A DNA stretch of 64,000 bases from Acidiphilium multivorum AIU301 (GTDB lineage Bacteria > Pseudomonadota > Alphaproteobacteria > Acetobacterales > Acetobacteraceae): assembly GCF_000202835.1 (NCBI RefSeq), contig NC_015186.1, forward strand, positions 1,612,001-1,676,000, written 5' to 3'. How positions within the stretch are numbered: position 1 is the stretch's first letter; every line of letters starts with the position of its first letter. The translations under genes were made by a program, and so were the position numbers. Shown here one piece after another: positions 1-64,000 of the stretch. Below the pieces are notes generated by a model. The model was not told where the DNA came from, did no database searches, and saw only the letters and a list, made by a program, of their open reading frames with translations.

Positions 1-62
1 CCGCCATCGGGGCGGACGGGATGGTGAGCATCATGGCGTTTCCGGACCGGATGTTCAAATGA
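1..62 (+). CDS. C-terminal fragment of an unidentified protein
   Basis: An open frame enters from the left edge and ends at a TGA at 60-62. The visible tail of 19 residues ends in FPDRMFK. The next small gene could start inside this stop (ATGA at 59-62), which is a typical operon junction and supports the fragment being real. Too little is visible to assign a family. Confidence 0.35.
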   Translation, partial: AIGADGMVSIMAFPDRMFK

Positions 63-88
63 CCACAGGCGGAGAAAGGGAGACGGAC

Positions 89-265
89 ATGCAGGTGCAG
101 ATGACCGACGAGGAACGGAGCAAGGACGAGTTCTTCCAGCGCGTTGCCCAGCTTTCGGAAGAGATGGTGGCGCGGCACGGGCGGGAATTCACGATGGGCA
201 CGCTTGTGCTCGCCGCGCGCTGGATCGCGGAGAACCGGATCGGCAGCGAGACGGCGCCGTCCTGA
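89..265 (+). CDS. small hypothetical protein (58 aa)
   Basis: A short acidic N-terminal helix region (MTDEERSKDEFF) is followed by an amphipathic stretch ending WIAENRIGSE. I chose the ATG at 89 because a GGGAG Shine-Dalgarno lies six bases upstream. An alternative ATG at 59 overlaps the previous stop and would add ten residues, with no ribosome site. There is no signal peptide and no membrane segment. I do not recognise the family. It probably shares an operon with the gene entering from the left edge. Confidence 0.5.
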   Translation: MQVQMTDEERSKDEFFQRVAQLSEEMVARHGREFTMGTLVLAARWIAENRIGSETAPS

Positions 266-272
266 CGGCGTT

Positions 273-536
273 TCAGGGGCTCCGCCGGCGATAGAGAATG
301 CACGCGGCGCGCAGCAGCGAGGCGAGATTGTCGATATCGCCGAACCAGTCCTCCGCCTCATCGTGGAGCAGGGCGATCAGACGCGGGACGGAGACGCCTT
401 CCGCCGTGGCGATCTCGCCCAGCGCGTCCCAGAAGACGCGTTCGAGCCGCACGCTGGTCGACCGGCCGGAGAGCCGGACCGAGCGGCTGGTCTGGGCGAA
501 ATCCGCAGGGTCGCGGCCTTGCAGAAGATTGCACAT
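273..536 (-). CDS. ribbon-helix-helix domain protein (87 aa)
   Basis: The protein matches the small alphaproteobacterial ribbon-helix-helix family, with a beta-strand and helix core near residues 20-60 (SVRLERVFWDALGEIA, then SVPRLIALLHDEA) and a conserved tail NLASLLRAACI. Such proteins are predicted DNA-binding regulators, often of unknown target. The ATG at 536 is preceded by a strong AGGGAGG ribosome site, so the longer upstream frame (to 608) is not used. It is convergent with the small gene ending at 265. Confidence 0.75.
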   Translation of the reverse strand: MCNLLQGRDPADFAQTSRSVRLSGRSTSVRLERVFWDALGEIATAEGVSVPRLIALLHDEAEDWFGDIDNLASLLRAACILYRRRSP

Positions 537-770
537 CGTTCCTCCCTGCCGCCGCCTTGGTGGCGCCGGCTTCGGGTTCATGACCCGGTTCAGGCACAAC
601 CCGTGCAAACGCGGTGCCAGCGCGGCAAGGACAACCGGAACCGAAGGATTTCGTGCCGGACCGGTGATCGGCGCCTGGCGCTCGCTGCTCAGAAACGGAA
701 CGATCGTGCGCGGGTTCTGTTCTGCTTCAGGTCAAAGCCGGGCCGCCGCGGAAGCCGCGGGATGGACGGG

Positions 771-799
771 TTGGGCTGCGGGCGGGACGCCCGTATAAC
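771..799 (+). promoter_or_regulatory. candidate promoter of the glyoxalase-like gene
   Basis: TTGGGC (771-776) and TATAAC (794-799) are 17 bases apart. The spacer contains a perfect 6-base inverted repeat with a 3-base loop (779-793). Start would be near 806, leaving a short leader with a GGAG-rich ribosome site before the ATG at 828. The rest of 609-827 shows no gene. The -35 match is only partial. Confidence 0.4.
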
Positions 800-827
800 C
801 CGCATCGGAGAAAAGGAGAGACGACGC

Positions 828-1223
828 ATGGCCAAAGCGATCCACAGCATGATCCGCGTGCTCGACGAGGCGCGCTCGATCGCGTTCTACGCGCAGGCTT
901 TCGGCCTGGAGATCGCAGATCGGCTCGATTTCGACACGTTCACGCTGGTCTACATGAGCAATGCGGAAAATGATTTTGAACTCGAACTGACGATCAACAA
1001 GGGCCGCACCGAACCCTATGCGCTCGGCGATGGCTATGGCCATATCGCCTTCTGCGTCGACGATCTCGACGCCGAGCACGCGCGGTTCGACGCGGCGGGC
1101 TGGGCGCCGCGCAAGATCGTCGAGTTCAGGCGCGACGGCACGCTGCTCGCGCGGTTCTTTTTCGTTGCCGATCCGGACGGATATCAGATCGAGGTGCTGC
1201 AACGCCACGGCCGCTATCGCTGA
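828..1223 (+). CDS. gloA: VOC-family protein, glyoxalase I-like (131 aa)
   Basis: The length and fold match bacterial lactoylglutathione lyase, which isomerises the methylglyoxal-glutathione hemithioacetal to S-lactoylglutathione in the cytosol. All four metal-ligand positions of the E. coli enzyme appear conserved: His6, Glu53 (in ELELT), His72 (in YGHIAF) and Glu122 (in YQIEVL). The ATG at 828 follows a double purine-rich ribosome site (GGAG, AAAAGGAGAG). Other VOC proteins share the fold, so substrate is family-level inference. Confidence 0.75.
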   Translation: MAKAIHSMIRVLDEARSIAFYAQAFGLEIADRLDFDTFTLVYMSNAENDFELELTINKGRTEPYALGDGYGHIAFCVDDLDAEHARFDAAGWAPRKIVEFRRDGTLLARFFFVADPDGYQIEVLQRHGRYR

Positions 1224-1244
1224 GCGGCCGGGGACGGCTCAGCG
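1218..1244. terminator. hairpin spanning both convergent stop codons
   Basis: Perfect 8-base arms (1218-1225 and 1237-1244) enclose an 11-base GC-rich loop. The hairpin contains the stop codon of the glyoxalase-like gene (1221-1223) and, on the other strand, that of the small membrane protein (1239-1241). There is no U-tract, so it may act as a bidirectional mRNA 3' end or a processing barrier. Confidence 0.45.
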
Positions 1245-1442
1245 GAAGGCGCAGCCCGGCTTCATGCCAAGCCGCCGCAGCAGCATGGCGGCGGGGCAGA
1301 AGCCGGTGATACCGGCCTGGAACAGGTTGAGCCCCACCAGCGCGGTGAGGACGTAGAACCACGGGCTCACCAGCCAGCCCAGCGCGAGACTGAGCAGCAC
1401 CATGAAACCCGCGAAGCTGAGAACGGTCTTGTCCACATTCAT
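1239..1442 (-). CDS. DUF2892 (YgaP-like) inner-membrane protein (67 aa)
   Basis: Two hydrophobic helices (about residues 8-25 and 28-47) are followed by a short basic tail with GFCPAAMLLRRLGM. This matches the DUF2892 membrane module found at the C-terminus of the E. coli rhodanese YgaP and as a stand-alone protein beside sulfide-oxidation genes. Its position downstream of sqr and trxC suggests a role in sulfane-sulfur handling at the membrane. The ATG at 1442 gives the usual family start MNVDKTV; an upstream ATG at 1469 would add nine residues. Confidence 0.8.
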   Translation of the reverse strand: MNVDKTVLSFAGFMVLLSLALGWLVSPWFYVLTALVGLNLFQAGITGFCPAAMLLRRLGMKPGCAFR

Positions 1443-1463
1443 GACAGCATGTCCCTTGCCCTG

Positions 1464-1565
1464 GAGCACTTTCCGATCCTGCTGGATCGGATGTCGTGCT
1501 CCATCATATTGATAACCTGAGCATCCTTATCCGATCAGATGACGCCATCTGATCGGATGATGCTC
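1464..1565. repeat. tandem pair of REP-like palindromes
   Basis: Two nested inverted repeats share one design: outer GAGCA/TGCTC arms and an inner TCCGATC/GATCGGA stem. Copy 1 has outer arms at 1464-1469 and 1496-1501, and inner arms at 1472-1479 and 1484-1491. Copy 2 has outer arms at 1519-1525 and 1559-1565, and perfect 12-base inner arms at 1530-1541 and 1546-1557. They lie between the YgaP-like gene and trxC. They may be REP/BIME-type elements, and could separate expression of the two genes. Confidence 0.7.
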
Positions 1566-1571
1566 TGAACA

Positions 1572-2018
1572 TCACGCCGCCGCCGCGAGGTGGCGGCGCG
1601 CGAAATCGACGATCGCCTGAGCGCTCATGGCCCCGGCGCTCTGGCCGATGACCCGACCGCCCCTGAGCAGGAACAGCGCCGGGATGCCGCGCACGCCGAG
1701 GCGGGCGGAGATCTCCGGCGCCTCGTCGGCATTGAGCTTGAGCAGCCGGACCTCCGGTTCGAGGATGGTGGCCGCCTGCTCGAATTGCGGCGCCATCATC
1801 CGGCACGGTCCGCACCAGGGCGCCCAGACATCGAGCAGGAGGGGAATCCCGTCCCGCTCGGCGTGGCGCTCGAAGCCGGCCTGGTCGACCTCGACGGGAT
1901 GGCCGTCGAACAGCTTGCGGTGGCAGGCGCCGCATTGCGCGGCCTGCGCCGGGCGCGCCGGCGGGATGCGGTTCACCGCGCCGCAATGCGGACAGACGAG
2001 ATGGGTTGCGTCAGCCAT
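1572..2018 (-). CDS. trxC: thioredoxin 2, zinc-binding (148 aa)
   Basis: A cytosolic thiol-disulfide reductase. The N-terminal extension carries the two zinc cysteine pairs of TrxC (Cys9/Cys12 and Cys29/Cys32). The thioredoxin domain has the WCGPC active site (Cys69, Cys72) and the cis-proline strand GIPALF. The length equals that of E. coli TrxC (139 aa) plus a few residues. The start overlaps the end of sqr by eight bases, so the two are translated together, which points to a role in releasing or reducing persulfides made by SQR. Confidence 0.92.
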   Translation of the reverse strand: MADATHLVCPHCGAVNRIPPARPAQAAQCGACHRKLFDGHPVEVDQAGFERHAERDGIPLLLDVWAPWCGPCRMMAPQFEQAATILEPEVRLLKLNADEAPEISARLGVRGIPALFLLRGGRVIGQSAGAMSAQAIVDFARRHLAAAA

Positions 2019-3318
2019 GGCCCGCGCCTTTCGCCGGCTTGCGGTCGTTGTGGTGAATCTTCGTGATGTTGAGCTGCTTCATCAGGAAGCGCTCGTAGAA
2101 GGGCTCGCTCTCGCCGGCGCGGATCTTGCGGAGGAAATACTTCTCGAAGGCGACTTTCGCGAGATGCACCCAGGCGCCGGTCGAGGCCCAGTTGACGTCG
2201 CGCGGCGGGATCTGCGGCTGGGCGACGAAGGCCACGCCGCCATCGCCGAAATCGGCAAGGCAGACGGCGTTCCACGTCGCCCGCGCGTGCGGCGCCTCGC
2301 CGCGCAGCAGCGCGCCGATATTGTGGGCGGTGGCGGTGACCATCGATTCGATCATGAAACCTGTCTTCGGCACACCGACCGGCACCGGCGTCTTGCCCAC
2401 CGGCGGGATCGCGACGCAGACGCCGACGCTGAAGACGTTCGGATAGGCCGGGTTGCGCTGGTGCTCATCGATCAGCACGAAGCCGCGCGGATTGACCAGC
2501 CCCTCGATGCCGCGCAGCGCCGGCACGCCGCGGAAGGCGGGCAGGAACATGGTGAAGCGGCTGGGCAGCTCGTGGGTTGCGATCGTCTGGCCGTCCGCGC
2601 CGACTTCCTCGGCCACCACCTTTTCGGCATCCACCGCGGCAATCTTCGCGTTGGTGATCCATTTGATGTGGCGGTGGCGCAACTCGCTCTCCATCAGCGA
2701 CTTGGTGTCGCCCACGCCATCGAGCCCGAGGTGGCCGATATAGGGTTCGGAGGTGACGAAGGTCATCGGCACCTTGCTGCGCAGGCGGCGCTTGCGCAGT
2801 TCGCGATCGAGGATGAAGGCGAATTCGTAGGCCGGGCCGAAGCAGGACGCGCCCTGCACCGCGCCGACGACGACCGGCCCCGGATTGGCGCAGAAGCGCT
2901 CGAACACCTCGAAAGCGGCGGCGGCATGGTCGGTCTGGCAGATCGAGACGGTGTTCTGCCCGGGGCCGCAGCCGGGAATCTCGTCGAAGGCGAGTTCGGG
3001 GCCGGTGGCGATGATGAGATAATCGTAGGGAATGCTCTCGCCGCCATTGAGCTCGACGCGGTTTTCGGCCGGATGCACGCGGGCGGCACCCTCGGTGCGG
3101 AAGGTGATGTTCTTGCGGCGCGTCACCTTGTCGAGCGAGACCTCGATGTCGGCGCGCTCGCGCCAGCCGACGGCGACCCAAGGGTTGGACGGGGTGAACT
3201 GGAACGTGTTCCGCTCGCCGATCAGCGTGATCCTGTCTTCCGGCCGGATCTGTCCCGCGGTTTCGAACGCGGCGAGCGTGCCGCCAAGCCCCGCCCCAAG
3301 GACCACAATCTCTGCCAT
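2011..3318 (-). CDS. sqr: sulfide:quinone oxidoreductase, type I-like (435 aa)
   Basis: A membrane-associated flavoprotein that oxidises sulfide to sulfane sulfur or polysulfide and passes electrons to quinone. The N-terminal Rossmann motif GAGLGG (residues 8-13) binds FAD. Long stretches match the Acidithiobacillus ferrooxidans enzyme as I recall it (SNPWVAVGW, GASCFGPAYE, EPYIGHLG, PKTGFMIESM, KVAFEKYF). The three redox cysteines are present at 127, 159 and 353. It overlaps trxC by eight bases. A ribosome site AGGAAA precedes the ATG. The upstream region carries an FNR-type box. Confidence 0.93.
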   Translation of the reverse strand: MAEIVVLGAGLGGTLAAFETAGQIRPEDRITLIGERNTFQFTPSNPWVAVGWRERADIEVSLDKVTRRKNITFRTEGAARVHPAENRVELNGGESIPYDYLIIATGPELAFDEIPGCGPGQNTVSICQTDHAAAAFEVFERFCANPGPVVVGAVQGASCFGPAYEFAFILDRELRKRRLRSKVPMTFVTSEPYIGHLGLDGVGDTKSLMESELRHRHIKWITNAKIAAVDAEKVVAEEVGADGQTIATHELPSRFTMFLPAFRGVPALRGIEGLVNPRGFVLIDEHQRNPAYPNVFSVGVCVAIPPVGKTPVPVGVPKTGFMIESMVTATAHNIGALLRGEAPHARATWNAVCLADFGDGGVAFVAQPQIPPRDVNWASTGAWVHLAKVAFEKYFLRKIRAGESEPFYERFLMKQLNITKIHHNDRKPAKGAGHG

Positions 3319-3374
3319 GCTTTCCTGCCTTTCCGAGCGCTCCGGCGAAGGCGGCGCTCCGCCGCGCCCGGAGG

Positions 3375-3416
3375 GATGTTAATTGGTTTGCGGCGACGCC
3401 GGCTTGACCTGGATCA
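3375..3416 (-). promoter_or_regulatory. FNR-type class II promoter of sqr
   Basis: The box TTGACCTGGATCAA (3403-3416) matches the FNR/FixK-family consensus TTGAT-N4-ATCAA at nine of ten positions and has the symmetric TTGA-N6-TCAA core. On the minus strand, TAACAT (3375-3380) sits exactly where a -10 belongs if the box is centred at -41.5 from a start at 3368. That is the classic class II activator geometry. Regulation by oxygen is inferred from the family. Confidence 0.6.
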
Positions 3417-3486
3417 ACGCCCGCGCCGGCAGCCGGGAGAAAACTGCGAAAGCGCGGTGCGGCCGGTCGATCCGGCGCCGCCACGT

Positions 3487-3517
3487 TTGACAATATATGC
3501 ATATATTCGTATATACG
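3487..3517 (+). promoter_or_regulatory. bigR promoter with overlapping AT-rich operator
   Basis: A consensus -35 TTGACA (3487-3492) and -10 TATATA (3510-3515) are 17 bases apart. Two perfect palindromes overlie them: 14 bases at 3493-3506 filling the spacer and 10 bases at 3508-3517 covering the -10. BigR/SqrR proteins bind AT-rich palindromes of this kind, so autoregulation is likely. The expected start (about 3521-3523) coincides with the ATG at 3523, so the transcript may be leaderless. Confidence 0.75.
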
Positions 3518-3522
3518 CAAGT

Positions 3523-3879
3523 ATGAAACTGGATATCGACGCGATGAACCTGGCGGCCGACGAGGCCAGCGATCTGCTGAAGTCGCTGGCCAACCGGCAC
3601 CGCCTGCTCATTCTCTGCCAGCTGCTCGACGGCGAGCGGTCGGTGGGCGAGCTGGTCGCGTTCCTGCAGATCCGCGACAGCGCGGTCTCCCAGCACCTCG
3701 CGCTGCTGCGCAAGGACGGGCTGGTGACCGCCCGGCGCGAAGGGCAGAGCATCCGGTATTCGATCGCCAGCGCGCCGGCCCGCACGGTGATTTCGGCCCT
3801 TGCCGGAATCTATTGTAGCCCGGAGGGCGTCACCTGCGCGGTGCCCGATCCTTCATCGACAACGGAGATTTCGACATGA
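3523..3879 (+). CDS. bigR: persulfide-sensing ArsR-family repressor, BigR/SqrR-like (118 aa)
   Basis: A winged-helix ArsR repressor: recognition region about residues 36-72 (DSAVSQHLALLRKDGLV). The two cysteines Cys32 (LLILCQLL) and Cys98 (AGIYCSP) are 66 residues apart, the same spacing as the sensor cysteines of Xylella BigR (42/108) and Rhodobacter SqrR (41/107). They form a tetrasulfide bridge and release DNA when persulfide rises. No Shine-Dalgarno is visible before the ATG, consistent with a leaderless mRNA. The stop overlaps the rhodanese start by four bases (ATGA). Confidence 0.85.
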   Translation: MKLDIDAMNLAADEASDLLKSLANRHRLLILCQLLDGERSVGELVAFLQIRDSAVSQHLALLRKDGLVTARREGQSIRYSIASAPARTVISALAGIYCSPEGVTCAVPDPSSTTEIST

Positions 3880-4238
3880 CGACACCTTCCAAGCTGCGCG
3901 ACCTCGACCCCGCCACCGTGCATGACGACCTGCGCGCCGGACGCATCCTGCTGGTCGATGTGCGCGAGCCGCAGGAATTCGCGGTGGAGCGCATTCACGG
4001 CGCGATGCTGTTCCCGCTCTCCACCTTCGATCCGGCGATGCTGCCGCAGGACCCGGGCAAGCCGATCGTCTTCCAGTGCGGCTCGGGCAAGCGCTCGGCG
4101 ATGGCGGCGGCGAAGTGCCGCGAGGCCGGCATCGCGGTGAACGCTCATCTCGCCGGCGGCATGATGGCGTGGAAGGCGGCGGGGATGCCGTATGTCTCGC
4201 TCGATTCCGCCACCGGCCAGGTGGTCGACCGCCGCTGA
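3876..4238 (+). CDS. single-domain rhodanese (120 aa)
   Basis: A cytosolic sulfurtransferase that carries sulfane sulfur as a cysteine persulfide. It is a single rhodanese domain with the N-terminal VDVREPQEF strand and the active-site loop CGSGKRS (Cys68). Its start overlaps the regulator by four bases, so the two are co-translated and the gene is almost certainly under persulfide control. The likely partners are the divergent SQR and thioredoxin, to which it could pass sulfur. Confidence 0.9.
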   Translation: MTTPSKLRDLDPATVHDDLRAGRILLVDVREPQEFAVERIHGAMLFPLSTFDPAMLPQDPGKPIVFQCGSGKRSAMAAAKCREAGIAVNAHLAGGMMAWKAAGMPYVSLDSATGQVVDRR

Positions 4239-4278
4239 CCTCCCGCCCGCCGCACCGTCCCCGACAAGGAACGACAGC

Positions 4279-5289
4279 ATGCCCCGCAAGCCATTCCTCC
4301 TCTCGCTGCTGCTGCCGCTCCTGCTCCTGTCGGGGATGGCGGCGGGCGCCACAACACCCGTCTCGACCTTTACCGTCGCCGCCCGCATGGTGCCGGACCA
4401 GAAGGCCGTGTTCGCCACCGTCGAAAGCCGCAACGTGGTGCCGGCGCGCACGCGGATCGGCGGCACCGTCACCGCGCTTTCGGTGCATGACGGCGACAGC
4501 GTGACGGCGGGTCAGGTCATCGCCACCGTGCATGACCAGAAGCTCGAATTGCAGATCAAGGCGCTGGATGCCGAGATTGCGGGGCTGCGGGCCAGCCTCG
4601 TCCAGGCGCAGACCGATCTGCGGCGCACCGAGGCGCTGGCGCATAGCGGCGCGGTATCGCGCCAGCAGCTCGACCAGGCGCGGACGGCGGTGGACGTTGC
4701 CGCCAGCACGCTCCGCGCGCGGATCGCGCAGCGCGCCGTGGCCGCCCAGCAGCAGGACGAGGGCGCGGTGCTGGCGCCGATCGCCGGGCGGGTGCTGACC
4801 GTGCCGGTGACCGACGGCACGGTGGTGCTGCCGGGGGACACGATCGCCACGGTCGCCGAGCAGAACTTCATTCTCCGCCTGCGGATCCCCGAGCGGCACG
4901 CGCTGCATCTGAAGGCCGGCGACATGGTGCGGCTGGATGGCGGCGAATTCGGCCTTACCGGCGCGCGGTTCGGCCGCATCACCCTGGTCTATCCGCAGAT
5001 CGTCGCCGGCGAGGTGCGCGCCGATGCCGAGGTGAAGGGGATCGGCAGCTACTTCGTGGGCGAGCGCGTGCGCGTTTTCGTCCCGGCCGGCGAGCGGCGG
5101 ACGATCGTGGTGCCGTCAGGCTTCGTCTTCACCCGCTTCGGCCAGGATTACGTGAGGCTGCGGCAGAAGGATGGCAGCGTGATCGACGCGCCGGTGCAGC
5201 GGGGGCTGCCGCTGCCGACCCGCGCGATGCCGGACGGGTTGCAGATCCTCGCCGGCCTGGTGCCGGGTGACGTGCTGGTGCGGCCGTGA
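4279..5289 (+). CDS. RND efflux periplasmic adaptor subunit (336 aa)
   Basis: A membrane-fusion protein that links an RND pump to an outer-membrane channel. A signal peptide or N-terminal anchor occupies residues 1-23, followed by a biotinyl-lipoyl half (TRIGGTVTALSVHDGDSV), an alpha-helical hairpin (about 90-150), the second lipoyl half (VLAPIAGRVL) and beta-barrel domains. AAGGA precedes the ATG. It follows the rhodanese by 40 bases and its stop overlaps the GTG of the pump. No outer-membrane factor is encoded nearby. Confidence 0.88.
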   Translation: MPRKPFLLSLLLPLLLLSGMAAGATTPVSTFTVAARMVPDQKAVFATVESRNVVPARTRIGGTVTALSVHDGDSVTAGQVIATVHDQKLELQIKALDAEIAGLRASLVQAQTDLRRTEALAHSGAVSRQQLDQARTAVDVAASTLRARIAQRAVAAQQQDEGAVLAPIAGRVLTVPVTDGTVVLPGDTIATVAEQNFILRLRIPERHALHLKAGDMVRLDGGEFGLTGARFGRITLVYPQIVAGEVRADAEVKGIGSYFVGERVRVFVPAGERRTIVVPSGFVFTRFGQDYVRLRQKDGSVIDAPVQRGLPLPTRAMPDGLQILAGLVPGDVLVRP

Positions 5290-8200
5290 GGCTCGGCATT
5301 TCCGGGCGGCTCGCCCGCGCCTTCATCCGCTCGCCGCTGACGCCGCTGTTCCTGCTCGCGGCGCTGGCGGCCGGGCTGGTCGCCATCACCACCATTCCGC
5401 GCGACGAGGACCCGCAGATCCATGTCCCGATGGTGGACGTGATGGTGCAGGCGAACGGGCTCAAGGCGGCGGATGCCGCGGAACTCGTGACCAAGCCGCT
5501 CGAGACGATCCTGAAGGCGATTCCGGGCGTCAAGCATATCTACAGCGAGACCCGCGACGACCAGGTTCTGGTCACCGCCCGCTTCAGGGTGGGGACCAAC
5601 GAGGACGCCGCCGTGGTGCGGGTGAACGACAAGATCCGCGCCAACATGAACCGCATCCCGATCGGCATTCCGCCGCCGCTGGTGGTCGGGCGCGGGATCG
5701 ACGATGTCGCGATCCTCACCCTCACCCTCGCGCCGAAGCCGGGGGCGGCGACGCACTGGACCCAGGGCGCGCTGTCGCAAATCGCGACCAAGCTGCAGGA
5801 TCAGCTGATCAAGGTGCCGAATGTCGGGCTCAGCTACATCGCCGGGTCGGACCCGATGCAGATCCGCGTCGAACCCGAACCCGACAAGCTGATGCTCTAC
5901 GGCGTGACGCTGCAGCAGCTCGCTTCGCGGGTGGCCGATGCCAACCGCAGCTTCATCGCCGGGCGCGTGTTCGACCATGGCGAGCTGCGCGACGTGGCGG
6001 CGGGGCAGACGCTGTTCGGCGTGCCGGATATCGGCCTGCTGCTGATCACCACGCGGGACGGGCGGCCGGTCTATCTGCGGGATGTCGCGCATGTCGTCGT
6101 CGGGCCGGCGCCGCTGCAGAGCCATGTCTTCGCCATCACCCATGAAGGCAAGGCCTGGCACACGGCGCCCGCCGTGACGGTGGCGCTGGCCAAGCGCGCG
6201 GGCAGCAACGCCGTGGTGGTGGCCGATGACGCGCTGAAGCGGGTGAAGAGCCTCGAGGGGTCGCTCATCCCCTCCGACATCTCGGTGCAGGTGACGCGGG
6301 ATTACGGGCGCACCGCCAACGAGAAGGCGAACGAGCTGCTGTTCCATCTCGGGCTGGCGACGATTTCGATCGTCGTGCTGATCGCCTTCGCGGTGGGCTG
6401 GCGCGAGGCGGTGGTGACGCTGGTGGTGATTCCGACGACCATTCTCGCCACCGTGTTCGCCTCGGAACTGATGGGCTACTCGATCAACCGGGTGAGCCTG
6501 TTTGCGCTGATCTTCGCCATCGGCATCCTGGTGGACGATGCGATCGTGGTGGTGGAGAACATCGCAAGGCACTGGGCGATGCCGGGCACGCGCTCGCGCC
6601 GGCGGGCGGCGATCGAGGCGGTCGCGGAAGTGGGCAACCCGACCGTCGTCGCGACGCTGACGGTGATCGCCGCGCTGCTGCCGATGCTGTTCGTCTCCGG
6701 GCTGATGGGGCCATACATGGCGCCGATCCCGGTGAACGCCTCGGCGGCGATGGCGTTCTCGTTCTTCGTCGCGATGATCATCGCCCCGTGGCTGATGTAC
6801 AAGCTGGCCGGGCGGGACCGGTTCGCCGAGGAAGACAGGGCGGGAGAAATCGAGTTCCTCGAACTGACGACCCCTGCCCTCGCCCATGAGGCGGGTGCTG
6901 CGGCGGCGCATCCGGACCGGCTCGGGCGGCTCTACCGCGCCGTTGCCGCACCGATCCTGCGCACGCGGCGCCGGGCCGGGTTGTTTCTCGCCCTGGTCGG
7001 CATCGCCACGATCGCCGCCTGCGCGATGTTTTACACCGAGGCGGTGACGGTGAAGCTGCTGCCGTTCGACAACAAGTCGAGCCTGAACGTGCTGCTCGAC
7101 CTGCCCGCCGGCAGCACCGTGCAGCAGACCGAGCAGACGCTGTTCGCCGCGGCGCGGATCGCCGAGACGATGCCCGAGGTGCGGGCCCTGCAGGTGTATG
7201 CCGGCACGCCGCAGCCCTTCGACTTCAACGGGCTGGTGCGGCATTACTACCTGCGCGACCAGCCCTGGCAGGGCGACCTGCATGTGATGCTGACGCCGAA
7301 GGGCGACCGCTCGCAGCAGAGCCACCAGATCGCGGGCGAGCTGCGCCGGCGCCTGCTGAAACGCCTGCCCCTGCCGCATGGGGCGGTGCTGAAAGTGGTC
7401 GAGGCGCCGCCGGGTCCTCCGGTACTCGCCACCCTGCTCGCCGAGATCTACGGCCCGAACGAGGCGACGCGCCTTGCCGTGGCGCGGGAGGTGAAGAAGC
7501 TGTTCAGGAAGGTGCCCTATATCGTCGATATCGACGATTCCTGGGGGCATCGGCAGAAGCAGCTGCATATCGCGATCGACCAGGACCGGCTGGAATATTT
7601 CGGCGTGCGGCAGGCCGATGTCTATGACACGATCCAGGACCTCTTCGGCGGCATGAAGGTCGGCTATTCCTATCGCGGCGAGAACCGGCTGCCGATCGAA
7701 ATCGCGATCGGCCTGCCCAACCACGCGCTCGACTGGAGCCAGCAACTGGCGGACACGCCGGTGCCGGCCAATGCGGTGCCGGCGGACAAGTCGGTCGTCG
7801 AACTCGGGCAGGTGGTGCACGTGACGCGCACGGAGGGATCGCGCGTGCTCTACCGGCGCGACGGGCATTTCGCCGACATGGTCACCGCCGAGCTGGACGG
7901 GAAGTTCGAGGCGCCGATCTATGCGATGTTCGCGGTGGACAAGCTGATCAACCAGCATGACTGGGGCAAGCTGCCGAAACCGACGATCAGCTTCCGCGGC
8001 CAGCCGGCGAGCGAGGCGCACCCGACCCTGCTGTGGGACGGCGAGTGGGAGATCACCTATGTCACGTTCCGCGACATGGGGGCGGCGTTCCTCGTCGCGC
8101 TGCTCGGCATCTACGTGCTGGTGGTCGCGCAGTTCCGCAGCTTCAAGGTGCCGTTGCTGGTGCTCACCCCGGTGCCGCTGACGCTGATCGGCATCATGCC

Positions 8201-8555
8201 CGGGCACTGGCTGCTGCACGCGCAGTTCACCGCCACCTCGATGATCGGCTTCATCGCGCTGGCCGGCATCATCGTGCGGAACTCGATCCTGCTGGTGGAC
8301 TTCATCCGCCACGGCGCGCGGCCGGGGCTGACGCTGCGCGAGGTGCTGCTGGAGGCCGGCGCCATCCGCTTCCGGCCGATCCTGCTGACCGCGCTCGCGG
8401 CGATGATCGGCGCATCGACGATCCTGCTCGACCCGATCTTCCAGGGCCTGGCGATCTCGCTGCTGTTCGGCCTTGCCTCGTCTACCCTGCTGACGGTGCT
8501 GGTGATCCCGGCGATCTACGTGGTGCTGCGCGACCCGGACCGGGTCGTTTCCTGA
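5286..8555 (+). CDS. RND efflux transporter permease (1089 aa)
   Basis: A proton-driven inner-membrane pump of the AcrB/HAE1 superfamily. The full-length protein has the N-terminal membrane segment, two large periplasmic loops (about 35-340 and 580-890) and two sets of helices. The proton-relay aspartates are in ILVDDAIVVVENIARH (about 414-429). It starts with GTG overlapping the adaptor stop. Substrate cannot be read from sequence. Its place behind a persulfide sensor and rhodanese suggests a sulfur compound or a redox-stress metabolite. A hairpin terminator follows. Confidence 0.9.
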   Translation: MRLGISGRLARAFIRSPLTPLFLLAALAAGLVAITTIPRDEDPQIHVPMVDVMVQANGLKAADAAELVTKPLETILKAIPGVKHIYSETRDDQVLVTARFRVGTNEDAAVVRVNDKIRANMNRIPIGIPPPLVVGRGIDDVAILTLTLAPKPGAATHWTQGALSQIATKLQDQLIKVPNVGLSYIAGSDPMQIRVEPEPDKLMLYGVTLQQLASRVADANRSFIAGRVFDHGELRDVAAGQTLFGVPDIGLLLITTRDGRPVYLRDVAHVVVGPAPLQSHVFAITHEGKAWHTAPAVTVALAKRAGSNAVVVADDALKRVKSLEGSLIPSDISVQVTRDYGRTANEKANELLFHLGLATISIVVLIAFAVGWREAVVTLVVIPTTILATVFASELMGYSINRVSLFALIFAIGILVDDAIVVVENIARHWAMPGTRSRRRAAIEAVAEVGNPTVVATLTVIAALLPMLFVSGLMGPYMAPIPVNASAAMAFSFFVAMIIAPWLMYKLAGRDRFAEEDRAGEIEFLELTTPALAHEAGAAAAHPDRLGRLYRAVAAPILRTRRRAGLFLALVGIATIAACAMFYTEAVTVKLLPFDNKSSLNVLLDLPAGSTVQQTEQTLFAAARIAETMPEVRALQVYAGTPQPFDFNGLVRHYYLRDQPWQGDLHVMLTPKGDRSQQSHQIAGELRRRLLKRLPLPHGAVLKVVEAPPGPPVLATLLAEIYGPNEATRLAVAREVKKLFRKVPYIVDIDDSWGHRQKQLHIAIDQDRLEYFGVRQADVYDTIQDLFGGMKVGYSYRGENRLPIEIAIGLPNHALDWSQQLADTPVPANAVPADKSVVELGQVVHVTRTEGSRVLYRRDGHFADMVTAELDGKFEAPIYAMFAVDKLINQHDWGKLPKPTISFRGQPASEAHPTLLWDGEWEITYVTFRDMGAAFLVALLGIYVLVVAQFRSFKVPLLVLTPVPLTLIGIMPGHWLLHAQFTATSMIGFIALAGIIVRNSILLVDFIRHGARPGLTLREVLLEAGAIRFRPILLTALAAMIGASTILLDPIFQGLAISLLFGLASSTLLTVLVIPAIYVVLRDPDRVVS

Positions 8556-8573
8556 CCCGGCCCTGACCCCGCC

Positions 8574-8601
8574 GCCCGGCACGCACGGCTGCGTGCCGGG
8601 C
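8574..8601 (+). terminator. strong GC hairpin after the RND operon
   Basis: Perfect 12-base arms (8574-8585 and 8590-8601) enclose a 4-base loop. It lies 18 bases after the pump stop codon. It lacks a clear U-tract, as is common in GC-rich genomes. It separates the sulfide/RND operon from the XRE-hyf operon. Confidence 0.65.
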
Positions 8602-8650
8602 GCATTCCTGCTCCGAGCAAAATGCGAATCGGCACGGCCTGTCGATTATT

Positions 8651-8686
8651 TATGATGCCTGAAACGCAGGAGATGATGTTTCAGAC
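8651..8686 (+). promoter_or_regulatory. XRE promoter and inverted-repeat operator
   Basis: The inverted repeat CTGAAAC (8659-8665) and GTTTCAG (8678-8684), with flanking TG/CA also symmetric, lies between a possible -10 TATGAT (8651-8656) and the ATG at 8687. It overlaps the presumed transcription start and ribosome site. This suggests autoregulation by the small XRE protein encoded just downstream. Confidence 0.5.
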
Positions 8687-8941
8687 ATGATTTCTTCCGG
8701 CCAGTTGAAGGCGGCGCGCGCCCTGCTCGGCATCGACCAGCGGGATCTGGCGGAATTGTCCGGCCTGTCGCTGCCGACCATCCAGCGGATGGAGGCGAGC
8801 GAGGGGGTGATCCGCGGCAATGTCGATTCGCTGATGAAGCTGCTGGACGCGCTGGACCGGGCGGGGATCGTGGTGATCCGGCCGGGCGATGTTTCGGATG
8901 CCAGCGGCGGGCGCGGCGTGCGCCTCAAGAGCGGGACGTGA
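8687..8941 (+). CDS. small XRE-family HTH regulator (84 aa)
   Basis: A single Cro/C1-type helix-turn-helix occupies residues 1-62 (LKAARALLGIDQRDLAELSGLSLPTIQRME), with no effector domain. Its stop codon overlaps the GTG start of the first hyf-like gene by three bases, so it is co-translated with the complex and likely controls it. A near-perfect inverted repeat sits between promoter and start. An AGGAG lies 14 bases upstream of the ATG, an unusually long spacing. Confidence 0.82.
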   Translation: MISSGQLKAARALLGIDQRDLAELSGLSLPTIQRMEASEGVIRGNVDSLMKLLDALDRAGIVVIRPGDVSDASGGRGVRLKSGT

Positions 8942-10953
8942 CGGCGGCACTGCTGCTCTGCGCCCTGGCCTGGCTCGCGCTCGGCGCGGCCGGCGCAGCA
9001 CTTTCCCGCCGCGATGCCGGGCGCATCGTGGTCTATGGCGGGTCGCTCGCCGTGTCCCTGATCGCGCTTGGCGTGGCCTTCGCATCGCTTGGCGGCGGAG
9101 CGCCAGGCATCACCCTGCCGCTCGGCCTGCCGGGAATCGGCATGCGGTTCGCCGTCGATCCGCTGTCGGCCGCGTTCCTCGTGCTGGTCGATCTCGGCGG
9201 TGCGGCCGCCAGCCTGTATGCGCTCGGCTACGGGCGACACGAGGCGGAGCCCTGGCGGGTGCTGCCCTTCTACCCGGTGTTCCTCGCGGCGATGAACCTG
9301 GTGGTGATCGCCGCCGACGCCTACGGGTTCCTGCTGTTCTGGGAGCTGATGTCGCTCGCCTCCTGGGCGCTGGTGATGGCGGACCATACGCGGGCGGAGA
9401 CGAGGCTGGCGGGGTTCGTCTATCTGTTGATGGCGAGCGCGGGCACGCTGATGCTGCTGCTCGCCTTCGGCCTGCTCGCGGGACCGCACGGGGCATACGG
9501 ATTCGCCTCCATCGCGGCGGCGCACCGGGCGCAATGGACAGGGGCGGTCGCGATGCTGCTGGCGCTGCTCGGCGCCGGGTCCAAGGCGGGCCTGATGCCG
9601 CTGCATGTCTGGCTGCCGCGCGCGCATCCCGCGGCACCGAGCCATGTCTCGGCGCTGATGAGCGGGGTGATGACGAAGGTGGCGGTCTACGCCTTCATCC
9701 GCATCGCCTTCGATCTCGCCGGCCCGGCCGCCTGGTGGTGGGGGCTCGTGGTGCTGGCGGCAGGTGCCGTTTCCGCCGTGCTCGGCGTGCTGCAGGCGCT
9801 GCTGGAAGACGATGTGAAGACCGTGCTCGCCTACAGCACGATCGAGAATATCGGGCTGATCTTCGCCGGGCTCGGCCTCGCCCTCGCCTTCCGGGCCGAC
9901 GGCCTGGCGCTGGCCGCGAGCCTCGCGCTCACCGCCGCGCTGTTCCACGCCTTCAACCACATGCTGTTCAAAAGCACGTTGTTCTTCGGCGCCGGCGCGA
10001 TCCAGCACGGCGCCGGCACCCGGCGGCTTTCGGAACTTGGCGGGCTGATCCACCGGATGCAGATCAGCGCGGTGCCGATGCTGGTCGCGGCGATGGCGAT
10101 CGCGGCGCTACCGCCGCTGAACGGGTTCGCCTCGGAATGGCTGCTGTTGCAGGCGGTGCTGCTCAGCCCGTCGCTGCCGCAATTCGGGCTCAAGCTCGCG
10201 GTGCCGGCGGCGGGCGCGCTGCTGGCGCTGGCCGCGGCCTTTGCCAGCGCCTGCCTCGTCCGGCTCTACGGCATGGCCTATCTCGGCCGGCCGCGCAGCG
10301 CGGCCGCTGCAAGCGCGCATGAGGCCGACGGGATCTCGCGCGCCGCGATGATCGGGCTCGCTTCACTCTGCCTCGTGTTCGGGCTGATGCCGGCGCTGGT
10401 GCTCGGCCATCTTGCGCCGGTGGCAAGGGAACTGGTCGGGATATCGCTGCCGGGGCGGCCGGGCTGGAGCGCGCTCACCCTGCTGCCGGTGCCGGCGCGG
10501 CAGAGCTCCTACGATCCGCTGCTGATCGCGCTGTTCATCGCGCTGACCGGCAGCCTCGCGGCGCTGGGGCTGCACCGCTTCGGCTCGCGCGCCCTGCGCC
10601 GGGCGGTGCCCTGGGGATGCGGCTTTCTCACCGAGGGCAGGGCGGCGCTGCCGGCGGGGACGCAATATTCGCCCGCGGGATTCAGCCAGCCGATCCGCCG
10701 CGTGTTCGCCACATCGCTGTTCCGCGCCCGCGACGAGGTGGCGATGCCACCGCCGGGGATGGCCGCGCCGGCGCGCTTCGCCAGCCGCATCACCGATCCG
10801 GCGTGGGATGGCGGCGCGCTGGCGCTCGCCGCACTGGTCAACCGCGCCGCCGACCGCGCCAACCGGCTGCAGTTCCTGACCATACGGCGCTATCTCGCGA
10901 TGGTGTTCGTGACGCTGCTGATCCTGCTCGCGACGGTGGCGTTATGGGCCTGA
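8938..10953 (+). CDS. hyfB: hydrogenase-4 component B-like proton-pumping subunit (671 aa)
   Basis: A multi-spanning antiporter-like subunit homologous to HyfB/HycC and NuoL/M. The proton-channel segment GLMPLHVWLPRAHPAAPSHVSA and the following lysine-bearing helix (GVMTKVAVYA) are present, then a long C-terminal region typical of HyfB. It starts with GTG inside the XRE stop and overlaps the next gene by ten bases. It is expected to translocate ions when the peripheral arm transfers electrons. The partner and physiological role are unknown. Confidence 0.88.
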   Translation: MTAALLLCALAWLALGAAGAALSRRDAGRIVVYGGSLAVSLIALGVAFASLGGGAPGITLPLGLPGIGMRFAVDPLSAAFLVLVDLGGAAASLYALGYGRHEAEPWRVLPFYPVFLAAMNLVVIAADAYGFLLFWELMSLASWALVMADHTRAETRLAGFVYLLMASAGTLMLLLAFGLLAGPHGAYGFASIAAAHRAQWTGAVAMLLALLGAGSKAGLMPLHVWLPRAHPAAPSHVSALMSGVMTKVAVYAFIRIAFDLAGPAAWWWGLVVLAAGAVSAVLGVLQALLEDDVKTVLAYSTIENIGLIFAGLGLALAFRADGLALAASLALTAALFHAFNHMLFKSTLFFGAGAIQHGAGTRRLSELGGLIHRMQISAVPMLVAAMAIAALPPLNGFASEWLLLQAVLLSPSLPQFGLKLAVPAAGALLALAAAFASACLVRLYGMAYLGRPRSAAAASAHEADGISRAAMIGLASLCLVFGLMPALVLGHLAPVARELVGISLPGRPGWSALTLLPVPARQSSYDPLLIALFIALTGSLAALGLHRFGSRALRRAVPWGCGFLTEGRAALPAGTQYSPAGFSQPIRRVFATSLFRARDEVAMPPPGMAAPARFASRITDPAWDGGALALAALVNRAADRANRLQFLTIRRYLAMVFVTLLILLATVALWA

Positions 10954-11900
10954 TCGTGCATCTTGCCCTGCAGGCGCTGGAAATGGCGATCGCGCTGGCG
11001 GCGGCGCCGCTGCTCACCGGCTTCGTGCGCAAGGTCAAGGCGCGGTTGCAGCGCCGCGCCGGGCCGCCGCTGCTGCAAGTTTATCGTGATCTCGCCCGGC
11101 TGGTGGCGAAGGAGGCGGTGGTGCCCGAGGCATCATCGTGGCTGTTCCGCGTCTCCCCTTACGTGATCTTCGCCGCCACCTGGGTCGCCGCGGCGCTGGT
11201 GCCGGAATTCGCGACCAATCTGCAATTCTCCTGGTCGGGCGACCTGATCGTGATCGCAGCCCTGCTCGGCAGCGCCCGCTTCTTCCAGATGCTGGCGGCG
11301 CTTGATTCCGGCACCGCCTTCGGCGGTATCGGCGCGAGCCGGGAGGCGATGCTCGCCTCGCTCGCCGAGCCGGCGATGCTGATGATCGTCTTCACCGTCG
11401 CGCTTGTCGCCGGCACCAGCCAGCTTTCGGCGATCGCCACCTTCATGCATTCCGGCGCCGAGGGGCTCAGGCTGTCGCTCGCGCTCGGCCTGGTCGCGCT
11501 GGTGATGGTGGGGCTGACCGAGACCGGGCGCTTCCCGGTCGACAATCCGGCGACGCATCTCGAACTGACCATGGTGCACGAGGCGATGGTGCTGGAATAT
11601 TCCGGCCGGCACCTGGCACTGATCGAGCTGGCCGGGGCGATGCGGCTGCTGCTCTACATGTCGCTGATCGCCTGCATCTTCGCGCCGTTCGGCATCGCGC
11701 CGCCGGGGGCCGGGCCCGCTTCCCTCGCGCTCGGGCTTCTGAGCTATGCCGGCAAGCTCGGCGCCGGCGCGGTGGCGCTGGCAGGGTTCGAGACGACGAT
11801 CGCCAAGATGCGGGTCTTCCGGATTCCGAATTTCGTCGGCGCAGCACTGATGCTCGGCCTGCTCGGCACGCTGCTGTTGTTCATGTCGGCCTCGCTATGA
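10944..11900 (+). CDS. hyfC: hydrogenase-4 component C-like subunit, NuoH homolog (318 aa)
   Basis: The membrane subunit that connects the peripheral electron-transfer arm to the proton channels. About eight helices are visible, with the family motif ETGRFPVDNPATHLELTMVHEAM near residues 192-213 (acidic residues facing the quinone-like cavity in NuoH). The length equals E. coli HyfC. The ATG at 10944 overlaps hyfB by ten bases; longer upstream frames are shadows. The stop overlaps hyfE by four bases. Confidence 0.9.
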   Translation: MGLIVHLALQALEMAIALAAAPLLTGFVRKVKARLQRRAGPPLLQVYRDLARLVAKEAVVPEASSWLFRVSPYVIFAATWVAAALVPEFATNLQFSWSGDLIVIAALLGSARFFQMLAALDSGTAFGGIGASREAMLASLAEPAMLMIVFTVALVAGTSQLSAIATFMHSGAEGLRLSLALGLVALVMVGLTETGRFPVDNPATHLELTMVHEAMVLEYSGRHLALIELAGAMRLLLYMSLIACIFAPFGIAPPGAGPASLALGLLSYAGKLGAGAVALAGFETTIAKMRVFRIPNFVGAALMLGLLGTLLLFMSASL

Positions 11901-12586
11901 CCCTGATGCTCGCCCCCTTTACGCCCGGCGCAACCGCCTTCGGCCTTGCCCATGTGCTCGCCGGCGCGCTGGTACTGGTCAGCCTGATGATGCTGTATCA
12001 GGACCGGCTGCCGGCGCTGGTCAATGTGCTGGCGCTGCACGCCGCCCTGCTCGGTGTGGCGGTCGGCTGGCAGGCCTGGCTGCAGCGGGCGCCGGAACTC
12101 TACATCACCGCGGCGATCGCGATCGGGTTCAAGGCGGTGGCGATCCCGCTCGCGCTGCACCGCATCATCGAGCGGCTCGACATCCATCGCGAGGTCGAGA
12201 CGGTGGGCGGGATCAGCCTGACGATGCTGGCCGGGATCGGGCTCGTCGCGCTGTCGCTGCTGGTGATGCTGCGCACTGCCGCCCAGGCCAACGCGCTGGC
12301 GCGGGAGGATCTGGCTCTCGCGCTGTCGGTCATCCTGATCGGCATGCTGATGATGGTGACGCGGCGCAACGCGGTGAGCCAGATCGCGGGATTCATGATG
12401 CTGGAGAACGGGCTGATCCTCGCCGCCGCGGGGGCGCAGGGCATGCCGCTGGTGGTGGAGATCAGCGTCGCCTTCTCGATCCTGATCGCCTTCATCGTGA
12501 TCGGCGTGTTTCTCTTCCGCATCCGCGAGCGGTTCGACACGGTGGACAGCGCCGCACTGGACGCGTTCCGCGGAGAGCTGCGATGA
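11897..12586 (+). CDS. hyfE: hydrogenase-4 component E-like subunit, NuoK-type (229 aa)
   Basis: A small membrane subunit of about seven helices. The C-terminal half resembles NuoK (the MMLENGLILAAAGA region corresponds to the glutamate-bearing helix), and the N-terminal half is a HyfE-specific extension. It overlaps its neighbours by four bases on both sides (ATGA), so stoichiometric co-translation is likely. Membership of the hyf-like complex is clear from order and homology. Confidence 0.85.
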   Translation: MTLMLAPFTPGATAFGLAHVLAGALVLVSLMMLYQDRLPALVNVLALHAALLGVAVGWQAWLQRAPELYITAAIAIGFKAVAIPLALHRIIERLDIHREVETVGGISLTMLAGIGLVALSLLVMLRTAAQANALAREDLALALSVILIGMLMMVTRRNAVSQIAGFMMLENGLILAAAGAQGMPLVVEISVAFSILIAFIVIGVFLFRIRERFDTVDSAALDAFRGELR

Positions 12587-14031
12587 CGGGCGCTGCCTTC
12601 GCCGCGGTGATCGCCACCCTCGCCATTCCGGCCGGTGCCATGCTGCTGCTCGCCTTCGTGCCGTCGTGGCGGCTGGCGGCGCGGCTGAACGCGCTGGCGA
12701 GTTGCGCGACGGTGGCCGCCGCCGCCGTGCTGCTGGTCCACCGGCCGGCGCCGGACGGGCTGTTTCTCGTGGATGGGCTGAACATCGCCTTCCTGCTGCT
12801 GAACGGGCTGGTCGGGTTCACCACCAGCCTGTTCAGCGCGAGCTATATCGGCCACGAGATCGGCACCGGCCGCCTCGCGCCGCATCACCTGCGGCTCTAC
12901 CACGCGATGTACCAGGCGATGATGCTCGGCATGAATCTCGCGCTGGTCAGCAACAATCTCGGGCTGATGTGGTTCGGCGTCGAACTCGCCACGCTGTCGA
13001 CGGTGATGATGGTGGGGATCTACCGCACCCCGGCGGCGATCGAGGCGTCGTGGAAATATCTCATCCTCGGCAGCGTCGGCATCGCGCTCGCGCTGTTCGG
13101 CACGATCCTGGTCTATCTCGCGGCCCAGCCGGCGCTCGGCGGCGGGATGAAGGCGATGCAATGGACCGGCCTGCTCCGCCATGCCGCCGCACTCGACCCG
13201 GCCCTGCTCGATGTCGGATTCGTGTTCCTGCTGATCGGCTATGGCACCAAGGCCGGGCTGGTGCCGATGCACGCCTGGCTGCCGGACGCCCATGCCGAGG
13301 GGCCGACGCCGATTTCGGCCGTGCTGTCCGGCCTGCTGCTGAATGTGGCGCTCTATGCGCTGCTGCGCTTCAAGATCCTGCTCGCGGCGAGCCATGCCAG
13401 CATCGCCGCCGGGACGCTGATGGAGGGTTTCGGCCTCGCCACGCTGTTCTTCGCCGCGATCATGCTCTACCGGCGGCGGGACATCAAACGCCTGTTCGCC
13501 TATTCCTCGATCGAGCACATGGGCATCATCACCTTCGCCTTCGGCATTGGCGGGCCGATCGGCAATCTCGCCGGGCTGTTGCAGATGGCGATGCACAGCC
13601 TGACCAAGTCGGCGATTTTTTTCGCGGTCGGGCATGTGGCGCAGGCCAAGGGGACGCAGAAGATCGCCGAGATCGGCGGGCTGACGGCGAGCCATCCCTT
13701 TCTCGGCTGGACGCTCGTGGCGGGCATCGCGGCGATCGCGGGCCTGCCGCCCTTCGGCATCTTCACCTCGGAATTCCTGCTGATCACCTCGACCTTCGCC
13801 CGCGCCCCGCTGCTCGCGGTGCTGCTCGGCCTCGGCATCCTGCTTGCCTTCGGCGCGCTGCTGCTGCGGATGACCGGGCTGTGTTTCGGCGCGCCGAGCC
13901 CGGGCAACGCGCCGAGTTCCGCCGCGGCGACCCCGCTGCTGCTGCATCTCGGCCTCGTGCTTGCCGTCGGCATCGCGCTGCCGGGATTTCTGTATGACTG
14001 GTTCGCCCATGCCGCCGCCCTGCTCGGCTGA
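12583..14031 (+). CDS. hyfF: hydrogenase-4 component F-like proton-pumping subunit (482 aa)
   Basis: The second antiporter-like subunit, homologous to HyfF and NuoN/M, with about 14 helices. The channel motif GLVPMHAWLPDAHAEGPTPISA and the broken-helix region are intact. The SSIEHMGIITFAFG and HSLTKSAIFFAVGH motifs typical of HyfF are also visible. It follows hyfE with a four-base overlap. Together with HyfB the complex has two proton-channel subunits; no HyfD is present. Confidence 0.88.
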   Translation: MTGAAFAAVIATLAIPAGAMLLLAFVPSWRLAARLNALASCATVAAAAVLLVHRPAPDGLFLVDGLNIAFLLLNGLVGFTTSLFSASYIGHEIGTGRLAPHHLRLYHAMYQAMMLGMNLALVSNNLGLMWFGVELATLSTVMMVGIYRTPAAIEASWKYLILGSVGIALALFGTILVYLAAQPALGGGMKAMQWTGLLRHAAALDPALLDVGFVFLLIGYGTKAGLVPMHAWLPDAHAEGPTPISAVLSGLLLNVALYALLRFKILLAASHASIAAGTLMEGFGLATLFFAAIMLYRRRDIKRLFAYSSIEHMGIITFAFGIGGPIGNLAGLLQMAMHSLTKSAIFFAVGHVAQAKGTQKIAEIGGLTASHPFLGWTLVAGIAAIAGLPPFGIFTSEFLLITSTFARAPLLAVLLGLGILLAFGALLLRMTGLCFGAPSPGNAPSSAAATPLLLHLGLVLAVGIALPGFLYDWFAHAAALLG

Positions 14032-15442
14032 CGCGCCGCCGATGGTCGACGCCGCCGGATGGCGCGCGGCAGGTGCTGCACTCGCTTCGGGGGAGCGCGT
14101 GCTGGTCGCGCTCTGGGCGGCGCGGGATGATGCGGGGGCGCGCGTTCATCTGGCGACACGACGGCCCAACGGGAGCGATCTCGCGGTGATCGCCCTGCGC
14201 GCGGAGGACGGTTCCTATCCGTCGATCGGGCGGTATCATCCGGGGGCGATCCTGATGGAGCGGGCCTTGCAGGATGCGAGCGGGCTCCGCGCCGAGGGAT
14301 TGCCCGATCCGCGCCCCTGGCTCGACCATGAGCGGGACTTCGCCTTCCTGCCCGCCGAGGGCGAGGGGCTGCACCGGATACCGGTGGGGCCGATCCATGC
14401 CGGGACGATCGAGCCGGGCCATTTCCGCTTCACGGTGAACGGCGAGACGATCGTGCGGCTGGAGGCGCGGCTCGGCTACACGCACAAGGGCACGCTCGGG
14501 CTGATGCGGGGAGCGACACCGGATGCGGCGTCGCGTCTCGCCGGGCGGGTTTCGGGCGATTCGACCGTGGCCTATGCGTGGGCCTTTGCCCGCGCGGTCG
14601 AGGCGGCACTCGGGGTTGTCGTGCCGAAGCGGGCGTCAGTGCTGCGCGGGGTGATGGCCGAGCTCGAACGCCTCGCCAATCATGCTGGCGATTTCGGCGC
14701 GATTTGCAACGATGCCGGGTTCCCGCTGATCAACGCCCATGCCGGCGCGCTGCGCGAGACGATCCTGCGCCAGGCCGAGGCCTGCTTTGGCCACCGGCTG
14801 ATGATGGACCGGATCGTCCCCGGCGGGGTTGCCGCCGATCTGGCGCCGGCTTCCGCCGCTTCCCTGCTTGCCGAATTGCCGTCCTGGCGCGGGCGGTTCG
14901 AGCGACTGGTCGAACTCTATGGCAAGACCGCCTCGTTGCAGGACCGGGTGGTCGGCGCCGGAAGACTCGCCCCCGACCTTGCCCGCCGCCTCGGCTGCGG
15001 CGGCTATGTCGGCCGCGCCGCGGGGCAGGATTTCGACGCCCGGCGCGATGCGCCCTACCCGCCCTATGACCGCCATGCGCCCGACGTGCCCGCGCTTGCG
15101 GCCGGCGATGTCGATGCGCGGGTGCGGATCCGGATCGCCGAGATCCGCGCCAGCGTCGCGCTGATCGGCGAGTTGCTCGGCGATCTGCCGGAGGGCGACA
15201 TTCGCGCCTCACGGCCGGAGAACGGTGGCGAGGCGTTCGGCTGCGCGCTGGTGGAAGGGTTCAGGGGCGATGTCTTCGCCGCGGTGCGGCTGCGCGGCGC
15301 GGTGGTGGCGGATGCGTTCATGCGCGATCCGTCGTGGTTTTTCTGGCCAGCGCTGGAAGCGGCGATCGAGGGCAACATCGTCGCCGACTTCCCGCTCTGC
15401 AACAAGAGCTTCAACGCCGCCTATTCGGGGTGCGACCTGTAA
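14009..15442 (+). CDS. hyfG: hydrogenase-4 large-subunit-like protein lacking Ni-ligand CxxC (477 aa)
   Basis: Homologous to HyfG/HycE and NuoC+D: an N-terminal 30-kDa-like domain (1-110) then the 49-kDa-like catalytic domain, with LGYTHKG (155-161) intact. The first nickel motif of NiFe hydrogenases (RxCGxC) is replaced by RVSGDS (180-185), and the last motif (DPCxxC) is replaced by a CNKSFN...GCDL tail. This matches the Ehr-type (energy-converting hydrogenase-related) subunits, which should not bind NiFe. The start overlaps hyfF by 23 bases; ATG 14042 is an alternative. Confidence 0.85.
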   Translation: MPPPCSADAPPMVDAAGWRAAGAALASGERVLVALWAARDDAGARVHLATRRPNGSDLAVIALRAEDGSYPSIGRYHPGAILMERALQDASGLRAEGLPDPRPWLDHERDFAFLPAEGEGLHRIPVGPIHAGTIEPGHFRFTVNGETIVRLEARLGYTHKGTLGLMRGATPDAASRLAGRVSGDSTVAYAWAFARAVEAALGVVVPKRASVLRGVMAELERLANHAGDFGAICNDAGFPLINAHAGALRETILRQAEACFGHRLMMDRIVPGGVAADLAPASAASLLAELPSWRGRFERLVELYGKTASLQDRVVGAGRLAPDLARRLGCGGYVGRAAGQDFDARRDAPYPPYDRHAPDVPALAAGDVDARVRIRIAEIRASVALIGELLGDLPEGDIRASRPENGGEAFGCALVEGFRGDVFAAVRLRGAVVADAFMRDPSWFFWPALEAAIEGNIVADFPLCNKSFNAAYSGCDL

Positions 15443-15945
15443 TGCGCAGAACCCTCTTCGAAAGCCTCCATCGCGGCACCATGACCGAAACGGCTCCGCC
15501 GCGCGACGCCGAAACCGCCGCGCTGGTCGCGGAACTCGACCGGGCGGCGTTGCGGCGGCTCGGCCGGTCGCTGGCGATCCGCGCGGTGGATGCGGGATCG
15601 TGCAATGGCTGCGAGCTCGAAATCATCGCCCTTGGCAACGTGCTTTACGATCTGGAGCGGTTCGGGCTGAAACTGGTCGCCTCGCCCCGCCATGCTGATG
15701 TGCTGCTGGCGACCGGCCCGATGACGCGGAACATGAGTGCCGCGACGCGGCTGGCCTACGAGGCGATGCCGGCGCCGAAATTCGTCGTTGCCGTGGGCGA
15801 TTGCGGGCGCGATGGCGGGGTGTTCGCGGCGAGCCCGCATTGCCTCGGGGGCACGGCGTCGGTCCTGCCGGTCACGCTCACGATTCCGGGCTGCCCGCCG
15901 ACACCGGCCGCGCTGTTGCGCGGGCTGATCGGCCTGCTGGGGTAG
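15442..15945 (+). CDS. hyfI: hydrogenase-4 small-subunit-like Fe-S protein, NuoB homolog (167 aa)
   Basis: Carries the proximal [4Fe-4S] cluster next to the large subunit, as in HyfI/HycG/NuoB. All four ligand cysteines are present: Cys54 and Cys57 (SCNGCE), Cys121 (VGDCGRDGG) and Cys151 (PGCPPTP). The start shares one base with the hyfG stop (TAATG). It ends the hyf-like operon; no ferredoxin-like HyfA/HyfH and no maturation genes are nearby. Confidence 0.88.
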   Translation: MRRTLFESLHRGTMTETAPPRDAETAALVAELDRAALRRLGRSLAIRAVDAGSCNGCELEIIALGNVLYDLERFGLKLVASPRHADVLLATGPMTRNMSAATRLAYEAMPAPKFVVAVGDCGRDGGVFAASPHCLGGTASVLPVTLTIPGCPPTPAALLRGLIGLLG

Positions 15946-15972
15946 CGGTTCGGCGACGGCGCGGCAGGCGTT

Positions 15973-16521
15973 TCAGCCGTGGCCGCCGGTCTCGATCGAA
16001 AGCAGGTCCTGCATGTCGGTCGCGTGCTCGCTTTCCTCTTCGAGGATGTTGGTGAGCATCAGCGCGGTGACCGGGTCGTGCGGCTCGAAATGGTCGATCA
16101 TCCGGCGGTAGAGGCCGATCACCTCGCGCTCGGCGGCGAGGTTCTGTTCGACGAGGCCGGCGAGATCCGCCCTGGTGCCGAATTCGCCGAAGCGGGTTTC
16201 GAGCCCGTGCGGGGAGAAATCCGGCGTGCCGCCGAGTTCGCGGATGCGCTGCGCGATGGCGACCATGTGGCGGCGCTCGTCATTCGCCTGTTCCTGGAAC
16301 TCGGCGCCGATGCGCGGCTGTTTCAGCCCGGCGAGCGAGACCGACATCATGGTGTAGCGCCAGACGCAGAGGATTTCGGCCGTGAGCGCGCTTTGCAGGA
16401 GAACGAGCGCGGGATCGGCGCCCTCCGACTCCTCATCGAGCAGCGCGCCGTGCATCCGCGCCGAGATGGCGCGCACATCCCTCAGGAACGCGTTCGGCGC
16501 TGCGCTTTCGACCTGGTCCAT
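15973..16521 (-). CDS. ferritin-like di-iron protein, bacterioferritin family (182 aa)
   Basis: A four-helix bundle protein of the bacterioferritin/rubrerythrin superfamily, expected to oxidise and store iron or limit oxidative stress in the cytosol. Di-iron ligands are visible as Glu49, the ExxH pair in NDERRH (82-85), Glu132, and the C-terminal ExxH in EEESEH (163-166), counting from the chosen ATG at 16521. That ATG has GGAG 11 bases upstream; a GTG at 16533 would add four residues. It is convergent with hyfI. Confidence 0.8.
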   Translation of the reverse strand: MDQVESAAPNAFLRDVRAISARMHGALLDEESEGADPALVLLQSALTAEILCVWRYTMMSVSLAGLKQPRIGAEFQEQANDERRHMVAIAQRIRELGGTPDFSPHGLETRFGEFGTRADLAGLVEQNLAAEREVIGLYRRMIDHFEPHDPVTALMLTNILEEESEHATDMQDLLSIETGGHG

Positions 16522-16590
16522 CACGCTGTCCACTCCGCTGATCGCCGCTTCGATATGGCACCCCTATGATGACAGAATCGGGACGCCAAC

Positions 16591-17364
16591 TCAACGCGCG
16601 CCACGGCGGCCGCGCGCAAGTTCGGTGACGATGCCATGCAGCGTGCGCAATTCCTGTTCCGTCACCTCGCCGCGCTGGAAGAAGTGGCGGATGTTGCGCA
16701 CCATGCCGGGCCGTTTCTGCTCGTTGCGCAGGAAACCGGCCTCGTCGCATTCGGCGATCAGGTGGGTGAGGAAGTTTTCCAGCTCGCCCTTGGTCGCGAC
16801 ATGGGTCTTGTGGGTCTGCAGCTTGCGCACCGGCGCGGCCTCGCCGGCGATCCACCATTCATAGGCCATCACCATCACCGCCTGGGCGAGGTTGAGGGAC
16901 ATGAAGCGCGGGTTGAGCGGGTAGCGGATCAGGCTGTCGGCGCAGGCGATGTCGTCATTGTCGAGGCCGGCGCGCTCGGGGCCGAACAGGATGCCGCATT
17001 TCAGGCCGCGAGCGCCGATCTCGCGCAGTTCGGCGGCGGCACCGCGGGCGGTGAGCAGCGGCTTGACGATGTGGCGCGGGCGCGGACAGGTGGCGAAGAC
17101 GCGGTGCAGGTCGCCCACCGCGTCGGCCACCGTGTCATGCACCGTCGCGGCTTCGAGGATGCGGTAGGCGCCGGAGGCGGTGCGCATCGCCCGGTCCTGC
17201 GGCCAGCCGTCGCGCGGAGCGACGAGGCGGAGATGGAACAGCCCGCCATTGCCCATTGCCCGCGCGACCGAGCCGATATTCTCGGCAAGCTGCGGGCGGA
17301 CCAGGATGATGACGGGGGACGGGTCGATCGGCGCGAGATCAGCGCCTTCATCGCGCCCGGTCAT
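16591..17364 (-). CDS. trmJ: tRNA (cytidine/uridine-2'-O-)-methyltransferase, TrmJ-like (257 aa)
   Basis: A SPOUT (TrmH/SpoU) RNA 2'-O-methyltransferase that uses SAM. The three motifs are clear: [11 protein letters not shown] (30-40), [16 protein letters not shown] (about 122-137) and [21 protein letters not shown] (about 148-168), followed by the C-terminal helical region of TrmJ. Its start overlaps the cysS stop by four bases, so both belong to one transcript. Specificity for position 32 is inferred from the family. Confidence 0.85.
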
Positions 17365-18710
17365 GCGCGCCGCCAGGTGGTACCGCCGGGACCGTCCTCG
17401 AGCAGGATGCCGGCGGCGGCGAGTTCGGCGCGGATCGCGTCGGCGCGGGCGAAATCCTTGTTCCTCCGCGCGGCCAGACGCTCGGCGATCAGCGCGTCGA
17501 TCCGCGCATCGTCGGTCGCCTCACCGCGGAACCACTGGTCGGCAGTGTGATTGAAGATGCCGATCAGCATGCCGGCGGCGCGCAGGCCGGCGGCGCTGGC
17601 GGCATCGCCCTGCATCGCAGCATCGGCCAGCGCGTGGAGTTCGGCAATCGCGCCGGGGGTGTTCAGGTCATCCGCCAGGGCCTCGATGAAGGCGGCGGGC
17701 GGTGTGGCGGCGGGCGCGGGGTCGGCATGCTTTTCCAGTGCGCGGTAGAACCGGTCGAGCTCCCGCTTCGCTTCGGCCAGCGCGGCGGTGGAGAAGTCAA
17801 GCACGCCGCGATAATGCGTCTTGAGCAGCAGGAAGCGCACCGCCTCGCCCGGCGCCTCGTCCAGCACGTCCTGAACGGTGCGGAAATTGCCGAGGGATTT
17901 CGACATTTTCTGGCCGTTCACCTGCAACATGCCGGCATGCACCCAGACGCGGGCGAATTCCGAGCCGGGAAAGGCGCAGCAGGACTGGGCGATCTCGTTC
18001 TCATGATGCGGGAAGATCAGGTCGGCGCCGCCGCCATGGATGTCGATCGTCTCGCCGAGGGTGGCGTGGATCATCGCCGAGCATTCGATGTGCCAGCCCG
18101 GCCGGCCGCGGCCCCAGGGGCTGTCCCAGCCCGGCAGGTCGGGCGGCGAGGGTTTCCAGAGCACGAAATCGCCCGGATCGCGCTTGTAGGTGGCGACGTC
18201 CACCCGCGCGCCGGCCAGCAGTTCCTCGGGCGAGCGGCCGGAAAACTTGCCGTATTCCGCATCGGTCGCGACGGCGAACAGGACATGGCCCTCGGCGGCA
18301 TAGGCGTGGCCGCGGGCGATCAGGCGCTCGATGAGGGCGATGATGTCGCCGATATGCCCGGTGGCGCGCGGCTCGATATCGGGCGGGGCGCAGTACAGGG
18401 CGGCCATGTCCTCGTGGAACCAGCTTGTCGTCCGCGCGGTGATCTCGCCGATCGTCTCGCCGGTTTCGGCGGCGCGGGCGTTGATCTTGTCATCGATGTC
18501 GGTGATGTTCCGCACATAGGTGACGCGCGGGAACAGGTGGCGCAGCAGGCGGACCAGCGTGTCGAACACCACCACCGTGCGCGCATTGCCGAGATGCGCG
18601 CGGTCATAGACCGTGGGACCGCAGACATAGAGCTTCACATGCGCGGGGTCGGCGGGGGCGAAGGGCTCGCGCCGGCGTGTTTTCGTGTTGTGCAGCTTGA
18701 TCTGGATCAT
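17361..18710 (-). CDS. cysS: cysteinyl-tRNA synthetase (449 aa)
   Basis: A class I synthetase that charges tRNA-Cys. The zinc cysteine motif YVCGPTVYD, the HIGH-type sequence AHLGNAR and KMSKSLGN are present, as is the zinc-site HHENEIAQS. The length fits the family (461 aa in E. coli). I chose the ATG at 18710 because the family starts MIQIKLHNT; an upstream frame to 18746 adds 12 unrelated residues. It is divergent from the NRAMP gene and shares its upstream region. Confidence 0.95.
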
Positions 18711-18741
18711 GGCCGCGGATTTCCTCTCCGGGCAAGCGGAA

Positions 18742-18848
18742 GTCAACCGGCGCGTTGACGCAGAGCCATGGAACGGTCGGCGCGTTGACAGGACCTGTGA
18801 GGTCCTGTATTCACCATGACCATCAGTTGAGAATAATTCTCATTCTCA
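18742..18848 (+). promoter_or_regulatory. dense regulatory region before the NRAMP gene
   Basis: The likely promoter is TTGACA (18785-18790) and TATTCA (18808-18813), 17 bases apart. A perfect 7-3-7 palindrome (18790-18806) fills the spacer. Downstream, TGAGAAT-A-ATTCTCA (18828-18842) is a perfect 7-1-7 palindrome followed by a third half-site TTCTCA (18843-18848), which resembles a Fur-type box. A 12-base direct repeat CGGCGCGTTGAC occurs at 18748-18759 and 18778-18789, and GTCAAC/GTTGAC are inverted at 18742-18759. Confidence 0.6.
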
Positions 18849-18867
18849 ATTAACCCGGAGACCGCTC

Positions 18868-20118
18868 TTGTCGCAAACCGCCGTGTCACCGCGTTCCCGT
18901 CGTTCGCGCCTGCCCTTCCTCGCCGTGCTCGGCCCTGGCATCGTCGTCATGCTCGCGGATACCGAGGTGGGCAGCATCATCACGGCGTCGCAATCCGGCG
19001 TAGCTTGGGGCTATCGGCTGCTGCTGCTGCAGTTCATCCTGATTCCCATTCTCTTTGTGGTTCAGGAACTCACCGTCCGGCTCGGCATCTTCACCGGCAA
19101 GGGCCATGGCGAACTGATCCGCGACACGTTCGGCAAGGGCTGGGCCTGGCTTTCGGCCGGGGGCCTCGCGGTTGCCACCGTCGGCGCGCTGCTCTCGGAA
19201 TTCTCCGGTGTGGCCGGCGTGGGCGAGCTTTATGGCATCCCCCGCGCGGTGACGCTGACGCTCGCCGTCGTGTTCCTGCTCGTGGTCGCGTTCACCGGCT
19301 CCTATCGCCGGGTCGAGCGGGTGGCGATCGCCTTGGGCCTGTTCGAGCTGGTGTTCTTCGTCATCGCCTTCGTCTCGCGGCCGGATGTCGACCAGATCGC
19401 CGCGCAGACCTTCCAGCCGGCGCTGGGCAATCCAGGTTATCTCTACCTCGTCGCCGCCAATATCGGCGCCGTGATCATGCCGTGGATGATCTTCTACCAG
19501 CAATCGGCGGTGGCGGATAAGCGGCTGACGCCGGCGGATTTCAAGTATGCGCGCTGGGATACCGCGATCGGCGCGGTGGTCACCCAGCTCGTCATGGCGG
19601 CGGTGCTGATCTCGACCGCCGCGACGATCGGCCGGCACAACCCCAATGCCAGCCTCGACACGGTGGGCGACATCACCGCGGCCCTCACCCCCTATCTCGG
19701 CGTCGCGATGGGCAAGCTGGTGTTCGGCGCCGGCGTGCTCGGCGCCGGGCTGGTGGCGGCCATCGTCGCCTCGCTCGCGCTGGCCTGGGGACTTGGCGAG
19801 GTGGCAGGGTATCGCCGCTCGCTGGAGGATCACCCGCTGCGCGCAAGGTGGTTCTACGGCGTCTATGCCGCCTGCCTGATCCTCGGCGCAGTGCTGGTCG
19901 GCGTAGTGCCGAACCTCGTGATCCTGAACATCGCCGTCGAGGTGATGAACGCGCTGCTGCTGCCGCTGGTGCTCGGCTTCCTGGTGATGCTCGGCCTCAA
20001 GGCGCTGCCGCCGCAGGTGCGGCTGCGGGGCTGGTATGCCGGGCTTGCCATCGCGATGTCGGCGGTCACCGCGGGGCTTGGCGTCTATGGCGGGCTGTCC
20101 GGGGCCGGCCTGTTCTGA
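18868..20118 (+). CDS. divergent NRAMP-family metal ion transporter (416 aa)
   Basis: An inner-membrane protein of about 11 helices with the NRAMP fold. The canonical TM1 motif DPGN reads DTEV (31-34) and the TM6 MPH motif reads MPW (204-206), so the metal site is not standard. The Fur-like palindrome upstream supports a divalent metal substrate (iron or manganese most likely), but the altered ligands leave this open. The start is TTG at 18868, with GGAG seven bases upstream; the annotated frame has no better start. Confidence 0.8.
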   Translation: MSQTAVSPRSRRSRLPFLAVLGPGIVVMLADTEVGSIITASQSGVAWGYRLLLLQFILIPILFVVQELTVRLGIFTGKGHGELIRDTFGKGWAWLSAGGLAVATVGALLSEFSGVAGVGELYGIPRAVTLTLAVVFLLVVAFTGSYRRVERVAIALGLFELVFFVIAFVSRPDVDQIAAQTFQPALGNPGYLYLVAANIGAVIMPWMIFYQQSAVADKRLTPADFKYARWDTAIGAVVTQLVMAAVLISTAATIGRHNPNASLDTVGDITAALTPYLGVAMGKLVFGAGVLGAGLVAAIVASLALAWGLGEVAGYRRSLEDHPLRARWFYGVYAACLILGAVLVGVVPNLVILNIAVEVMNALLLPLVLGFLVMLGLKALPPQVRLRGWYAGLAIAMSAVTAGLGVYGGLSGAGLF

Positions 20119-20188
20119 TCCTGCCCGCCCTTTCTTGACAGCCGCCGCCCCGGCTTCTCAAATCGCCGCCAGAAAAACGGGGGCGGCG

Positions 20189-21472
20189 ATGACACTGGAT
20201 CCGGATCTGGCGGCAAGGCTGATGGACGCCGTGGATGCCGGGTTCGACGAGCAGGTCGCCTTCACCCAGGCGCTGGTGCGCTTCCCCTCCACCCGCGGCG
20301 CCGAGGCGCCGATCCAGGACTTCGTCCATCGCGCGCTGCGAGACCGCTTCTATGCGATGGACCGCTTCACCATGGACCGCGACGCGCTGGCGCGGCATGC
20401 GGGTGCGGGCCGGATTTCGGCCGAACATTCCGACGCGCCGATCGTGATCGGCACCCATCGCCCGCGGCGCGACACCGGCCGCTCGCTGATCCTGCAGGCG
20501 CATGTCGACGTCGTGCCGACGGGCCCGGCGGAGATGTGGCGGCATCCGCCCTTCGAGCCGGTGATCGCGGAGGGGTGGATGCACGGGCGGGGCGCGGCCG
20601 ACATGAAGGCCGGCCACGCCGCCAACATCTTCGCGCTCGACGCGCTGCGCCGCGCCGGGTTCCAGCCGGCCGGAACCGTGCATGTCGAATCGGTGGTCGA
20701 GGAGGAATCGACCGGCAACGGCGCGCTGATGACGCATCTGCGCGGCTATCGGGCCGATGCCGCGCTGATTCCCGAACCGCAGGACGAACGCCTGGTGCGC
20801 GCCAATGTCGGCGTGCTCTGGTTCGAGATCGAGGTGCGCGGCGCGCCGGCGCATGTCCGCGCCATGGCGGAGGGCGCGAACGCGATCGATGCCGCATATC
20901 GCATCATCGCCGATCTGCGCGGGCTGGAGGCGGAGTGGAACGCGCGCAAGGGCGGGCATCCGCTTTTCGCCGCCGAGCCGCACCCGATCAATCTCAATCT
21001 CGGCCGGATCGAGGGTGGGGACTGGGCCTCCTCGGTGCCGAGCCGATGCCGGCTTTCCTGCCGGATCTCGCTCTATCCGGGCACGCGGGCGGGCGATGCC
21101 GCGCGCGAGATCGAGGCGCGGATCGCCGCCTTCGCCGCGACGGACCCGATGCTCGCAGCCAACCCGCCGCGCGTCAGCTTCAACGGCTTCTTCGCCGAGG
21201 GCTACGTGCTGGAGCCGGGATCGGCGGCGGAGGCGGCGCTGGCCGACGCCCACGCGGCGGCGACCGGTGCGCCGCTCGGCACGATGATGACCGGCGCCTA
21301 TCTCGATGCGCGGGTGCATGCGCTCTACGACCGGATTCCGGCGCTGTGCTACGGCCCGGTCTCGCGTGGGATTCACGGGATCGACGAGGCGGTGGACCTC
21401 GCCTCGGTGCGGCGGGTGACGAAGGCGATCGCGCTGTTCGTCGCGCAATGGTGCGGATTGGAGCCGGGCTGA
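20189..21472 (+). CDS. M20-family metallopeptidase/deacylase (427 aa)
   Basis: A zinc amidohydrolase of the ArgE/DapE/ACY1/CPG2 family. Metal and catalytic motifs are visible: QAHVDVVP (His and Asp), GRGAADMKAG (bridging Asp), VVEEES (general base Glu) and a C-terminal GIHGIDEAV. The lid/dimer domain is in the middle. There is no signal peptide, so it is cytosolic. ATG 20189 has a weak G-rich ribosome site. It lies 25 bases before an amidase gene, which suggests joint breakdown of an amide or N-acyl amino acid. Confidence 0.85.
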   Translation: MTLDPDLAARLMDAVDAGFDEQVAFTQALVRFPSTRGAEAPIQDFVHRALRDRFYAMDRFTMDRDALARHAGAGRISAEHSDAPIVIGTHRPRRDTGRSLILQAHVDVVPTGPAEMWRHPPFEPVIAEGWMHGRGAADMKAGHAANIFALDALRRAGFQPAGTVHVESVVEEESTGNGALMTHLRGYRADAALIPEPQDERLVRANVGVLWFEIEVRGAPAHVRAMAEGANAIDAAYRIIADLRGLEAEWNARKGGHPLFAAEPHPINLNLGRIEGGDWASSVPSRCRLSCRISLYPGTRAGDAAREIEARIAAFAATDPMLAANPPRVSFNGFFAEGYVLEPGSAAEAALADAHAAATGAPLGTMMTGAYLDARVHALYDRIPALCYGPVSRGIHGIDEAVDLASVRRVTKAIALFVAQWCGLEPG

Positions 21473-21497
21473 ACCGGCGGAGACGACAGGAGCGATA

Positions 21498-22919
21498 ATG
21501 ACCGAACTCTGGCAACTCACCGCATCCGACCTCGCCGCGCGCATCCGCCGACGCGAGGTTTCGGCGCGCGAGGCGGCCGCCGCCGCGCTCGCCCGGCTGG
21601 ACGAGGTGAACCCGGCGATCAACGCCGTGATCGACCATCGCCCGGAACGGGCGCTGGCCGCCGCCGGGCGGATCGACGCGGCACTCGCCCGCGGCGATGA
21701 TCCGGGCCCGCTCGCCGGCGTTCCCGTCACGGTGAAGGTGAATATCGACCAGAAGGGATTCGCCACCACCAACGGAATCCGCCTGCAGATGGATCTCGTT
21801 GCCCAGAGCAACAGTCCGGTGGTCGACAACCTGGAACGCGCGGGAGCGGTCATCATTGGCCGCACCAATACCCCCGCCTTCTCGATGCGCTGGTTCACGA
21901 CCAACCAGTTGCACGGTGACACACGAAATCCGCACGATCCGGCGCTGACGCCCGGCGGCTCGTCCGGCGGGGCGGCGGCGGCGGTCGCGAGCGGGATCGG
22001 CGCTTTCGCCCACGGCACCGACATTGCCGGCTCGATCCGCTACCCGGCCTATGCCTGTGGCCTGCACGGGTTGCGGCCGAGCATCGGCCGTGTCGCGGCG
22101 TTCAACGCCTCGGGGCCCGAGCGCGGCATCGGCGCGCAGATCACCGCCGTCTCCGGCCCGATCGGGCGCAGCATGGCGGATCTGCGCCTCGCCCTCGCGG
22201 CGATGGCCCAACCCGACCCGAGTCCGGAGGGCCCACGCGACCCGTGGTGGTGCCCGGCGCCGCTCGACGGGCCGGACCTGCCGCGGCGGGCGGCACTCTG
22301 CCTGCGCCCCGGCGGGATGAAGGTGGTCCCCGAAGTCGAGGCGGCGCTGATCGCGGCGGGCCGGGCGCTCGAGACGGCGGGCTGGGCGGTCGAGACGATC
22401 GACGACCTGCCGCACATGCGCGAGGCGGTCGAGGTGCAGATCCAGCTCTGGCTCGGCGATGGTTTCGACGCGCTGGCCTCGACCGTCGCGCAGGAGGGCG
22501 ATCCCGGCGCGATGACGGTGATCGACTCCTTCCGCGAGCTGGCGAAATCCTGGCCGGGCGACGTGGTTGCGCAGGCGCTGAAGCGCCGCGCCACCATCGC
22601 CCGCGCCTGGCGCCAGCTGCTCGCCCGCTTCCCCGTGCTGATGATGCCGACCTCCGGCGAGCTGCCCTTCCGCGACGGGCTCGACCTCGCCGGGCCGGAC
22701 TCCTTCCGCCGCGTGTGGGATGCGCAGGCGACGCAGATCGCGCTGCCGCTGGTCGGGCTGCCGGGCCTCAATGTCGCGGCCGGCTTCGCCGGCCGTGCGC
22801 CGCTGGGCGTGCAACTCGTCGCCGCCCCCTTCCGCGAGGATGTGCTGCTCGCCGCCGGCGCCGCGATCGCGCGGGACGATGCGCCGATCATGCCGATCGA
22901 CCCGCGCGGCGCCGGCTGA
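21498..22919 (+). CDS. amidase-signature family hydrolase (473 aa)
   Basis: A Ser-cisSer-Lys amidase. The triad appears as Lys80 (VPVTVKVN), Ser155 in TPGGSSGGAAAAVASG and Ser179 (GTDIAGSIR), the same 24-residue Ser spacing as GatA. It hydrolyses a carbon-nitrogen amide bond; the substrate is not known. GatA itself is unlikely because no gatB or gatC is adjacent. AGGAG precedes the ATG. It pairs with the upstream M20 hydrolase. Confidence 0.85.
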   Translation: MTELWQLTASDLAARIRRREVSAREAAAAALARLDEVNPAINAVIDHRPERALAAAGRIDAALARGDDPGPLAGVPVTVKVNIDQKGFATTNGIRLQMDLVAQSNSPVVDNLERAGAVIIGRTNTPAFSMRWFTTNQLHGDTRNPHDPALTPGGSSGGAAAAVASGIGAFAHGTDIAGSIRYPAYACGLHGLRPSIGRVAAFNASGPERGIGAQITAVSGPIGRSMADLRLALAAMAQPDPSPEGPRDPWWCPAPLDGPDLPRRAALCLRPGGMKVVPEVEAALIAAGRALETAGWAVETIDDLPHMREAVEVQIQLWLGDGFDALASTVAQEGDPGAMTVIDSFRELAKSWPGDVVAQALKRRATIARAWRQLLARFPVLMMPTSGELPFRDGLDLAGPDSFRRVWDAQATQIALPLVGLPGLNVAAGFAGRAPLGVQLVAAPFREDVLLAAGAAIARDDAPIMPIDPRGAG

Positions 22920-23052
22920 TCCTCCGCCCCGTTCCGGCTGGCGCAAACCAGCGCTACGCGGAACGCCGGGGCATATCCATATGGATCAATGCGGAGAAGG
23001 GCAGACAGTCGCATTCTTCTCCCGTGACCTCGTGGATGAAGGAGGCTCGATC

Positions 23053-23397
23053 ATGAACAGGCTGAAACGGATTGCGGCACCGGCCGCGCTCGCCGCCCTG
23101 CCGGGCCTCGCCTTCGCGCAGGGCGGGGCGGGACCTGGCGGGTTCGGCTACGGACCGGGCATGATGTGGTGGGATGATGGGTGGACGACGATGTTTCTCG
23201 GACCTTTCTTCATGATCCTCGTTCTCGCCGTGATCGTCATGGTGGCGGTGGCGCTGCTGCGCTCCGCCGGCACGTTCACCCACGGGCCGACGCATCCGCC
23301 GCAGCGGACGGCGCTCGATATCCTCAAGGAGCGCTTCGCGCGCGGCGAGATCGACGCTGCCGAGTTCGAGTCCCGGCGGCGCACGCTGGGGGATTGA
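23053..23397 (+). CDS. SHOCT-domain membrane protein (114 aa)
   Basis: An N-terminal signal peptide (1-23, ending AFAQ), a glycine- and tryptophan-rich segment (GPGMMWWDDGW), one membrane helix (about 50-72) and a C-terminal SHOCT motif (DILKERFARGEIDAAEFESRR). SHOCT proteins are small and of unknown function; many lie near metal-export or stress genes. A GGAGG lies seven bases before the ATG. A perfect 12-base palindrome (22975-22986) upstream is a possible operator. Confidence 0.8.
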   Translation: MNRLKRIAAPAALAALPGLAFAQGGAGPGGFGYGPGMMWWDDGWTTMFLGPFFMILVLAVIVMVAVALLRSAGTFTHGPTHPPQRTALDILKERFARGEIDAAEFESRRRTLGD

Positions 23398-23403
23398 TCC
23401 CCC
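23388..23403. terminator. short hairpin at the SHOCT stop codon
   Basis: Perfect 7-base arms (23388-23394 and 23397-23403) with a 2-base centre include the SHOCT stop codon and precede the convergent hslU stop at 23428. There is no U-tract. It may protect the 3' end. Confidence 0.35.
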
Positions 23404-23427
23404 TGGCGTCGCCGGAGACCCGCGCCG

Positions 23428-24747
23428 TTACAGGATGAAGCGGCCGAGATCGCCGCGCGCGGCGAGCGGGGCGACCTTGTCGTTGACCAGGGCGGCGTCG
23501 ACCGTCACGGTCTCGCCGGCGCGGTCGGTCGCGGCGAAGCTGATCTCCTCGAGCAGCCGCTCCAGCACCGTGGCCAACCGACGCGCGCCGATATTCTCGA
23601 CCCGGTCGTTGATGTCGGCCGCCAGCGCCGCCACGGCATCGACCGCGTCGTCGGTGAAGTGCAGGTCGACATTCTCGGTCTTCATCAGCGCGACATACTG
23701 CTTGAGCAGGGAATGTTCCGGCTCGGTCAGGATGCGGCGGAAATCCTCGCGCGAGAGCGAGGCGAGCTCGACGCGGATCGGCAGCCGCCCCTGCAGTTCC
23801 GGCAGCAGGTCCGACGGCTTGGCGACGTGGAACGCGCCCGAGGCGATGAAGAGAATGTGATCGGTCTTCACCGGACCGTATTTGGTCGAGACCGTCGTGC
23901 CCTCGATCAGCGGCAGCAGGTCGCGCTGCACGCCCTCGCGCGAGACGTCGCCACCGCGGAAGCCGCTTTCGGTGCGCGCGCAGATCTTGTCGATCTCGTC
24001 GAGAAAGACGATGCCGTGCGTCTCGGCGTGCAGGCGGGCATCAGCGGTCAGCTGCTCGTTGTCGAGCAGGCGGTCGGCCTCCTCGCGCTCCAGCGCGGCG
24101 CGGGCGGCGGCGACGGTCATCCGCTTGCGGCCATGCTGGCGGCCGAACATCGACTTCATCATGTCGCCGAGATTAATCGCGCCGCCCGGCGGCATGCCCG
24201 GCATGTCCATCTGGCCGATCACGTTGGGCGGCGCCTCGCTCACGTCGACGTCGATTTCCTTTTCTTCCATCTCGCCGTCGCGCAGCATCCGGCGGAAGCG
24301 GTTGCGCGTCTCCGACGAGGCCCCCTCGCCCACCAGCGCGGTCAGCAGCCGATCCTCGGCGGCGAGTTCGGCGCGGGCCTGCACGCCCTTGCGGCTCATG
24401 TCGCGCAGCATCGTGATCGACACCTCGACGAGGTCGCGCACGATGCTTTCCACATCGCGGCCGACATAGCCCACCTCGGTGAATTTCGTCGCCTCGACCT
24501 TGATGAACGGCGCCTGGGCGAGCTTGGCGAGGCGGCGGGCGATCTCGGTCTTGCCGCAGCCGGTCGGCCCGATCATCAGGATGTTCTTCGGCACCACCTC
24601 CTCGCGCAGCCCCTCGGGGAGCTGCTGGCGGCGCCATCGGTTGCGCAGCGCGATGGCGACGGCGCGCTTCGCGTCCTGCTGGCCGACGATGAAGCGGTCG
24701 AGCTCGGAGACGATTTCGCGGGGCGTGTAGGTCGGGCTGTCGATCAC
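23428..24747 (-). CDS. hslU: HslU, ATPase subunit of the HslUV protease (439 aa)
   Basis: An AAA+ unfoldase that feeds proteins to HslV. Walker A is [12 protein letters not shown] (about 55-66), Walker B is [10 protein letters not shown], and the pore motif GYVGRD and C-terminal peptide ending RFIL are present. The I-domain lies between about 110 and 240. It overlaps hslV by four bases. Its length matches E. coli HslU (443 aa). Confidence 0.96.
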
Positions 24748-25292
24748 AGGATTTCCACCGTCACGTGATGGTTGGTGTAGACGCAGATGTCGCCGGCGAT
24801 CTTCATCGCCCGGCGGGCGATGTCCTCGGCGGTCATGCCGTCCACCGAGATCAGCGCGCGCGCCGCGGCAAGGGCGTAGTTGCCGCCGGAGCCGATGGCG
24901 ATGATGCCGTCCTCGGGTTCCAGCACGTCGCCATTGCCGGTGAGGGTGTAGGCATGGGTGCGGTCGGCCACCGCCATCATCGCCTCGAGCCGGCGGAGAT
25001 AGCGGTCGGTCCGCCAGTCCTTGGCGAGTTCGACGCAGGCGCGCTCGAGCTGGTTCGGGAAGCGCTCCAGCTTCGCCTCCAGCCGTTCGAGCAGGGTGAA
25101 GGCATCAGCGGTGGCGCCGGCGAACCCGGCCACGACATTGCCATTGCCGATTCGGCGCACCTTGCGCGCGTTGCCCTTCACCACGGTGTTGCCGAGGGAG
25201 ACCTGGCCGTCGCCGGCCATGGCGACCTGCTCGTCGCGCCGCACACAGAGAATGGTCGTGCCATGCCAGCCGACCGGATCATTGGTATTCAT
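24744..25292 (-). CDS. hslV: HslV, peptidase subunit of the HslUV protease (182 aa)
   Basis: A proteasome-beta-like threonine peptidase. The nucleophile is expected at Thr12, exposed after cleavage of an 11-residue propeptide ([10 protein letters not shown]). The [18 protein letters not shown] and [11 protein letters not shown] motifs are typical. I chose the second of two adjacent ATGs (25292) because GGAG is six bases upstream; the first is at 25295. It forms an operon with hslU. Confidence 0.95.
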
Positions 25293-25432
25293 CATGCACT
25301 CCAGATGGCACCGCGCGGATGGCCGGGCAAGGCGCCAAAGGTTGAAGGGGCGCGGGTCCGTGTCCCTTTCGTGCATGCAACGGACGGCGGAAGCCGCTAT
25401 CATTGCCGCGGCAGACACGGGGAGACCAGGGG

Positions 25433-25870
25433 ATGGACCGCCGGTTCGGCAGCAGGGCGTACCAATATTTCGAATTCGTCGTCGTCCAGGCCGTGACGCT
25501 GCTGATGGCGATCGTGGTGACGGCGGCACTCGCGCATCTCGTGGTGAACATCGCACACGACATCCTGGCCACAACCTTCGATCCGACCAACGCGGCGGTG
25601 TTCCAGTCGGTGTTCGGCGGGATCTTCACCGTCGTCATCGCGCTGGAATTCAAGCGATCGATCCTCGTGACGAGCGAGCGCGACGAGGGGCCGGTGCGCG
25701 TGCGGGTGGTCATCCTGATCGGGATGCTCGCGATCGTCCGCAAGCTGATCATCATGGATCTCGCGCATGAGAACGCGTTGCAACTCCTCGCACTTTCGGT
25801 CGCGTTCCTGTCGCTCGGAATCGTCTACTGGCTGGTCCGCGACCAGGATCGCCGGGAAATGAAGGATTAG
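25433..25870 (+). CDS. PsiE-like phosphate-starvation-inducible membrane protein (145 aa)
   Basis: Four membrane helices (about 13-35, 50-70, 90-105 and 113-132), with the family features [15 protein letters not shown] and [10 protein letters not shown]. The PsiE family is induced by phosphate starvation in E. coli; its molecular role is unknown. GGAG lies eight bases before the ATG at 25433; an upstream start at 25403 is in frame but lacks a ribosome site. It is divergent from hslV. Confidence 0.75.
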
Positions 25871-25948
25871 ACGGGCGAGGCCGGCCCCCGACTTGCCAAG
25901 GTCTCAGGAGACGGGCTTACTGATAAAAAACATGTCAGTGAGGATCGC

Positions 25949-27346
25949 ATGCCGGACCAGACTGCGGCGACAATCGCCGCCCGCCTCGACCGTCTGCCGC
26001 CGTCGCGCACGGTCTGGACCATCATTGTCCTGATCTCGCTCGGCGGCATATTCGAATTCTATGATCTCTTTTTCACCGGCTATGTCGCTCCGGGAATGGT
26101 GGGCGACGGGCTGTTCAAGCCCGAATCGCTCGGCTTCCTCGCCGGGCTGAGCGTGCTGAAGGTCGCCGGCTTCGGCACCTTCGTCTTTGCCACCTTCGCC
26201 GGGCTCTGGGTCGGCGCGCTGATCTTCGGCCAGGTCGCCGACCGGTTCGGCCGCCGCGCCGTCTTCACCGGCTCGCTGCTGTGGTACATGGTCTGCACCG
26301 CGATCATGGCGTTCCAGACCAGCGGCCTCGCGCTCGATATCTGGCGCTTCATCGCCGGCATCGGCATCGGGGTCGAACTCGTCACCATCGATACGTTCAT
26401 ATCCGAGATCATCCCACGCGGCGAGCGCGGCAAGGCCTTCGCGGTGAACCAGTTCATCACCTTCCTCGTGGTGCCGCTGATCGCGTTCCTGGCCTATGCC
26501 ATGAAGGGCAGCAAGCCGTTCGGGCTGGACTACTGGCGGGTGCTGATCCTGATCGGCTCGGTCGGCGCCGTCGTGGTGTTTGCCCTGCAGCGCGGCATTC
26601 CGGAAAGCCCGCGCTGGCTGGCCCGCCACGGCAGGATGGCGGAGGCGGAGGCGATCGTCGCCGACATCGAGCGGCGGGTGGTGGCGGAGACCGGCGCGGC
26701 CCTGCCGCCATTGCAGCCGGCGGCCCCGGAAGAGGAAGGCGCCGGATCGATCATGGAAATCTTCGGCGCCGAATACCTGCGGCGGACGATCATCCTGTCC
26801 ATCTTCAACATGGCGCAGGTGATCGGCTTCTACGGCTTCGCCGCCTGGGTGCCGACGCTGCTGATCCATCGCGGCATCACCGTCACCCACAGTCTCGAAT
26901 ACGCCTTCATCATCGCCATCGCCAATCCGTTCGGCCCGCTGCTCGGCACGGTCTTCGCCGACCGGATCGAGCGCAAGACGCAGATCATCGGCGCGCTCGT
27001 CGTCATGACGGTCGTGATCGGCCTGTTCGCGCAGAGTTCGGCGCCGCCGGTGCTGATCGCCCTTGGCGTGCTGTTCACGCTGGCCTCGAACGTGATGTCC
27101 TTCGCCTATCACGGCTACCAGCCGGAGCTGTATCCGACCCGGATCCGCGCCCGCGCGGTCGGCTTCGTATATTCGTGGAGCCGGCTGGCGGCGGCCTTCG
27201 CCGGGCTCGCGATCGGCGTGCTGCTCGCCCGGTACGGCGTGCCGGGAGTGGCCGTGTTCATCGCCGTCGCCATGCTGGTGGGCATCGCGATGATCGCTCT
27301 CGGTCCCTCGACCAGGGGACTCGCGCTCGAGCAGATCAACCACTGA
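25949..27346 (+). CDS. MFS transporter, organic-acid/sugar symporter type (465 aa)
   Basis: Twelve membrane helices with the MFS motif A GQVADRFGRRAVF after TM2 and a second copy GTVFADRIERK after TM8. The proline- and glutamate-rich ESPRWLARHGRMAEAEAIV loop and a ~30-residue charged insertion in the central loop resemble the sugar/aromatic-acid proton symporters. GAGG precedes the ATG. It stands alone between the PsiE-like gene and hisB, so the substrate is unknown. Confidence 0.82.
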   Translation: MPDQTAATIAARLDRLPPSRTVWTIIVLISLGGIFEFYDLFFTGYVAPGMVGDGLFKPESLGFLAGLSVLKVAGFGTFVFATFAGLWVGALIFGQVADRFGRRAVFTGSLLWYMVCTAIMAFQTSGLALDIWRFIAGIGIGVELVTIDTFISEIIPRGERGKAFAVNQFITFLVVPLIAFLAYAMKGSKPFGLDYWRVLILIGSVGAVVVFALQRGIPESPRWLARHGRMAEAEAIVADIERRVVAETGAALPPLQPAAPEEEGAGSIMEIFGAEYLRRTIILSIFNMAQVIGFYGFAAWVPTLLIHRGITVTHSLEYAFIIAIANPFGPLLGTVFADRIERKTQIIGALVVMTVVIGLFAQSSAPPVLIALGVLFTLASNVMSFAYHGYQPELYPTRIRARAVGFVYSWSRLAAAFAGLAIGVLLARYGVPGVAVFIAVAMLVGIAMIALGPSTRGLALEQINH

Positions 27347-27405
27347 GCGAAGTTTCGCCGGCCGGCTGATTGGCGGGCCGGCGAAATTGGGCTAGGCCAG
27401 CGCGC

Positions 27406-27996
27406 ATGAGCCGCACTGCAAGCATCACGCGCACCACATCCGAAACATCGATCGAACTGATGCTCGACCTCGATGGCACCGGCAACACCGACATCGCCAC
27501 CGGAATCGGGTTCTTCGACCACATGCTGACCGCGCTCGGCCGGCACGCCATGCTCGACCTGATCGTCCGCGCCGAGGGCGACCTGCATATCGACGCCCAC
27601 CACACGGTGGAGGATGTCGGCATCGTGCTTGGCCAGGCGATTCGCGAGGCGCTGGGCGACAAGCGCGGCATCACCCGCTTCGGCTTCGCCGCGACCCCGA
27701 TGGACGAGGCGCTGTGCGAGGCCGCGATCGACCTTTCCGGGCGGGGGTTCCTGGTGTTCGACGTGCCGTTCGAGCGGCCGATGCTCGGCGACATGGACAC
27801 CCAGCTGGTTCAGGAATTCTTCCAGGCGCTGACCGCCAATGGCGGCTTCGCCCTGCATCTGACCCGCCGCGCCGGCCACAACGCGCATCACGTGGCCGAG
27901 GCCGCGTTCAAGGCGGCGGCACGGGCGCTGCGCATGGCCGTCGAGCCCGATCCGCGGGCCGCGGGCGCGATCCCCTCGACCAAGGGGGTGCTGTGA
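27406..27996 (+). CDS. hisB: imidazoleglycerol-phosphate dehydratase (196 aa)
   Basis: Histidine biosynthesis step 7, a manganese enzyme. The two pseudo-repeats each carry their metal motifs: GFFDHML and DAHHTVEDVGI in the first, HNAHHVAEAAFKA in the second. It is the single-function form, without a HisB phosphatase domain. The GTG of hisH overlaps its stop. It opens the his operon hisBH-GNAT-hisAFE. Confidence 0.96.
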   Translation: MSRTASITRTTSETSIELMLDLDGTGNTDIATGIGFFDHMLTALGRHAMLDLIVRAEGDLHIDAHHTVEDVGIVLGQAIREALGDKRGITRFGFAATPMDEALCEAAIDLSGRGFLVFDVPFERPMLGDMDTQLVQEFFQALTANGGFALHLTRRAGHNAHHVAEAAFKAAARALRMAVEPDPRAAGAIPSTKGVL

Positions 27997-28628
27997 GGAT
28001 TGCGGTCATCGATTACGGCAGCGGCAATCTCGCCTCGGCGGCGCGCGGGCTTGAACTCGCCGCCTCCCGTCTCGGGCTCGATGCCACCGTCTCGATTACC
28101 GACGACCCGGATATCGTTGCCGGTGCCGACCGGATCGTGCTGCCCGGCCAGGGCGCATTCGCCGACTGCGCGCACGGGCTCGCCGCGCGCCCGGGCCTTG
28201 CCGCCGCGATGCATCGGCGGGTCGAGGCCGGGGTGCCGTTTCTTGGCATCTGCGTCGGCATGCAGCTGATGGCCGAACGCGGTCTCGAACACGAAATCAC
28301 CCCCGGATTCGGGTGGATTCGCGGCGACATCGCGCCGATTCGCGCAGACGGCCTGCGCCTGCCGCACATGGGCTGGAACGAACTCGCCTTCACCCCCGGC
28401 GCGCACCCGCTGCTCGACGGGCTCACGCCGGGCGACCATGCGTATTTCGTGCATTCCTACGCCCTGCGCACGGATGATCGCGGACCGGTGATCGCGACCA
28501 CATCATATGGTGAAGAGATCGTGGCAATGGTTGCAACCGGCAACCGGGCGGGTACACAATTCCACGTTGAGAAAAGCCAGGAGGTCGGCCTGACCATTCT
28601 GGCGAATTTCCTGCGCTGGATGCCATGA
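27993..28628 (+). CDS. hisH: imidazole glycerol phosphate synthase, glutaminase subunit (211 aa)
   Basis: Releases ammonia from glutamine and channels it to HisF. The class I glutaminase nucleophile is Cys87 (LGICVGMQ), with His191 and Glu193 completing the triad in TQFHVEKSQ (Val replaces the usual Pro of HPE). It starts with GTG inside the hisB stop and overlaps the following acetyltransferase by four bases. Confidence 0.95.
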   Translation: MRIAVIDYGSGNLASAARGLELAASRLGLDATVSITDDPDIVAGADRIVLPGQGAFADCAHGLAARPGLAAAMHRRVEAGVPFLGICVGMQLMAERGLEHEITPGFGWIRGDIAPIRADGLRLPHMGWNELAFTPGAHPLLDGLTPGDHAYFVHSYALRTDDRGPVIATTSYGEEIVAMVATGNRAGTQFHVEKSQEVGLTILANFLRWMP

Positions 28629-29185
28629 TGACCCAACCGGACCTCTGCGACCTTCCTCCCCCGTCGAGCATGCAGGTCGATCGCCTGACCGCGATCGCCG
28701 ATGACGACATGCAGACGCTGTGCGAGGCCGCCGATGCGGCGATCATCGATGGCGGCGGCTTCGGCTGGCTCCGCCCACCAGGGCGCGCGGCGCTGGAGCA
28801 GTATTTCCGCGGCGTCGTGATGGTGCCGGAACGCGAACTGTTCGTCGGCCGGATGGACGGGGTGATCTACGGCGCCGCCCAGCTTGTCCGCCCGCCACGC
28901 AACAACGAGGCGCAGGCCTTCGGCGCGACGCTCGCGCATAATTTCGTCGCCCCCTACGCACGCGGCCACGGCCTGGCTCGCCTCATCGTCGAGCGGGTCG
29001 AAGACCGCGCCCGCGCCCTCGGCTATCAGGTGCTCAACCTCGATGTCCGCGCGACCCAGGACGCCGCGATCGCCCTCTACGAGCGTGCTGGTTTCGTGCG
29101 CTGGGGTACGCACCCGGCCTATGCCCGCACCGACGGGCAGACGATCGCAGGGCATTTCTACTACAAGTTGTTGCAGGCTTCCTGA
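28625..29185 (+). CDS. GNAT-family N-acetyltransferase inside the his operon (186 aa)
   Basis: A GNAT fold with the acetyl-CoA pyrophosphate loop in [18 protein letters not shown] (about 115-132) and the C-terminal [25 protein letters not shown] signature. It is locked into the operon: a four-base overlap with hisH and one base before the hisA start. The substrate is unknown. Its fixed place suggests it acts on a histidine-pathway intermediate, a protein of the pathway, or simply shares expression. Confidence 0.82.
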
Positions 29186-29186
29186 C

Positions 29187-29927
29187 ATGGCGCTGACCCT
29201 CTACCCGGCGATCGACCTCAAGGATGGCGCCTGCGTGCGTCTGCGCCGCGGCGAGATGGACCAGGCGACGGTCTATGCCGAGGATCCGGCCGCCCAGGCC
29301 CGCGCCTTCGAGGCCGCCGGATTCACAGCACTGCACGTGGTTGACCTGAACGGCGCTTTTGCCGGGCGGCCGGTGAACGGCGAGGCGGTGCGCGCGATAC
29401 TCGCCGCGGTGGCGATGCCGGTGCAGCTCGGCGGTGGCATCCGTGACATGGCGGGCATCGCCGCCTGGATCGAGCTTGGCATCTCGCGCGTCATTCTCGG
29501 CAGCGCCGCGGTGAAGAACCCTGCCCTGGTGCGCGAGGCGGCGGCCGCCTTTCCGGGGCGGATCGTCGTCGGCATCGACGCGCGGGATGGCATGGTCGCC
29601 ACCGAGGGATGGGCCGAAACATCGTCGCTGCCGGCGACCGAGATGGCGATGCGCCTGCAGGATGCCGGCATCGCCGCCATCATCCACACCGATATCGCGC
29701 GCGACGGCATGCTTCAGGGCCTCAATCTCGACGCCACCGAAGCCCTCGCCGCCGCCATCGCCATCCCGGTGATCGCCTCGGGCGGCTTGGCCGGCATCGA
29801 GGACATCCGCAACCTGCGCGCCGCCGCCGCCCGGACGCCCAATCTGGCCGGCACGATCATCGGCCGCGCCCTCTACGATGGCCGGATCGACCCGCAGGCC
29901 GCGCTGGCGGAGGCCGCCGCATGCTGA
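29187..29927 (+). CDS. hisA: ProFAR isomerase, HisA (246 aa)
   Basis: An Amadori isomerase with a (beta-alpha)8 barrel. The catalytic aspartates are Asp10 (YPAIDLKDG) and the one in [10 protein letters not shown]. The phosphate-binding loops LGGGIRD and [10 protein letters not shown] are present. It begins one base after the acetyltransferase stop and overlaps hisF by seven bases. Confidence 0.95.
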
Positions 29928-30685
29928 AGCTGCGCGTCATTCCCTGCCTCGACGTGAAGGACGGGCGCGTGGTCAAGGGGGTGAACTTCGTCTCGCTGCG
30001 CGATGCCGGCGACCCGGTGGAGCAGGCCGTGGTCTATGACCGCGCGGGCGCCGACGAACTCACCTTTCTCGACATCACCGCGAGCCATGAGAATCGCGAC
30101 ACGATCATCGACGTGGTCGGCCGCACCGCAGCCAGAGTGTTCCTGCCGCTGACCGTCGGCGGCGGCATCCGCAGCACGGATGACATGCGCCGCCTGCTGC
30201 TGGCCGGAGCCGACAAGTGCAGCATCAATTCGGCAGCCATTTCCCGCCCGGATTTCATCAACGAGGCGGCACGGAAATTCGGCAGCCAGTGCGTGGTCGT
30301 CGCGGTCGATGCGCGGCGCGGCGGCGGGGGTTGGGAAGTGTTCACCCATGGCGGACGGCGCGGCACCGGGATCGACGCGGTGGGCTGGTGCGCCGAGATG
30401 GCCGCGCGCGGCGCCGGCGAGATCCTGCTGACCTCGATGGACCGCGACGGCACCGGCCTCGGCTTCGACCTCGACCTGCTGCGCGCCGTGACCGCGCGGG
30501 TGAACATTCCCGTGATCGCCTCGGGCGGGGTCGGCACGCTCGCGCATTTCGTCGAAGGCGCCGAGGCGGGCGCGACGGGGCTGCTTGCCGCCAGCGTGTT
30601 CCATTTCGGCCAGTTCACCATCGCCGAGGTGAAGGCCGCCCTCGCCGCCGCCGGCCTGCCGGTTCGCCCGGTTGCCTCCCACTAG
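29921..30685 (+). CDS. hisF: imidazole glycerol phosphate synthase, cyclase subunit (254 aa)
   Basis: Uses ammonia from HisH to form imidazole glycerol phosphate and AICAR. Catalytic aspartates are Asp11 (PCLDVKDG) and the one in [10 protein letters not shown]. The phosphate loops VGGGIRS and [11 protein letters not shown] are intact. The start overlaps hisA by seven bases and the full family length is present. Confidence 0.96.
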
Positions 30686-30693
30686 AGATCGCC

Positions 30694-31188
30694 ATGCCCA
30701 AGAAACCCGTGAAATCCGCCGCTGCCGACGCCAAGCCGAAAAAGGTCGCTTCCGCCAAACCCAAGGTGAAGGCGAAGCCGAAGGGAGTGGGCGCCGCGAG
30801 CCATCCGCCCGTCCCGCTGCTGAACCCTGCGGCGCCGAACGCCCAGGTGCTCGACCGGCTGTGGTCGACCATCCTCGCCCGGAAAGCCGCCGATCCGCTG
30901 GTCAGTCACTCGGCCCGCCTGCTCTCGCGCGGGGTCAACAAGGTCGCCCAGAAATTCGGCGAGGAATCGGTCGAATGCCTGATCGAGGCAGTCGCCGGCA
31001 ACCGGACGGCGCTGATCGCTGAAAGCGCCGACGTGCTTTACCACCTGCTGGTCATGTGGGTCGCGGCCGGGGTACGGCCGGAAGATGTGTGGCTGGAACT
31101 CCAGCGCCGGGAAGGCATTTCCGGGATCACCGAAAAGGCGTCCCGCCCGATGCTGCTGTCGATCGCGGAAACGAGGAAAATTCCATGA
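30694..31188 (+). CDS. hisE: phosphoribosyl-ATP pyrophosphatase with Lys/Ala/Pro-rich N-terminus (164 aa)
   Basis: Second step of histidine synthesis. The all-alpha MazG-like domain occupies about residues 55-160 ([13 protein letters not shown] and [13 protein letters not shown], with metal-binding acidic residues). The first ~45 residues are a low-complexity basic tail (repeated KPK, KAKPK, AAA) not found in typical ~107-residue HisE proteins. The start ATG at 30694 is the only credible one; a start near the domain is not obvious. It overlaps the HIT gene by four bases. Confidence 0.93.
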
Positions 31189-31568
31189 AGCCAGGTGTGA
31201 GCGGCAAGCCGCCCTATGACGACCAGAACGTCTTCGCCAGGATCCTGCGCGGCGAAATCCCCTGCCGCAAGGTGTATGAGGACGAATTCGCCCTCGCCTT
31301 TCACGACATCAACCCGCAGGCGCCGCAGCATGTGCTGGTGATTCCGAAGGGGAAATACGTCTCCTTCGCCGATTTCTCTTCCACCGCCAGCGATGCCGAG
31401 ATCACCGGCTTCGTGCGCGCGGTCGGCGAGGTGGCGCGGCAGATCGGCGCGGAGGAGACCGGCTACCGGCTGCTCGCCAATATGGGGCCGGACAGCCACC
31501 AGGAAGTGCCGCATCTGCACGTGCACGTGTTCGCCGGCCGTCCGCTGGGGCCGATGCTCGTCCGCTGA
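31185..31568 (+). CDS. HIT-family nucleotide hydrolase (127 aa)
   Basis: A histidine-triad protein of the HINT branch, a purine nucleoside phosphoramidase. The triad HLHVHVFAG lies near residues 111-119, with the upstream [18 protein letters not shown] and [16 protein letters not shown] motifs. It overlaps hisE by four bases, and is the last gene of the histidine transcript. Five bases separate it from the nagA-murQ frame. Confidence 0.92.
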
Positions 31569-31572
31569 GCCG

Positions 31573-33624
31573 ATGCTGATCGCGGCCGACCGCCTGTTCC
31601 GCGACGGGGCGATCACCGGCCCCGGCGCGGTGGCCATCGAGAACGGGCGGATCGCCGCGGTGCTGGACTACGATCCGGCGAACCCGGACCTGCGGCTTCA
31701 GGGCGGCATCCTCGCCCCCGGCCTGATCGACCTGCACAATAACGGTGCCTTCGGCATCGATTGCGCCGAGGCGGATACCGATGGCTTCCGCCATCTCTGC
31801 CGGGCCCTCGGCGCGCGCGGTGTCACCAGTTTCGCGCCGACCGTCATCACCGCGCCGTTCGCCGCCCTGCATGGCGCGGCGCGGCGCCTGCGCGCGGCGC
31901 TGGCGGCGATGGCGGGCGAACCGGTCGCGCGGATGCCGGGGCTGCATCTCGAAGGCCCGTTCCTCGCACCCAACCGGCGCGGCGCCCATCGCGCGGACTG
32001 GCTGCGCGATCCGACCAGCGCGGCCTTGGACGAACTTCTGGCCGACCCCGATCTTGCCGCCACCCTGAAGCTCGTCACCCTCGCGCCGGAGCGGCCGGGC
32101 GGGCTTGCGGCGGTGCGGCGGCTGACGGATGCGGGGGTGATGGTGGCGCTGGGCCACAGCGACGCCGATGCGACAGAAGCGCAGGCCGCGATCGAGGCCG
32201 GCGCCCGCCTGGTGACGCATGTGTTCACCGCGATGCGGCCGTTTCATCATCGCGATCCGGGGCTGATCGGCGTCGCCCTCGCGGATGCGCGGGTGCATGC
32301 GTGTTTCATCGCCGATGGCGTGCATGCGGATGCGCTGGCGCTGCGCTTCGGCTTCGCCGCCGCCGGCGCGCGCGCGGTGGCCGTAACCGATTCGGTCAGC
32401 CTCGCCGGCCTGCCCGAGGGCAGCACGGCACGCTTCGGCGGCGATTCAGCGCAGGCGCGGGACGGCGCCGCGCGGCGGCCGGACGGATCGCTCACCGGCG
32501 CGACGATCACGCTCGATGAAGGGCTACGCCGCCTGATCGGCGCCGGCATCGCGCCCGCTTCCGCGCTACGCGCGGCGACCGAAGCCCCCGCCGCAGCGCT
32601 CGGACTTGCCGATCGGGGGCGGCTTGCCGCCGGGTGCCTGGCCGATCTCGTCTGGTTCGACGATGCGTTCGAGATCCGCAATGCCTGGATCGGCGGGACG
32701 GCACTGCATCCCCTGCCGGCGCCGGCGCGCCATGCCGCCGCCATGCCAGCGACGGAGACGATCCGCCGCGATCTCGACGAACTCGACCGGGCGGACAGCG
32801 CCACGATCATGGCCGCGTTGCTGGATCAGGAACAGGAAGCGGCGGCGGCGGTGAAGCGAGCGATCCCAGCGCTCGCCCGCCTGGCGGAGGACGTGGCGGT
32901 GCGGCTCGAAGCCGGCGGGCGGCTGTTCTATGCCGGCGCCGGAACCTCAGGCCGCCTCGCGGTGCTCGATGCGGTGGAATGCGGGCCAACCTTCTCGCTG
33001 CCGGACGGGGTGATCATTCCCCTGATCGCCGGCGGCGGCGCGGCGGTGACCGGCGCGGTCGAGGGCGCAGAAGACGATGCCGCCGCCGCCGCCGCCCTGC
33101 TCGATGACCACAAGGCGGGCCCGGCGGATGTTCTCGTCGGCATCGCCGCCTCCGGGCGGACGCCGTTCACCCTCGGCGCGCTGCGCGCCGCCGCCGCGCG
33201 CGGCCTGCTGACCGGGGCTATCGTCAATGCCGATGGTCCGCTCGCCACTTCGGCCGACATCGCGGTGGTGATCGCGACGGGTGCCGAAGTGCTCGCCGGC
33301 TCGACCCGGCTTTCGGCCGGCACCAGCCAGAAACTGGCCCTCAACGCGCTCTCCACCACGGTGATGATGCGCCTCGGCAAGACATTCGGCCCCTATATGG
33401 TCGATCTCCGCGCCACCAACGCGAAGCTGCGCGCCCGCGCCATCCGCATTGTCCGCGCGATTGCCGGCGCGCCCGAGGCCGATGCGAAAGATGCCCTTGA
33501 AACAAGCGGTTACGAAGTAAAGACCGCCATCGTCATGCTCATGTTGCGAATCGGCACGACCGAGGCGCGCGCGCGCCTCGCGGGGGCGGGCGGACGATTG
33601 CGCACCGCGCTGGACGGGGCATAG
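31573..33624 (+). CDS. nagA-murQ: NagA-MurQ fusion: GlcNAc-6-P deacetylase and MurNAc-6-P etherase (683 aa)
   Basis: One uninterrupted frame encodes two enzymes of cell-wall sugar recycling. Residues 1-~380 are NagA (HLEGPFLAPNRRGAH, THVFTAMRPFHHRDPG, FIADGVHADA, AVTDSVS), which deacetylates GlcNAc-6-P. Residues ~391-683 are MurQ (GAGTSGRLAVLDAVECGPTF, LIAGG, STRLSAGTSQKLALNALST), which converts MurNAc-6-P to GlcNAc-6-P, the NagA substrate. A ~15-residue Ala/Pro linker joins them. An in-frame ATG at 32743 could also start MurQ alone. No stop separates the halves. It starts five bases after the HIT gene. Confidence 0.9.
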   Translation: MLIAADRLFRDGAITGPGAVAIENGRIAAVLDYDPANPDLRLQGGILAPGLIDLHNNGAFGIDCAEADTDGFRHLCRALGARGVTSFAPTVITAPFAALHGAARRLRAALAAMAGEPVARMPGLHLEGPFLAPNRRGAHRADWLRDPTSAALDELLADPDLAATLKLVTLAPERPGGLAAVRRLTDAGVMVALGHSDADATEAQAAIEAGARLVTHVFTAMRPFHHRDPGLIGVALADARVHACFIADGVHADALALRFGFAAAGARAVAVTDSVSLAGLPEGSTARFGGDSAQARDGAARRPDGSLTGATITLDEGLRRLIGAGIAPASALRAATEAPAAALGLADRGRLAAGCLADLVWFDDAFEIRNAWIGGTALHPLPAPARHAAAMPATETIRRDLDELDRADSATIMAALLDQEQEAAAAVKRAIPALARLAEDVAVRLEAGGRLFYAGAGTSGRLAVLDAVECGPTFSLPDGVIIPLIAGGGAAVTGAVEGAEDDAAAAAALLDDHKAGPADVLVGIAASGRTPFTLGALRAAAARGLLTGAIVNADGPLATSADIAVVIATGAEVLAGSTRLSAGTSQKLALNALSTTVMMRLGKTFGPYMVDLRATNAKLRARAIRIVRAIAGAPEADAKDALETSGYEVKTAIVMLMLRIGTTEARARLAGAGGRLRTALDGA

Positions 33625-33668
33625 TCCCTCCCGCATTGGCCCGCTCACGGCCGAGGATGGAGGAAATC

Positions 33669-34955
33669 ATGAGCCAGACGGCAGACCAGGGCTTCGAAAG
33701 CGTCTTCACGCTCGAAGCCACCCAGTTGAAATACGGCATCGGCGCGGCTGACGAACTCGGCTGGGAGGCGAAGCGCCTTGGCCTCCGCCATGTCATCCTC
33801 GTCGCCGACCCGATGCTGCACCAGTTCGGCCTGATCGAGCGAATCGAGGGGATCCTCGCCGCCTCCGGCATAACCTTCGACCGGTTCGAGGACATCCATG
33901 TCGAGCCGACGATCGACAGTTTCGCCCGCGCCGCCGCCTTCGCGGAGGCGCATCCCTGCGACGGGTTCATCGCCCTCGGCGGCGGCTCGACGATCGACAC
34001 CGCGAAAGTCGCCAACCTGATCAGCACCCATGGCGGGGCGGTGATCGACTATGTCAACCCGCCGATCGGCGGCGGCAGGAAGCCGCCCGGACCGCTGCGG
34101 CCGCTGATCGCGCTGCCCACTACTTCCGGCTCCGGGTCGGAGGCGACCACCGTCGCCGTGCTCGACATCCCCGAACTCAAGGTCAAGAGCGGGATCTCGC
34201 ACCGCTACATGCGGCCGACCCTCGCGATGGTCGACCCTGCCCTCGCGCGGACGACACCAGCCGGCGTCACCGCCTCGGCCGGGCTCGACGTGATTTGCCA
34301 TGCGGTCGAGAGCTATATCTCGAAACCGTTCAACCAGCGGCCGAAGCCGGCCTCGCCGGACGATCGCCCGCCCTATCAGGGCTCCAACCCGGTGGCCGAT
34401 ATCTGGTCGCTCCAGGCGATCGAGTTCGGCGGGAAATATCTCGCCCGCGCCGTGGCCGATGGCGAGGATTACGAGGCGCGCGGGACGATGATGCTCGGCG
34501 CCACCATGGCCGGCATCGGCTTCGGCACAGCCGGCGTGCACATTCCCCATGCCTGCGCCTATCCGATCGCGGGGCTCAAGCACGTCTATCACGCCCCAGG
34601 CTATTCGCGGAACCACGCCTTCGTGCCGCACGGCTTCTCGGTGATCGTCACCTCGCCGGCGGCGTTCCGCTACACCTATGATGCGGCGCCCGAGAAGCAT
34701 ATCCGCGCCGCCAGCCTGTTGCGCGGCCACGATATCGAGAATCCCGGCCCGGACTCGCTGCCCGCGGCACTGATCGACCTGATGAAGGCGGTGGGCGCGC
34801 CCTCGGGCATCGCCGAACTTGGCTACACCGAAGCGGATATTCCCGCGATCATCGACGGCGCGCTGAAGCAGCAGCGCCTGCTCGCCGGATCGCCCAAGCC
34901 GGTGGATGCCGGCATCCTGGAGACAATACTGCGCCAGTCGATGCGCAACTGGTGA
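33669..34955 (+). CDS. iron-containing alcohol dehydrogenase, hydroxyacid-oxoacid transhydrogenase type (428 aa)
   Basis: A group III Fe-dependent dehydrogenase closest in pattern to HOT/ADHFE1, which oxidises 4-hydroxybutyrate to succinic semialdehyde while reducing 2-oxoglutarate. Visible are the nucleotide motif GGGSTIDTAK (about 109-118), TTSGSGSEAT, the metal motif DVICHAVESY, PYQGSNPVAD and the histidines in HIPHACAYPI and HAPGYSRNHA. GGAGG precedes the ATG. It lies 27 bases before a lactonase gene, the same pairing as blcB-blcC of Agrobacterium. Confidence 0.82.
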   Translation: MSQTADQGFESVFTLEATQLKYGIGAADELGWEAKRLGLRHVILVADPMLHQFGLIERIEGILAASGITFDRFEDIHVEPTIDSFARAAAFAEAHPCDGFIALGGGSTIDTAKVANLISTHGGAVIDYVNPPIGGGRKPPGPLRPLIALPTTSGSGSEATTVAVLDIPELKVKSGISHRYMRPTLAMVDPALARTTPAGVTASAGLDVICHAVESYISKPFNQRPKPASPDDRPPYQGSNPVADIWSLQAIEFGGKYLARAVADGEDYEARGTMMLGATMAGIGFGTAGVHIPHACAYPIAGLKHVYHAPGYSRNHAFVPHGFSVIVTSPAAFRYTYDAAPEKHIRAASLLRGHDIENPGPDSLPAALIDLMKAVGAPSGIAELGYTEADIPAIIDGALKQQRLLAGSPKPVDAGILETILRQSMRNW

Positions 34956-34982
34956 AACGCCAATAACACGAGGGCAAGGAAA

Positions 34983-35771
34983 ATGTCAGACATAAGGCTC
35001 TACATGTTCAGCTGCGGCACACTGAAGACCGTGACCGCCTCGATCAAGATGAACCAGGGCAACGATCCCTACGAGATCCCGGTGCCGTGGTTTCTCATCA
35101 CCCATCCGAAGGGCAACATCGTGATCGATGGCGGCAATGCCGCAGAGGTCGCCGAGGACATGCGGGCGCATTGGGGGGCGGTCTGCGATGTCTATCTGCC
35201 GGTGATGACGCGCGAGGAGGCGTGCCTGCCGCAGCTGCAGAAGCTCGGCATCGATCCGGCGAGCGTGCGCTACGTGCTGCAATCGCATCTGCATCTCGAC
35301 CATACCGGGGCGATCGGCCGCTTCCCGAACGCGACCCATCTCGTGCAGCGGGCGGAATACGAATATGCCTATACGCCGGACTGGTTCGCCGCCGGCGGCT
35401 ACATTCGCAAGGATTTCGACAAGCCCGGCCTGAAATGGCAGTTCCTCAACGGCACCGCCGATGATTTCTACGATCTCTACGGCGATGGCGTGATCCGCAC
35501 CGTCTTCACCCCCGGCCATGCGCCCGGGCATCAGTCGTTCCTGGTCACGCTGCCGAAGACCGGACCGATGCTGCTGACGGTGGATGCGGCCTATACGACC
35601 GATCACTGGGATGAAAAGGCGCTGCCGGGCTTCCTCGCCAGCACGGTCGATACGGTGCGCTCGGTGCAGAAACTGCGCACGCTCGCGGAGAAGACCGGTG
35701 CGACGGTGGTCACCGGTCACGACCCGATCGCCTGGCCGAGCTTCAAGCACGCGCCTGGCTATTACGACTGA
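34983..35771 (+). CDS. N-acyl-homoserine-lactonase-family metallo-beta-lactamase (262 aa)
   Basis: A zinc hydrolase of the AHL-lactonase (AttM/AiiA) subfamily. The metal motif HLHLDH is at residues 102-107, followed by FTPGHAPGHQS, the bridging Asp in TVDAAYT and the last His in VTGHDP. Family members open lactone rings, either AHL signals or gamma-butyrolactone. The transhydrogenase next to it favours gamma-butyrolactone. The substrate is inference. It has no signal peptide. A strong terminator follows. Confidence 0.85.
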   Translation: MSDIRLYMFSCGTLKTVTASIKMNQGNDPYEIPVPWFLITHPKGNIVIDGGNAAEVAEDMRAHWGAVCDVYLPVMTREEACLPQLQKLGIDPASVRYVLQSHLHLDHTGAIGRFPNATHLVQRAEYEYAYTPDWFAAGGYIRKDFDKPGLKWQFLNGTADDFYDLYGDGVIRTVFTPGHAPGHQSFLVTLPKTGPMLLTVDAAYTTDHWDEKALPGFLASTVDTVRSVQKLRTLAEKTGATVVTGHDPIAWPSFKHAPGYYD

Positions 35772-35794
35772 ACCTGGCTCATTGCTGAAATGAC

Positions 35795-35831
35795 AAACCC
35801 GCCCGGAGATGATCCGGGCGGGTTTTCTTTT
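35795..35831. terminator. rho-independent terminator after the lactonase gene
   Basis: Perfect 10-base GC-rich arms (35798-35807 and 35813-35822) enclose a 5-base loop and are followed by TTTTCTTTT. It terminates the plus-strand operon and could serve the convergent SDR gene as well. Confidence 0.92.
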
Positions 35832-35850
35832 GGTTATTGACGGCGCGCGA

Positions 35851-36612
35851 TCAGAACTGCACGCCACGGGTCAGCGCGCCGTCGACCACCAGGTTGGTGC
35901 CGGTGACGAAGCTCGCCGCGGGGCTGGCGAGGAACACCACGCCGCGCGCCACCTCGTCTGGCCGGCCCATGCGGCCGGTCGGGTTGAGGGCGAGAGCCTC
36001 CTTGAATAGCGCCGGATTGCCATGCTCGATCTTTTCCCACACGCCGCCGGGGAAATAGGTATTGCCCGGCGAGAGCGCGTTGACGCGGATGCCCTTGCCC
36101 GCGAGTTGGAACGACAGCCCCTTGGCGTAATGGATCAGCGCCGCCTTGAACACGCCATAGGGGCCGGCGGCGAAATCCACCTCGCGGCCCGACACCGAGG
36201 AAATCACCACGACCGATGCCGCGCCGGATTTTTCGAGGAACGGCATCGCCGCGTTCACCGCGGTGACCGTGCCCATCATGTCGGTCTCGAATTCCGCCCG
36301 CCACGAGGCCTCGTCCTGCCCGATCGACAGCGCCGAGACATTGGCGACGACGATGTCGATCCCGCCGAACTCCACACCGACATCGGCGATCCAGGTCGCC
36401 AGCGCAGCATGATCCGAAACGTCCACGGCGCGGCCGGTGGCGCGCACGCCCGCGCGGCGCAGCTCCGCCACCGCGCTTTCGACCTCCTGCGCGTTGCGCG
36501 CGCAGATCGCGACATCGGTGCCTTCCTGCGCCAGCAGCTCGGCCACGGAACGGCCGATCCCCTTGGTGCCGCCGGTAATGACGGCGCGTTTGCCCTTCAG
36601 TCCGAGATCCAT
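35851..36612 (-). CDS. short-chain dehydrogenase/reductase (253 aa)
   Basis: A classical SDR: NAD(P) loop TGGTKGIG (12-19), NVSALS strand, catalytic Ser in VVISSVSG and the Tyr/Lys pair in GPYGVFKAAL. Its end is INLVVDGALTRGVQF-like, the usual SDR C-terminus. The ATG at 36612 starts one base after the stop of the upstream acetamidase-family gene, with GGGGAG inside that gene. An ATG seven codons earlier is possible. It is in one operon with the hydrolase. Confidence 0.85.
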   Translation of the reverse strand: MDLGLKGKRAVITGGTKGIGRSVAELLAQEGTDVAICARNAQEVESAVAELRRAGVRATGRAVDVSDHAALATWIADVGVEFGGIDIVVANVSALSIGQDEASWRAEFETDMMGTVTAVNAAMPFLEKSGAASVVVISSVSGREVDFAAGPYGVFKAALIHYAKGLSFQLAGKGIRVNALSPGNTYFPGGVWEKIEHGNPALFKEALALNPTGRMGRPDEVARGVVFLASPAASFVTGTNLVVDGALTRGVQF

Positions 36613-36613
36613 G

Positions 36614-37636
36614 TCAGCCTGTCTCCCCGTCAATATATTTCTTCAGAATGCCGGCGCCGACCGTATAGTTCGGGTCGACGAAATTGCCGAGACGCACCCG
36701 GCCGCACTGGCTCAGCATCATGTAGGCGTCCCACCGCCCGAATCCATATTCCGCCTCGAGCCAGAGGATGAGGTCGCGATAGGCGATGCGCGTCGCATCC
36801 TCCAGCGGCCGCGCGGAGCCGATCGCCATGATGAAATCCTCGCGCTCCAGCCGCGGCCATTCGAGCGCCCAGTTCTTGATCAGGTCGACGCGGATGGTGG
36901 TTTCCGAGGCATATTCCACCGCCGTGCCGCACACCTCGCCATCGCCCTGGCAGGCATGGGCATCGCCGATGAACAGCCGCGCGCCCGGCGAGCGGACCGG
37001 CAGGTAGGTGATACTGCCCGGCCCCATGTCCGGCAGGTCCATGTTGCCGCCATGCGATCCCGGCGTCAGCGAGTTGATGCTGTCGATTTCCGGCGAGGTG
37101 GAGAGCGTGCCGATATGCGGCGCATAGGGCAGCACGACGCGCGCGCTCCAGCGCACCTCCTTCTCGTTGACCGGCACCTTGCGGGTGATTTCGGGCAGCG
37201 GCGGATTCAGCGTCGCGGTGAGCGCGGTGCCGGTGAGCGCGCCGAATTGCGGAATCATGCAGCAGGTGCCGTGCGGATCCTCGCCGCGCGGGCGCATCCG
37301 CTCGATATGCACGGCGATCGCGTCGCCGGGTTCCGCGCCCTCGATCATGATCGGCCCGTTCTGCGGATTGACGAAAGGCATGCGCAGGCGGCGGCTCGGC
37401 TTGTCCCGCTCGGTGCGGATCGCGCCCTCGAAGGCATCGCGCGTCTCGACCACGATGCGATCGCCCGGTTCGACCGTCAGCACGGGTTCGGAATAGGGGC
37501 CGATCGTGTAGTGATACTGGCCCTGCATTTCCTCTGTCAGCTTGTGGACACGCGGCTTGCGGGCCCAGCCGACGCCCCGCCGTGCCACGATTGAATTCGA
37601 AATCCAGTGATTGGCCCTGGCCACTTCCACCTCCAT
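36614..37636 (-). CDS. acetamidase/formamidase-family hydrolase (340 aa)
   Basis: Members hydrolyse short amides to ammonia and an acid. The core shows SEPVLTVEPGDRIVVETRDAFEG, the GPIMIEGAEPGDAIAVHIERM strand, MIPQFGALTG, GGNMDLPDMGPGS and LFIGDAHACQGDGEVCGTA. These are the conserved family blocks that include the metal-binding Asp/His. The ATG at 37636 is the most likely start; the upstream frame (to 37792) has no family match. It is co-directional with the SDR downstream. Confidence 0.82.
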   Translation of the reverse strand: MEVEVARANHWISNSIVARRGVGWARKPRVHKLTEEMQGQYHYTIGPYSEPVLTVEPGDRIVVETRDAFEGAIRTERDKPSRRLRMPFVNPQNGPIMIEGAEPGDAIAVHIERMRPRGEDPHGTCCMIPQFGALTGTALTATLNPPLPEITRKVPVNEKEVRWSARVVLPYAPHIGTLSTSPEIDSINSLTPGSHGGNMDLPDMGPGSITYLPVRSPGARLFIGDAHACQGDGEVCGTAVEYASETTIRVDLIKNWALEWPRLEREDFIMAIGSARPLEDATRIAYRDLILWLEAEYGFGRWDAYMMLSQCGRVRLGNFVDPNYTVGAGILKKYIDGETG

Positions 37637-37658
37637 CACCAACGGAACGTGTTCACCC

Positions 37659-37717
37659 GCATATATGCCGGATTGCGCAAGCGATGATGCAGTGTTTGCC
37701 GCGCGGGCGCAATTGCG
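37659..37717. promoter_or_regulatory. divergent intergenic region with three palindromes
   Basis: Between the acetamidase-family gene and the divergent SDR lie GCATATATGC (37659-37668), TTGCGCAA (37673-37680) and CGCAATTGCG (37708-37717), all perfect. The region is 155 bases and must hold both promoters. I cannot assign a regulator to the sites; no regulator gene is adjacent. Confidence 0.4.
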
Positions 37718-37791
37718 TTCTCCGCCTCGTGCGCCCACATCCCGCGCGTGCATTCGTACCATGACGAAAAAGTTCACCGAAGGAGAAAACA

Positions 37792-38568
37792 ATGGATCTG
37801 TCGCTCGCGGGAAAGCGCGTCCTCGTCACTGGCGGCTCGAAGGGCATCGGCTTCGCCTGCGCCGCTGCATTCATAGCCGAGGGCGCGGAGGTCGCCATCT
37901 GCTCGCGGCAGCAGGCCAATCTCGAAGCCGCCAAAGCGACGCTGCGCCTGCGCGCCGCGCTATCTGCCGACCTGACTGACGCCGCGTCAGCGGACGCGAT
38001 GATTAAGGCGGCGGAAGCCGAACTCGGCCCGATCGACATTCTCGTCAACAGCGCCGGCGCGGCACGGCGCACCCCGCCCGACGAACTGACGCCGGCACAT
38101 TGGCGGGCTGCGATGGACGCCAAATATTTCAGCTATATCAACGTGATCGATCCGCTGGTGAAGCGCATGGCCGCACGCGGCGGCGGGGTGATCGTCAACG
38201 TGATTGGCAATGGCGGCAAGATTGCCTCGCCCGTGCATCTGGCCGGCGGGGCGGCGAACGCGGCGCTGATGCTGGCGACCGCCGGGCTCGCGACCGCCTA
38301 TGCGAAACAGGGTGTGCGCGTGGTCGGCCTCAATCCGGGACTGACAGAGACCGGGCGCGTCGCCGAGGGCCTCGCCTCGGATGCGCGGCTCGCCGGCATC
38401 AGCATCGACGAGGCGCGCGCCCGCGGCATTGCCCGGATTCCCCTCGGCCGGATGGCAACGCCGGAGGAAATCGCCAATACGGTGCTGTTTCTCGCCTCGC
38501 CCCGCGCCAGCTATGTGACGGGCGTCAACATCACGATGGACGGCGCCACCACCGCCTGTGTCGTATGA
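37792..38568 (+). CDS. SDR-fold oxidoreductase with atypical active site (258 aa)
   Basis: The Rossmann loop TGGSKGIG (14-21) is intact and the C-terminal region has NPGLTETGR and TMDGATTA. The catalytic YxxxK is missing: the segment reads SPVHLAGGAANAAL, matching a known subgroup with an AGGA-N-AAL pattern. The usual Ser is replaced in NVIGNGG. Activity on a hydroxyl substrate is therefore uncertain. AAGGAG is at an ideal distance from the ATG. It is divergent from the hydrolase and 19 bases before the next SDR. Confidence 0.8.
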   Translation: MDLSLAGKRVLVTGGSKGIGFACAAAFIAEGAEVAICSRQQANLEAAKATLRLRAALSADLTDAASADAMIKAAEAELGPIDILVNSAGAARRTPPDELTPAHWRAAMDAKYFSYINVIDPLVKRMAARGGGVIVNVIGNGGKIASPVHLAGGAANAALMLATAGLATAYAKQGVRVVGLNPGLTETGRVAEGLASDARLAGISIDEARARGIARIPLGRMATPEEIANTVLFLASPRASYVTGVNITMDGATTACVV

Positions 38569-38587
38569 CAACGAAAGGTCAGATGGA

Positions 38588-39298
38588 ATGACAGATCAGT
38601 CCGGGCCGCGTTATCGCCGCGCCCTGATCGTCGGCGCCGGCAGCGGGCTGAGCGCCGCCCTCGCCCGCCGCTTCGCCGCACAGGGGATGAGCGTCGCGCT
38701 CGCCGCGCGCAATCCCGACAAGCTCGCGCCGCTCTGTGCCGATATCGGGGCGAAATCCTTCGCCTGCGATGCCGCCGACGCGGCGGCGGTCGCAGGGCTA
38801 TTCGAGCAGGTGGAAGCCGGCGGCGGCGCGCCGGATGTGGTGGTCTACAACGCCTCCGGCCGGGTGCGCGGCCCGGTCGCCTCACTCGATCCCGAGGCGG
38901 TTGCGCGCGCCCTCGCGGTTTCGGCCTTCGGCGGCTTTCTCGTCGGCCAGCACGCGGCGCGGCGGATGCTGGACGCCGGAAACGGCGCCATCCTGTTCAC
39001 CGGCGCCTCGGCCAGCGTGAAGGGCTATGCGGAGTCGGCCGCCTTCGCGATGGGCAAGTTCGCCCTGCGTGGCCTTGCCCAGAGCATGGCACGGGAACTC
39101 GCGCCGAAGGACATCCATGTCGCGCATTTCGTCATCGATGGCGGCATCCGCTCCGCCAGCCGCCCGGTGCCGGCGGATGCGCCGGACAGCCTGCTCGACC
39201 CGGAGGCCATCGCCGAGACCTATCTTCATGTCCTGCACCAGCCACGCAGCGCCTGGACCTCGGAGATCGAGCTCAGGCCCTGGGTCGAGCGGTTCTGA
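38588..39298 (+). CDS. second SDR-fold protein lacking the catalytic tyrosine (236 aa)
   Basis: The cofactor loop is GAGSGLSAALA and the body follows the SDR fold. The active-site segment reads AAFAMGKFALRGLAQSMARE, so Tyr is replaced by Phe while the Lys remains. This is a recognisable subgroup (FAxxKFALR). The HVAHFVIDGGI strand is intact. It directly follows the first atypical SDR, and the pair may act together or as a heteromer. Its ATG follows GGTCAGATGGA. Confidence 0.78.
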   Translation: MTDQSGPRYRRALIVGAGSGLSAALARRFAAQGMSVALAARNPDKLAPLCADIGAKSFACDAADAAAVAGLFEQVEAGGGAPDVVVYNASGRVRGPVASLDPEAVARALAVSAFGGFLVGQHAARRMLDAGNGAILFTGASASVKGYAESAAFAMGKFALRGLAQSMARELAPKDIHVAHFVIDGGIRSASRPVPADAPDSLLDPEAIAETYLHVLHQPRSAWTSEIELRPWVERF

Positions 39299-39382
39299 CC
39301 GGCCGCATCGTCCGGCGATTGCGCGCGCCGATGGTTTGAAGCATGTTTCGCGCACAAAGAATCCAAAGAATGGGAGCCGTCC

Positions 39383-41017
39383 ATGCTGGGCCTGATGCAG
39401 CACCACGACCTGATGATCTCGGACTTTCTGGTCCACGCCGCCCGGCATCATCCGCGGGCGGAAATCGTCTCCCGCCTCGCCGGCGGCATTCATCGCCAGA
39501 CCTGGGTGGATACGGCGCGGCGGGCCCGCCAGCTCGCTCGCGCGCTTGGCCGGCTCGGTGTGCGGCCGGGGGATCGCGTCGCCACTCTCGCCTGGAACAA
39601 CCACCGCCATGTCGAGCTCTATTTCGCGATTTCCGGCTCGGGCGCCGTGGTCAACACCGTCAATCCGCGCCTGGCACCCGACGACATCGCCTATATCCTC
39701 GAACACGCCGAGGATGGCGTGCTGTTCGCCGAGGCGGATTTCGCATCCCTGGTGGAGCAGGTCGCCGGCAAGCTGCCGCCGGGCCTGCTCCGCCAGGTGG
39801 TGTTTCTCTGCGACGCGGCGGACCTGCCCGGCATTGCCCTGCCCGCCGGCATTGCGATCACCGACTACGAAAGCCTGATCGGCGCCGAGACCGACGAATA
39901 CGACTGGCCCCGGTTCGACGAGCGGACGGCCAGCGGCCTCTGCTACACCTCGGGCACGACGGGGCGGCCGAAGGGCGTTCTCTATACCCATCGCTCCACC
40001 GTACTGAAGGCGATGGCAGTAAACGCGGCGGATGCGATCGGCCTCAAGGCGGCCGACCGGCTGATGCCGGTGGTGCCGATGTTCCATGTCAACGCCTGGT
40101 CCCTGCCCTATGCCGCCGCCGCCGCCGGCACATCGCTGGTGATGCCGGGGCGTTTTCTCGACGGGCAGAGCCTTTATGAACTGATCGAGGGCGAGCGTGT
40201 TACGTGCGCCTCGGGCGTGCCGACGGTCTGGCTGGGCGTGCTCGCTCATGTCCGCAAGACCGGGGCGCGGTTCACCACGCTTGAACGCATGGTCGTCGGC
40301 GGGTCGGCCTGTCCGGAGGCGCTGTTCGACGCCTATGACGAACTCGGCGTCACCATCGTCCACGCCTGGGGCATGACAGAGAGCAGCCCGATCGCCACGG
40401 TCGCGACCCCGGTGCCCGAGGTTGACGCCGCGACCGCGCGGCGCCAGCGGCTGAGCCAGGGTCGGGTGCTGTTCGGGATCGACCTGCGGGCGCGGCGCGG
40501 CGCGGAGGAAGTGCCGTGGGACGGTGAGACCGCCGGCGACATCGAGCTACGCGGCCACTGGGTGACCACCGGCTATTACCGGATGCCGAAAGGCACCACC
40601 GAGGACGGCTGGTTTCCGACCGGCGATGTCGGGATGATCGATCCTGACGGGTTCGTGATTCTCACCGATCGGAGCAAGGACCTGATCAAGTCGGGCGGCG
40701 AATGGATTAGCTCGATCGATATCGAGAACATCGCGGTCAGTCACCCGGCGGTCGCCGAGGCGGCGGCGATCGCGGCAAAGCATCCGAAATGGGATGAGCG
40801 GCCGGTGGTGATCGTCGCGTTGAAGCCAGGCGCGAGCGCCACCCGCGAGGAACTGCTCTCGGTCTATGAGGGCAAGGTCGCGCGCTGGGCAGTGCCGGAC
40901 GACGTGATCTTCGTCGACGAGTTGCCGCACGGCGCGACGGGCAAGCTGCTCAAGACCGAATTACGCGCGCGATTCGCCAACCATCTGATCGAGAAGCCGG
41001 ACGGCGCCGCTACCTGA
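39383..41017 (+). CDS. medium/long-chain acyl-CoA ligase, AMP-forming (544 aa)
   Basis: An adenylate-forming enzyme that activates a fatty or similar carboxylic acid to its CoA thioester. The AMP motif [16 protein letters not shown] (about 187-202), [10 protein letters not shown] and the [19 protein letters not shown] hinge region are present, followed by [21 protein letters not shown] and KTELR. Its pattern resembles AlkK-type synthetases. GGGAG precedes the ATG. It ends in a hairpin that spans its own stop and that of gdh. Confidence 0.85.
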
Positions 41018-41035
41018 GCGGCGCCGTCCGGCTTC
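40993..41035. terminator. 18-base perfect stem holding both convergent stop codons
   Basis: Arms at 40993-41010 and 41018-41035 are perfectly complementary, with a 7-base loop (41011-41017). The loop ends with the acyl-CoA ligase stop (41015-41017), and the outer edge overlaps the gdh stop (41034-41036). Both genes encode protein within the stem. No U-tract follows. It is a candidate bidirectional terminator or mRNA stabiliser. Confidence 0.7.
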
Positions 41036-44000
41036 AGCCGCGCAGCCGGCGGAGCCCCCGCACGGCGACGATCAGGGCGGCGAGATCGGGCATCAGCGCC
41101 ACATCATGCGCGAGCGCGATGGCGCTCTCGGCCGGGCGACCCAACGCGAAACGCAGCGCCGCCGGATCGCCGCCGCCGTCGAGCGCCGCTTCCACCAGGG
41201 CGCCCTGGATTTCGTTCAGCTCGTCCGCCAGCGCGGCGACGGCCCGCGTCGTCCAGCCGCCCGCGGTCGGAACGGCGCCAAGGGCCGCGCGCAACGGGTT
41301 CAGCGCGAACACCTCGCCGGCATCCGTCCAGACCGCGCGGACCATTTCGATCGCCCGGTCGTGCCGGGCCGCGAGCCGCACCACGATCGGCGCCACCATC
41401 AGCTCCGGCAGCGCCACCGTGAAGGTCGCGAGCGGCAGCGGAACGCCATGCGCGGTCAGGGCTTGCACGTCCTCGGACTCCTCAAGCCGGGCACAGGCCG
41501 AGGCGGCCAGATCCGCGAGGCCGAAGCGCAGAGCCTCGACCTCGTCGCCGATCGGCCCCAGAGGCGGGCCGGCCAGCAGGGTGCGCGCGGCGGCTTCCTG
41601 CAGGCGGCGCAGGGCGAAAAGCATCCCGAGGCGCTGCGCCGCCGGCACCGCCATGCCCAGCGCCTCGATCTCACGGTAGCGGGACGGCAGGTCGAACGCG
41701 GCGGAGGCGATCAGCGCCGCGCAGGCTATCGCCGGCGGTTCCTGCCCGGATTCGAGCGCGATCCGCCCGAAAGCCGCGGCCCCCATCCGGTTGATCAGCT
41801 CGTTGGTCACCGCCGTGCCGATCAGCGCACGCCGCAACCGGTGGTCGTCGATTTCCGCCCGGAACCGCTCGCGCAGCGTGTGCGGAAAGTAATCGGCCAG
41901 CAGGTGCCCGAGCGCCGGTTCGTCGACCAGCGGCGAAGCATCGATCATCGCGCCGACATGCAGCTTGGCGTGTGCCATCAGGGTGCAGAGCTCGGGCCGG
42001 GTCAGGGCTTGGCCAGAAGCCGCGCGCGCGGCCATCGCCGCCGCGTCCGGCAGGCCGGCCACTGCGCGGTCGAGCACGCCGGCTGCTTCCAGCTGGCTCA
42101 TCAGCGCGTTCTGCGCCGGGAGATCGGCAGCACCGCCGAGCGCATCGAGCGAGATCGCCTGCGACTGCTGGTGATTGTCGCGCAGCACGAGCGCCGCCAC
42201 CTCGTCCGTCATCGAGCCTAGCAGGTCGACGCGCTGGTGCGCCGTGAGCTTGCCGGCCTCCATCACGCTCGCCAGCAGGATCTTGATGTTCACCTCGTGG
42301 TCGGAGGTCGAAACACCAGCGGAATTGTCGAGGGCATCGGTATTGATCCGCACGCCGGCCTGCGCTGCCTCGATCCGTCCCGCCTGGGTGACGCCGAGAT
42401 TGGCGCCCTCGCCGACGACCCGGGCGCGGATGTGTCGGCCATCGACGCGAATGGCATCGTTCGCGCGGTCGCCGGCATCGGCCTGGCTTTCCGTTCCCGC
42501 CTTCACATAGGTGCCGATCCCGCCGAAATAGAGCAGATCGACCCGCATGGTCAGGATGGCGCGCAGAACAAGCTCGGGCTCGTGCGCGCCGGCCTCGAGG
42601 CCGAGCATAGAGGCCGCCACGGCACTCAGCGTCACCGTTTTCGCGTTGCGCGGGAACACGCCGCCGCCCTCGCTGATCAGCGCGGGGTCGTAATCCGCCC
42701 ATGACGAGCGCTTCAGCCCGAACAGCCGTCGGCGTTCCTCGTAGCTCTTCGCCGGATCAGGATCGGGATCGAGGAAGATATGGCGATGATCGAATGCGGC
42801 CAGCAGCTTCGTGTGACGGCTGACCAGCAGGCCGTTGCCGAAGACGTCGCCCGACATGTCGCCGACGCCGGCACAGGTGAAGTCCTCGCGCTGGATGTCG
42901 TGACCCAATTCGTCGAAATGCCGCGCGATGTTCACCCAGGCGCCGCGCGCGGTGATGCCCATCGCCTTGTGGTCGTAGCCGACCGAGCCGCCGGAGGCGA
43001 AGGCGTCGCCCAGCCAGAAGCCGCGCGAGACGGCGATCTCGTTGGCGATGTCGCTGAAGGTCGCGGTGCCCTTGTCGGCGGCGACGACGAGATAGGGGTC
43101 GTCGCCATCGCGCCGGACGATGCGCGGCGGGGCGACCACCGTGCCGCCCGCCAGATTGTCCGTCACATCGAGCATCGCATTGATGAGCAGCCGGTAGCAG
43201 GCGATGCCCTCGGCCATGAACGCCTCGCGATCGGCATTCGCATCGCCGGTCGGCGTCGGCGGGCGCTTGAGCACGAACCCGCCCTTCGCCCCGACCGGCA
43301 CGATGACGACGTTCTTGACCATTTGTGCCTTCATCAGGCTCAGAATTTCCGTGCGGAAATCATCCCGCCGGTCCGACCAGCGGATGCCGCCGCGCGCGAT
43401 CATGCCGCCGCGCAGATGGCAGCCCTCCATCCGAGCGCCATGCACGAAGATCTCGAACATCGGCCGCGGCAGCGGCATGTCGCCGGCGCGCGCGCTGTCG
43501 ATCTTGAGGGCGATCACCGGCGTTGCGGCATCGTGGAAATTGGTGCGCAGCACCGCGTCCAGCAGCCGGCGGTAGCGGCGGAGGATGCGATCTTCCTCGG
43601 GGCTGGCAACGGCATCGAGCAGGTCGCGCCAGCGCGCATCCAGCGCCGCCTCGGCCTCCGGATCGCGATTCCGGTCAGGATCGAAGCGGATGTGGAACAG
43701 TTCGACCAGCAGCCGGGTCGCCGCCGGATTGGCGGCAAGCGCTGCCTCCACCGCGTTCTGGCTGAACGGCGCGCGCACCTGGCGGCACCATTTGAACATG
43801 GCGCGCATCAGCCATACTTCGCGCCAGTCGAGCCCGGCGCGCAGGATCAGGCGGTTGAATCCATCGACCTCGGCCCGGTGGTCCGATTCGGCCTCGATTG
43901 CCTCCAGCACCGCGCTGGCCCGTCCGGTCAGGTCGAAGGCCTCGCGATCCGCGGTCTCCAGCGTGAGGCGCTGAAGCATGACCACACCGCCGCGGGCCGC

Positions 44001-45794
44001 GAGCCGGTAAGGCACCTCCTCGATCACCCGCAGGCCAAGGCTTTCGATCAGCGGCACGATGTCCGAGAGCGGCACGGCCTCGCCGGCGCGGAACAGCTTG
44101 AGCACCACGCGGTCGTCCGCCATGCCGAACGGCCGCACAAGGGCGAGGCGGAACCGGCCGGCGGCGCGCGCCGCGGCGGCAGCCTCGATGTCGCGCACGG
44201 CGATATGGGCCGGGGTGGATGCCGCATATTCCGGCGGGAAAGCATCGCCCCATTCGGCAAGGGTCGCCGCCGCCGTCACGTCGCCCTGTTCGCCGGTCAG
44301 CGCGTCGGCCAGTCTTTCTCGGAAACTGCGCGCGGCCTCTTTCATTGCGGCCTCGAGCGCCGCGACATCCAGTGCCCGGGCCCGCTTGGGGTCAGCGGCG
44401 ATGATGAAATTCACCCGTGCCAGCGGCCCGTCACCCATCGCGGTCGCGTAACCGACCAGTTCGCCGCCGGCGGCACGGTTGATCATGCCGGAGAGCGCGT
44501 GGCGCAGCGCGGTGTCGAACCGATCGCGCGGGACGAACACGATGGCGGAGATGTGCCGCCCGAACGGATCCCGACGCAGGAACAGCGCCAGTTCCGGCCG
44601 CACCTGCAGCCCCATCACCCGCATCGCCGCGGCGATGATTTCATCGGGCAGGCCCTGGAAAAGGTCGTCCCGCGGCCAGGTATCGAGAATGTGCCGCAGC
44701 GCGCGGCCGTCATGCCCCGAGGGATCGACGCCGGAGTCCTGCATGATCCGCTCAACCTTTTCGCGCAGCATGGGGATGCTGCGAGGGTTGCGGTTGTAGG
44801 AGTCCGGGGCGAACAGGCCGGCGAACAGGGTGAGGCCGACCGGGTGGCCGCTCGCATCGCAGGTCTTCACCACGACGACGTCATAAAGTTGGGCGCGCTG
44901 CACGCGGCTGCTGATATCGGCCTTGGCCACCGCCACGCGGTCGAACCGCGCGAGCGCCTCCTCGGCCACCGCGCGCCAGGCAGCGGCATCGCGCAGGATG
45001 TCGAACAGGGCGACGTCATCCGCGCGCAGCACGCCGAGTCCCGCGCCATCCGGCACGAGCGCGTAATCGCGCCCGAGTCCGATCTCCTGCAGCCCAAGCA
45101 GGATGAAATTGTCATTGGCGATCCAGCCGAGCAGGTCGCGCTCCGGCCCCTCGGCAAGAGCGGCGAAACGCTCGTGCAGGCGCTGGTGCATTGCCTCCGC
45201 ATCGGCGACGGCGGCGGTGGCATCCTGCATCGCGCGGCGAATGTCCTGGGCGATCGCATCGAGCCGGGTCGGATCGGTTTCGGGGCCGAAGGCGATCTGG
45301 ATCATCGACTCTGGCCGGCCCGCGCCGATCCCGCGCAGCGCGCCGTCCGCGTCGCGCTCGACCGTGAGCACCGGATGGACCAGGGCATGAACAGGCTGTT
45401 CCAGGCTTTGCAGCACCGCAAGAGCGGATTCCACAAGAAATGGGCGGTCGTCGTTGATCAGTTCCAGCACGGCATTGGCGTTGCCCCAGCCTGCGCCGCC
45501 GCCGCGCGGATTGAACACGCGCAGCAGGCTTTCACCCGGCCGCCGCTCCTGCGCGAAGGACCAGAGCGAGAGTGCCGCCGCCGCGACGTCCTCCGCGGGC
45601 CGGGCGGCGAGATCGGCTGTGGCGATGCCCGCTGCGTAATGATCGAGAAAACCGCAGGCCGCGTCCGCGAGGGGGCCTTGCAGGCTGCGCCGAATTGCGC
45701 CGGCGATCCCATCGAGCAGCGCATCGCGGCCTGGTCCGTGGCGCACGGTCACCGATCCGTGGCCCCGCCCCGTCGCGTCGTTCGCCGGGCTCAT
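41034..45794 (-). CDS. gdhB: NAD-specific glutamate dehydrogenase, large (L_180) type (1586 aa)
   Basis: The ~180 kDa class of NAD-GDH, which oxidises glutamate to 2-oxoglutarate and ammonium. N-terminal regulatory region about 1-690, catalytic core around residues 700-1250 with PVGAKGGFVLKR (lysine region) and the GEGANLGVTQAGR motif, then an alpha-helical C-terminus. The family start is not conserved; ATG 45794 has GGGAG seven bases upstream. The long open frame to 45971 lacks support. It is convergent with the acyl-CoA ligase and divergent from ftsH. Confidence 0.93.
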   Translation of the reverse strand: MSPANDATGRGHGSVTVRHGPGRDALLDGIAGAIRRSLQGPLADAACGFLDHYAAGIATADLAARPAEDVAAAALSLWSFAQERRPGESLLRVFNPRGGGAGWGNANAVLELINDDRPFLVESALAVLQSLEQPVHALVHPVLTVERDADGALRGIGAGRPESMIQIAFGPETDPTRLDAIAQDIRRAMQDATAAVADAEAMHQRLHERFAALAEGPERDLLGWIANDNFILLGLQEIGLGRDYALVPDGAGLGVLRADDVALFDILRDAAAWRAVAEEALARFDRVAVAKADISSRVQRAQLYDVVVVKTCDASGHPVGLTLFAGLFAPDSYNRNPRSIPMLREKVERIMQDSGVDPSGHDGRALRHILDTWPRDDLFQGLPDEIIAAAMRVMGLQVRPELALFLRRDPFGRHISAIVFVPRDRFDTALRHALSGMINRAAGGELVGYATAMGDGPLARVNFIIAADPKRARALDVAALEAAMKEAARSFRERLADALTGEQGDVTAAATLAEWGDAFPPEYAASTPAHIAVRDIEAAAAARAAGRFRLALVRPFGMADDRVVLKLFRAGEAVPLSDIVPLIESLGLRVIEEVPYRLAARGGVVMLQRLTLETADREAFDLTGRASAVLEAIEAESDHRAEVDGFNRLILRAGLDWREVWLMRAMFKWCRQVRAPFSQNAVEAALAANPAATRLLVELFHIRFDPDRNRDPEAEAALDARWRDLLDAVASPEEDRILRRYRRLLDAVLRTNFHDAATPVIALKIDSARAGDMPLPRPMFEIFVHGARMEGCHLRGGMIARGGIRWSDRRDDFRTEILSLMKAQMVKNVVIVPVGAKGGFVLKRPPTPTGDANADREAFMAEGIACYRLLINAMLDVTDNLAGGTVVAPPRIVRRDGDDPYLVVAADKGTATFSDIANEIAVSRGFWLGDAFASGGSVGYDHKAMGITARGAWVNIARHFDELGHDIQREDFTCAGVGDMSGDVFGNGLLVSRHTKLLAAFDHRHIFLDPDPDPAKSYEERRRLFGLKRSSWADYDPALISEGGGVFPRNAKTVTLSAVAASMLGLEAGAHEPELVLRAILTMRVDLLYFGGIGTYVKAGTESQADAGDRANDAIRVDGRHIRARVVGEGANLGVTQAGRIEAAQAGVRINTDALDNSAGVSTSDHEVNIKILLASVMEAGKLTAHQRVDLLGSMTDEVAALVLRDNHQQSQAISLDALGGAADLPAQNALMSQLEAAGVLDRAVAGLPDAAAMAARAASGQALTRPELCTLMAHAKLHVGAMIDASPLVDEPALGHLLADYFPHTLRERFRAEIDDHRLRRALIGTAVTNELINRMGAAAFGRIALESGQEPPAIACAALIASAAFDLPSRYREIEALGMAVPAAQRLGMLFALRRLQEAAARTLLAGPPLGPIGDEVEALRFGLADLAASACARLEESEDVQALTAHGVPLPLATFTVALPELMVAPIVVRLAARHDRAIEMVRAVWTDAGEVFALNPLRAALGAVPTAGGWTTRAVAALADELNEIQGALVEAALDGGGDPAALRFALGRPAESAIALAHDVALMPDLAALIVAVRGLRRLRG

Positions 45795-46007
45795 GACCGA
45801 ACTCCCGATAATCCCGCTCCATAGCCAGAAGCGGACGCCGCCTTCACCGGCATCGATCTGGCGCCCGGCGCCGCAACGATCATCCCAAACCTGGCCGCGG
45901 ACTCGAGCATGACGTGTTCCCCTTCGTCTGCCGTGTCGTTGAACTGTCGAACCGGTCCGACGCCTTGTCAATTCACGTCTGACCGGCGGCAGCTCCGCAT
46001 GAAATTT

Positions 46008-46057
46008 CGTTCTTTATTGATAATAATTCAACGAAACCGTCATTTGATCCCGCTCAA
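46008..46057 (+). promoter_or_regulatory. AT-rich segment and FNR-type box upstream of ftsH
   Basis: The 318-base gap between gdh and ftsH (45795-46112) holds no gene. A sharply AT-rich stretch lies at 46008-46040. The box TTGATCCCGCTCAA (46044-46057) has the FNR/FixK core TTGA-N6-TCAA and matches nine of ten consensus bases. TAAACT (46079-46084) is within one base of the class II -10 position for that box. Low-oxygen control of ftsH is inferred. Confidence 0.5.
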
Positions 46058-46112
46058 GGCGGGACCGGAGATCGCTGCTAAACTGGCGGGACAATTTCCG
46101 GGTCGGACGGAT

Positions 46113-48014
46113 ATGGACATCAAGCGCGAGCACAAGATCAATTTCTGGTTTCTCATCGCCGCCGTGATCGGTGTGCTGCTGATCCAGAACCTCCTCACCC
46201 GTCCGCCAGACGTGAAGGTGATTCCCTACAGCGAATTCCTCACCCTTGCGAAGTCGGGGGGTGTTGCCGACCTCCGGATCGACCAGGATAGGATCACCGG
46301 CCGCTTCACCAAGCCGCCGGCGAAAACACCGGCGACATTCGAAACCAACAGGGTCGAACCGGCGCTAGCCGCGACACTCGAAAAGACCGGGATCAGCTTC
46401 GCGGCGACGCCGGGGCCCACCCTGCTCGAGCGCGCGCTTGGCTGGGTGCTGCCGATCTTCCTCTTCGCGTTCATCTGGCTGTTCCTGATCCGCCGCATGT
46501 CCGGGGAGTCCGGTGTCGGCGGCATGATGTCGATCGGCAAAAGCCGGGCGAAAATCTATGTCGAGAAGGATATCAAGGTGACCTTTGCCGACGTTGCCGG
46601 CGTCGACGAGGCGAAGGCCGAGCTACAGGAAGTGGTCGATTTCCTCCGGAATCCGAAGGAATACGGCCGCCTCGGCGCGCGCGTTCCCAAGGGGATCCTG
46701 CTGGTTGGCCCGCCAGGAACAGGCAAGACGCTGCTCGCGCGCGCCGTCGCCGGCGAGGCCGGCGTGACCTTCTTCTCGATTTCGGGATCGGAATTCGTCG
46801 AGATGTTCGTCGGCGTCGGCGCGGCCCGCGTGCGCGACCTGTTCGAGCAGGCGCGACGGCAGGCGCCGGCGATCGTCTTCATCGACGAACTCGATGCGCT
46901 CGGCCGCGCGCGTGGCGGCATTTTCACCGGCGGCGGGCACGACGAGAAAGAGCAGACGCTGAACCAGTTGCTGACCGAACTCGACGGGTTCGACAGCAGC
47001 ACCGGCGTCGTTCTCCTTGCCGCGACCAACCGCCCCGAAATTCTCGACGCGGCGCTGCTGCGTGCAGGTCGGTTCGACCGCCAGGTGCTGGTCGACCGGC
47101 CGGACCGCAAGGGACGCATTGCCATCCTGACCATCCATGCGAAGCGCATCACCCTTGCTCCGGATGTCTCGATCGAGCAGGTCGCGGCGCTGACGCCGGG
47201 CTTCACCGGCGCGGATCTCGCCAATCTGGTGAACGAGGCCGCGCTGCTCGCCACCCGGCGCCGGGCCGATGCCGTGACGCTGGAGGATTTCAACCAGGCG
47301 ATCGAGCGCATCGTCGCCGGGCTGGAGAAGCGCAACCGGCTGCTCAACCCGCACGAGCGGGACATCGTCGCCCATCACGAAACCGGCCATGCGCTTGTCG
47401 CCATGGCGCTGCCGGGCGCCGATCCTGTGCAGAAGATCTCGATCATCCCGCGCGGGATCGCCGCCCTCGGCTACACCATCCAGCGCCCGCTGGAGGACCG
47501 TTACCTGATGGACCGGCGGGAACTGTTCCAGCGGATGACGGTGCTGCTGGCGGGCCGCGCCGCCGAATCCCTGGTATTCGACGAGGTTTCGACCGGGGCG
47601 GCGGATGACTTCGTGAAGGCCACCGAGATCGCCCGCAGCATGGTGCTGCGCTATGGCATGGTGCCGGAACTCGGCCTCGTGGCCTATGAAACGGACTCAG
47701 GCAGCGCCTGGCTCGGCGGTGCCTCGGCCACCGATCTCAGGCCACGCCGCTACGGCGAGCAGACGGCGGATGCGATCGACGCCGCGGTGCGGGATATTCT
47801 CGATACAGCGTTCGAGGCGGCGCGTCTCATCCTGCGGCAGAATCGTGCCCTGCTCGACGAGGTGGCGGATGATCTGCTGCGGCGGGAAACGCTCGCTGCC
47901 GCCGATCTGCAGCTCATCGCCGCACGGGTGATCCGGCCTGCTGCCCTGCCCTTCCTGCCCGCGCCGGATCAGCCTTCGGCGGCGGCGGCGGCGAGTGTCA
48001 CCACGATCGGGTGA
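46113..48014 (+). CDS. ftsH: ATP-dependent zinc metalloprotease FtsH (633 aa)
   Basis: A membrane-bound AAA+ protease that degrades damaged membrane and regulatory proteins. TM1 (10-28), a periplasmic domain, TM2 (108-127), Walker A GPPGTGKT (199-206), Walker [11 protein letters not shown] and the zinc site HETGH (422-426), with the second ligand region [13 protein letters not shown]. The context (no hpt, tilS or folP) differs from the housekeeping ftsH locus, so this may be a paralog. It overlaps the convergent nuclease gene by 46 bases. Confidence 0.93.
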
Positions 48015-48583
48015 TGATCGGAACTGCCGCGGCCGAGCACCCGGGCCTCATGCGCGTGCAGGTCGCGCACCATGCAACGGTCGAGCCGGAACGGCACCAT
48101 CTCGCCGGCGCGGCAGGTGGTCTGCCTCGGGCCGACATCTCGATATCCCCTGAGCCGGATCGGGCCCACCGCATTGTAGTCGCCAACGATCACCGCCGGG
48201 CCGTCGATCTGCCGGGCGATATGGCGAAGCTGCAGGCGGTTGAGCATCTGCCCGTGCGAGAGATGGACGTTGGCGAAGGTGATTCCCTGCGCCTCCACCA
48301 GCAGGGCGAGGCGCGGCGGCACCCTTCCGGGCATGACCGAAGCCGGCAACCGCACCGTGCCGGGCTCAGCCAGCGGTGCGGGACTCCAGACGGCAAGCCC
48401 GTAGATCCGCCCCTGCATCGGCGCGCGATAGAACCATCCGCCGCAAAGATCGGTGACCTGGGCAATCGACTCGGTCGCTTCCTGCATCAGCATCAGGTCG
48501 GGCCGGTAATCCTCGATCAGCGCCGCGACCTCGCGGGCCTCGGCGCCCACGCGGCGGAGCAGGTTCCAGCTGATCAGGCGCAT
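47969..48583 (-). CDS. endonuclease/exonuclease/phosphatase-family protein (204 aa)
   Basis: An EEP-fold metal-dependent hydrolase. Motifs: ISWNLLRR, the metal-ligand Glu in LMQEATES, NVHLSHG, VGDYNAVGP (Asp/Asn pair) and the C-terminal SSDHHPIVV. The family includes DNA repair nucleases and phosphodiesterases; the substrate here is unknown. GGGAGG precedes the ATG at 48583; the long frame to 48676 is not needed. Its last 46 bases overlap ftsH on the other strand. Confidence 0.85.
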   Translation of the reverse strand: MRLISWNLLRRVGAEAREVAALIEDYRPDLMLMQEATESIAQVTDLCGGWFYRAPMQGRIYGLAVWSPAPLAEPGTVRLPASVMPGRVPPRLALLVEAQGITFANVHLSHGQMLNRLQLRHIARQIDGPAVIVGDYNAVGPIRLRGYRDVGPRQTTCRAGEMVPFRLDRCMVRDLHAHEARVLGRGSSDHHPIVVTLAAAAAEG

Positions 48584-48708
48584 CGGCAAACCTCCCTTTG
48601 AGCACGCCGTCAGGCCGGCTGACGGCAGGACAATGCGAATGATATGGTAGCCTCCCCGCCCATCTTGTGTATGCATGGCGGCATGGCAGCCAATGACGAA
48701 CGGCGCGG

Positions 48709-50112
48709 ATGCGGCCGCTGATTTTCCTGCTCCTGCTGATTCATTGCGGAGTCGCCTTGGCGGTGACGCGGCACGCGCTGCTGCGCAAGGCGGATGTACG
48801 GGCGGCCCTCGGCTGGATCGCGATCGCCTGGCTGTCGGCAGTGATTGGCGGCCCGCTTTACCTTGCCTTCGGCATCAACCGGATCAACCGGCGCGCGAGC
48901 CGCCTCTCCGTCCGCACCGACTCGCTCGATGTCAGTTTCGGCGAAGCGACACCGCCCGACGCGCAACCCGCCATACAGGCGCTCGCCCGGGTCGGCCAGC
49001 GGGTCACCGGCGTTCCCCTGCAATCGGGCAACGCCGTTGCCATCCACCACGGCGGATCCAAGGCCTATCCGGCGATGCTGGAGGCGATCCGCGCGGCACG
49101 ACACAGCATCGCACTCGCATCCTACATTTTCCGCGATGACCGCGTCGGCCGGACCTTCGTCGCCGCCCTTGCCGCGGCGCATGAGCGGGGGGTCGAGGTT
49201 CGTGTGCTGATCGATGGCGTCGGCGGCGGCTATCTGCGCGCGCCCGCCTTTCGCGCGCTGCGACGAGCCGGTGTGCCCTGCGCGAAGTTCCTGCACAGCT
49301 GGGCGCCGTGGCGGATGCCGCTGCTGAACCTGCGCAACCACAAGAAGCTGCTGGTGATCGACGGCGGCGCCGGCTTCACCGGCGGGCTGAACATCGGCGC
49401 CGAGAATCTCGCCCCCGACGATCCGTCCGACCGGGTGGACGATGTTCACCTTCGCGTGGAAGGGCCGGCCACACGGCAACTGATGGCCAGCTTCGCCCAG
49501 GACTGGCTGTTCACAACCGGCGAGACGCTCGAAGGTCCGGCCTGGTGGCCGCAGATCGGCGAGGCCGGCGTGACGCCCGCGCGCGGCATCCGCTCCGGAC
49601 CGGATGGCGACCTGTTCAACCTCGAGACGATTCTCGGTGCTGCGATCACCCTTGCGGAACGGCGGATCAGGATCGTCACCCCCTATTTCCTGCCTGATCC
49701 GCAGCTGGAGTTCGCCCTTGCCCAGGCCGCGCTCCGCGGGGTCGAGTTGCAGATCGTGATCCCGGAGCGGAGCGATCACCGGTTGATGGACTGGGCGATG
49801 CGCGCGCATCTGCGCTTCTTCCGCGCCATCCGCCCGCATGTGCGGCTCGGCGCAGCGCCGTTCAACCACGCCAAGCTGGTGACGGTGGACGGCGCCTGGT
49901 GCCTGATCGGCAGCTCGAACTGGGACACGCGGAGCCTGCGGCTCAATTTTGAGTTCGATCTCGAATGCTACGATCCGGTCGTCTGCGCCAGGATCGACGC
50001 GTTGATCGACTCGAAAGTGGCGGCGGCGGCACCATTACGGCAGGGGCTCGAGACAGGGCCATTCGCGCCGCTACGCGACGCGGCCGCGCGCTTGCTCCTG
50101 CCCTATCTCTGA
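48709..50112 (+). CDS. cls: phospholipase D-family cardiolipin synthase-like protein (467 aa)
   Basis: Two N-terminal membrane helices (1-60) and two HKD motifs, NHKKLLVIDGGAGFTGG (about 211-227) and NHAKLVTVDGAWCLIGSSN (about 386-404). This is the layout of ClsA, which condenses two phosphatidylglycerols into cardiolipin in the inner membrane. The length is close to ClsA (486). No clear ribosome site is visible, but the hydrophobic start fits. It overlaps the convergent hydrolase by ten bases. Confidence 0.85.
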   Translation: MRPLIFLLLLIHCGVALAVTRHALLRKADVRAALGWIAIAWLSAVIGGPLYLAFGINRINRRASRLSVRTDSLDVSFGEATPPDAQPAIQALARVGQRVTGVPLQSGNAVAIHHGGSKAYPAMLEAIRAARHSIALASYIFRDDRVGRTFVAALAAAHERGVEVRVLIDGVGGGYLRAPAFRALRRAGVPCAKFLHSWAPWRMPLLNLRNHKKLLVIDGGAGFTGGLNIGAENLAPDDPSDRVDDVHLRVEGPATRQLMASFAQDWLFTTGETLEGPAWWPQIGEAGVTPARGIRSGPDGDLFNLETILGAAITLAERRIRIVTPYFLPDPQLEFALAQAALRGVELQIVIPERSDHRLMDWAMRAHLRFFRAIRPHVRLGAAPFNHAKLVTVDGAWCLIGSSNWDTRSLRLNFEFDLECYDPVVCARIDALIDSKVAAAAPLRQGLETGPFAPLRDAAARLLLPYL

Positions 50113-50954
50113 GGCAACAGGCCGAGCGTGGCTCTCGTCAGTTCCCCATCCGGCCGGCGCAGCTGATCGAGGATGGTGAAATGGTCGGCGCCGGCCACAG
50201 GCAGGAGCGGCCCCGGCGCATGACTGGCGGCACGCAGGGCGTGCAGATCGCGGCTGTCGGTAACCAGCGCCGCCAGTTCACGCGTGCCGTAGGCGATCGC
50301 GAGGGGCTTGTTCACGACCGGCAGGCGCAGGGGCGACAGCGTCGCGGCTTCCTCGTCGGTCAGGCGCAGCTTCTCGTTGAGGTAGGTGTCGCGCAGCGGC
50401 CCGAGTTCGAACACGCCGGAAATGGCAAACCCCGCCGTCACCCGCGGATGGCGCAGCCCCATCGCCGCGAGATGCCCGCCGGCAGACCAACCCGACAGCA
50501 CGACCGGGCCAGCGACGCCGTGCGCGGCGCCATGTCCCGCCAGCCAATCCAGTGCCTGGTGGATTTCGGCGACAATGTCCGCCAGCGTGATCTCGGGTGC
50601 CAGGGTATAGCCTGGCAGGGCACAGGACCAGCCATGGGCGCGCACCCCCTCGGCCAGGCAGGCGAAATCCTCGCGCCGGTTTCGCTGCCAGTAGCCACCG
50701 TGGATGAACACGAGGCAGGGGGCGTTGGGATCTTCCGCGGCGTAGATGTCCCAGAGATTGCGCTCACGCGGGCCGTACCGCAGATCGAGCCCGGCGGCAT
50801 GGCGGGCGCGGAATTCGCGCGAGGCGGCGATCCGTGCCTCGTTCAGCGCCGGGCTTTCGGGAACGGCCGCCGAATTGTCATAGGCGCGGTCACGCTCCGC
50901 CCGGCTCATCCGGCCCCATTCGGCACAGCGTCCGCGCAGATGCGGCGTGGTCAT
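50103..50954 (-). CDS. alpha/beta-hydrolase, esterase/formamidase type (283 aa)
   Basis: An alpha/beta-hydrolase with the oxyanion motif HGGYW (about 85-89), nucleophile GWSAGG (about 154-159) and catalytic His in GADHFTI. The HGGYW and NLWDIY features resemble kynurenine formamidase-type esterases and BD-FAE. No signal peptide is seen. The ATG follows GGAGAGACGCC. The gene lies 25 bases downstream of the polyprenyl synthase and may share its transcript. Confidence 0.8.
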   Translation of the reverse strand: MTTPHLRGRCAEWGRMSRAERDRAYDNSAAVPESPALNEARIAASREFRARHAAGLDLRYGPRERNLWDIYAAEDPNAPCLVFIHGGYWQRNRREDFACLAEGVRAHGWSCALPGYTLAPEITLADIVAEIHQALDWLAGHGAAHGVAGPVVLSGWSAGGHLAAMGLRHPRVTAGFAISGVFELGPLRDTYLNEKLRLTDEEAATLSPLRLPVVNKPLAIAYGTRELAALVTDSRDLHALRAASHAPGPLLPVAGADHFTILDQLRRPDGELTRATLGLLPQR

Positions 50955-50978
50955 GTGGCGTCTCTCCGGGTAGCGGGT

Positions 50979-52013
50979 TCAGCGATGGCGGGAGACGGCA
51001 TAATCAGCCGCCTCCATCATCAGGGCGCGCAGCGGATCGTCCGGCAGCGTGGCCAGTGCGTCCTTCGCCTTGCGCGCGAATGCGTCGGCCTCGCGGATGG
51101 TCTGGCCGATGGCGTCATGCCTGCGGATCAGATCGAGAGCTGTGGCGAGATCGGTTTCGGTCTGCTCGCCGTCCTCGATGGTACGGCGCCAGAACGCGCG
51201 CTCAGGACCATCGCCCGCCGCATAGGCCACCAGGACCGGATAGGTCAGCTTGCCTTCGCGGAAATCGTCGCCGACGGTCTTGCCCAGTTCGTTCTGGTCG
51301 GCCGCATAATCGAGTGCGTCATCGACGAGCTGGAACGCCATGCCGAGCGCCGCGCCGTAGCCGGCAAGCGCGCCGCACACCGCAGAGTCACGGTCGGCAA
51401 CAACACCGCCCACCTCGCACGCCGCCGCGAACAGCGCCGCGGTCTTGCCCTCGATCACCTTGAAATAGCGCGGAATGTCCGTGCTGAGATCATTCTGGGT
51501 CGTAAGCTGGAGCACCTCGCCCTCGGCGATGGTAGCCGAGGCGTTGCAGAGAATTCGCAGCACGTCCAGCGAGCCGTCCTCGACCATCAGCTCGAAGGCA
51601 CGGGCAAACAGGAAATCCCCCACCAGCACCGAAGCCTTGTTGCCAAACACGGCGTTCGCGCTCGCGAGCCCGCGGCGGAGGCCGCTTTCATCCACCACAT
51701 CGTCATGCAGCAGCGTGGCTGTGTGGATGAATTCGACACATGCGGCGAGGTGGATATGCCGCTCGCCGCGATAGCCGCAGAGACGCGCCGCGGCGAGTGT
51801 GAGAAGCGGCCGCAGCCGCTTGCCACCCGCGGCGATCAGATGCGCAGCAAGTTGCGGGATCAGTTCCACATCGCTCGCCATGCGCGCGAGGATGGTGCGG
51901 TTCGTTTCCGTCAGATCGTCCTGAAGGACCACCGCGAGGCGATGCAAGGCATCTTCCTCCGGACGCGTGCGCGCCGTTCCGGCATCCTGTCCCGAGGTCA
52001 GCAGCCCATCCAC
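50979..52013 (-). CDS. ispB: polyprenyl diphosphate synthase, octaprenyl/decaprenyl type (344 aa)
   Basis: Makes the ubiquinone side chain by adding isopentenyl units to an allylic diphosphate. First aspartate motif LLHDDVVDE (about 100-108) and second QLVDDALDY (about 223-231), with GGKRLRP. The chain length is set by residues before the first motif; here it is bulky-free, consistent with long products. Start GTG 52013 is chosen; a TTG at 52025 has AAGG directly against it. The core begins near residue 20. Confidence 0.88.
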   Translation of the reverse strand: MDGLLTSGQDAGTARTRPEEDALHRLAVVLQDDLTETNRTILARMASDVELIPQLAAHLIAAGGKRLRPLLTLAAARLCGYRGERHIHLAACVEFIHTATLLHDDVVDESGLRRGLASANAVFGNKASVLVGDFLFARAFELMVEDGSLDVLRILCNASATIAEGEVLQLTTQNDLSTDIPRYFKVIEGKTAALFAAACEVGGVVADRDSAVCGALAGYGAALGMAFQLVDDALDYAADQNELGKTVGDDFREGKLTYPVLVAYAAGDGPERAFWRRTIEDGEQTETDLATALDLIRRHDAIGQTIREADAFARKAKDALATLPDDPLRALMMEAADYAVSRHR

Positions 52014-52106
52014 AGCCGGTATCAACCTTGTGTTTCCATCTGGATCAGGACAGCATATCGGCGCGGGGGACAGAGGGTCAAGGCGGCCCGCGAGGGAGGA
52101 GACCGC

Positions 52107-52313
52107 ATGGAAACGATCGTTGCGTCGACGGATACGATCCGCCTCAGTTTCCTGATGGCGCTCCTCCGCGATGCCGGACTCGCCCCGGTGCTGCTGGATC
52201 AGAATATCGCCGCGATCGAGGGCAATATCGGGGCGTTTCCCCGCCGGATCGCGGTTGCGACGGACGAGGCGGCGCAGGCCCGCCGCATTCTGCGCGAGGC
52301 CGGCGAGGCATGA
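52107..52313 (+). CDS. DUF2007 small protein (68 aa)
   Basis: A putative signal-transducing small protein of the DUF2007 family, with FLMALLRDAGLAPVLLDQNIAAIEG then a C-terminal helix (VATDEAAQARRIL). GGGAGGAGACCGC gives a strong ribosome site. Its stop overlaps the start of the methyltransferase by four bases, and the same DUF2007-TrmN6 pair next to ispB is common in alphaproteobacteria. Confidence 0.85.
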   Translation: METIVASTDTIRLSFLMALLRDAGLAPVLLDQNIAAIEGNIGAFPRRIAVATDEAAQARRILREAGEA

Positions 52314-53029
52314 GGCTTACCGAAGGCACCTTGCTTGCCGGTCGCATCCGCTACACCCAGGCCGCGACCGGGCATCGGACCGGAATCGAGCCCGTGCTGC
52401 TCGCCGCCGTCGTGCCGGCACGGCCGGGCGAACGGGTGATCGAGGCGGGAACCGGTGCCGGCGCCGGTCTTCTCTGCCTCAGCTATCGCGTGCCCGAACT
52501 CCGCGGAGTCGGCATCGAGCGGGATCCGGAACTGGCTGCCCTCGCGCGCGACAACCTGCGGACGAACGGCTTCGAGGGCACCACGATCATTACCGCCGAC
52601 ATCACCGGCCCACCGCTCACCGGCCCAGTCGACCATGCCTTCGCCAACCCGCCCTGGCGCCCGGTCGCCGACACCCCCTCGCCCGATCCCGGCCGCCGCC
52701 TCGCCTACGAGGCGCCCGGCGATCTGCTGCCGGCCTGGACCGCGTCTCTGACGCGATTGCTGCGTCCGCGCGGCAGCCTGTCGCTGATCCTCCCCGCGGC
52801 ATCGCTCGATACCGCGCTCGAGGCGGCGCGCGCGGCGGGCTGCGGATCATTGCGGATCCTGCCGCTCTGGCCACGTGCCGGGAGGCCGGCGAAGCTGTTC
52901 ATTCTCCGGGCAATTCGCGGCGGGCGCGGGCCGACCGTGCTGCTGCCGGGCCTTGTGCTGCACGAGGCCAGCGGCTTCAGCGAGGCCGCCAATCTCGTGC
53001 TCCGCGACGGCGCGGCCATCGACCTCTGA
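52310..53029 (+). CDS. TrmN6-like adenine-N6 methyltransferase (239 aa)
   Basis: A class I SAM methyltransferase of the tRNA1(Val) A37 N6-methyltransferase family. SAM motif VIEAGTGAGAGLLCLSYR (about 44-61), acidic motif GIERDPEL and catalytic NPPW motif (FANPPWRPV, about 111-119). The start overlaps DUF2007 by four bases. Assignment to tRNA1(Val) is by family resemblance, not by direct evidence. Confidence 0.82.
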   Translation: MRLTEGTLLAGRIRYTQAATGHRTGIEPVLLAAVVPARPGERVIEAGTGAGAGLLCLSYRVPELRGVGIERDPELAALARDNLRTNGFEGTTIITADITGPPLTGPVDHAFANPPWRPVADTPSPDPGRRLAYEAPGDLLPAWTASLTRLLRPRGSLSLILPAASLDTALEAARAAGCGSLRILPLWPRAGRPAKLFILRAIRGGRGPTVLLPGLVLHEASGFSEAANLVLRDGAAIDL

Positions 53030-53037
53030 GCGGGCGA

Positions 53038-53505
53038 TCACAATCGCGCGGGATGAATTCCGGCCGGCAATACCGCTTCCAGATGCGGCCAGAGTTCCTC
53101 ATCCGGCACCTTGACGAGGTCGTGCTCGACGGTGCCGATCAGGTTGCGCGCCGGCAAGGGCGCCAGCGCGTCGCGCAGCGTCGGTATCAGCCGCGCAGGC
53201 GCAGCAAGGATCAAACCGCCGAAGCTGCCTTCGGGCAGCGCATTGAGTTCCGACGCCACGGTTCGGGCGAAGGCGATCTTTTCCGACTCGTGCGGGTCAT
53301 GCCGCGGCTCAACCGCGTGATGCGCCGTCGAGCCGGTATGGAACGATGCGCCCGGCCCATCGCTGCGCAGTTCGGAGGAACGCAGATGCGCCGCCACCGA
53401 TTCGAATGTGCGCTCGGTCTTGAGCTTGCCTGGGGGACGGAACCGCACGAAGCGCGCCTGCGCGCCATCGGCAATCACGACGAGGAGGTCTTCGCTGCTG
53501 GACAT
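53038..53505 (-). CDS. host-attachment-like protein (155 aa)
   Basis: Matches the AtsE/host-attachment-protein family, small alpha/beta proteins that include KTERTFES and EKIAFARTVASELN then LILAAPARLIPTLRDAL. The family is linked by name to Agrobacterium attachment, but the fold resembles baeRF-type RNases; the actual role is unknown. It sits on the opposite strand to the CoA-transferase, sharing an FNR-type box region. No signal peptide. Confidence 0.75.
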   Translation of the reverse strand: MSSSEDLLVVIADGAQARFVRFRPPGKLKTERTFESVAAHLRSSELRSDGPGASFHTGSTAHHAVEPRHDPHESEKIAFARTVASELNALPEGSFGGLILAAPARLIPTLRDALAPLPARNLIGTVEHDLVKVPDEELWPHLEAVLPAGIHPARL

Positions 53506-53647
53506 CGCTACACTCCGAATGGTCTTGACGAGACGATTCTAGGAGCAGGTTCCGCGGGCGGAAATCACTCGATCGGGTAGGTTTGCCGGCCGACGGCCTT
53601 GTCCGCAACGCAGCCATGTCCCCAGGCCGGCTCGTACGACCCGATCC

Positions 53648-53661
53648 TTGATCTGCCTCAA
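53648..53661. promoter_or_regulatory. FNR-type box between host-attachment-like and CoA-transferase genes
   Basis: TTGATCTGCCTCAA has the TTGA-N6-TCAA core and matches the FNR/FixK-family consensus at nine of ten positions. The centre is 76 bases before the CoA-transferase start and 150 bases from the host-attachment-like start. I do not see a clear -10 at class II spacing on either strand. It is the third such box in this window. Confidence 0.45.
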
Positions 53662-53730
53662 TGAAACGTTCCGAAACGATCGGCAAAGCGCTTGCTCAAG
53701 AGGCGTGGCAACGCGGGGAGTTGAAGCGGA

Positions 53731-55290
53731 ATGTATCGTGACCGGATCAGGCTGGAGACGCTCTGGGGCAAGGTGATGTCGGCCGAGGAGGCCGCGCTGT
53801 CGATCAGGGACGGGATGGTGATCGGCATGAGCGGTTTCACCCGCGCCGGAGACGCCAAGGAGGTGCCGGTGGCCCTCGCCGAGCGCGCCCGGCGTGATCC
53901 ACTGCGGATCACGCTGATGACCGGCGCCTCGCTCGGCAACGATATCGACAAGACGCTGTCCGAGGCCAACGTGATCGCCCGCCGCATGCCCTTCCAGGCC
54001 GACCCGGCCCTGCGCCGCCGCATCAATGACGGCGAGGTGATGTTCATCGACCAGCATCTGTCCGAAACGGTGGAACAGCTGCGCGCACGCCAGCTTCGCC
54101 CGGTCGACATCGCCGTGGTCGAGGCGACGGCGATCAACGAGAAGGGCGGCATCGTGCCCACCACCTCGGTCGGCAACGCCGCGAGCTTCGCCGTGCTGGC
54201 GGAGAAGGTGATCGTCGAGATCAACATGACGATGCCGCAGGAACTCGAAGGCCTGCACGACATCTATTTCCCCTCGCGCCGCCCCTATCGCGAGCCGCTC
54301 GGGGTGATGCGGCCGAGCGACCGGATCGGCCTGCCCTATGTGCCGATCGACCCGCAGAAGATCATCGGCATCGTCATCACCAGCAAGGCCGACAGCCCCT
54401 CGCGCATCGAGCCGCCCGACGAGGACACCGCCGCGATCGCCGGGCACCTGCTGGAATTCCTCGACCACGAGGTGCGCGAGGCCCGGCTCTCGCCCTCGCT
54501 GATGCCGTTGCAGGCCGGCATCGGCAGCATCGCCAACGCGGTGCTGCACGGCTTCACCGAAAGCCGGTTCAGCAACCTCACCATGTATTCCGAGGTGTTG
54601 CAGGACAGCACGATCTCGTTGCTCGACAGCGGCCGCCTTGTCTTCGCCTCCGGCTCGTCGATGACGCTGTCGAAGCCGCTCTACGAACGGGTGCTCGGCG
54701 ATATCGGCCGCTACCGCGACCGGCTGGTGCTGCGCCCGCAGGAAATCAGCAACCATCCCGAAATCGTCCGCCGCCTCGGCATCATCGGCATCAACACGGC
54801 GCTGGAGGCAGATATCTACGGCAACGTGAACTCCACCCATGTCGGTGGCACGCACATGATGAACGGCATCGGCGGCTCCGGCGATTTCGCGCGGAACGGC
54901 CATCTCTCAGTGTTCGTCACCAAGTCGCTGGCCAAGGGCGGCAAGATCTCCAGCATCGTGCCGATGGTCTCGCATGTCGATCATACCGAGCACGACGTGG
55001 ACGTGATCGTCACCGAACGGGGGCTGGCCGACCTGCGAGGCCTTGCCCCGCGCGAGCGGGCGGCGCTGGTCATCGACAAATGCGCGCACCCGCTCTACCG
55101 CGACGCGCTGCGTGACTATTTCAACGAGGCCGTGCGCAGCCGTGGCGGGCAGACGCCGCATCTGATCGAACAGGCGCTGTCCTGGCACGCCCGTCTGCGC
55201 GAAAGCGGCTCCATGCAGGGGGTGAAGCCTCCGGCGCCGCGCCCGGAGGCCCCGGCGCGGCACCGCGGGGTCAGACCCGCATCGGCATGA
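53731..55290 (+). CDS. acetyl-CoA hydrolase/transferase, AarC-like (519 aa)
   Basis: A class I CoA-transferase resembling succinyl-CoA:acetate CoA-transferase AarC of acetic acid bacteria. The catalytic Glu is Glu288 (MYSEVLQDS), and the GIGGSGDFARN and GNVNSTHVGGT segments are conserved. It would convert acetate and succinyl-CoA to acetyl-CoA and succinate, which matters in acid resistance and under low oxygen. The last 20 bases overlap dnaN on the other strand. An FNR-type box lies 70 bases upstream. Confidence 0.88.
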   Translation: MYRDRIRLETLWGKVMSAEEAALSIRDGMVIGMSGFTRAGDAKEVPVALAERARRDPLRITLMTGASLGNDIDKTLSEANVIARRMPFQADPALRRRINDGEVMFIDQHLSETVEQLRARQLRPVDIAVVEATAINEKGGIVPTTSVGNAASFAVLAEKVIVEINMTMPQELEGLHDIYFPSRRPYREPLGVMRPSDRIGLPYVPIDPQKIIGIVITSKADSPSRIEPPDEDTAAIAGHLLEFLDHEVREARLSPSLMPLQAGIGSIANAVLHGFTESRFSNLTMYSEVLQDSTISLLDSGRLVFASGSSMTLSKPLYERVLGDIGRYRDRLVLRPQEISNHPEIVRRLGIIGINTALEADIYGNVNSTHVGGTHMMNGIGGSGDFARNGHLSVFVTKSLAKGGKISSIVPMVSHVDHTEHDVDVIVTERGLADLRGLAPRERAALVIDKCAHPLYRDALRDYFNEAVRSRGGQTPHLIEQALSWHARLRESGSMQGVKPPAPRPEAPARHRGVRPASA

Positions 55291-56395
55291 GAACGAAAAT
55301 CGCGCTCTCGTCGCCGGCGGCGCGCACCAGGGTCGGCGCCGCGCCGTCGGCGAAGCAGAACTCCACCTTGCCCTTGATCTGTTCCGTCACGTCGTTGAGG
55401 TAGCGGGCCTGGAAGCCGATTTCGAGCGGGGTGGCACGGTATTCCACCTGCTCGGCGTCGAGTTCCTCGGTTGCCGTGCCCTGGTCAGGGCTGGTCGCCG
55501 AAAGCACCAGGAGGTCGCGGCCGACGGAGAGTTTGACCGGCTTGTTTCGCTCGGAGGTAATCGCCGAGACGCGCGCCACTGCGGCGGAGAAATCGGCGGT
55601 CTCGACGCGCAGTATCTTGTCGTTGCCCGTAGGGATCACCTTCGAATAATCGGGATAGGTGCCGTCGATCAGCTTGCTGGTCATCCGCATGGTGTCCAGC
55701 TCGAACTGGATGCGGGTTTCCGAGAGCGCGATCGAGACATCGCCGGAGACCTCGTCGAGCAGCTTGCGGATCTCGTTCACCGTCTTGCGCGGCACGATGA
55801 CGCCGGGCATCCCCGCGGCGCCCTCGGGCAGCGGTTCCTCGACGCGGGCGAGACGATGCCCGTCCGTCGCCACGGCGCGAAGCACCGGCACTCCCTCCGA
55901 CTCGGCGGAATGAAGATAGATGCCGTTGAGATAGTAGCGGGTTTCCTCGGTCGAGATCGCGAAGCGCGTGCGGTCGATCAGCCCGCGCAGCGCCTGCGCC
56001 GGCACGGCGAAGCGATGCGTCAGCTTGCCGGCATCGAGCTTGGGGAATTCGTCGGTCGGCAGCACCACGAGCTTGGTGGCGTAGCGTCCTGCCCGCAGCG
56101 CGAGCGGCGCGTCACCGCCCGGATGGTCGAGCTCGATCTCGGCGTTGTCCGGCTGGCGGCGCACGATCTCGTAAAGGGTCGCCGCCGGCGCGGTGACAGA
56201 GCCGTCCCTCATCGTCGTCGCGGCGACCTCCTCGATCAGCGCGATCTCCAGATCGGTCGCGGCGATGGTCAGCCGGCCTTCCTTCACCGACAACAGCACA
56301 TTGGCCAGGATGGGAATCGTGTTGCGTTTTTCGACAACGTTCTGAACATGGGCCAGCGCCTTCAGCAGCGTTGCCCGATCCGCCTTGAGCTTCAT
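55271..56395 (-). CDS. dnaN: DNA polymerase III beta sliding clamp (374 aa)
   Basis: The ring clamp that holds the replicative polymerase on DNA. Three copies of the clamp domain; N-terminal MKLKADRATLLKALAHVQNVVEKRNTIPILANVLL and C-terminal peptide ending FVLMPMRV are conserved. The ATG at 56395 is preceded by AAGGATCGC. The upstream frame to 56434 is spurious. dnaA, recF and gyrB are not adjacent, so the usual origin cluster is not preserved here. Confidence 0.96.
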   Translation of the reverse strand: MKLKADRATLLKALAHVQNVVEKRNTIPILANVLLSVKEGRLTIAATDLEIALIEEVAATTMRDGSVTAPAATLYEIVRRQPDNAEIELDHPGGDAPLALRAGRYATKLVVLPTDEFPKLDAGKLTHRFAVPAQALRGLIDRTRFAISTEETRYYLNGIYLHSAESEGVPVLRAVATDGHRLARVEEPLPEGAAGMPGVIVPRKTVNEIRKLLDEVSGDVSIALSETRIQFELDTMRMTSKLIDGTYPDYSKVIPTGNDKILRVETADFSAAVARVSAITSERNKPVKLSVGRDLLVLSATSPDQGTATEELDAEQVEYRATPLEIGFQARYLNDVTEQIKGKVEFCFADGAAPTLVRAAGDESAIFVLMPMRV

Positions 56396-56593
56396 GCGAT
56401 CCTTCCAGTCAGCCTGACCGGGCTGCCTCAGCACCCGGGTCTCGCTGCATAGCCCAGTTCGAACCGGAATTGAACCATCCCGCCGCCCGATGGTGGGTGA
56501 CAGCGGCGAAAAGCCGGGCTAAGGCAGGGTCCGCGGGGTGCAGCGCCCGGCTTCAGTTCGACAATCGGCAATGATTTCAACGCGGATCGGCTC

Positions 56594-58327
56594 ATGACCA
56601 GACCAGTCCCGCCCGCCCTTGTTCATGGCCGCCGGCTGCCCAATACGTGGGACGTCGCGGCGATGGCTCTCGTCTTCGCCCTGCTGATCGGGGTGGCGCA
56701 CGTCGCGCAGGGCACGATGGCGCCCCTCGCGCGGATGAAATCGGGCCATATCCACCTGAATCCGGCGTGGCTGCCCGGCTACGCATTGCGCACGACGTTG
56801 CGCATGTTCGCGGCCCTGCTCGTCTCGCTCGGCTTCACCTTCACGGTCGCGACACTGGCCGCGAAGAGCCGGCGCGCCGCAATCATCATCATCCCGATCC
56901 TCGACATCCTGCAATCGATCCCGATTCTCGGCTTCATTTCCTTCACCGTGCTGTTTTTCCTGCATCTTTTCCCGGGACAGGAACTCGGCGCGGAACTCGC
57001 GGTGGTGTTCGTCATCTTCACCAGCCAGGCCTGGAACATGGCCTTCAGCTTCTATCAGTCGCTGACCACCGAACCGGCGGATCTGGTCGAGGCCTGCCGC
57101 AGCTTCGGCCTGACACCCTGGCAACGCTTCTGGCGACTCGACGTGCCGTTCGCCGTGCCGGGCCTCGTGTGGAACACTATGCTATCGATGTCCGGCGGCT
57201 GGTTCTTCGTGGTCGCGTCTGAGGCGATCACGGTCGGTCACACCACCTTCACCTTGCCGGGGATCGGCTCCTACGTTGCGGTCGCGCTGCAGCACCGCGA
57301 TTTCGCTGCCATCGTCTATGCGCTGCTGGCCATGCTGGTGGTAATCCTGCTCTACGACCAGTTGCTGTTCCGCCCTCTTGTTGCCTGGTCGGGCAAATTC
57401 CGGTTCGAAACCGTGCCCTCCGCCGGCGAGACGGAACCCTGGGTCCTCCGCCTGCTGCGCCGGACCTTTCTTCTCCGCGCCGCAGGGGACTGGCTGAGCG
57501 ACCAGTTTGCCCACGTCGTCCGCCTGCGCCTCGGCAGGGCCGACCGGAAGTTCGGGTCCGCCGGCCTCGACCGCGCCACCGGACGGATCGGCGACGCCGC
57601 CTTTTATGCGGTCGTGATCATCGCGGCCGGCGCCGCTGCCGCACAAGTGGTCGAGTTCTGCGCGCGCACGATGTACTGGAGCGATCTTGCCCAGTGCGTC
57701 GTGCTCGCCTTCTACACCCTTGCCCGCGTCATCGCGGCTTTGGTGATCTCCTGCGTGATCTGGGTGCCCGTCGGCGTCTGGGTCGGGTTCAGGCCGTGGG
57801 CAACGCGACTGGTTCAGCCAGCCGCGCAGTTCCTCGCCGCCTTCCCCGCCAACCTCGTCTTCCCCGTGGTGGTTGCCGGAATCGTGCATTTCCGCCTCAC
57901 GCCAAACATCTGGCTGACACCGCTGATGATCCTCGGCACACAGTGGTACGTCCTGTTCAACGTCGTCGCGGGCGCCGCCGCGCTGCCAGGCGACCTGAAG
58001 GAAGCGGCTTCGAATTTCCGCCTGAGCGGGCTTCTCTGGTGGCGCCGGCTCATCATCCCCGGCATCCTGCCCTATTTCGTTACCGGCGCACTCACCGCGA
58101 CCGGCGCGGCATGGAATGCCTCGATCGTTGCCGAGGTCGCCTCATGGGGCCATACCACGCTGGTCGCGCGTGGGCTCGGCGCCTATATCGCGCAGGCGAC
58201 CATGGCCGGGAACACCAGCCGCATCGTGCTCGGCGTGGCCGTGATGGCGGCTTTCGTGCTCGGCTTCAACCGGCTGGTCTGGCGCCCCCTCTACGCCTAT
58301 GCCAGCCGGCGCACCAATTTCGGATAA
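56594..58327 (+). CDS. ABC transporter permease, two fused BPD domains (577 aa)
   Basis: A nitrate/sulfonate/taurine-type (NitT/TauT) inner-membrane permease in which two permease domains are fused in tandem. Each half has its EAA loop: EACRSFGLTPWQRFWRLDVP (about 169-188) and EAASNFRLSGLLWWRRLIIP (about 471-490). At least 10 helices are visible. The substrate is unknown and no periplasmic binding protein lies nearby. The ATPase begins ten bases downstream. Confidence 0.85.
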   Translation: MTRPVPPALVHGRRLPNTWDVAAMALVFALLIGVAHVAQGTMAPLARMKSGHIHLNPAWLPGYALRTTLRMFAALLVSLGFTFTVATLAAKSRRAAIIIIPILDILQSIPILGFISFTVLFFLHLFPGQELGAELAVVFVIFTSQAWNMAFSFYQSLTTEPADLVEACRSFGLTPWQRFWRLDVPFAVPGLVWNTMLSMSGGWFFVVASEAITVGHTTFTLPGIGSYVAVALQHRDFAAIVYALLAMLVVILLYDQLLFRPLVAWSGKFRFETVPSAGETEPWVLRLLRRTFLLRAAGDWLSDQFAHVVRLRLGRADRKFGSAGLDRATGRIGDAAFYAVVIIAAGAAAAQVVEFCARTMYWSDLAQCVVLAFYTLARVIAALVISCVIWVPVGVWVGFRPWATRLVQPAAQFLAAFPANLVFPVVVAGIVHFRLTPNIWLTPLMILGTQWYVLFNVVAGAAALPGDLKEAASNFRLSGLLWWRRLIIPGILPYFVTGALTATGAAWNASIVAEVASWGHTTLVARGLGAYIAQATMAGNTSRIVLGVAVMAAFVLGFNRLVWRPLYAYASRRTNFG

Positions 58328-58336
58328 GGAGGAGAG

Positions 58337-59656
58337 ATGGACCAGCAAACCGCGCCCGGCATCCTGCTCGATGTCCGCAACTGCCGGCAATCCTATCCGA
58401 AGGAAGCCAACAGCGAACTGGTCGTGCTCGACGACGTCAACGTGACGCTGCGCGAGGGCGAGATCGTCGGCCTGCTCGGTCGCTCCGGCTCGGGCAAATC
58501 GACGCTGCTGCGGATCATCGCCGGCCTGCTGCGCCCGACCCGCGGCGATGTGTCGTGGAAGGGTGCGCCGGTGCGCGGCCCGGTACGCGGCGTCGCCATG
58601 GTGTTCCAGAGTTTTGCTCTGTTTCCGTGGCTCACGGTGCAGGAAAATGTCGAGCTCGGGCTGGAGGCGCAGGGTGTCGCCCGGCGCGAGCGCGAGGAGC
58701 GCGCCGAGGAGGCGATCGACCTGATCGGCCTCGGCGGTTATGACGGCGCCTACCCCAAGGAACTCTCGGGCGGCATGCGCCAGCGCGTCGGCCTCGCCCG
58801 CGCGCTGGTCACCCATCCCGACCTGCTGCTGATGGACGAGCCGTTCTCGGCGCTGGACGTGCTGACCGCCGAAACCCTGCGCACCGACCTGATCGACCTC
58901 TGGTCGGAGGGCAAGCTTCCGGTCAAGTCGATCCTCATCGTAACTCACAATATCGAGGAAGCGGTATTGATGTGCGACCGCATCCTCGTCTTCTCGTCCG
59001 ATCCCGGGCGGGTCGCGCACGAATTGCGCGTTCCCTTTCCACACCCGCGCAACCGGCTCGATCCGGCCTTCCGCAAGATGGTGGACGACATCTACGCGGT
59101 GATGACGCGGCGCAAGTCGCCGGCGGACCTGAAGGCCGAGGCCGCCCACCCGGCGACCGGCTTTGCCACGCCGCTCCACCCGATCGGCACCAACCTGATG
59201 TCCGGCCTGATGGAAACGCTCGCCGCCCCGCCATATGACGGCCGCGCCGACCTGCCGGCCCTCGCCTCCGTGCTGCAATACGAGGCTGACGAATTGTTGC
59301 CACTCGGCGAAACCCTGCAACTGCTGCGCTTCGCCGAACTTGAGGATGGCGATATCCGCCTGACCGAGCAGGGCCGGACCTTCGTGAATGCCGATACCGA
59401 GGAGCGCAAGAAGATCTTCGCCGCCGCCGCCCTCGCCAACGTGAAGCTGGTCGCCGCGATCCGCCAGGTGATCGACGAACGCTGGAACCATCGCGCCTCC
59501 GCCGTCCGCTTCCGCGACGAACTGGAAGATCACATGTCGCCCGAACGCGCCGAGGAAACGCTGCGCACCGCGATCTCCTGGGGCCGCTACGCCGAGATCT
59601 ATTCCTACGACGAGGAAGCCCAGCAGTTCAGCCTCGAGGATATCGAGGAAGAATAG
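58337..59656 (+). CDS. ABC transporter ATPase with C-terminal AAA-associated domain (439 aa)
   Basis: An ATP-binding subunit of the nitrate/sulfonate family: Walker A GRSGSGKST (49-57), signature LSGGMRQRV (about 146-154), Walker B LLLMDEPFSALD. After residue ~260 an additional ~180-residue 'AAA-associated' domain (PF09821-like) follows, which is not part of the transport ATPase and whose role is unknown. AAGGAGGAG precedes the ATG, and it is co-transcribed with the permease. Confidence 0.88.
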   Translation: MDQQTAPGILLDVRNCRQSYPKEANSELVVLDDVNVTLREGEIVGLLGRSGSGKSTLLRIIAGLLRPTRGDVSWKGAPVRGPVRGVAMVFQSFALFPWLTVQENVELGLEAQGVARREREERAEEAIDLIGLGGYDGAYPKELSGGMRQRVGLARALVTHPDLLLMDEPFSALDVLTAETLRTDLIDLWSEGKLPVKSILIVTHNIEEAVLMCDRILVFSSDPGRVAHELRVPFPHPRNRLDPAFRKMVDDIYAVMTRRKSPADLKAEAAHPATGFATPLHPIGTNLMSGLMETLAAPPYDGRADLPALASVLQYEADELLPLGETLQLLRFAELEDGDIRLTEQGRTFVNADTEERKKIFAAAALANVKLVAAIRQVIDERWNHRASAVRFRDELEDHMSPERAEETLRTAISWGRYAEIYSYDEEAQQFSLEDIEEE

Positions 59657-59725
59657 GGCCGTCTGATCCGCTTCGCCGCAATCGAGCCGCTTTAACCGGC
59701 GGGGGCGGCACGCCATCTGCTCTCG

Positions 59726-61174
59726 ATGAGCACCGGAGCAGAAAGACTGCGTGACGTGCCGGTCGGCATCGATGCGACCGGCACCCGCACCGAGCATGAT
59801 TCGATGGGCACGATCGAGGTGCCGGCGGATCGCTACTGGGGAGCCCAGACCCAACGCAGCCTGCGCCATTTCGCCATCGGCGAACGGATGCCGACGGCGC
59901 TCTACCGCGCCTATGCGCTGGTCAAGAAGGCGGCGGCAGAGGTGAATGCCGAGCTTGGCGCGCTGCCCGGCTGGAAGGTGGCGGCGATCGTCCGCGCCGC
60001 CGAAGAGGCGATGGCGGGCGCACTCGACGATCATTTCCCGCTGCATGTCTACCAGACCGGCTCGGGCACGCAGTCCAACATGAACCTCAACGAGGTGCTG
60101 GCCGCGCGGGCGAACCAGCTGCTCGGCGCCGAACCCGGCGCTCGAGCGCCGATCCATCCGAATGACGACGTCAACCGCTCGCAATCCTCCAATGATACCT
60201 TTCCCGCGGCGATGCATGTCGCGACCCTCGCGGCGCTGGACGAGGATCTCATTCCCGCCATCGACGCGCTCGCCGGCGCCATCGAGGCGAAGGCCTTCGC
60301 GTGGATGGACATCCCCAAGACCGGCCGGACCCATCTGCAGGACGCGGTGCCGCTCACCGTGGGCCAGGAATGGTCGGGCTATGCGCACCAGCTTAGCGAT
60401 GCGCTGGCGCGGGTCGGGGCATCGCGCGGCGGGCTGCTCGAACTCGCCGCCGGCGGCACCGCGGTCGGCACCGGCCTCGCCGCCCCCGCCGGCTTCGGCC
60501 GGGCGATCGCCGCACGAATCGCCGCGATCACCGGCAAGCCATTCGTTACCGCCCCGAACAAGTTCGCCGCGCAAGCCTCGCTCGATGCGATGGTCGCGAC
60601 GATGGCCGCCCTGCGCGGCCTCGCCGTAGCACTGATGAAAATCGCCAACGACATGCGCTGGCTCGCCTCCGGCCCCCGCTGCGGCATCGGCGAACTCCTG
60701 CTCCCCGAGAACGAGCCAGGCTCCTCAATCATGCCCGGCAAGGTGAACCCGACCCAGTGCGAGGCGCTGGTGATGGTCTGCATCCAGACGATCGGCGATG
60801 ACGCGGCGGTTGCCTTCGCCGGCAGCCAGGGCAATTTCGAGCTGAACGCGATGCGGCCGCTGATCATCAACAACGTGCTCCGCACCTGCCGGACCATGAC
60901 GGAAGCCTGCACCGCCTTCCGCCGGTTTTCGGTGGAGGGGACCGCGCTGAACCGTGCGCGGATCGACGAACAGCTCGGCCGCTCGCTCATGCTGGTCACC
61001 GCGCTGAGCCCGGAAATCGGCTATGATCGCGCCGCCGCGATCGCTCATCACGCGGCGGAACACGGCCTGACGCTGCGCGAAGCGGCAACCGGCTATGGCG
61101 GCGTCGACCCCGCGACGTTCGACCGGCTCTGCGACCCGGCAAAACTCGTGGGCTCAGGACTGGCGGGCGCCTGA
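59726..61174 (+). CDS. fumC: fumarate hydratase, class II (482 aa)
   Basis: The iron-independent TCA-cycle enzyme converting fumarate to malate. Signature GSSIMPGKVNPTQCEA and the SSNDTFP and TGSGTQSNMN motifs are present. The protein is ~20 residues longer than E. coli FumC at the N-terminus; residue 27 (DSMGTIEVPADRYWG) matches the usual start region. No strong ribosome site is seen at 59726, so a later start is possible. Its last 82 bases overlap the convergent LysR gene. Confidence 0.93.
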   Translation: MSTGAERLRDVPVGIDATGTRTEHDSMGTIEVPADRYWGAQTQRSLRHFAIGERMPTALYRAYALVKKAAAEVNAELGALPGWKVAAIVRAAEEAMAGALDDHFPLHVYQTGSGTQSNMNLNEVLAARANQLLGAEPGARAPIHPNDDVNRSQSSNDTFPAAMHVATLAALDEDLIPAIDALAGAIEAKAFAWMDIPKTGRTHLQDAVPLTVGQEWSGYAHQLSDALARVGASRGGLLELAAGGTAVGTGLAAPAGFGRAIAARIAAITGKPFVTAPNKFAAQASLDAMVATMAALRGLAVALMKIANDMRWLASGPRCGIGELLLPENEPGSSIMPGKVNPTQCEALVMVCIQTIGDDAAVAFAGSQGNFELNAMRPLIINNVLRTCRTMTEACTAFRRFSVEGTALNRARIDEQLGRSLMLVTALSPEIGYDRAAAIAHHAAEHGLTLREAATGYGGVDPATFDRLCDPAKLVGSGLAGA

Positions 61175-62061
61175 TCCAGCCCGGCAAAGACAGGCTCCGC
61201 CGCGCGCATCCTGGCCGCCAGCGCATCGGCAACGGCGCGGATGCGCGGCACGTCGCGCGTATCCTCGTGCTGCACCAGCCAGATTTCCCGCTCCGGCAGC
61301 GGCGGTGAATCGATCCGCGTCAACCCCGCGCCGGCGGCGACGTGGTGCCCGAGCACGGCGATGCCCAGCCCGGCGCGGGCGGCGGCGAGCTGGCTTACCC
61401 GGCTGTCGGTCCTGAGGGCGACAGCCGCCTTCGGCGCCATCGCCGCCAGCGCGTCGAGCTCCGGATAGGCGCCGGTCTCGTCGCGCGACAGGATGAGCCG
61501 GTGGCCCTCGCCCTGGCTGCCAGGCCAGGCCGGCACGCTGCGCGCGGCAAGATAGGTTTCGCTCGCATATAGGCCGAACGATACCGTGCCGATTCGCCGC
61601 CCCCGCAACGACTGCCCACGCGGCCGCGCGAGACGGAGGGCGAGATCAGCCTCGCGCGCAGCGAGCGAGAGGGTACGGTCATCGGCGATCAGTTCCACCA
61701 CGATGCCCGGATAGCGGTCGGCAAGATCGGCCAAGGCGGGCATCAGCACGGAGGGCGCAAAATCGCTCACCGTCGTCAGGCGCACGGTGCCTTCCAGCCG
61801 CACATCCCGCCCGCTCACCGCCCGCTCGGCCGCCAGCGCCGCCGTCTCCATCCGCTCCACCTCGGCGCGCGCCGCCTCACCGGCGGCGGTCAGCCGGAAG
61901 CCGCGCGGCGTGCGTTCCAGCAGCCGCACACCGGCCCGCGCCTCCAGCGCCGCGAGCCGCCGTCCCATCGTCGATTGCCGTACGCCCAGCCGCCGCGCCG
62001 CCGCCGACAGCGTGCCCTCGCGGGCTATGGCGAGAAAGCTGCGCAGATCGTCCCAATCCAT
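61093..62061 (-). CDS. LysR-family transcriptional regulator (322 aa)
   Basis: N-terminal winged HTH (residues 1-58, MDWDDLRSFLAIAREGTLSAAARRLGVRQSTMGRRL) and a LysR substrate-binding domain. The ATG at 62061 has GGAG five bases upstream; the frame to 62097 is not used. It is divergent from doxX-dodA, the typical LysR arrangement, so it likely controls that pair. The C-terminus runs into fumC, overlapping by 82 bases. Confidence 0.87.
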   Translation of the reverse strand: MDWDDLRSFLAIAREGTLSAAARRLGVRQSTMGRRLAALEARAGVRLLERTPRGFRLTAAGEAARAEVERMETAALAAERAVSGRDVRLEGTVRLTTVSDFAPSVLMPALADLADRYPGIVVELIADDRTLSLAAREADLALRLARPRGQSLRGRRIGTVSFGLYASETYLAARSVPAWPGSQGEGHRLILSRDETGAYPELDALAAMAPKAAVALRTDSRVSQLAAARAGLGIAVLGHHVAAGAGLTRIDSPPLPEREIWLVQHEDTRDVPRIRAVADALAARMRAAEPVFAGLDQAPASPEPTSFAGSQSRSNVAGSTPP

Positions 62062-62071
62062 CGTCACTCCT

Positions 62072-62132
62072 ATGCGAATCCGCATGACGATAACCAAAGA
62101 ATTGGATATTAACCAACCATTCTCGCATGGTT
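62072..62132. promoter_or_regulatory. LysR/doxX divergent operator region
   Basis: Three inverted repeats lie between the two starts: ATGCG-AATC-CGCAT (62072-62085), CCAA-AGAA-TTGG (62094-62105) and AACCAT-TCTCGC-ATGGTT (62115-62132). LysR proteins bind interrupted palindromes of the T-N11-A type. The last repeat is 28 bases before the doxX start and may overlap its promoter. Confidence 0.45.
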
Positions 62133-62159
62133 ATCTGGGGGGTGAAGGAGATTACGCAC

Positions 62160-62585
62160 ATGGACTCGACAATCGACACCCGAACCGCCGGCTACGGCGC
62201 CCTGCTGCTCCGGCTAACTCTGGGCTTCCTGTTCTTCGCCCATGACTGGCTGAAATACGCCATCTTCACCCCTGCCGGGACGGAACATTTCTTCGCCAGC
62301 CTCGGTCTGCCGGGCTGGTTCGGCCTGTTCGTCATGCTGTGGGAACTGGCGGCCGGCATCGCGCTGGTGCTCGGGATATGGGCGCGGCTCGCCGCGCTAC
62401 TGATCGTGCCGGACCTGATCGGCGCCATCGCGCTGGTGCATATCCATAACGGGTTCTATTTCACGGCGAAAGGCGGCGGATGGGAATATCCCGCGTTCTG
62501 GGCCATCGCCCTCGTGGTGCTCGCCCTGATCGGCGATGGTCCTTATGCCCTCGTCCCCACACCGTTCGGCCGGAGGACCGCGTGA
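62160..62585 (+). CDS. DoxX-family membrane protein (141 aa)
   Basis: Four membrane helices with the family motif LLLRLTLGFLFFAHDWLKY at the start and GWFGLFVMLWELAAGIALVLG. DoxX-family proteins often neighbour aromatic-ring dioxygenases and may work in redox defence; direct function is unknown. AAGGAG precedes the ATG at 62160. The dodA start shares one base with its stop (TGATG). Confidence 0.85.
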   Translation: MDSTIDTRTAGYGALLLRLTLGFLFFAHDWLKYAIFTPAGTEHFFASLGLPGWFGLFVMLWELAAGIALVLGIWARLAALLIVPDLIGAIALVHIHNGFYFTAKGGGWEYPAFWAIALVVLALIGDGPYALVPTPFGRRTA

Positions 62586-63367
62586 TGCAACCCTCGCTCT
62601 TCGTCAGCCATGGCTCGCCGATGCTGGCACTCACCGAAACCCCGGCGAGGATGTTCCTCGCCGGACTTTCCGCCACCCTGCCCAGACCTCGCGCCATTCT
62701 CGTCGTCTCCGCGCATTGGGAGACGGCAGAGCCGATGGTCAATGCGGTGGCCCGCAACGAGACCATCCACGATTTCTTCGGCTTCCCCCGCGCGCTCTAC
62801 GAACTTTCCTATCCCGCGCCGGGCGATGCGGCGCTGGCGCAGCGCATTGCCGGGCTGCTCGGCGAGGCCGGTTTTCCCACCGGGCTCGACCCCGCGCGCG
62901 GCCTCGACCATGGCGCCTGGGTGCCGCTGCTGCTGGCCTGGCCCGCGGCCGACATCCCTGTACTCCAGCTCTCGGTACAGACCCGGCTCGGCCCGCGCCA
63001 CGCCTTCGACATCGGCCGGGCGCTGGCGCCGCTGCGGCGTGACGATGTGCTGATCGTCGGTTCCGGCAGTTTCACTCACGACCTGCGGCGCTTCCGCGGC
63101 CAGCCGGTCGACGCGCCGGAGGCGGAGGATGTGACGGCGTTCAGCGCCTGGATGGACGCGGCCATTGCCGGCAACGACATCGCCGCCCTGCTCGACTATC
63201 GCGCCCGCGCGCCGCATGCGCGCGACGAACACCCGACCGAAGAGCATCTGCTGCCGCTCTTCACCGCGATCGGCGCCGGAGAGGGCAGCGCGGCACGGCG
63301 GCTGCACAACTCGACCGAGCACGCCATCCTGCGGATGGACGCCTACGGGTTCGGCCTGCCGGCCTGA
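62585..63367 (+). CDS. 4,5-DOPA-extradiol-dioxygenase-like (DodA/YgiD) (260 aa)
   Basis: A class III extradiol ring-cleavage dioxygenase of the LigB-like YgiD/DodA family. Metal histidines are visible in the N-terminal FVSHGSP and in HWET, LDHGAWVP and the C-terminal HNSTEHAILRM. It may cleave a catechol such as DOPA; the natural substrate is unknown. It is translationally coupled to doxX, and its last 25 bases overlap the convergent MFS gene. Confidence 0.85.
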   Translation: MQPSLFVSHGSPMLALTETPARMFLAGLSATLPRPRAILVVSAHWETAEPMVNAVARNETIHDFFGFPRALYELSYPAPGDAALAQRIAGLLGEAGFPTGLDPARGLDHGAWVPLLLAWPAADIPVLQLSVQTRLGPRHAFDIGRALAPLRRDDVLIVGSGSFTHDLRRFRGQPVDAPEAEDVTAFSAWMDAAIAGNDIAALLDYRARAPHARDEHPTEEHLLPLFTAIGAGEGSAARRLHNSTEHAILRMDAYGFGLPA

Positions 63368-64000
63368 TACCGCACCGCCCAGCGCAGCGGAATCAGCGAG
63401 GCGAGCAGCAGCAGGCCGGCGACGACGAGGGCGGTGCCCGAGCGCGGCACGTCCGCCGTGCCGTCAGGCCCCAGCGTCGCCGCGTAGATCGTGGTGAACA
63501 GCAACGGGCCGACCAGCGCGGTCAGCCCGTTCAGGCTGGCGAGCAACCCCTGCAGCCGCCCCTGCTCGCGCCCGCCAATCCGGTGCGCCATGATCCCCTG
63601 CACCGCAGGCATCGCCAGCCCCCAGGCCGAGAGAACCGGGACGCCGATCCAGAAAATCCGCGAATCGGGCGCGAGACCGAACAGCACAAACCCCGCGGCG
63701 CCACCGATCAGGCCAAGGATCAGCGTTCTCGGCTCGCCAAGCCGGCGCACCATCGGCCCGACCACAACGCCGCCGACCACGGCAAACCCGACCCCGGCGG
63801 CGGCGAGGGTGGCGCCGATCAGCTGCGGGCGCCAGCCGAACCGCTCCTGCACGTAAAGCACCATGACCGAAGGCACCGCCTGCAGCGCGAGCGTGCCGAG
63901 CGCATAGATCGTCGCCGGCGCGGCCACGCCCGGCCGGCGATAGAAGCGCAGCGCATCCAGCGGGTTGAGGCCCCGCCAGCCGATCCGCCGGCGGCGGCGC
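63343..64000 (-). CDS. MFS transporter, tetracycline-efflux (TCR) type, N-terminus cut by window
   Basis: The frame is open to the right edge, so about half of the protein is missing. The visible part is the C-terminal six helices, with MVLYVQERFGW, GPMVRRLGEPR and GREQGRLQGLLASLNGLTALVGP, which match TetA-type drug:proton antiporters. The large family is not specific to tetracycline; I do not infer resistance. It ends with TAG inside dodA on the other strand. Confidence 0.78.
   Translation of the reverse strand, partial: RRRRRIGWRGLNPLDALRFYRRPGVAAPATIYALGTLALQAVPSVMVLYVQERFGWRPQLIGATLAAAGVGFAVVGGVVVGPMVRRLGEPRTLILGLIGGAAGFVLFGLAPDSRIFWIGVPVLSAWGLAMPAVQGIMAHRIGGREQGRLQGLLASLNGLTALVGPLLFTTIYAATLGPDGTADVPRSGTALVVAGLLLLASLIPLRWAVRYQAGRPNP

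Follow-up and report, generated by a model that had tools for sequence, protein, structure and literature searches.

A gene joining NagA and MurQ, two peptidoglycan-recycling families, in a single frame in Acidiphilium and related genera

In Acidiphilium multivorum AIU301, an open reading frame runs from an N-acetylglucosamine-6-phosphate deacetylase (NagA) into an N-acetylmuramic acid 6-phosphate etherase (MurQ), which raises the question of whether the two are made and used as one protein. The window, that is, the whole stretch of DNA analyzed, comprises 64,000 nucleotides of contig NC_015186.1 (positions 1,612,001 to 1,676,000, forward strand). A sequence-only reading had claimed a single-frame NagA-MurQ fusion here, and this was borne out: there is one open frame, both families are matched, and the joint is conserved. 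The gene and its parts are as follows.

31573 to 33624, + strand: NagA-MurQ fusion gene, 683 amino acids, no internal stop in the translation, start and frame common to relatives
31573 to 32700, + strand: NagA half, residues 1 to 376, N-acetylglucosamine-6-phosphate deacetylase (TIGR00221; PDB 2vhl and 1ymy; aligned residues)
32701 to 32751, + strand: linker, residues 377 to 393, borders approximate (alignment of fused relatives, AlphaFold2 pLDDT, codon counts)
32752 to 33621, + strand: MurQ half, residues 394 to 683, N-acetylmuramic acid 6-phosphate etherase (PRK05441; PDB 4s12 and 4lzj; Foldseek)

Translation of the plus strand from 31573 to 33624 yielded 683 codons and one terminal stop. 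Within the product, NagA extended over approximately residues 18 to 376 and MurQ over approximately residues 392 to 681, separated by a linker of about 17 residues. The NCBIfam NagA profile TIGR00221 matched residues 18 to 373 (profile positions 22 to 377 of 380; E value, 3e−75; 253.5 bits against a cut-off of 225.65), and two MurQ profiles exceeded their cut-offs on the second half, PRK05441 over residues 392 to 681 (E value, 2.8e−99; 331.9 bits; cut-off, 168) and PRK12570 (284.9 bits; cut-off, 255). Two narrower equivalogs fell below theirs, PRK11170 for NagA (206.4 bits; cut-off, 483) and TIGR00274 for MurQ (275.4 bits; cut-off, 302). Matches to PDB chains divided the protein likewise, with NagA chains reaching up to residue 377 and MurQ chains covering residues 395 to 680. 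From 20 fused sequences, AlphaFold2 predicted two confident domains (mean pLDDT, 85.9), the sole segment with a pLDDT below 50 being residues 384 to 394, predicted to be disordered; with a pTM of 0.59, the model does not fix the placement of the NagA half relative to the MurQ half. Foldseek matched the NagA structure 2vhl (TMt, 0.87) and the MurQ structure 4s12_A (TMt, 0.94), and each half resembles an ordinary enzyme.

The MurQ half shares its fold, over its full length, with MurQ of Haemophilus influenzae (4lzj) and Yersinia enterocolitica (4s12), and is 45% identical to 4s12_A when the structures are aligned; these two MurQs are free proteins, whereas in the window MurQ forms the C-terminal half. 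NagA of E. coli (1ymy) and Bacillus subtilis (2vhl) is alike in full length and active-site residues but again free, and the N-terminal metal motif reads DLHNNG in the window as opposed to DIHIHG in B. subtilis and DVQLNG in E. coli.

The joint was found open well beyond the window. Among the 60 relatives searched, Acidiphilium accounts for 13 genomes, the window included, and in 12 of them the frame crosses the joint: 11 fusions are whole, one (G012) is in pieces with residues 271 to 681 crossing the joint, and the one exception is G010. A second genus, g93, matched in 35 of 38 genomes, with a stop-free frame across the joint in all 35, of which 30 are nearly whole and 5 are partial or split over two contigs; the three g93 genomes with no fusion match are 81 to 85% complete. 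In a third genus, g24, the joint is open in its one genome, G035. There (L142:9307-11308), the NagA half is split: its N-terminal part is read in a different frame and about 20 residues are lacking, which may reflect either a disrupted gene or an error in the draft. In the family (299 genomes), all fusions among the matches listed come from Acidiphilium, g93, and g24 and rank first, and a family search of 60 genomes around G104 gave nothing further. The search of other Acetobacteraceae that the sequence-only reading had proposed thus located the fusion in Acidiphilium, g93, and one g24 genome.

Wider sampling retrieved the window as the only sequence spanning both halves, both among 385 genomes of the class (limit, 1e−60) and among 398 of the phylum (limit, 1e−70), limits at which a very divergent fusion could be missed. 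Seventy-nine loci from named species genomes comprised 9 fused and 70 unfused cases, the fused ones belonging either to Acidiphilium or to metagenome-assembled genomes (MAGs) that the trees place with g93. The protein of Acidiphilium rubrum is 68% identical to that of the window, and Acidiphilium MAGs also match. A Geothrix locus (L100) that matched over both halves is not a fusion, as a stop lies between them, and none of 274 matching plasmid records has one place covering at least 80% of the query. In several g93 fusions (L134 of G314, G1065, G1073, G1074, and G1046), the match ends about 25 residues before the MurQ C terminus, and in L134 a stop codon stands about 25 residues short of it.

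The catalytic residues that could be aligned are present in both halves. In alignment with 1ymy, the NagA half has the residues corresponding to E. coli E131, H195, H216, R227, H251, and D273, of which we take E131, H195, H216, H251, and D273 to be metal and catalytic residues; the D273N mutant 2p53 departs from 1ymy at the aligned place. In the NagA half, E127, H195, H216, R227, H251, and D273 are invariant among 20 aligned fused sequences. Residue 219 is Thr in the window and in L002 to L006 versus Asn in E. coli NagA; L007 to L011 and the remaining fused rows have Asn. On the MurQ side, E469 (in DAVECGPTF) and E500 (in VEGAEDD) are invariant in the same number of sequences; they are presumably the counterparts of the important E. 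coli MurQ glutamates E83 and E114, with the same spacing of 31 residues. Purifying selection acts on both halves, with dN/dS values over seven fused-gene pairs of 0.12 to 0.26 for NagA and 0.11 to 0.26 for MurQ. The linker measured 11 to 19 codons in relatives and its dN/dS exceeded 1 in four of the seven pairs, a ratio resting on few sites and with L009 common to two of the pairs. The linker varies in sequence and length, yet none of the genomes named above has a stop or frameshift at the joint, which is the pattern that a fused product requires.

Taken from these data, the gene very probably encodes a bifunctional cytoplasmic salvage enzyme that would convert MurNAc-6-P to GlcN-6-P and that arose, most likely once, by loss of a stop codon. 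AnmK would convert anhydro-MurNAc to MurNAc-6-P and so feed the fusion, the MurQ half would release GlcNAc-6-P and D-lactate, and the NagA half would remove acetate from GlcNAc-6-P to leave GlcN-6-P. GlmM and GlmU would lead GlcN-6-P to UDP-GlcNAc, and it is mainly by this path that the product would return to peptidoglycan synthesis. That both halves are active, that flux runs this way, and that joining brings a benefit are inferred. Since a flexible linker joins the halves, the likely benefit would be that two consecutive enzymes are kept together in equal amounts, and not that a tunnel is built between them.

The genomes searched for pathway genes (17 fused and 5 unfused) are consistent with such a role. 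The window's genome (G000) holds one place only for either half (E value, 1e−3 or better), with no second NagA or MurQ. AnmK was present in all 22 genomes (in G000 at 468.7 against a cut-off of 352), as was a family 3 glycoside hydrolase of the NagZ type. The GlcN-6-P deaminase NagB exceeded its cut-off in none of the 22; weak matches occurred in nine, six of them fused. Relatives of the NagB-II-like protein of the unfused genome G018 were found at 63 to 64% identity only in G094 and G169, and the remaining 19 genomes each gave one match of 32 to 35%, in 18 cases within an open frame of at least 609 codons, a length that fits GlmS; the single match of G062, in a frame of 368 codons, may be of either kind. 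Since these searches identified no GlcN-6-P deaminase in the fused genomes, wall synthesis is the most likely destination of the product. The BadF-family GlcNAc kinase likewise exceeded its cut-off in none of the 17 fused genomes, two of which gave weak matches, and did so only in G018 and G062. For AmgK of the MurU route, PF01636 identified four places in G000 and no AmgK candidate among them: one is a homoserine kinase, one is without an NCBIfam name, and the other two appeared by eye to be a trehalose-synthase-like fusion and a P-loop-kinase-like ORF.

The MurQ tree (58 rows, rooted by midpoint) supports one origin of the fusion. The 22 fused rows and the free MurQ of G010 formed one group (99/93), which G018 and G062 adjoined, the fork of all 25 rows being supported at 100/99 under the midpoint root. 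G018 (genus g7, same family) keeps a nagA-murQ-anmK run in the order of the fusion, nagA then murQ, with 54 to 55% identity to it. Its two frames overlap by 8 bases (ATGTCTGA; the murQ start was chosen by hand, and GGAGG precedes its ATG). Unlike in the fusion, a TGA within this overlap keeps two proteins, and a two-SIS-domain NagB-II-like gene (201.5; cut-off, 430) lies ahead of nagA. In G062 (genus g51), the run is nagA, kinase::murQ, a sodium:solute symporter gene, and anmK. Its MurQ is likewise C-terminal in a fusion, but the partner is a BadF/BadG-type kinase domain and not NagA (L137:3401-5266, minus strand; 621 amino acids). The earlier pathway reading, in which the fusion would join consecutive recycling steps, is strengthened, because these nearest relatives without the NagA-MurQ fusion keep nagA and murQ beside anmK. 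Loss of the stop codon in an overlapping nagA-murQ pair is the likely origin of the fusion; a single event, in an ancestor of Acidiphilium and the two related genera, would have removed the stop between the adjacent genes.

The exception within Acidiphilium, G010, carries a free MurQ at the locus (L143), where the NagA half is absent. It was placed inside Acidiphilium on the MurQ tree (forks at 93/88 and 92/86, then 80/31 and 89/88), and the constraint that the 22 fused MurQs form a clade without it gave a p-AU of 0.054, which fits a position inside the fused group. The gap of 96 bases between its HIT gene and murQ (L143:7010-7105) includes the repeat CGTCATTGCGAG..., which recurs 971 bases away, its first 12 bases at L143 6075, between hisF and hisE. 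Given this repeat and its place on the tree, G010 probably lost its NagA half. Another NagA elsewhere in G010, 39% identical, groups with the other separate NagAs. The NagA tree (46 rows, 20 of them fused NagAs) did not recover the fused NagAs as one group, as the unfused G018, G062, G094, and G169 were placed next to the g93 fusions (93/85); a tree uniting all 20 in a single clade was not rejected either (p-AU, 0.305). In genus g83 (L140 and L138; G094 and G169), a NagA of the fused kind adjoins a NagB-II-like gene, and MurQ belongs to another branch and lies on another contig from NagA.

The surroundings of the gene in the window are close-packed.

27370 to 31188, + strand: hisB, hisH, ORF 28625-29185, hisA, hisF, and hisE, upstream of the fusion (NCBIfam; Pfam PRA-PH)
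31185 to 31568, + strand: HIT-domain gene directly upstream of the fusion (Pfam PF01230; E value, 8.8e−25), its start overlapping the hisE end

Four bases separate the HIT stop codon from the ATG of the fusion. The earlier placement of the fusion "directly behind the histidine operon" is accordingly inexact, as the HIT gene intervenes after hisE. ORF 28625-29185 overlaps hisH and adjoins hisA; it had no NCBIfam family match at the limit used and resembles a GNAT acetyltransferase by eye. Downstream of the fusion lie genes for an iron-type alcohol dehydrogenase and a metallo-beta-lactamase-fold protein. In all eight Acidiphilium contexts (L031, L032, L037, L143, L144, L145, L147, and L148), hisE and HIT genes precede the fusion, or the free murQ in G010. 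No his gene was matched in the regions of L131 to L136, L036, L033, L043, and L142. A tRNA-Thr gene lies 13 to 26 bases ahead of the fusion in four of the six g93 regions read (L131 to L134) and in the MAG locus L036, and 660 bases ahead in L136 (g93); no tRNA was found near the fusion in L135, L033, L043, and L142. Membership of the fusion in the histidine operon in general was rejected, as the his position was seen in Acidiphilium only and not in g93; the g93 fusions sit elsewhere, so the histidine neighborhood is a local matter. A scan of 27000 to 34500 for promoters and terminators gave no promoter-like and one terminator-like site, no more than in shuffled sequence.

A more ambitious version of the salvage reading holds that the protein is dedicated to peptidoglycan salvage in lineages that no longer break down amino sugars, and that an overlapping pair was fused, the neighboring deaminase was lost, and a build-up of GlcNAc-6-P is averted, perhaps by passing from site to site. 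We consider this whole sequence of events unlikely. The apparent absence of a deaminase does not track the fusion exactly, since the unfused G010 showed none either and the G062 match may be of either kind. Two papers on the alphaproteobacterium Caulobacter describe it as lacking MurQ and relying on the MurU route (PMC13046382, PMC11980594). The former reports that deletion of both Caulobacter nagA genes at once was not achieved and suggests that accumulating GlcNAc-6-P may be toxic, possibly by way of NagB (PMC13046382). Should the fused lineages really lack NagB, harm from GlcNAc-6-P would need a cause other than NagB.

Channelling of GlcNAc-6-P inside the protein, with the MurQ half handing it directly to the NagA half, appears improbable when taken by itself. 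The presence of consecutive steps in one chain, conserved across three genera, and the single joining event on the MurQ tree are what such an arrangement might leave behind, but the linker is variable in length and sequence, with dN/dS above 1 in most of the pairs, and is predicted to be disordered, and G010 has MurQ alone.

It is also quite improbable that an internal start yields free MurQ, either in addition to the fusion or as the main product, which would leave the fusion partly nominal. The codon in question is the following.

32743 to 32745, + strand: internal ATG (residue 391), possible MurQ start, no Shine-Dalgarno-like motif before it

This ATG, which is in frame just ahead of the MurQ half and which the sequence-only reading had named as a possible sole start for MurQ, is present but not conserved, being in place in 2 of 22 junction sequences (the window and its 93%-identical relative). 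Other candidates are scattered: an ATG 2 to 12 residues past the TE motif in L003, L006, L009, L131, L132, and L142; a Shine-Dalgarno-preceded start at −17 in L007 and L008 (GTG) and in L135 (TTG); and a Shine-Dalgarno-preceded GTG or TTG 28 to 57 residues into MurQ in L001, L002, L003, L004, L007, and L008. MurQ is, moreover, a single protein elsewhere and in G010. Against this, no ATG near the joint has a Shine-Dalgarno-like motif, a simple motif and a weak guide, and no Shine-Dalgarno-preceded start ahead of the MurQ half is common beyond L007 and L008 and L135. An internal MurQ start is thus weakly supported.

A dead or substrate-changed half, with the fusion serving a different role such as that of a regulator like glucokinase regulatory protein, is less probable again. 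That protein is a MurQ-related regulator, and the MurQ half matches its domains, as does the MurQ part of G062; the Thr at residue 219 of the NagA half and the scores below cut-off for TIGR00274 and PRK11170 could also be read as signs of change. The key residues of NagA and MurQ are nevertheless invariant in 20 fused sequences, dN/dS is low in both halves, and the genome offers no other NagA or MurQ match. Finally, a sequencing or assembly error that removed a stop between two genes, raised earlier as a possible refutation, has a negligible probability and is excluded by the joint being open in genomes from three genera.

The bifunctional salvage enzyme preferred here is a new arrangement and not a new kind of enzyme, because NagA and MurQ are both known families. 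The sequence-only reading had remarked that it knew of no described NagA-MurQ fusion; none was found either in the open-license full-text literature searched by title and abstract, and a description or annotation may exist outside that literature. The same literature yielded no paper on peptidoglycan recycling in Acidiphilium. Two plasmids bring the genes close together: on pHIC of Haliovirga abyssi and on pCO-6 of Chelatococcus, however, murQ comes first and the proteins are separate, with a SIS-domain gene between murQ and nagA in pCO-6. For annotation, the fusion would suggest caution, as a name taken from the best hit may describe just one half. For the biology of this acidophile group, it would mean that two cell-wall recycling steps are tied into one protein, and the separate overlapping genes, the fusion, and the MurQ that is free again would form a natural series in which the worth of fusing consecutive enzymes may be tested.
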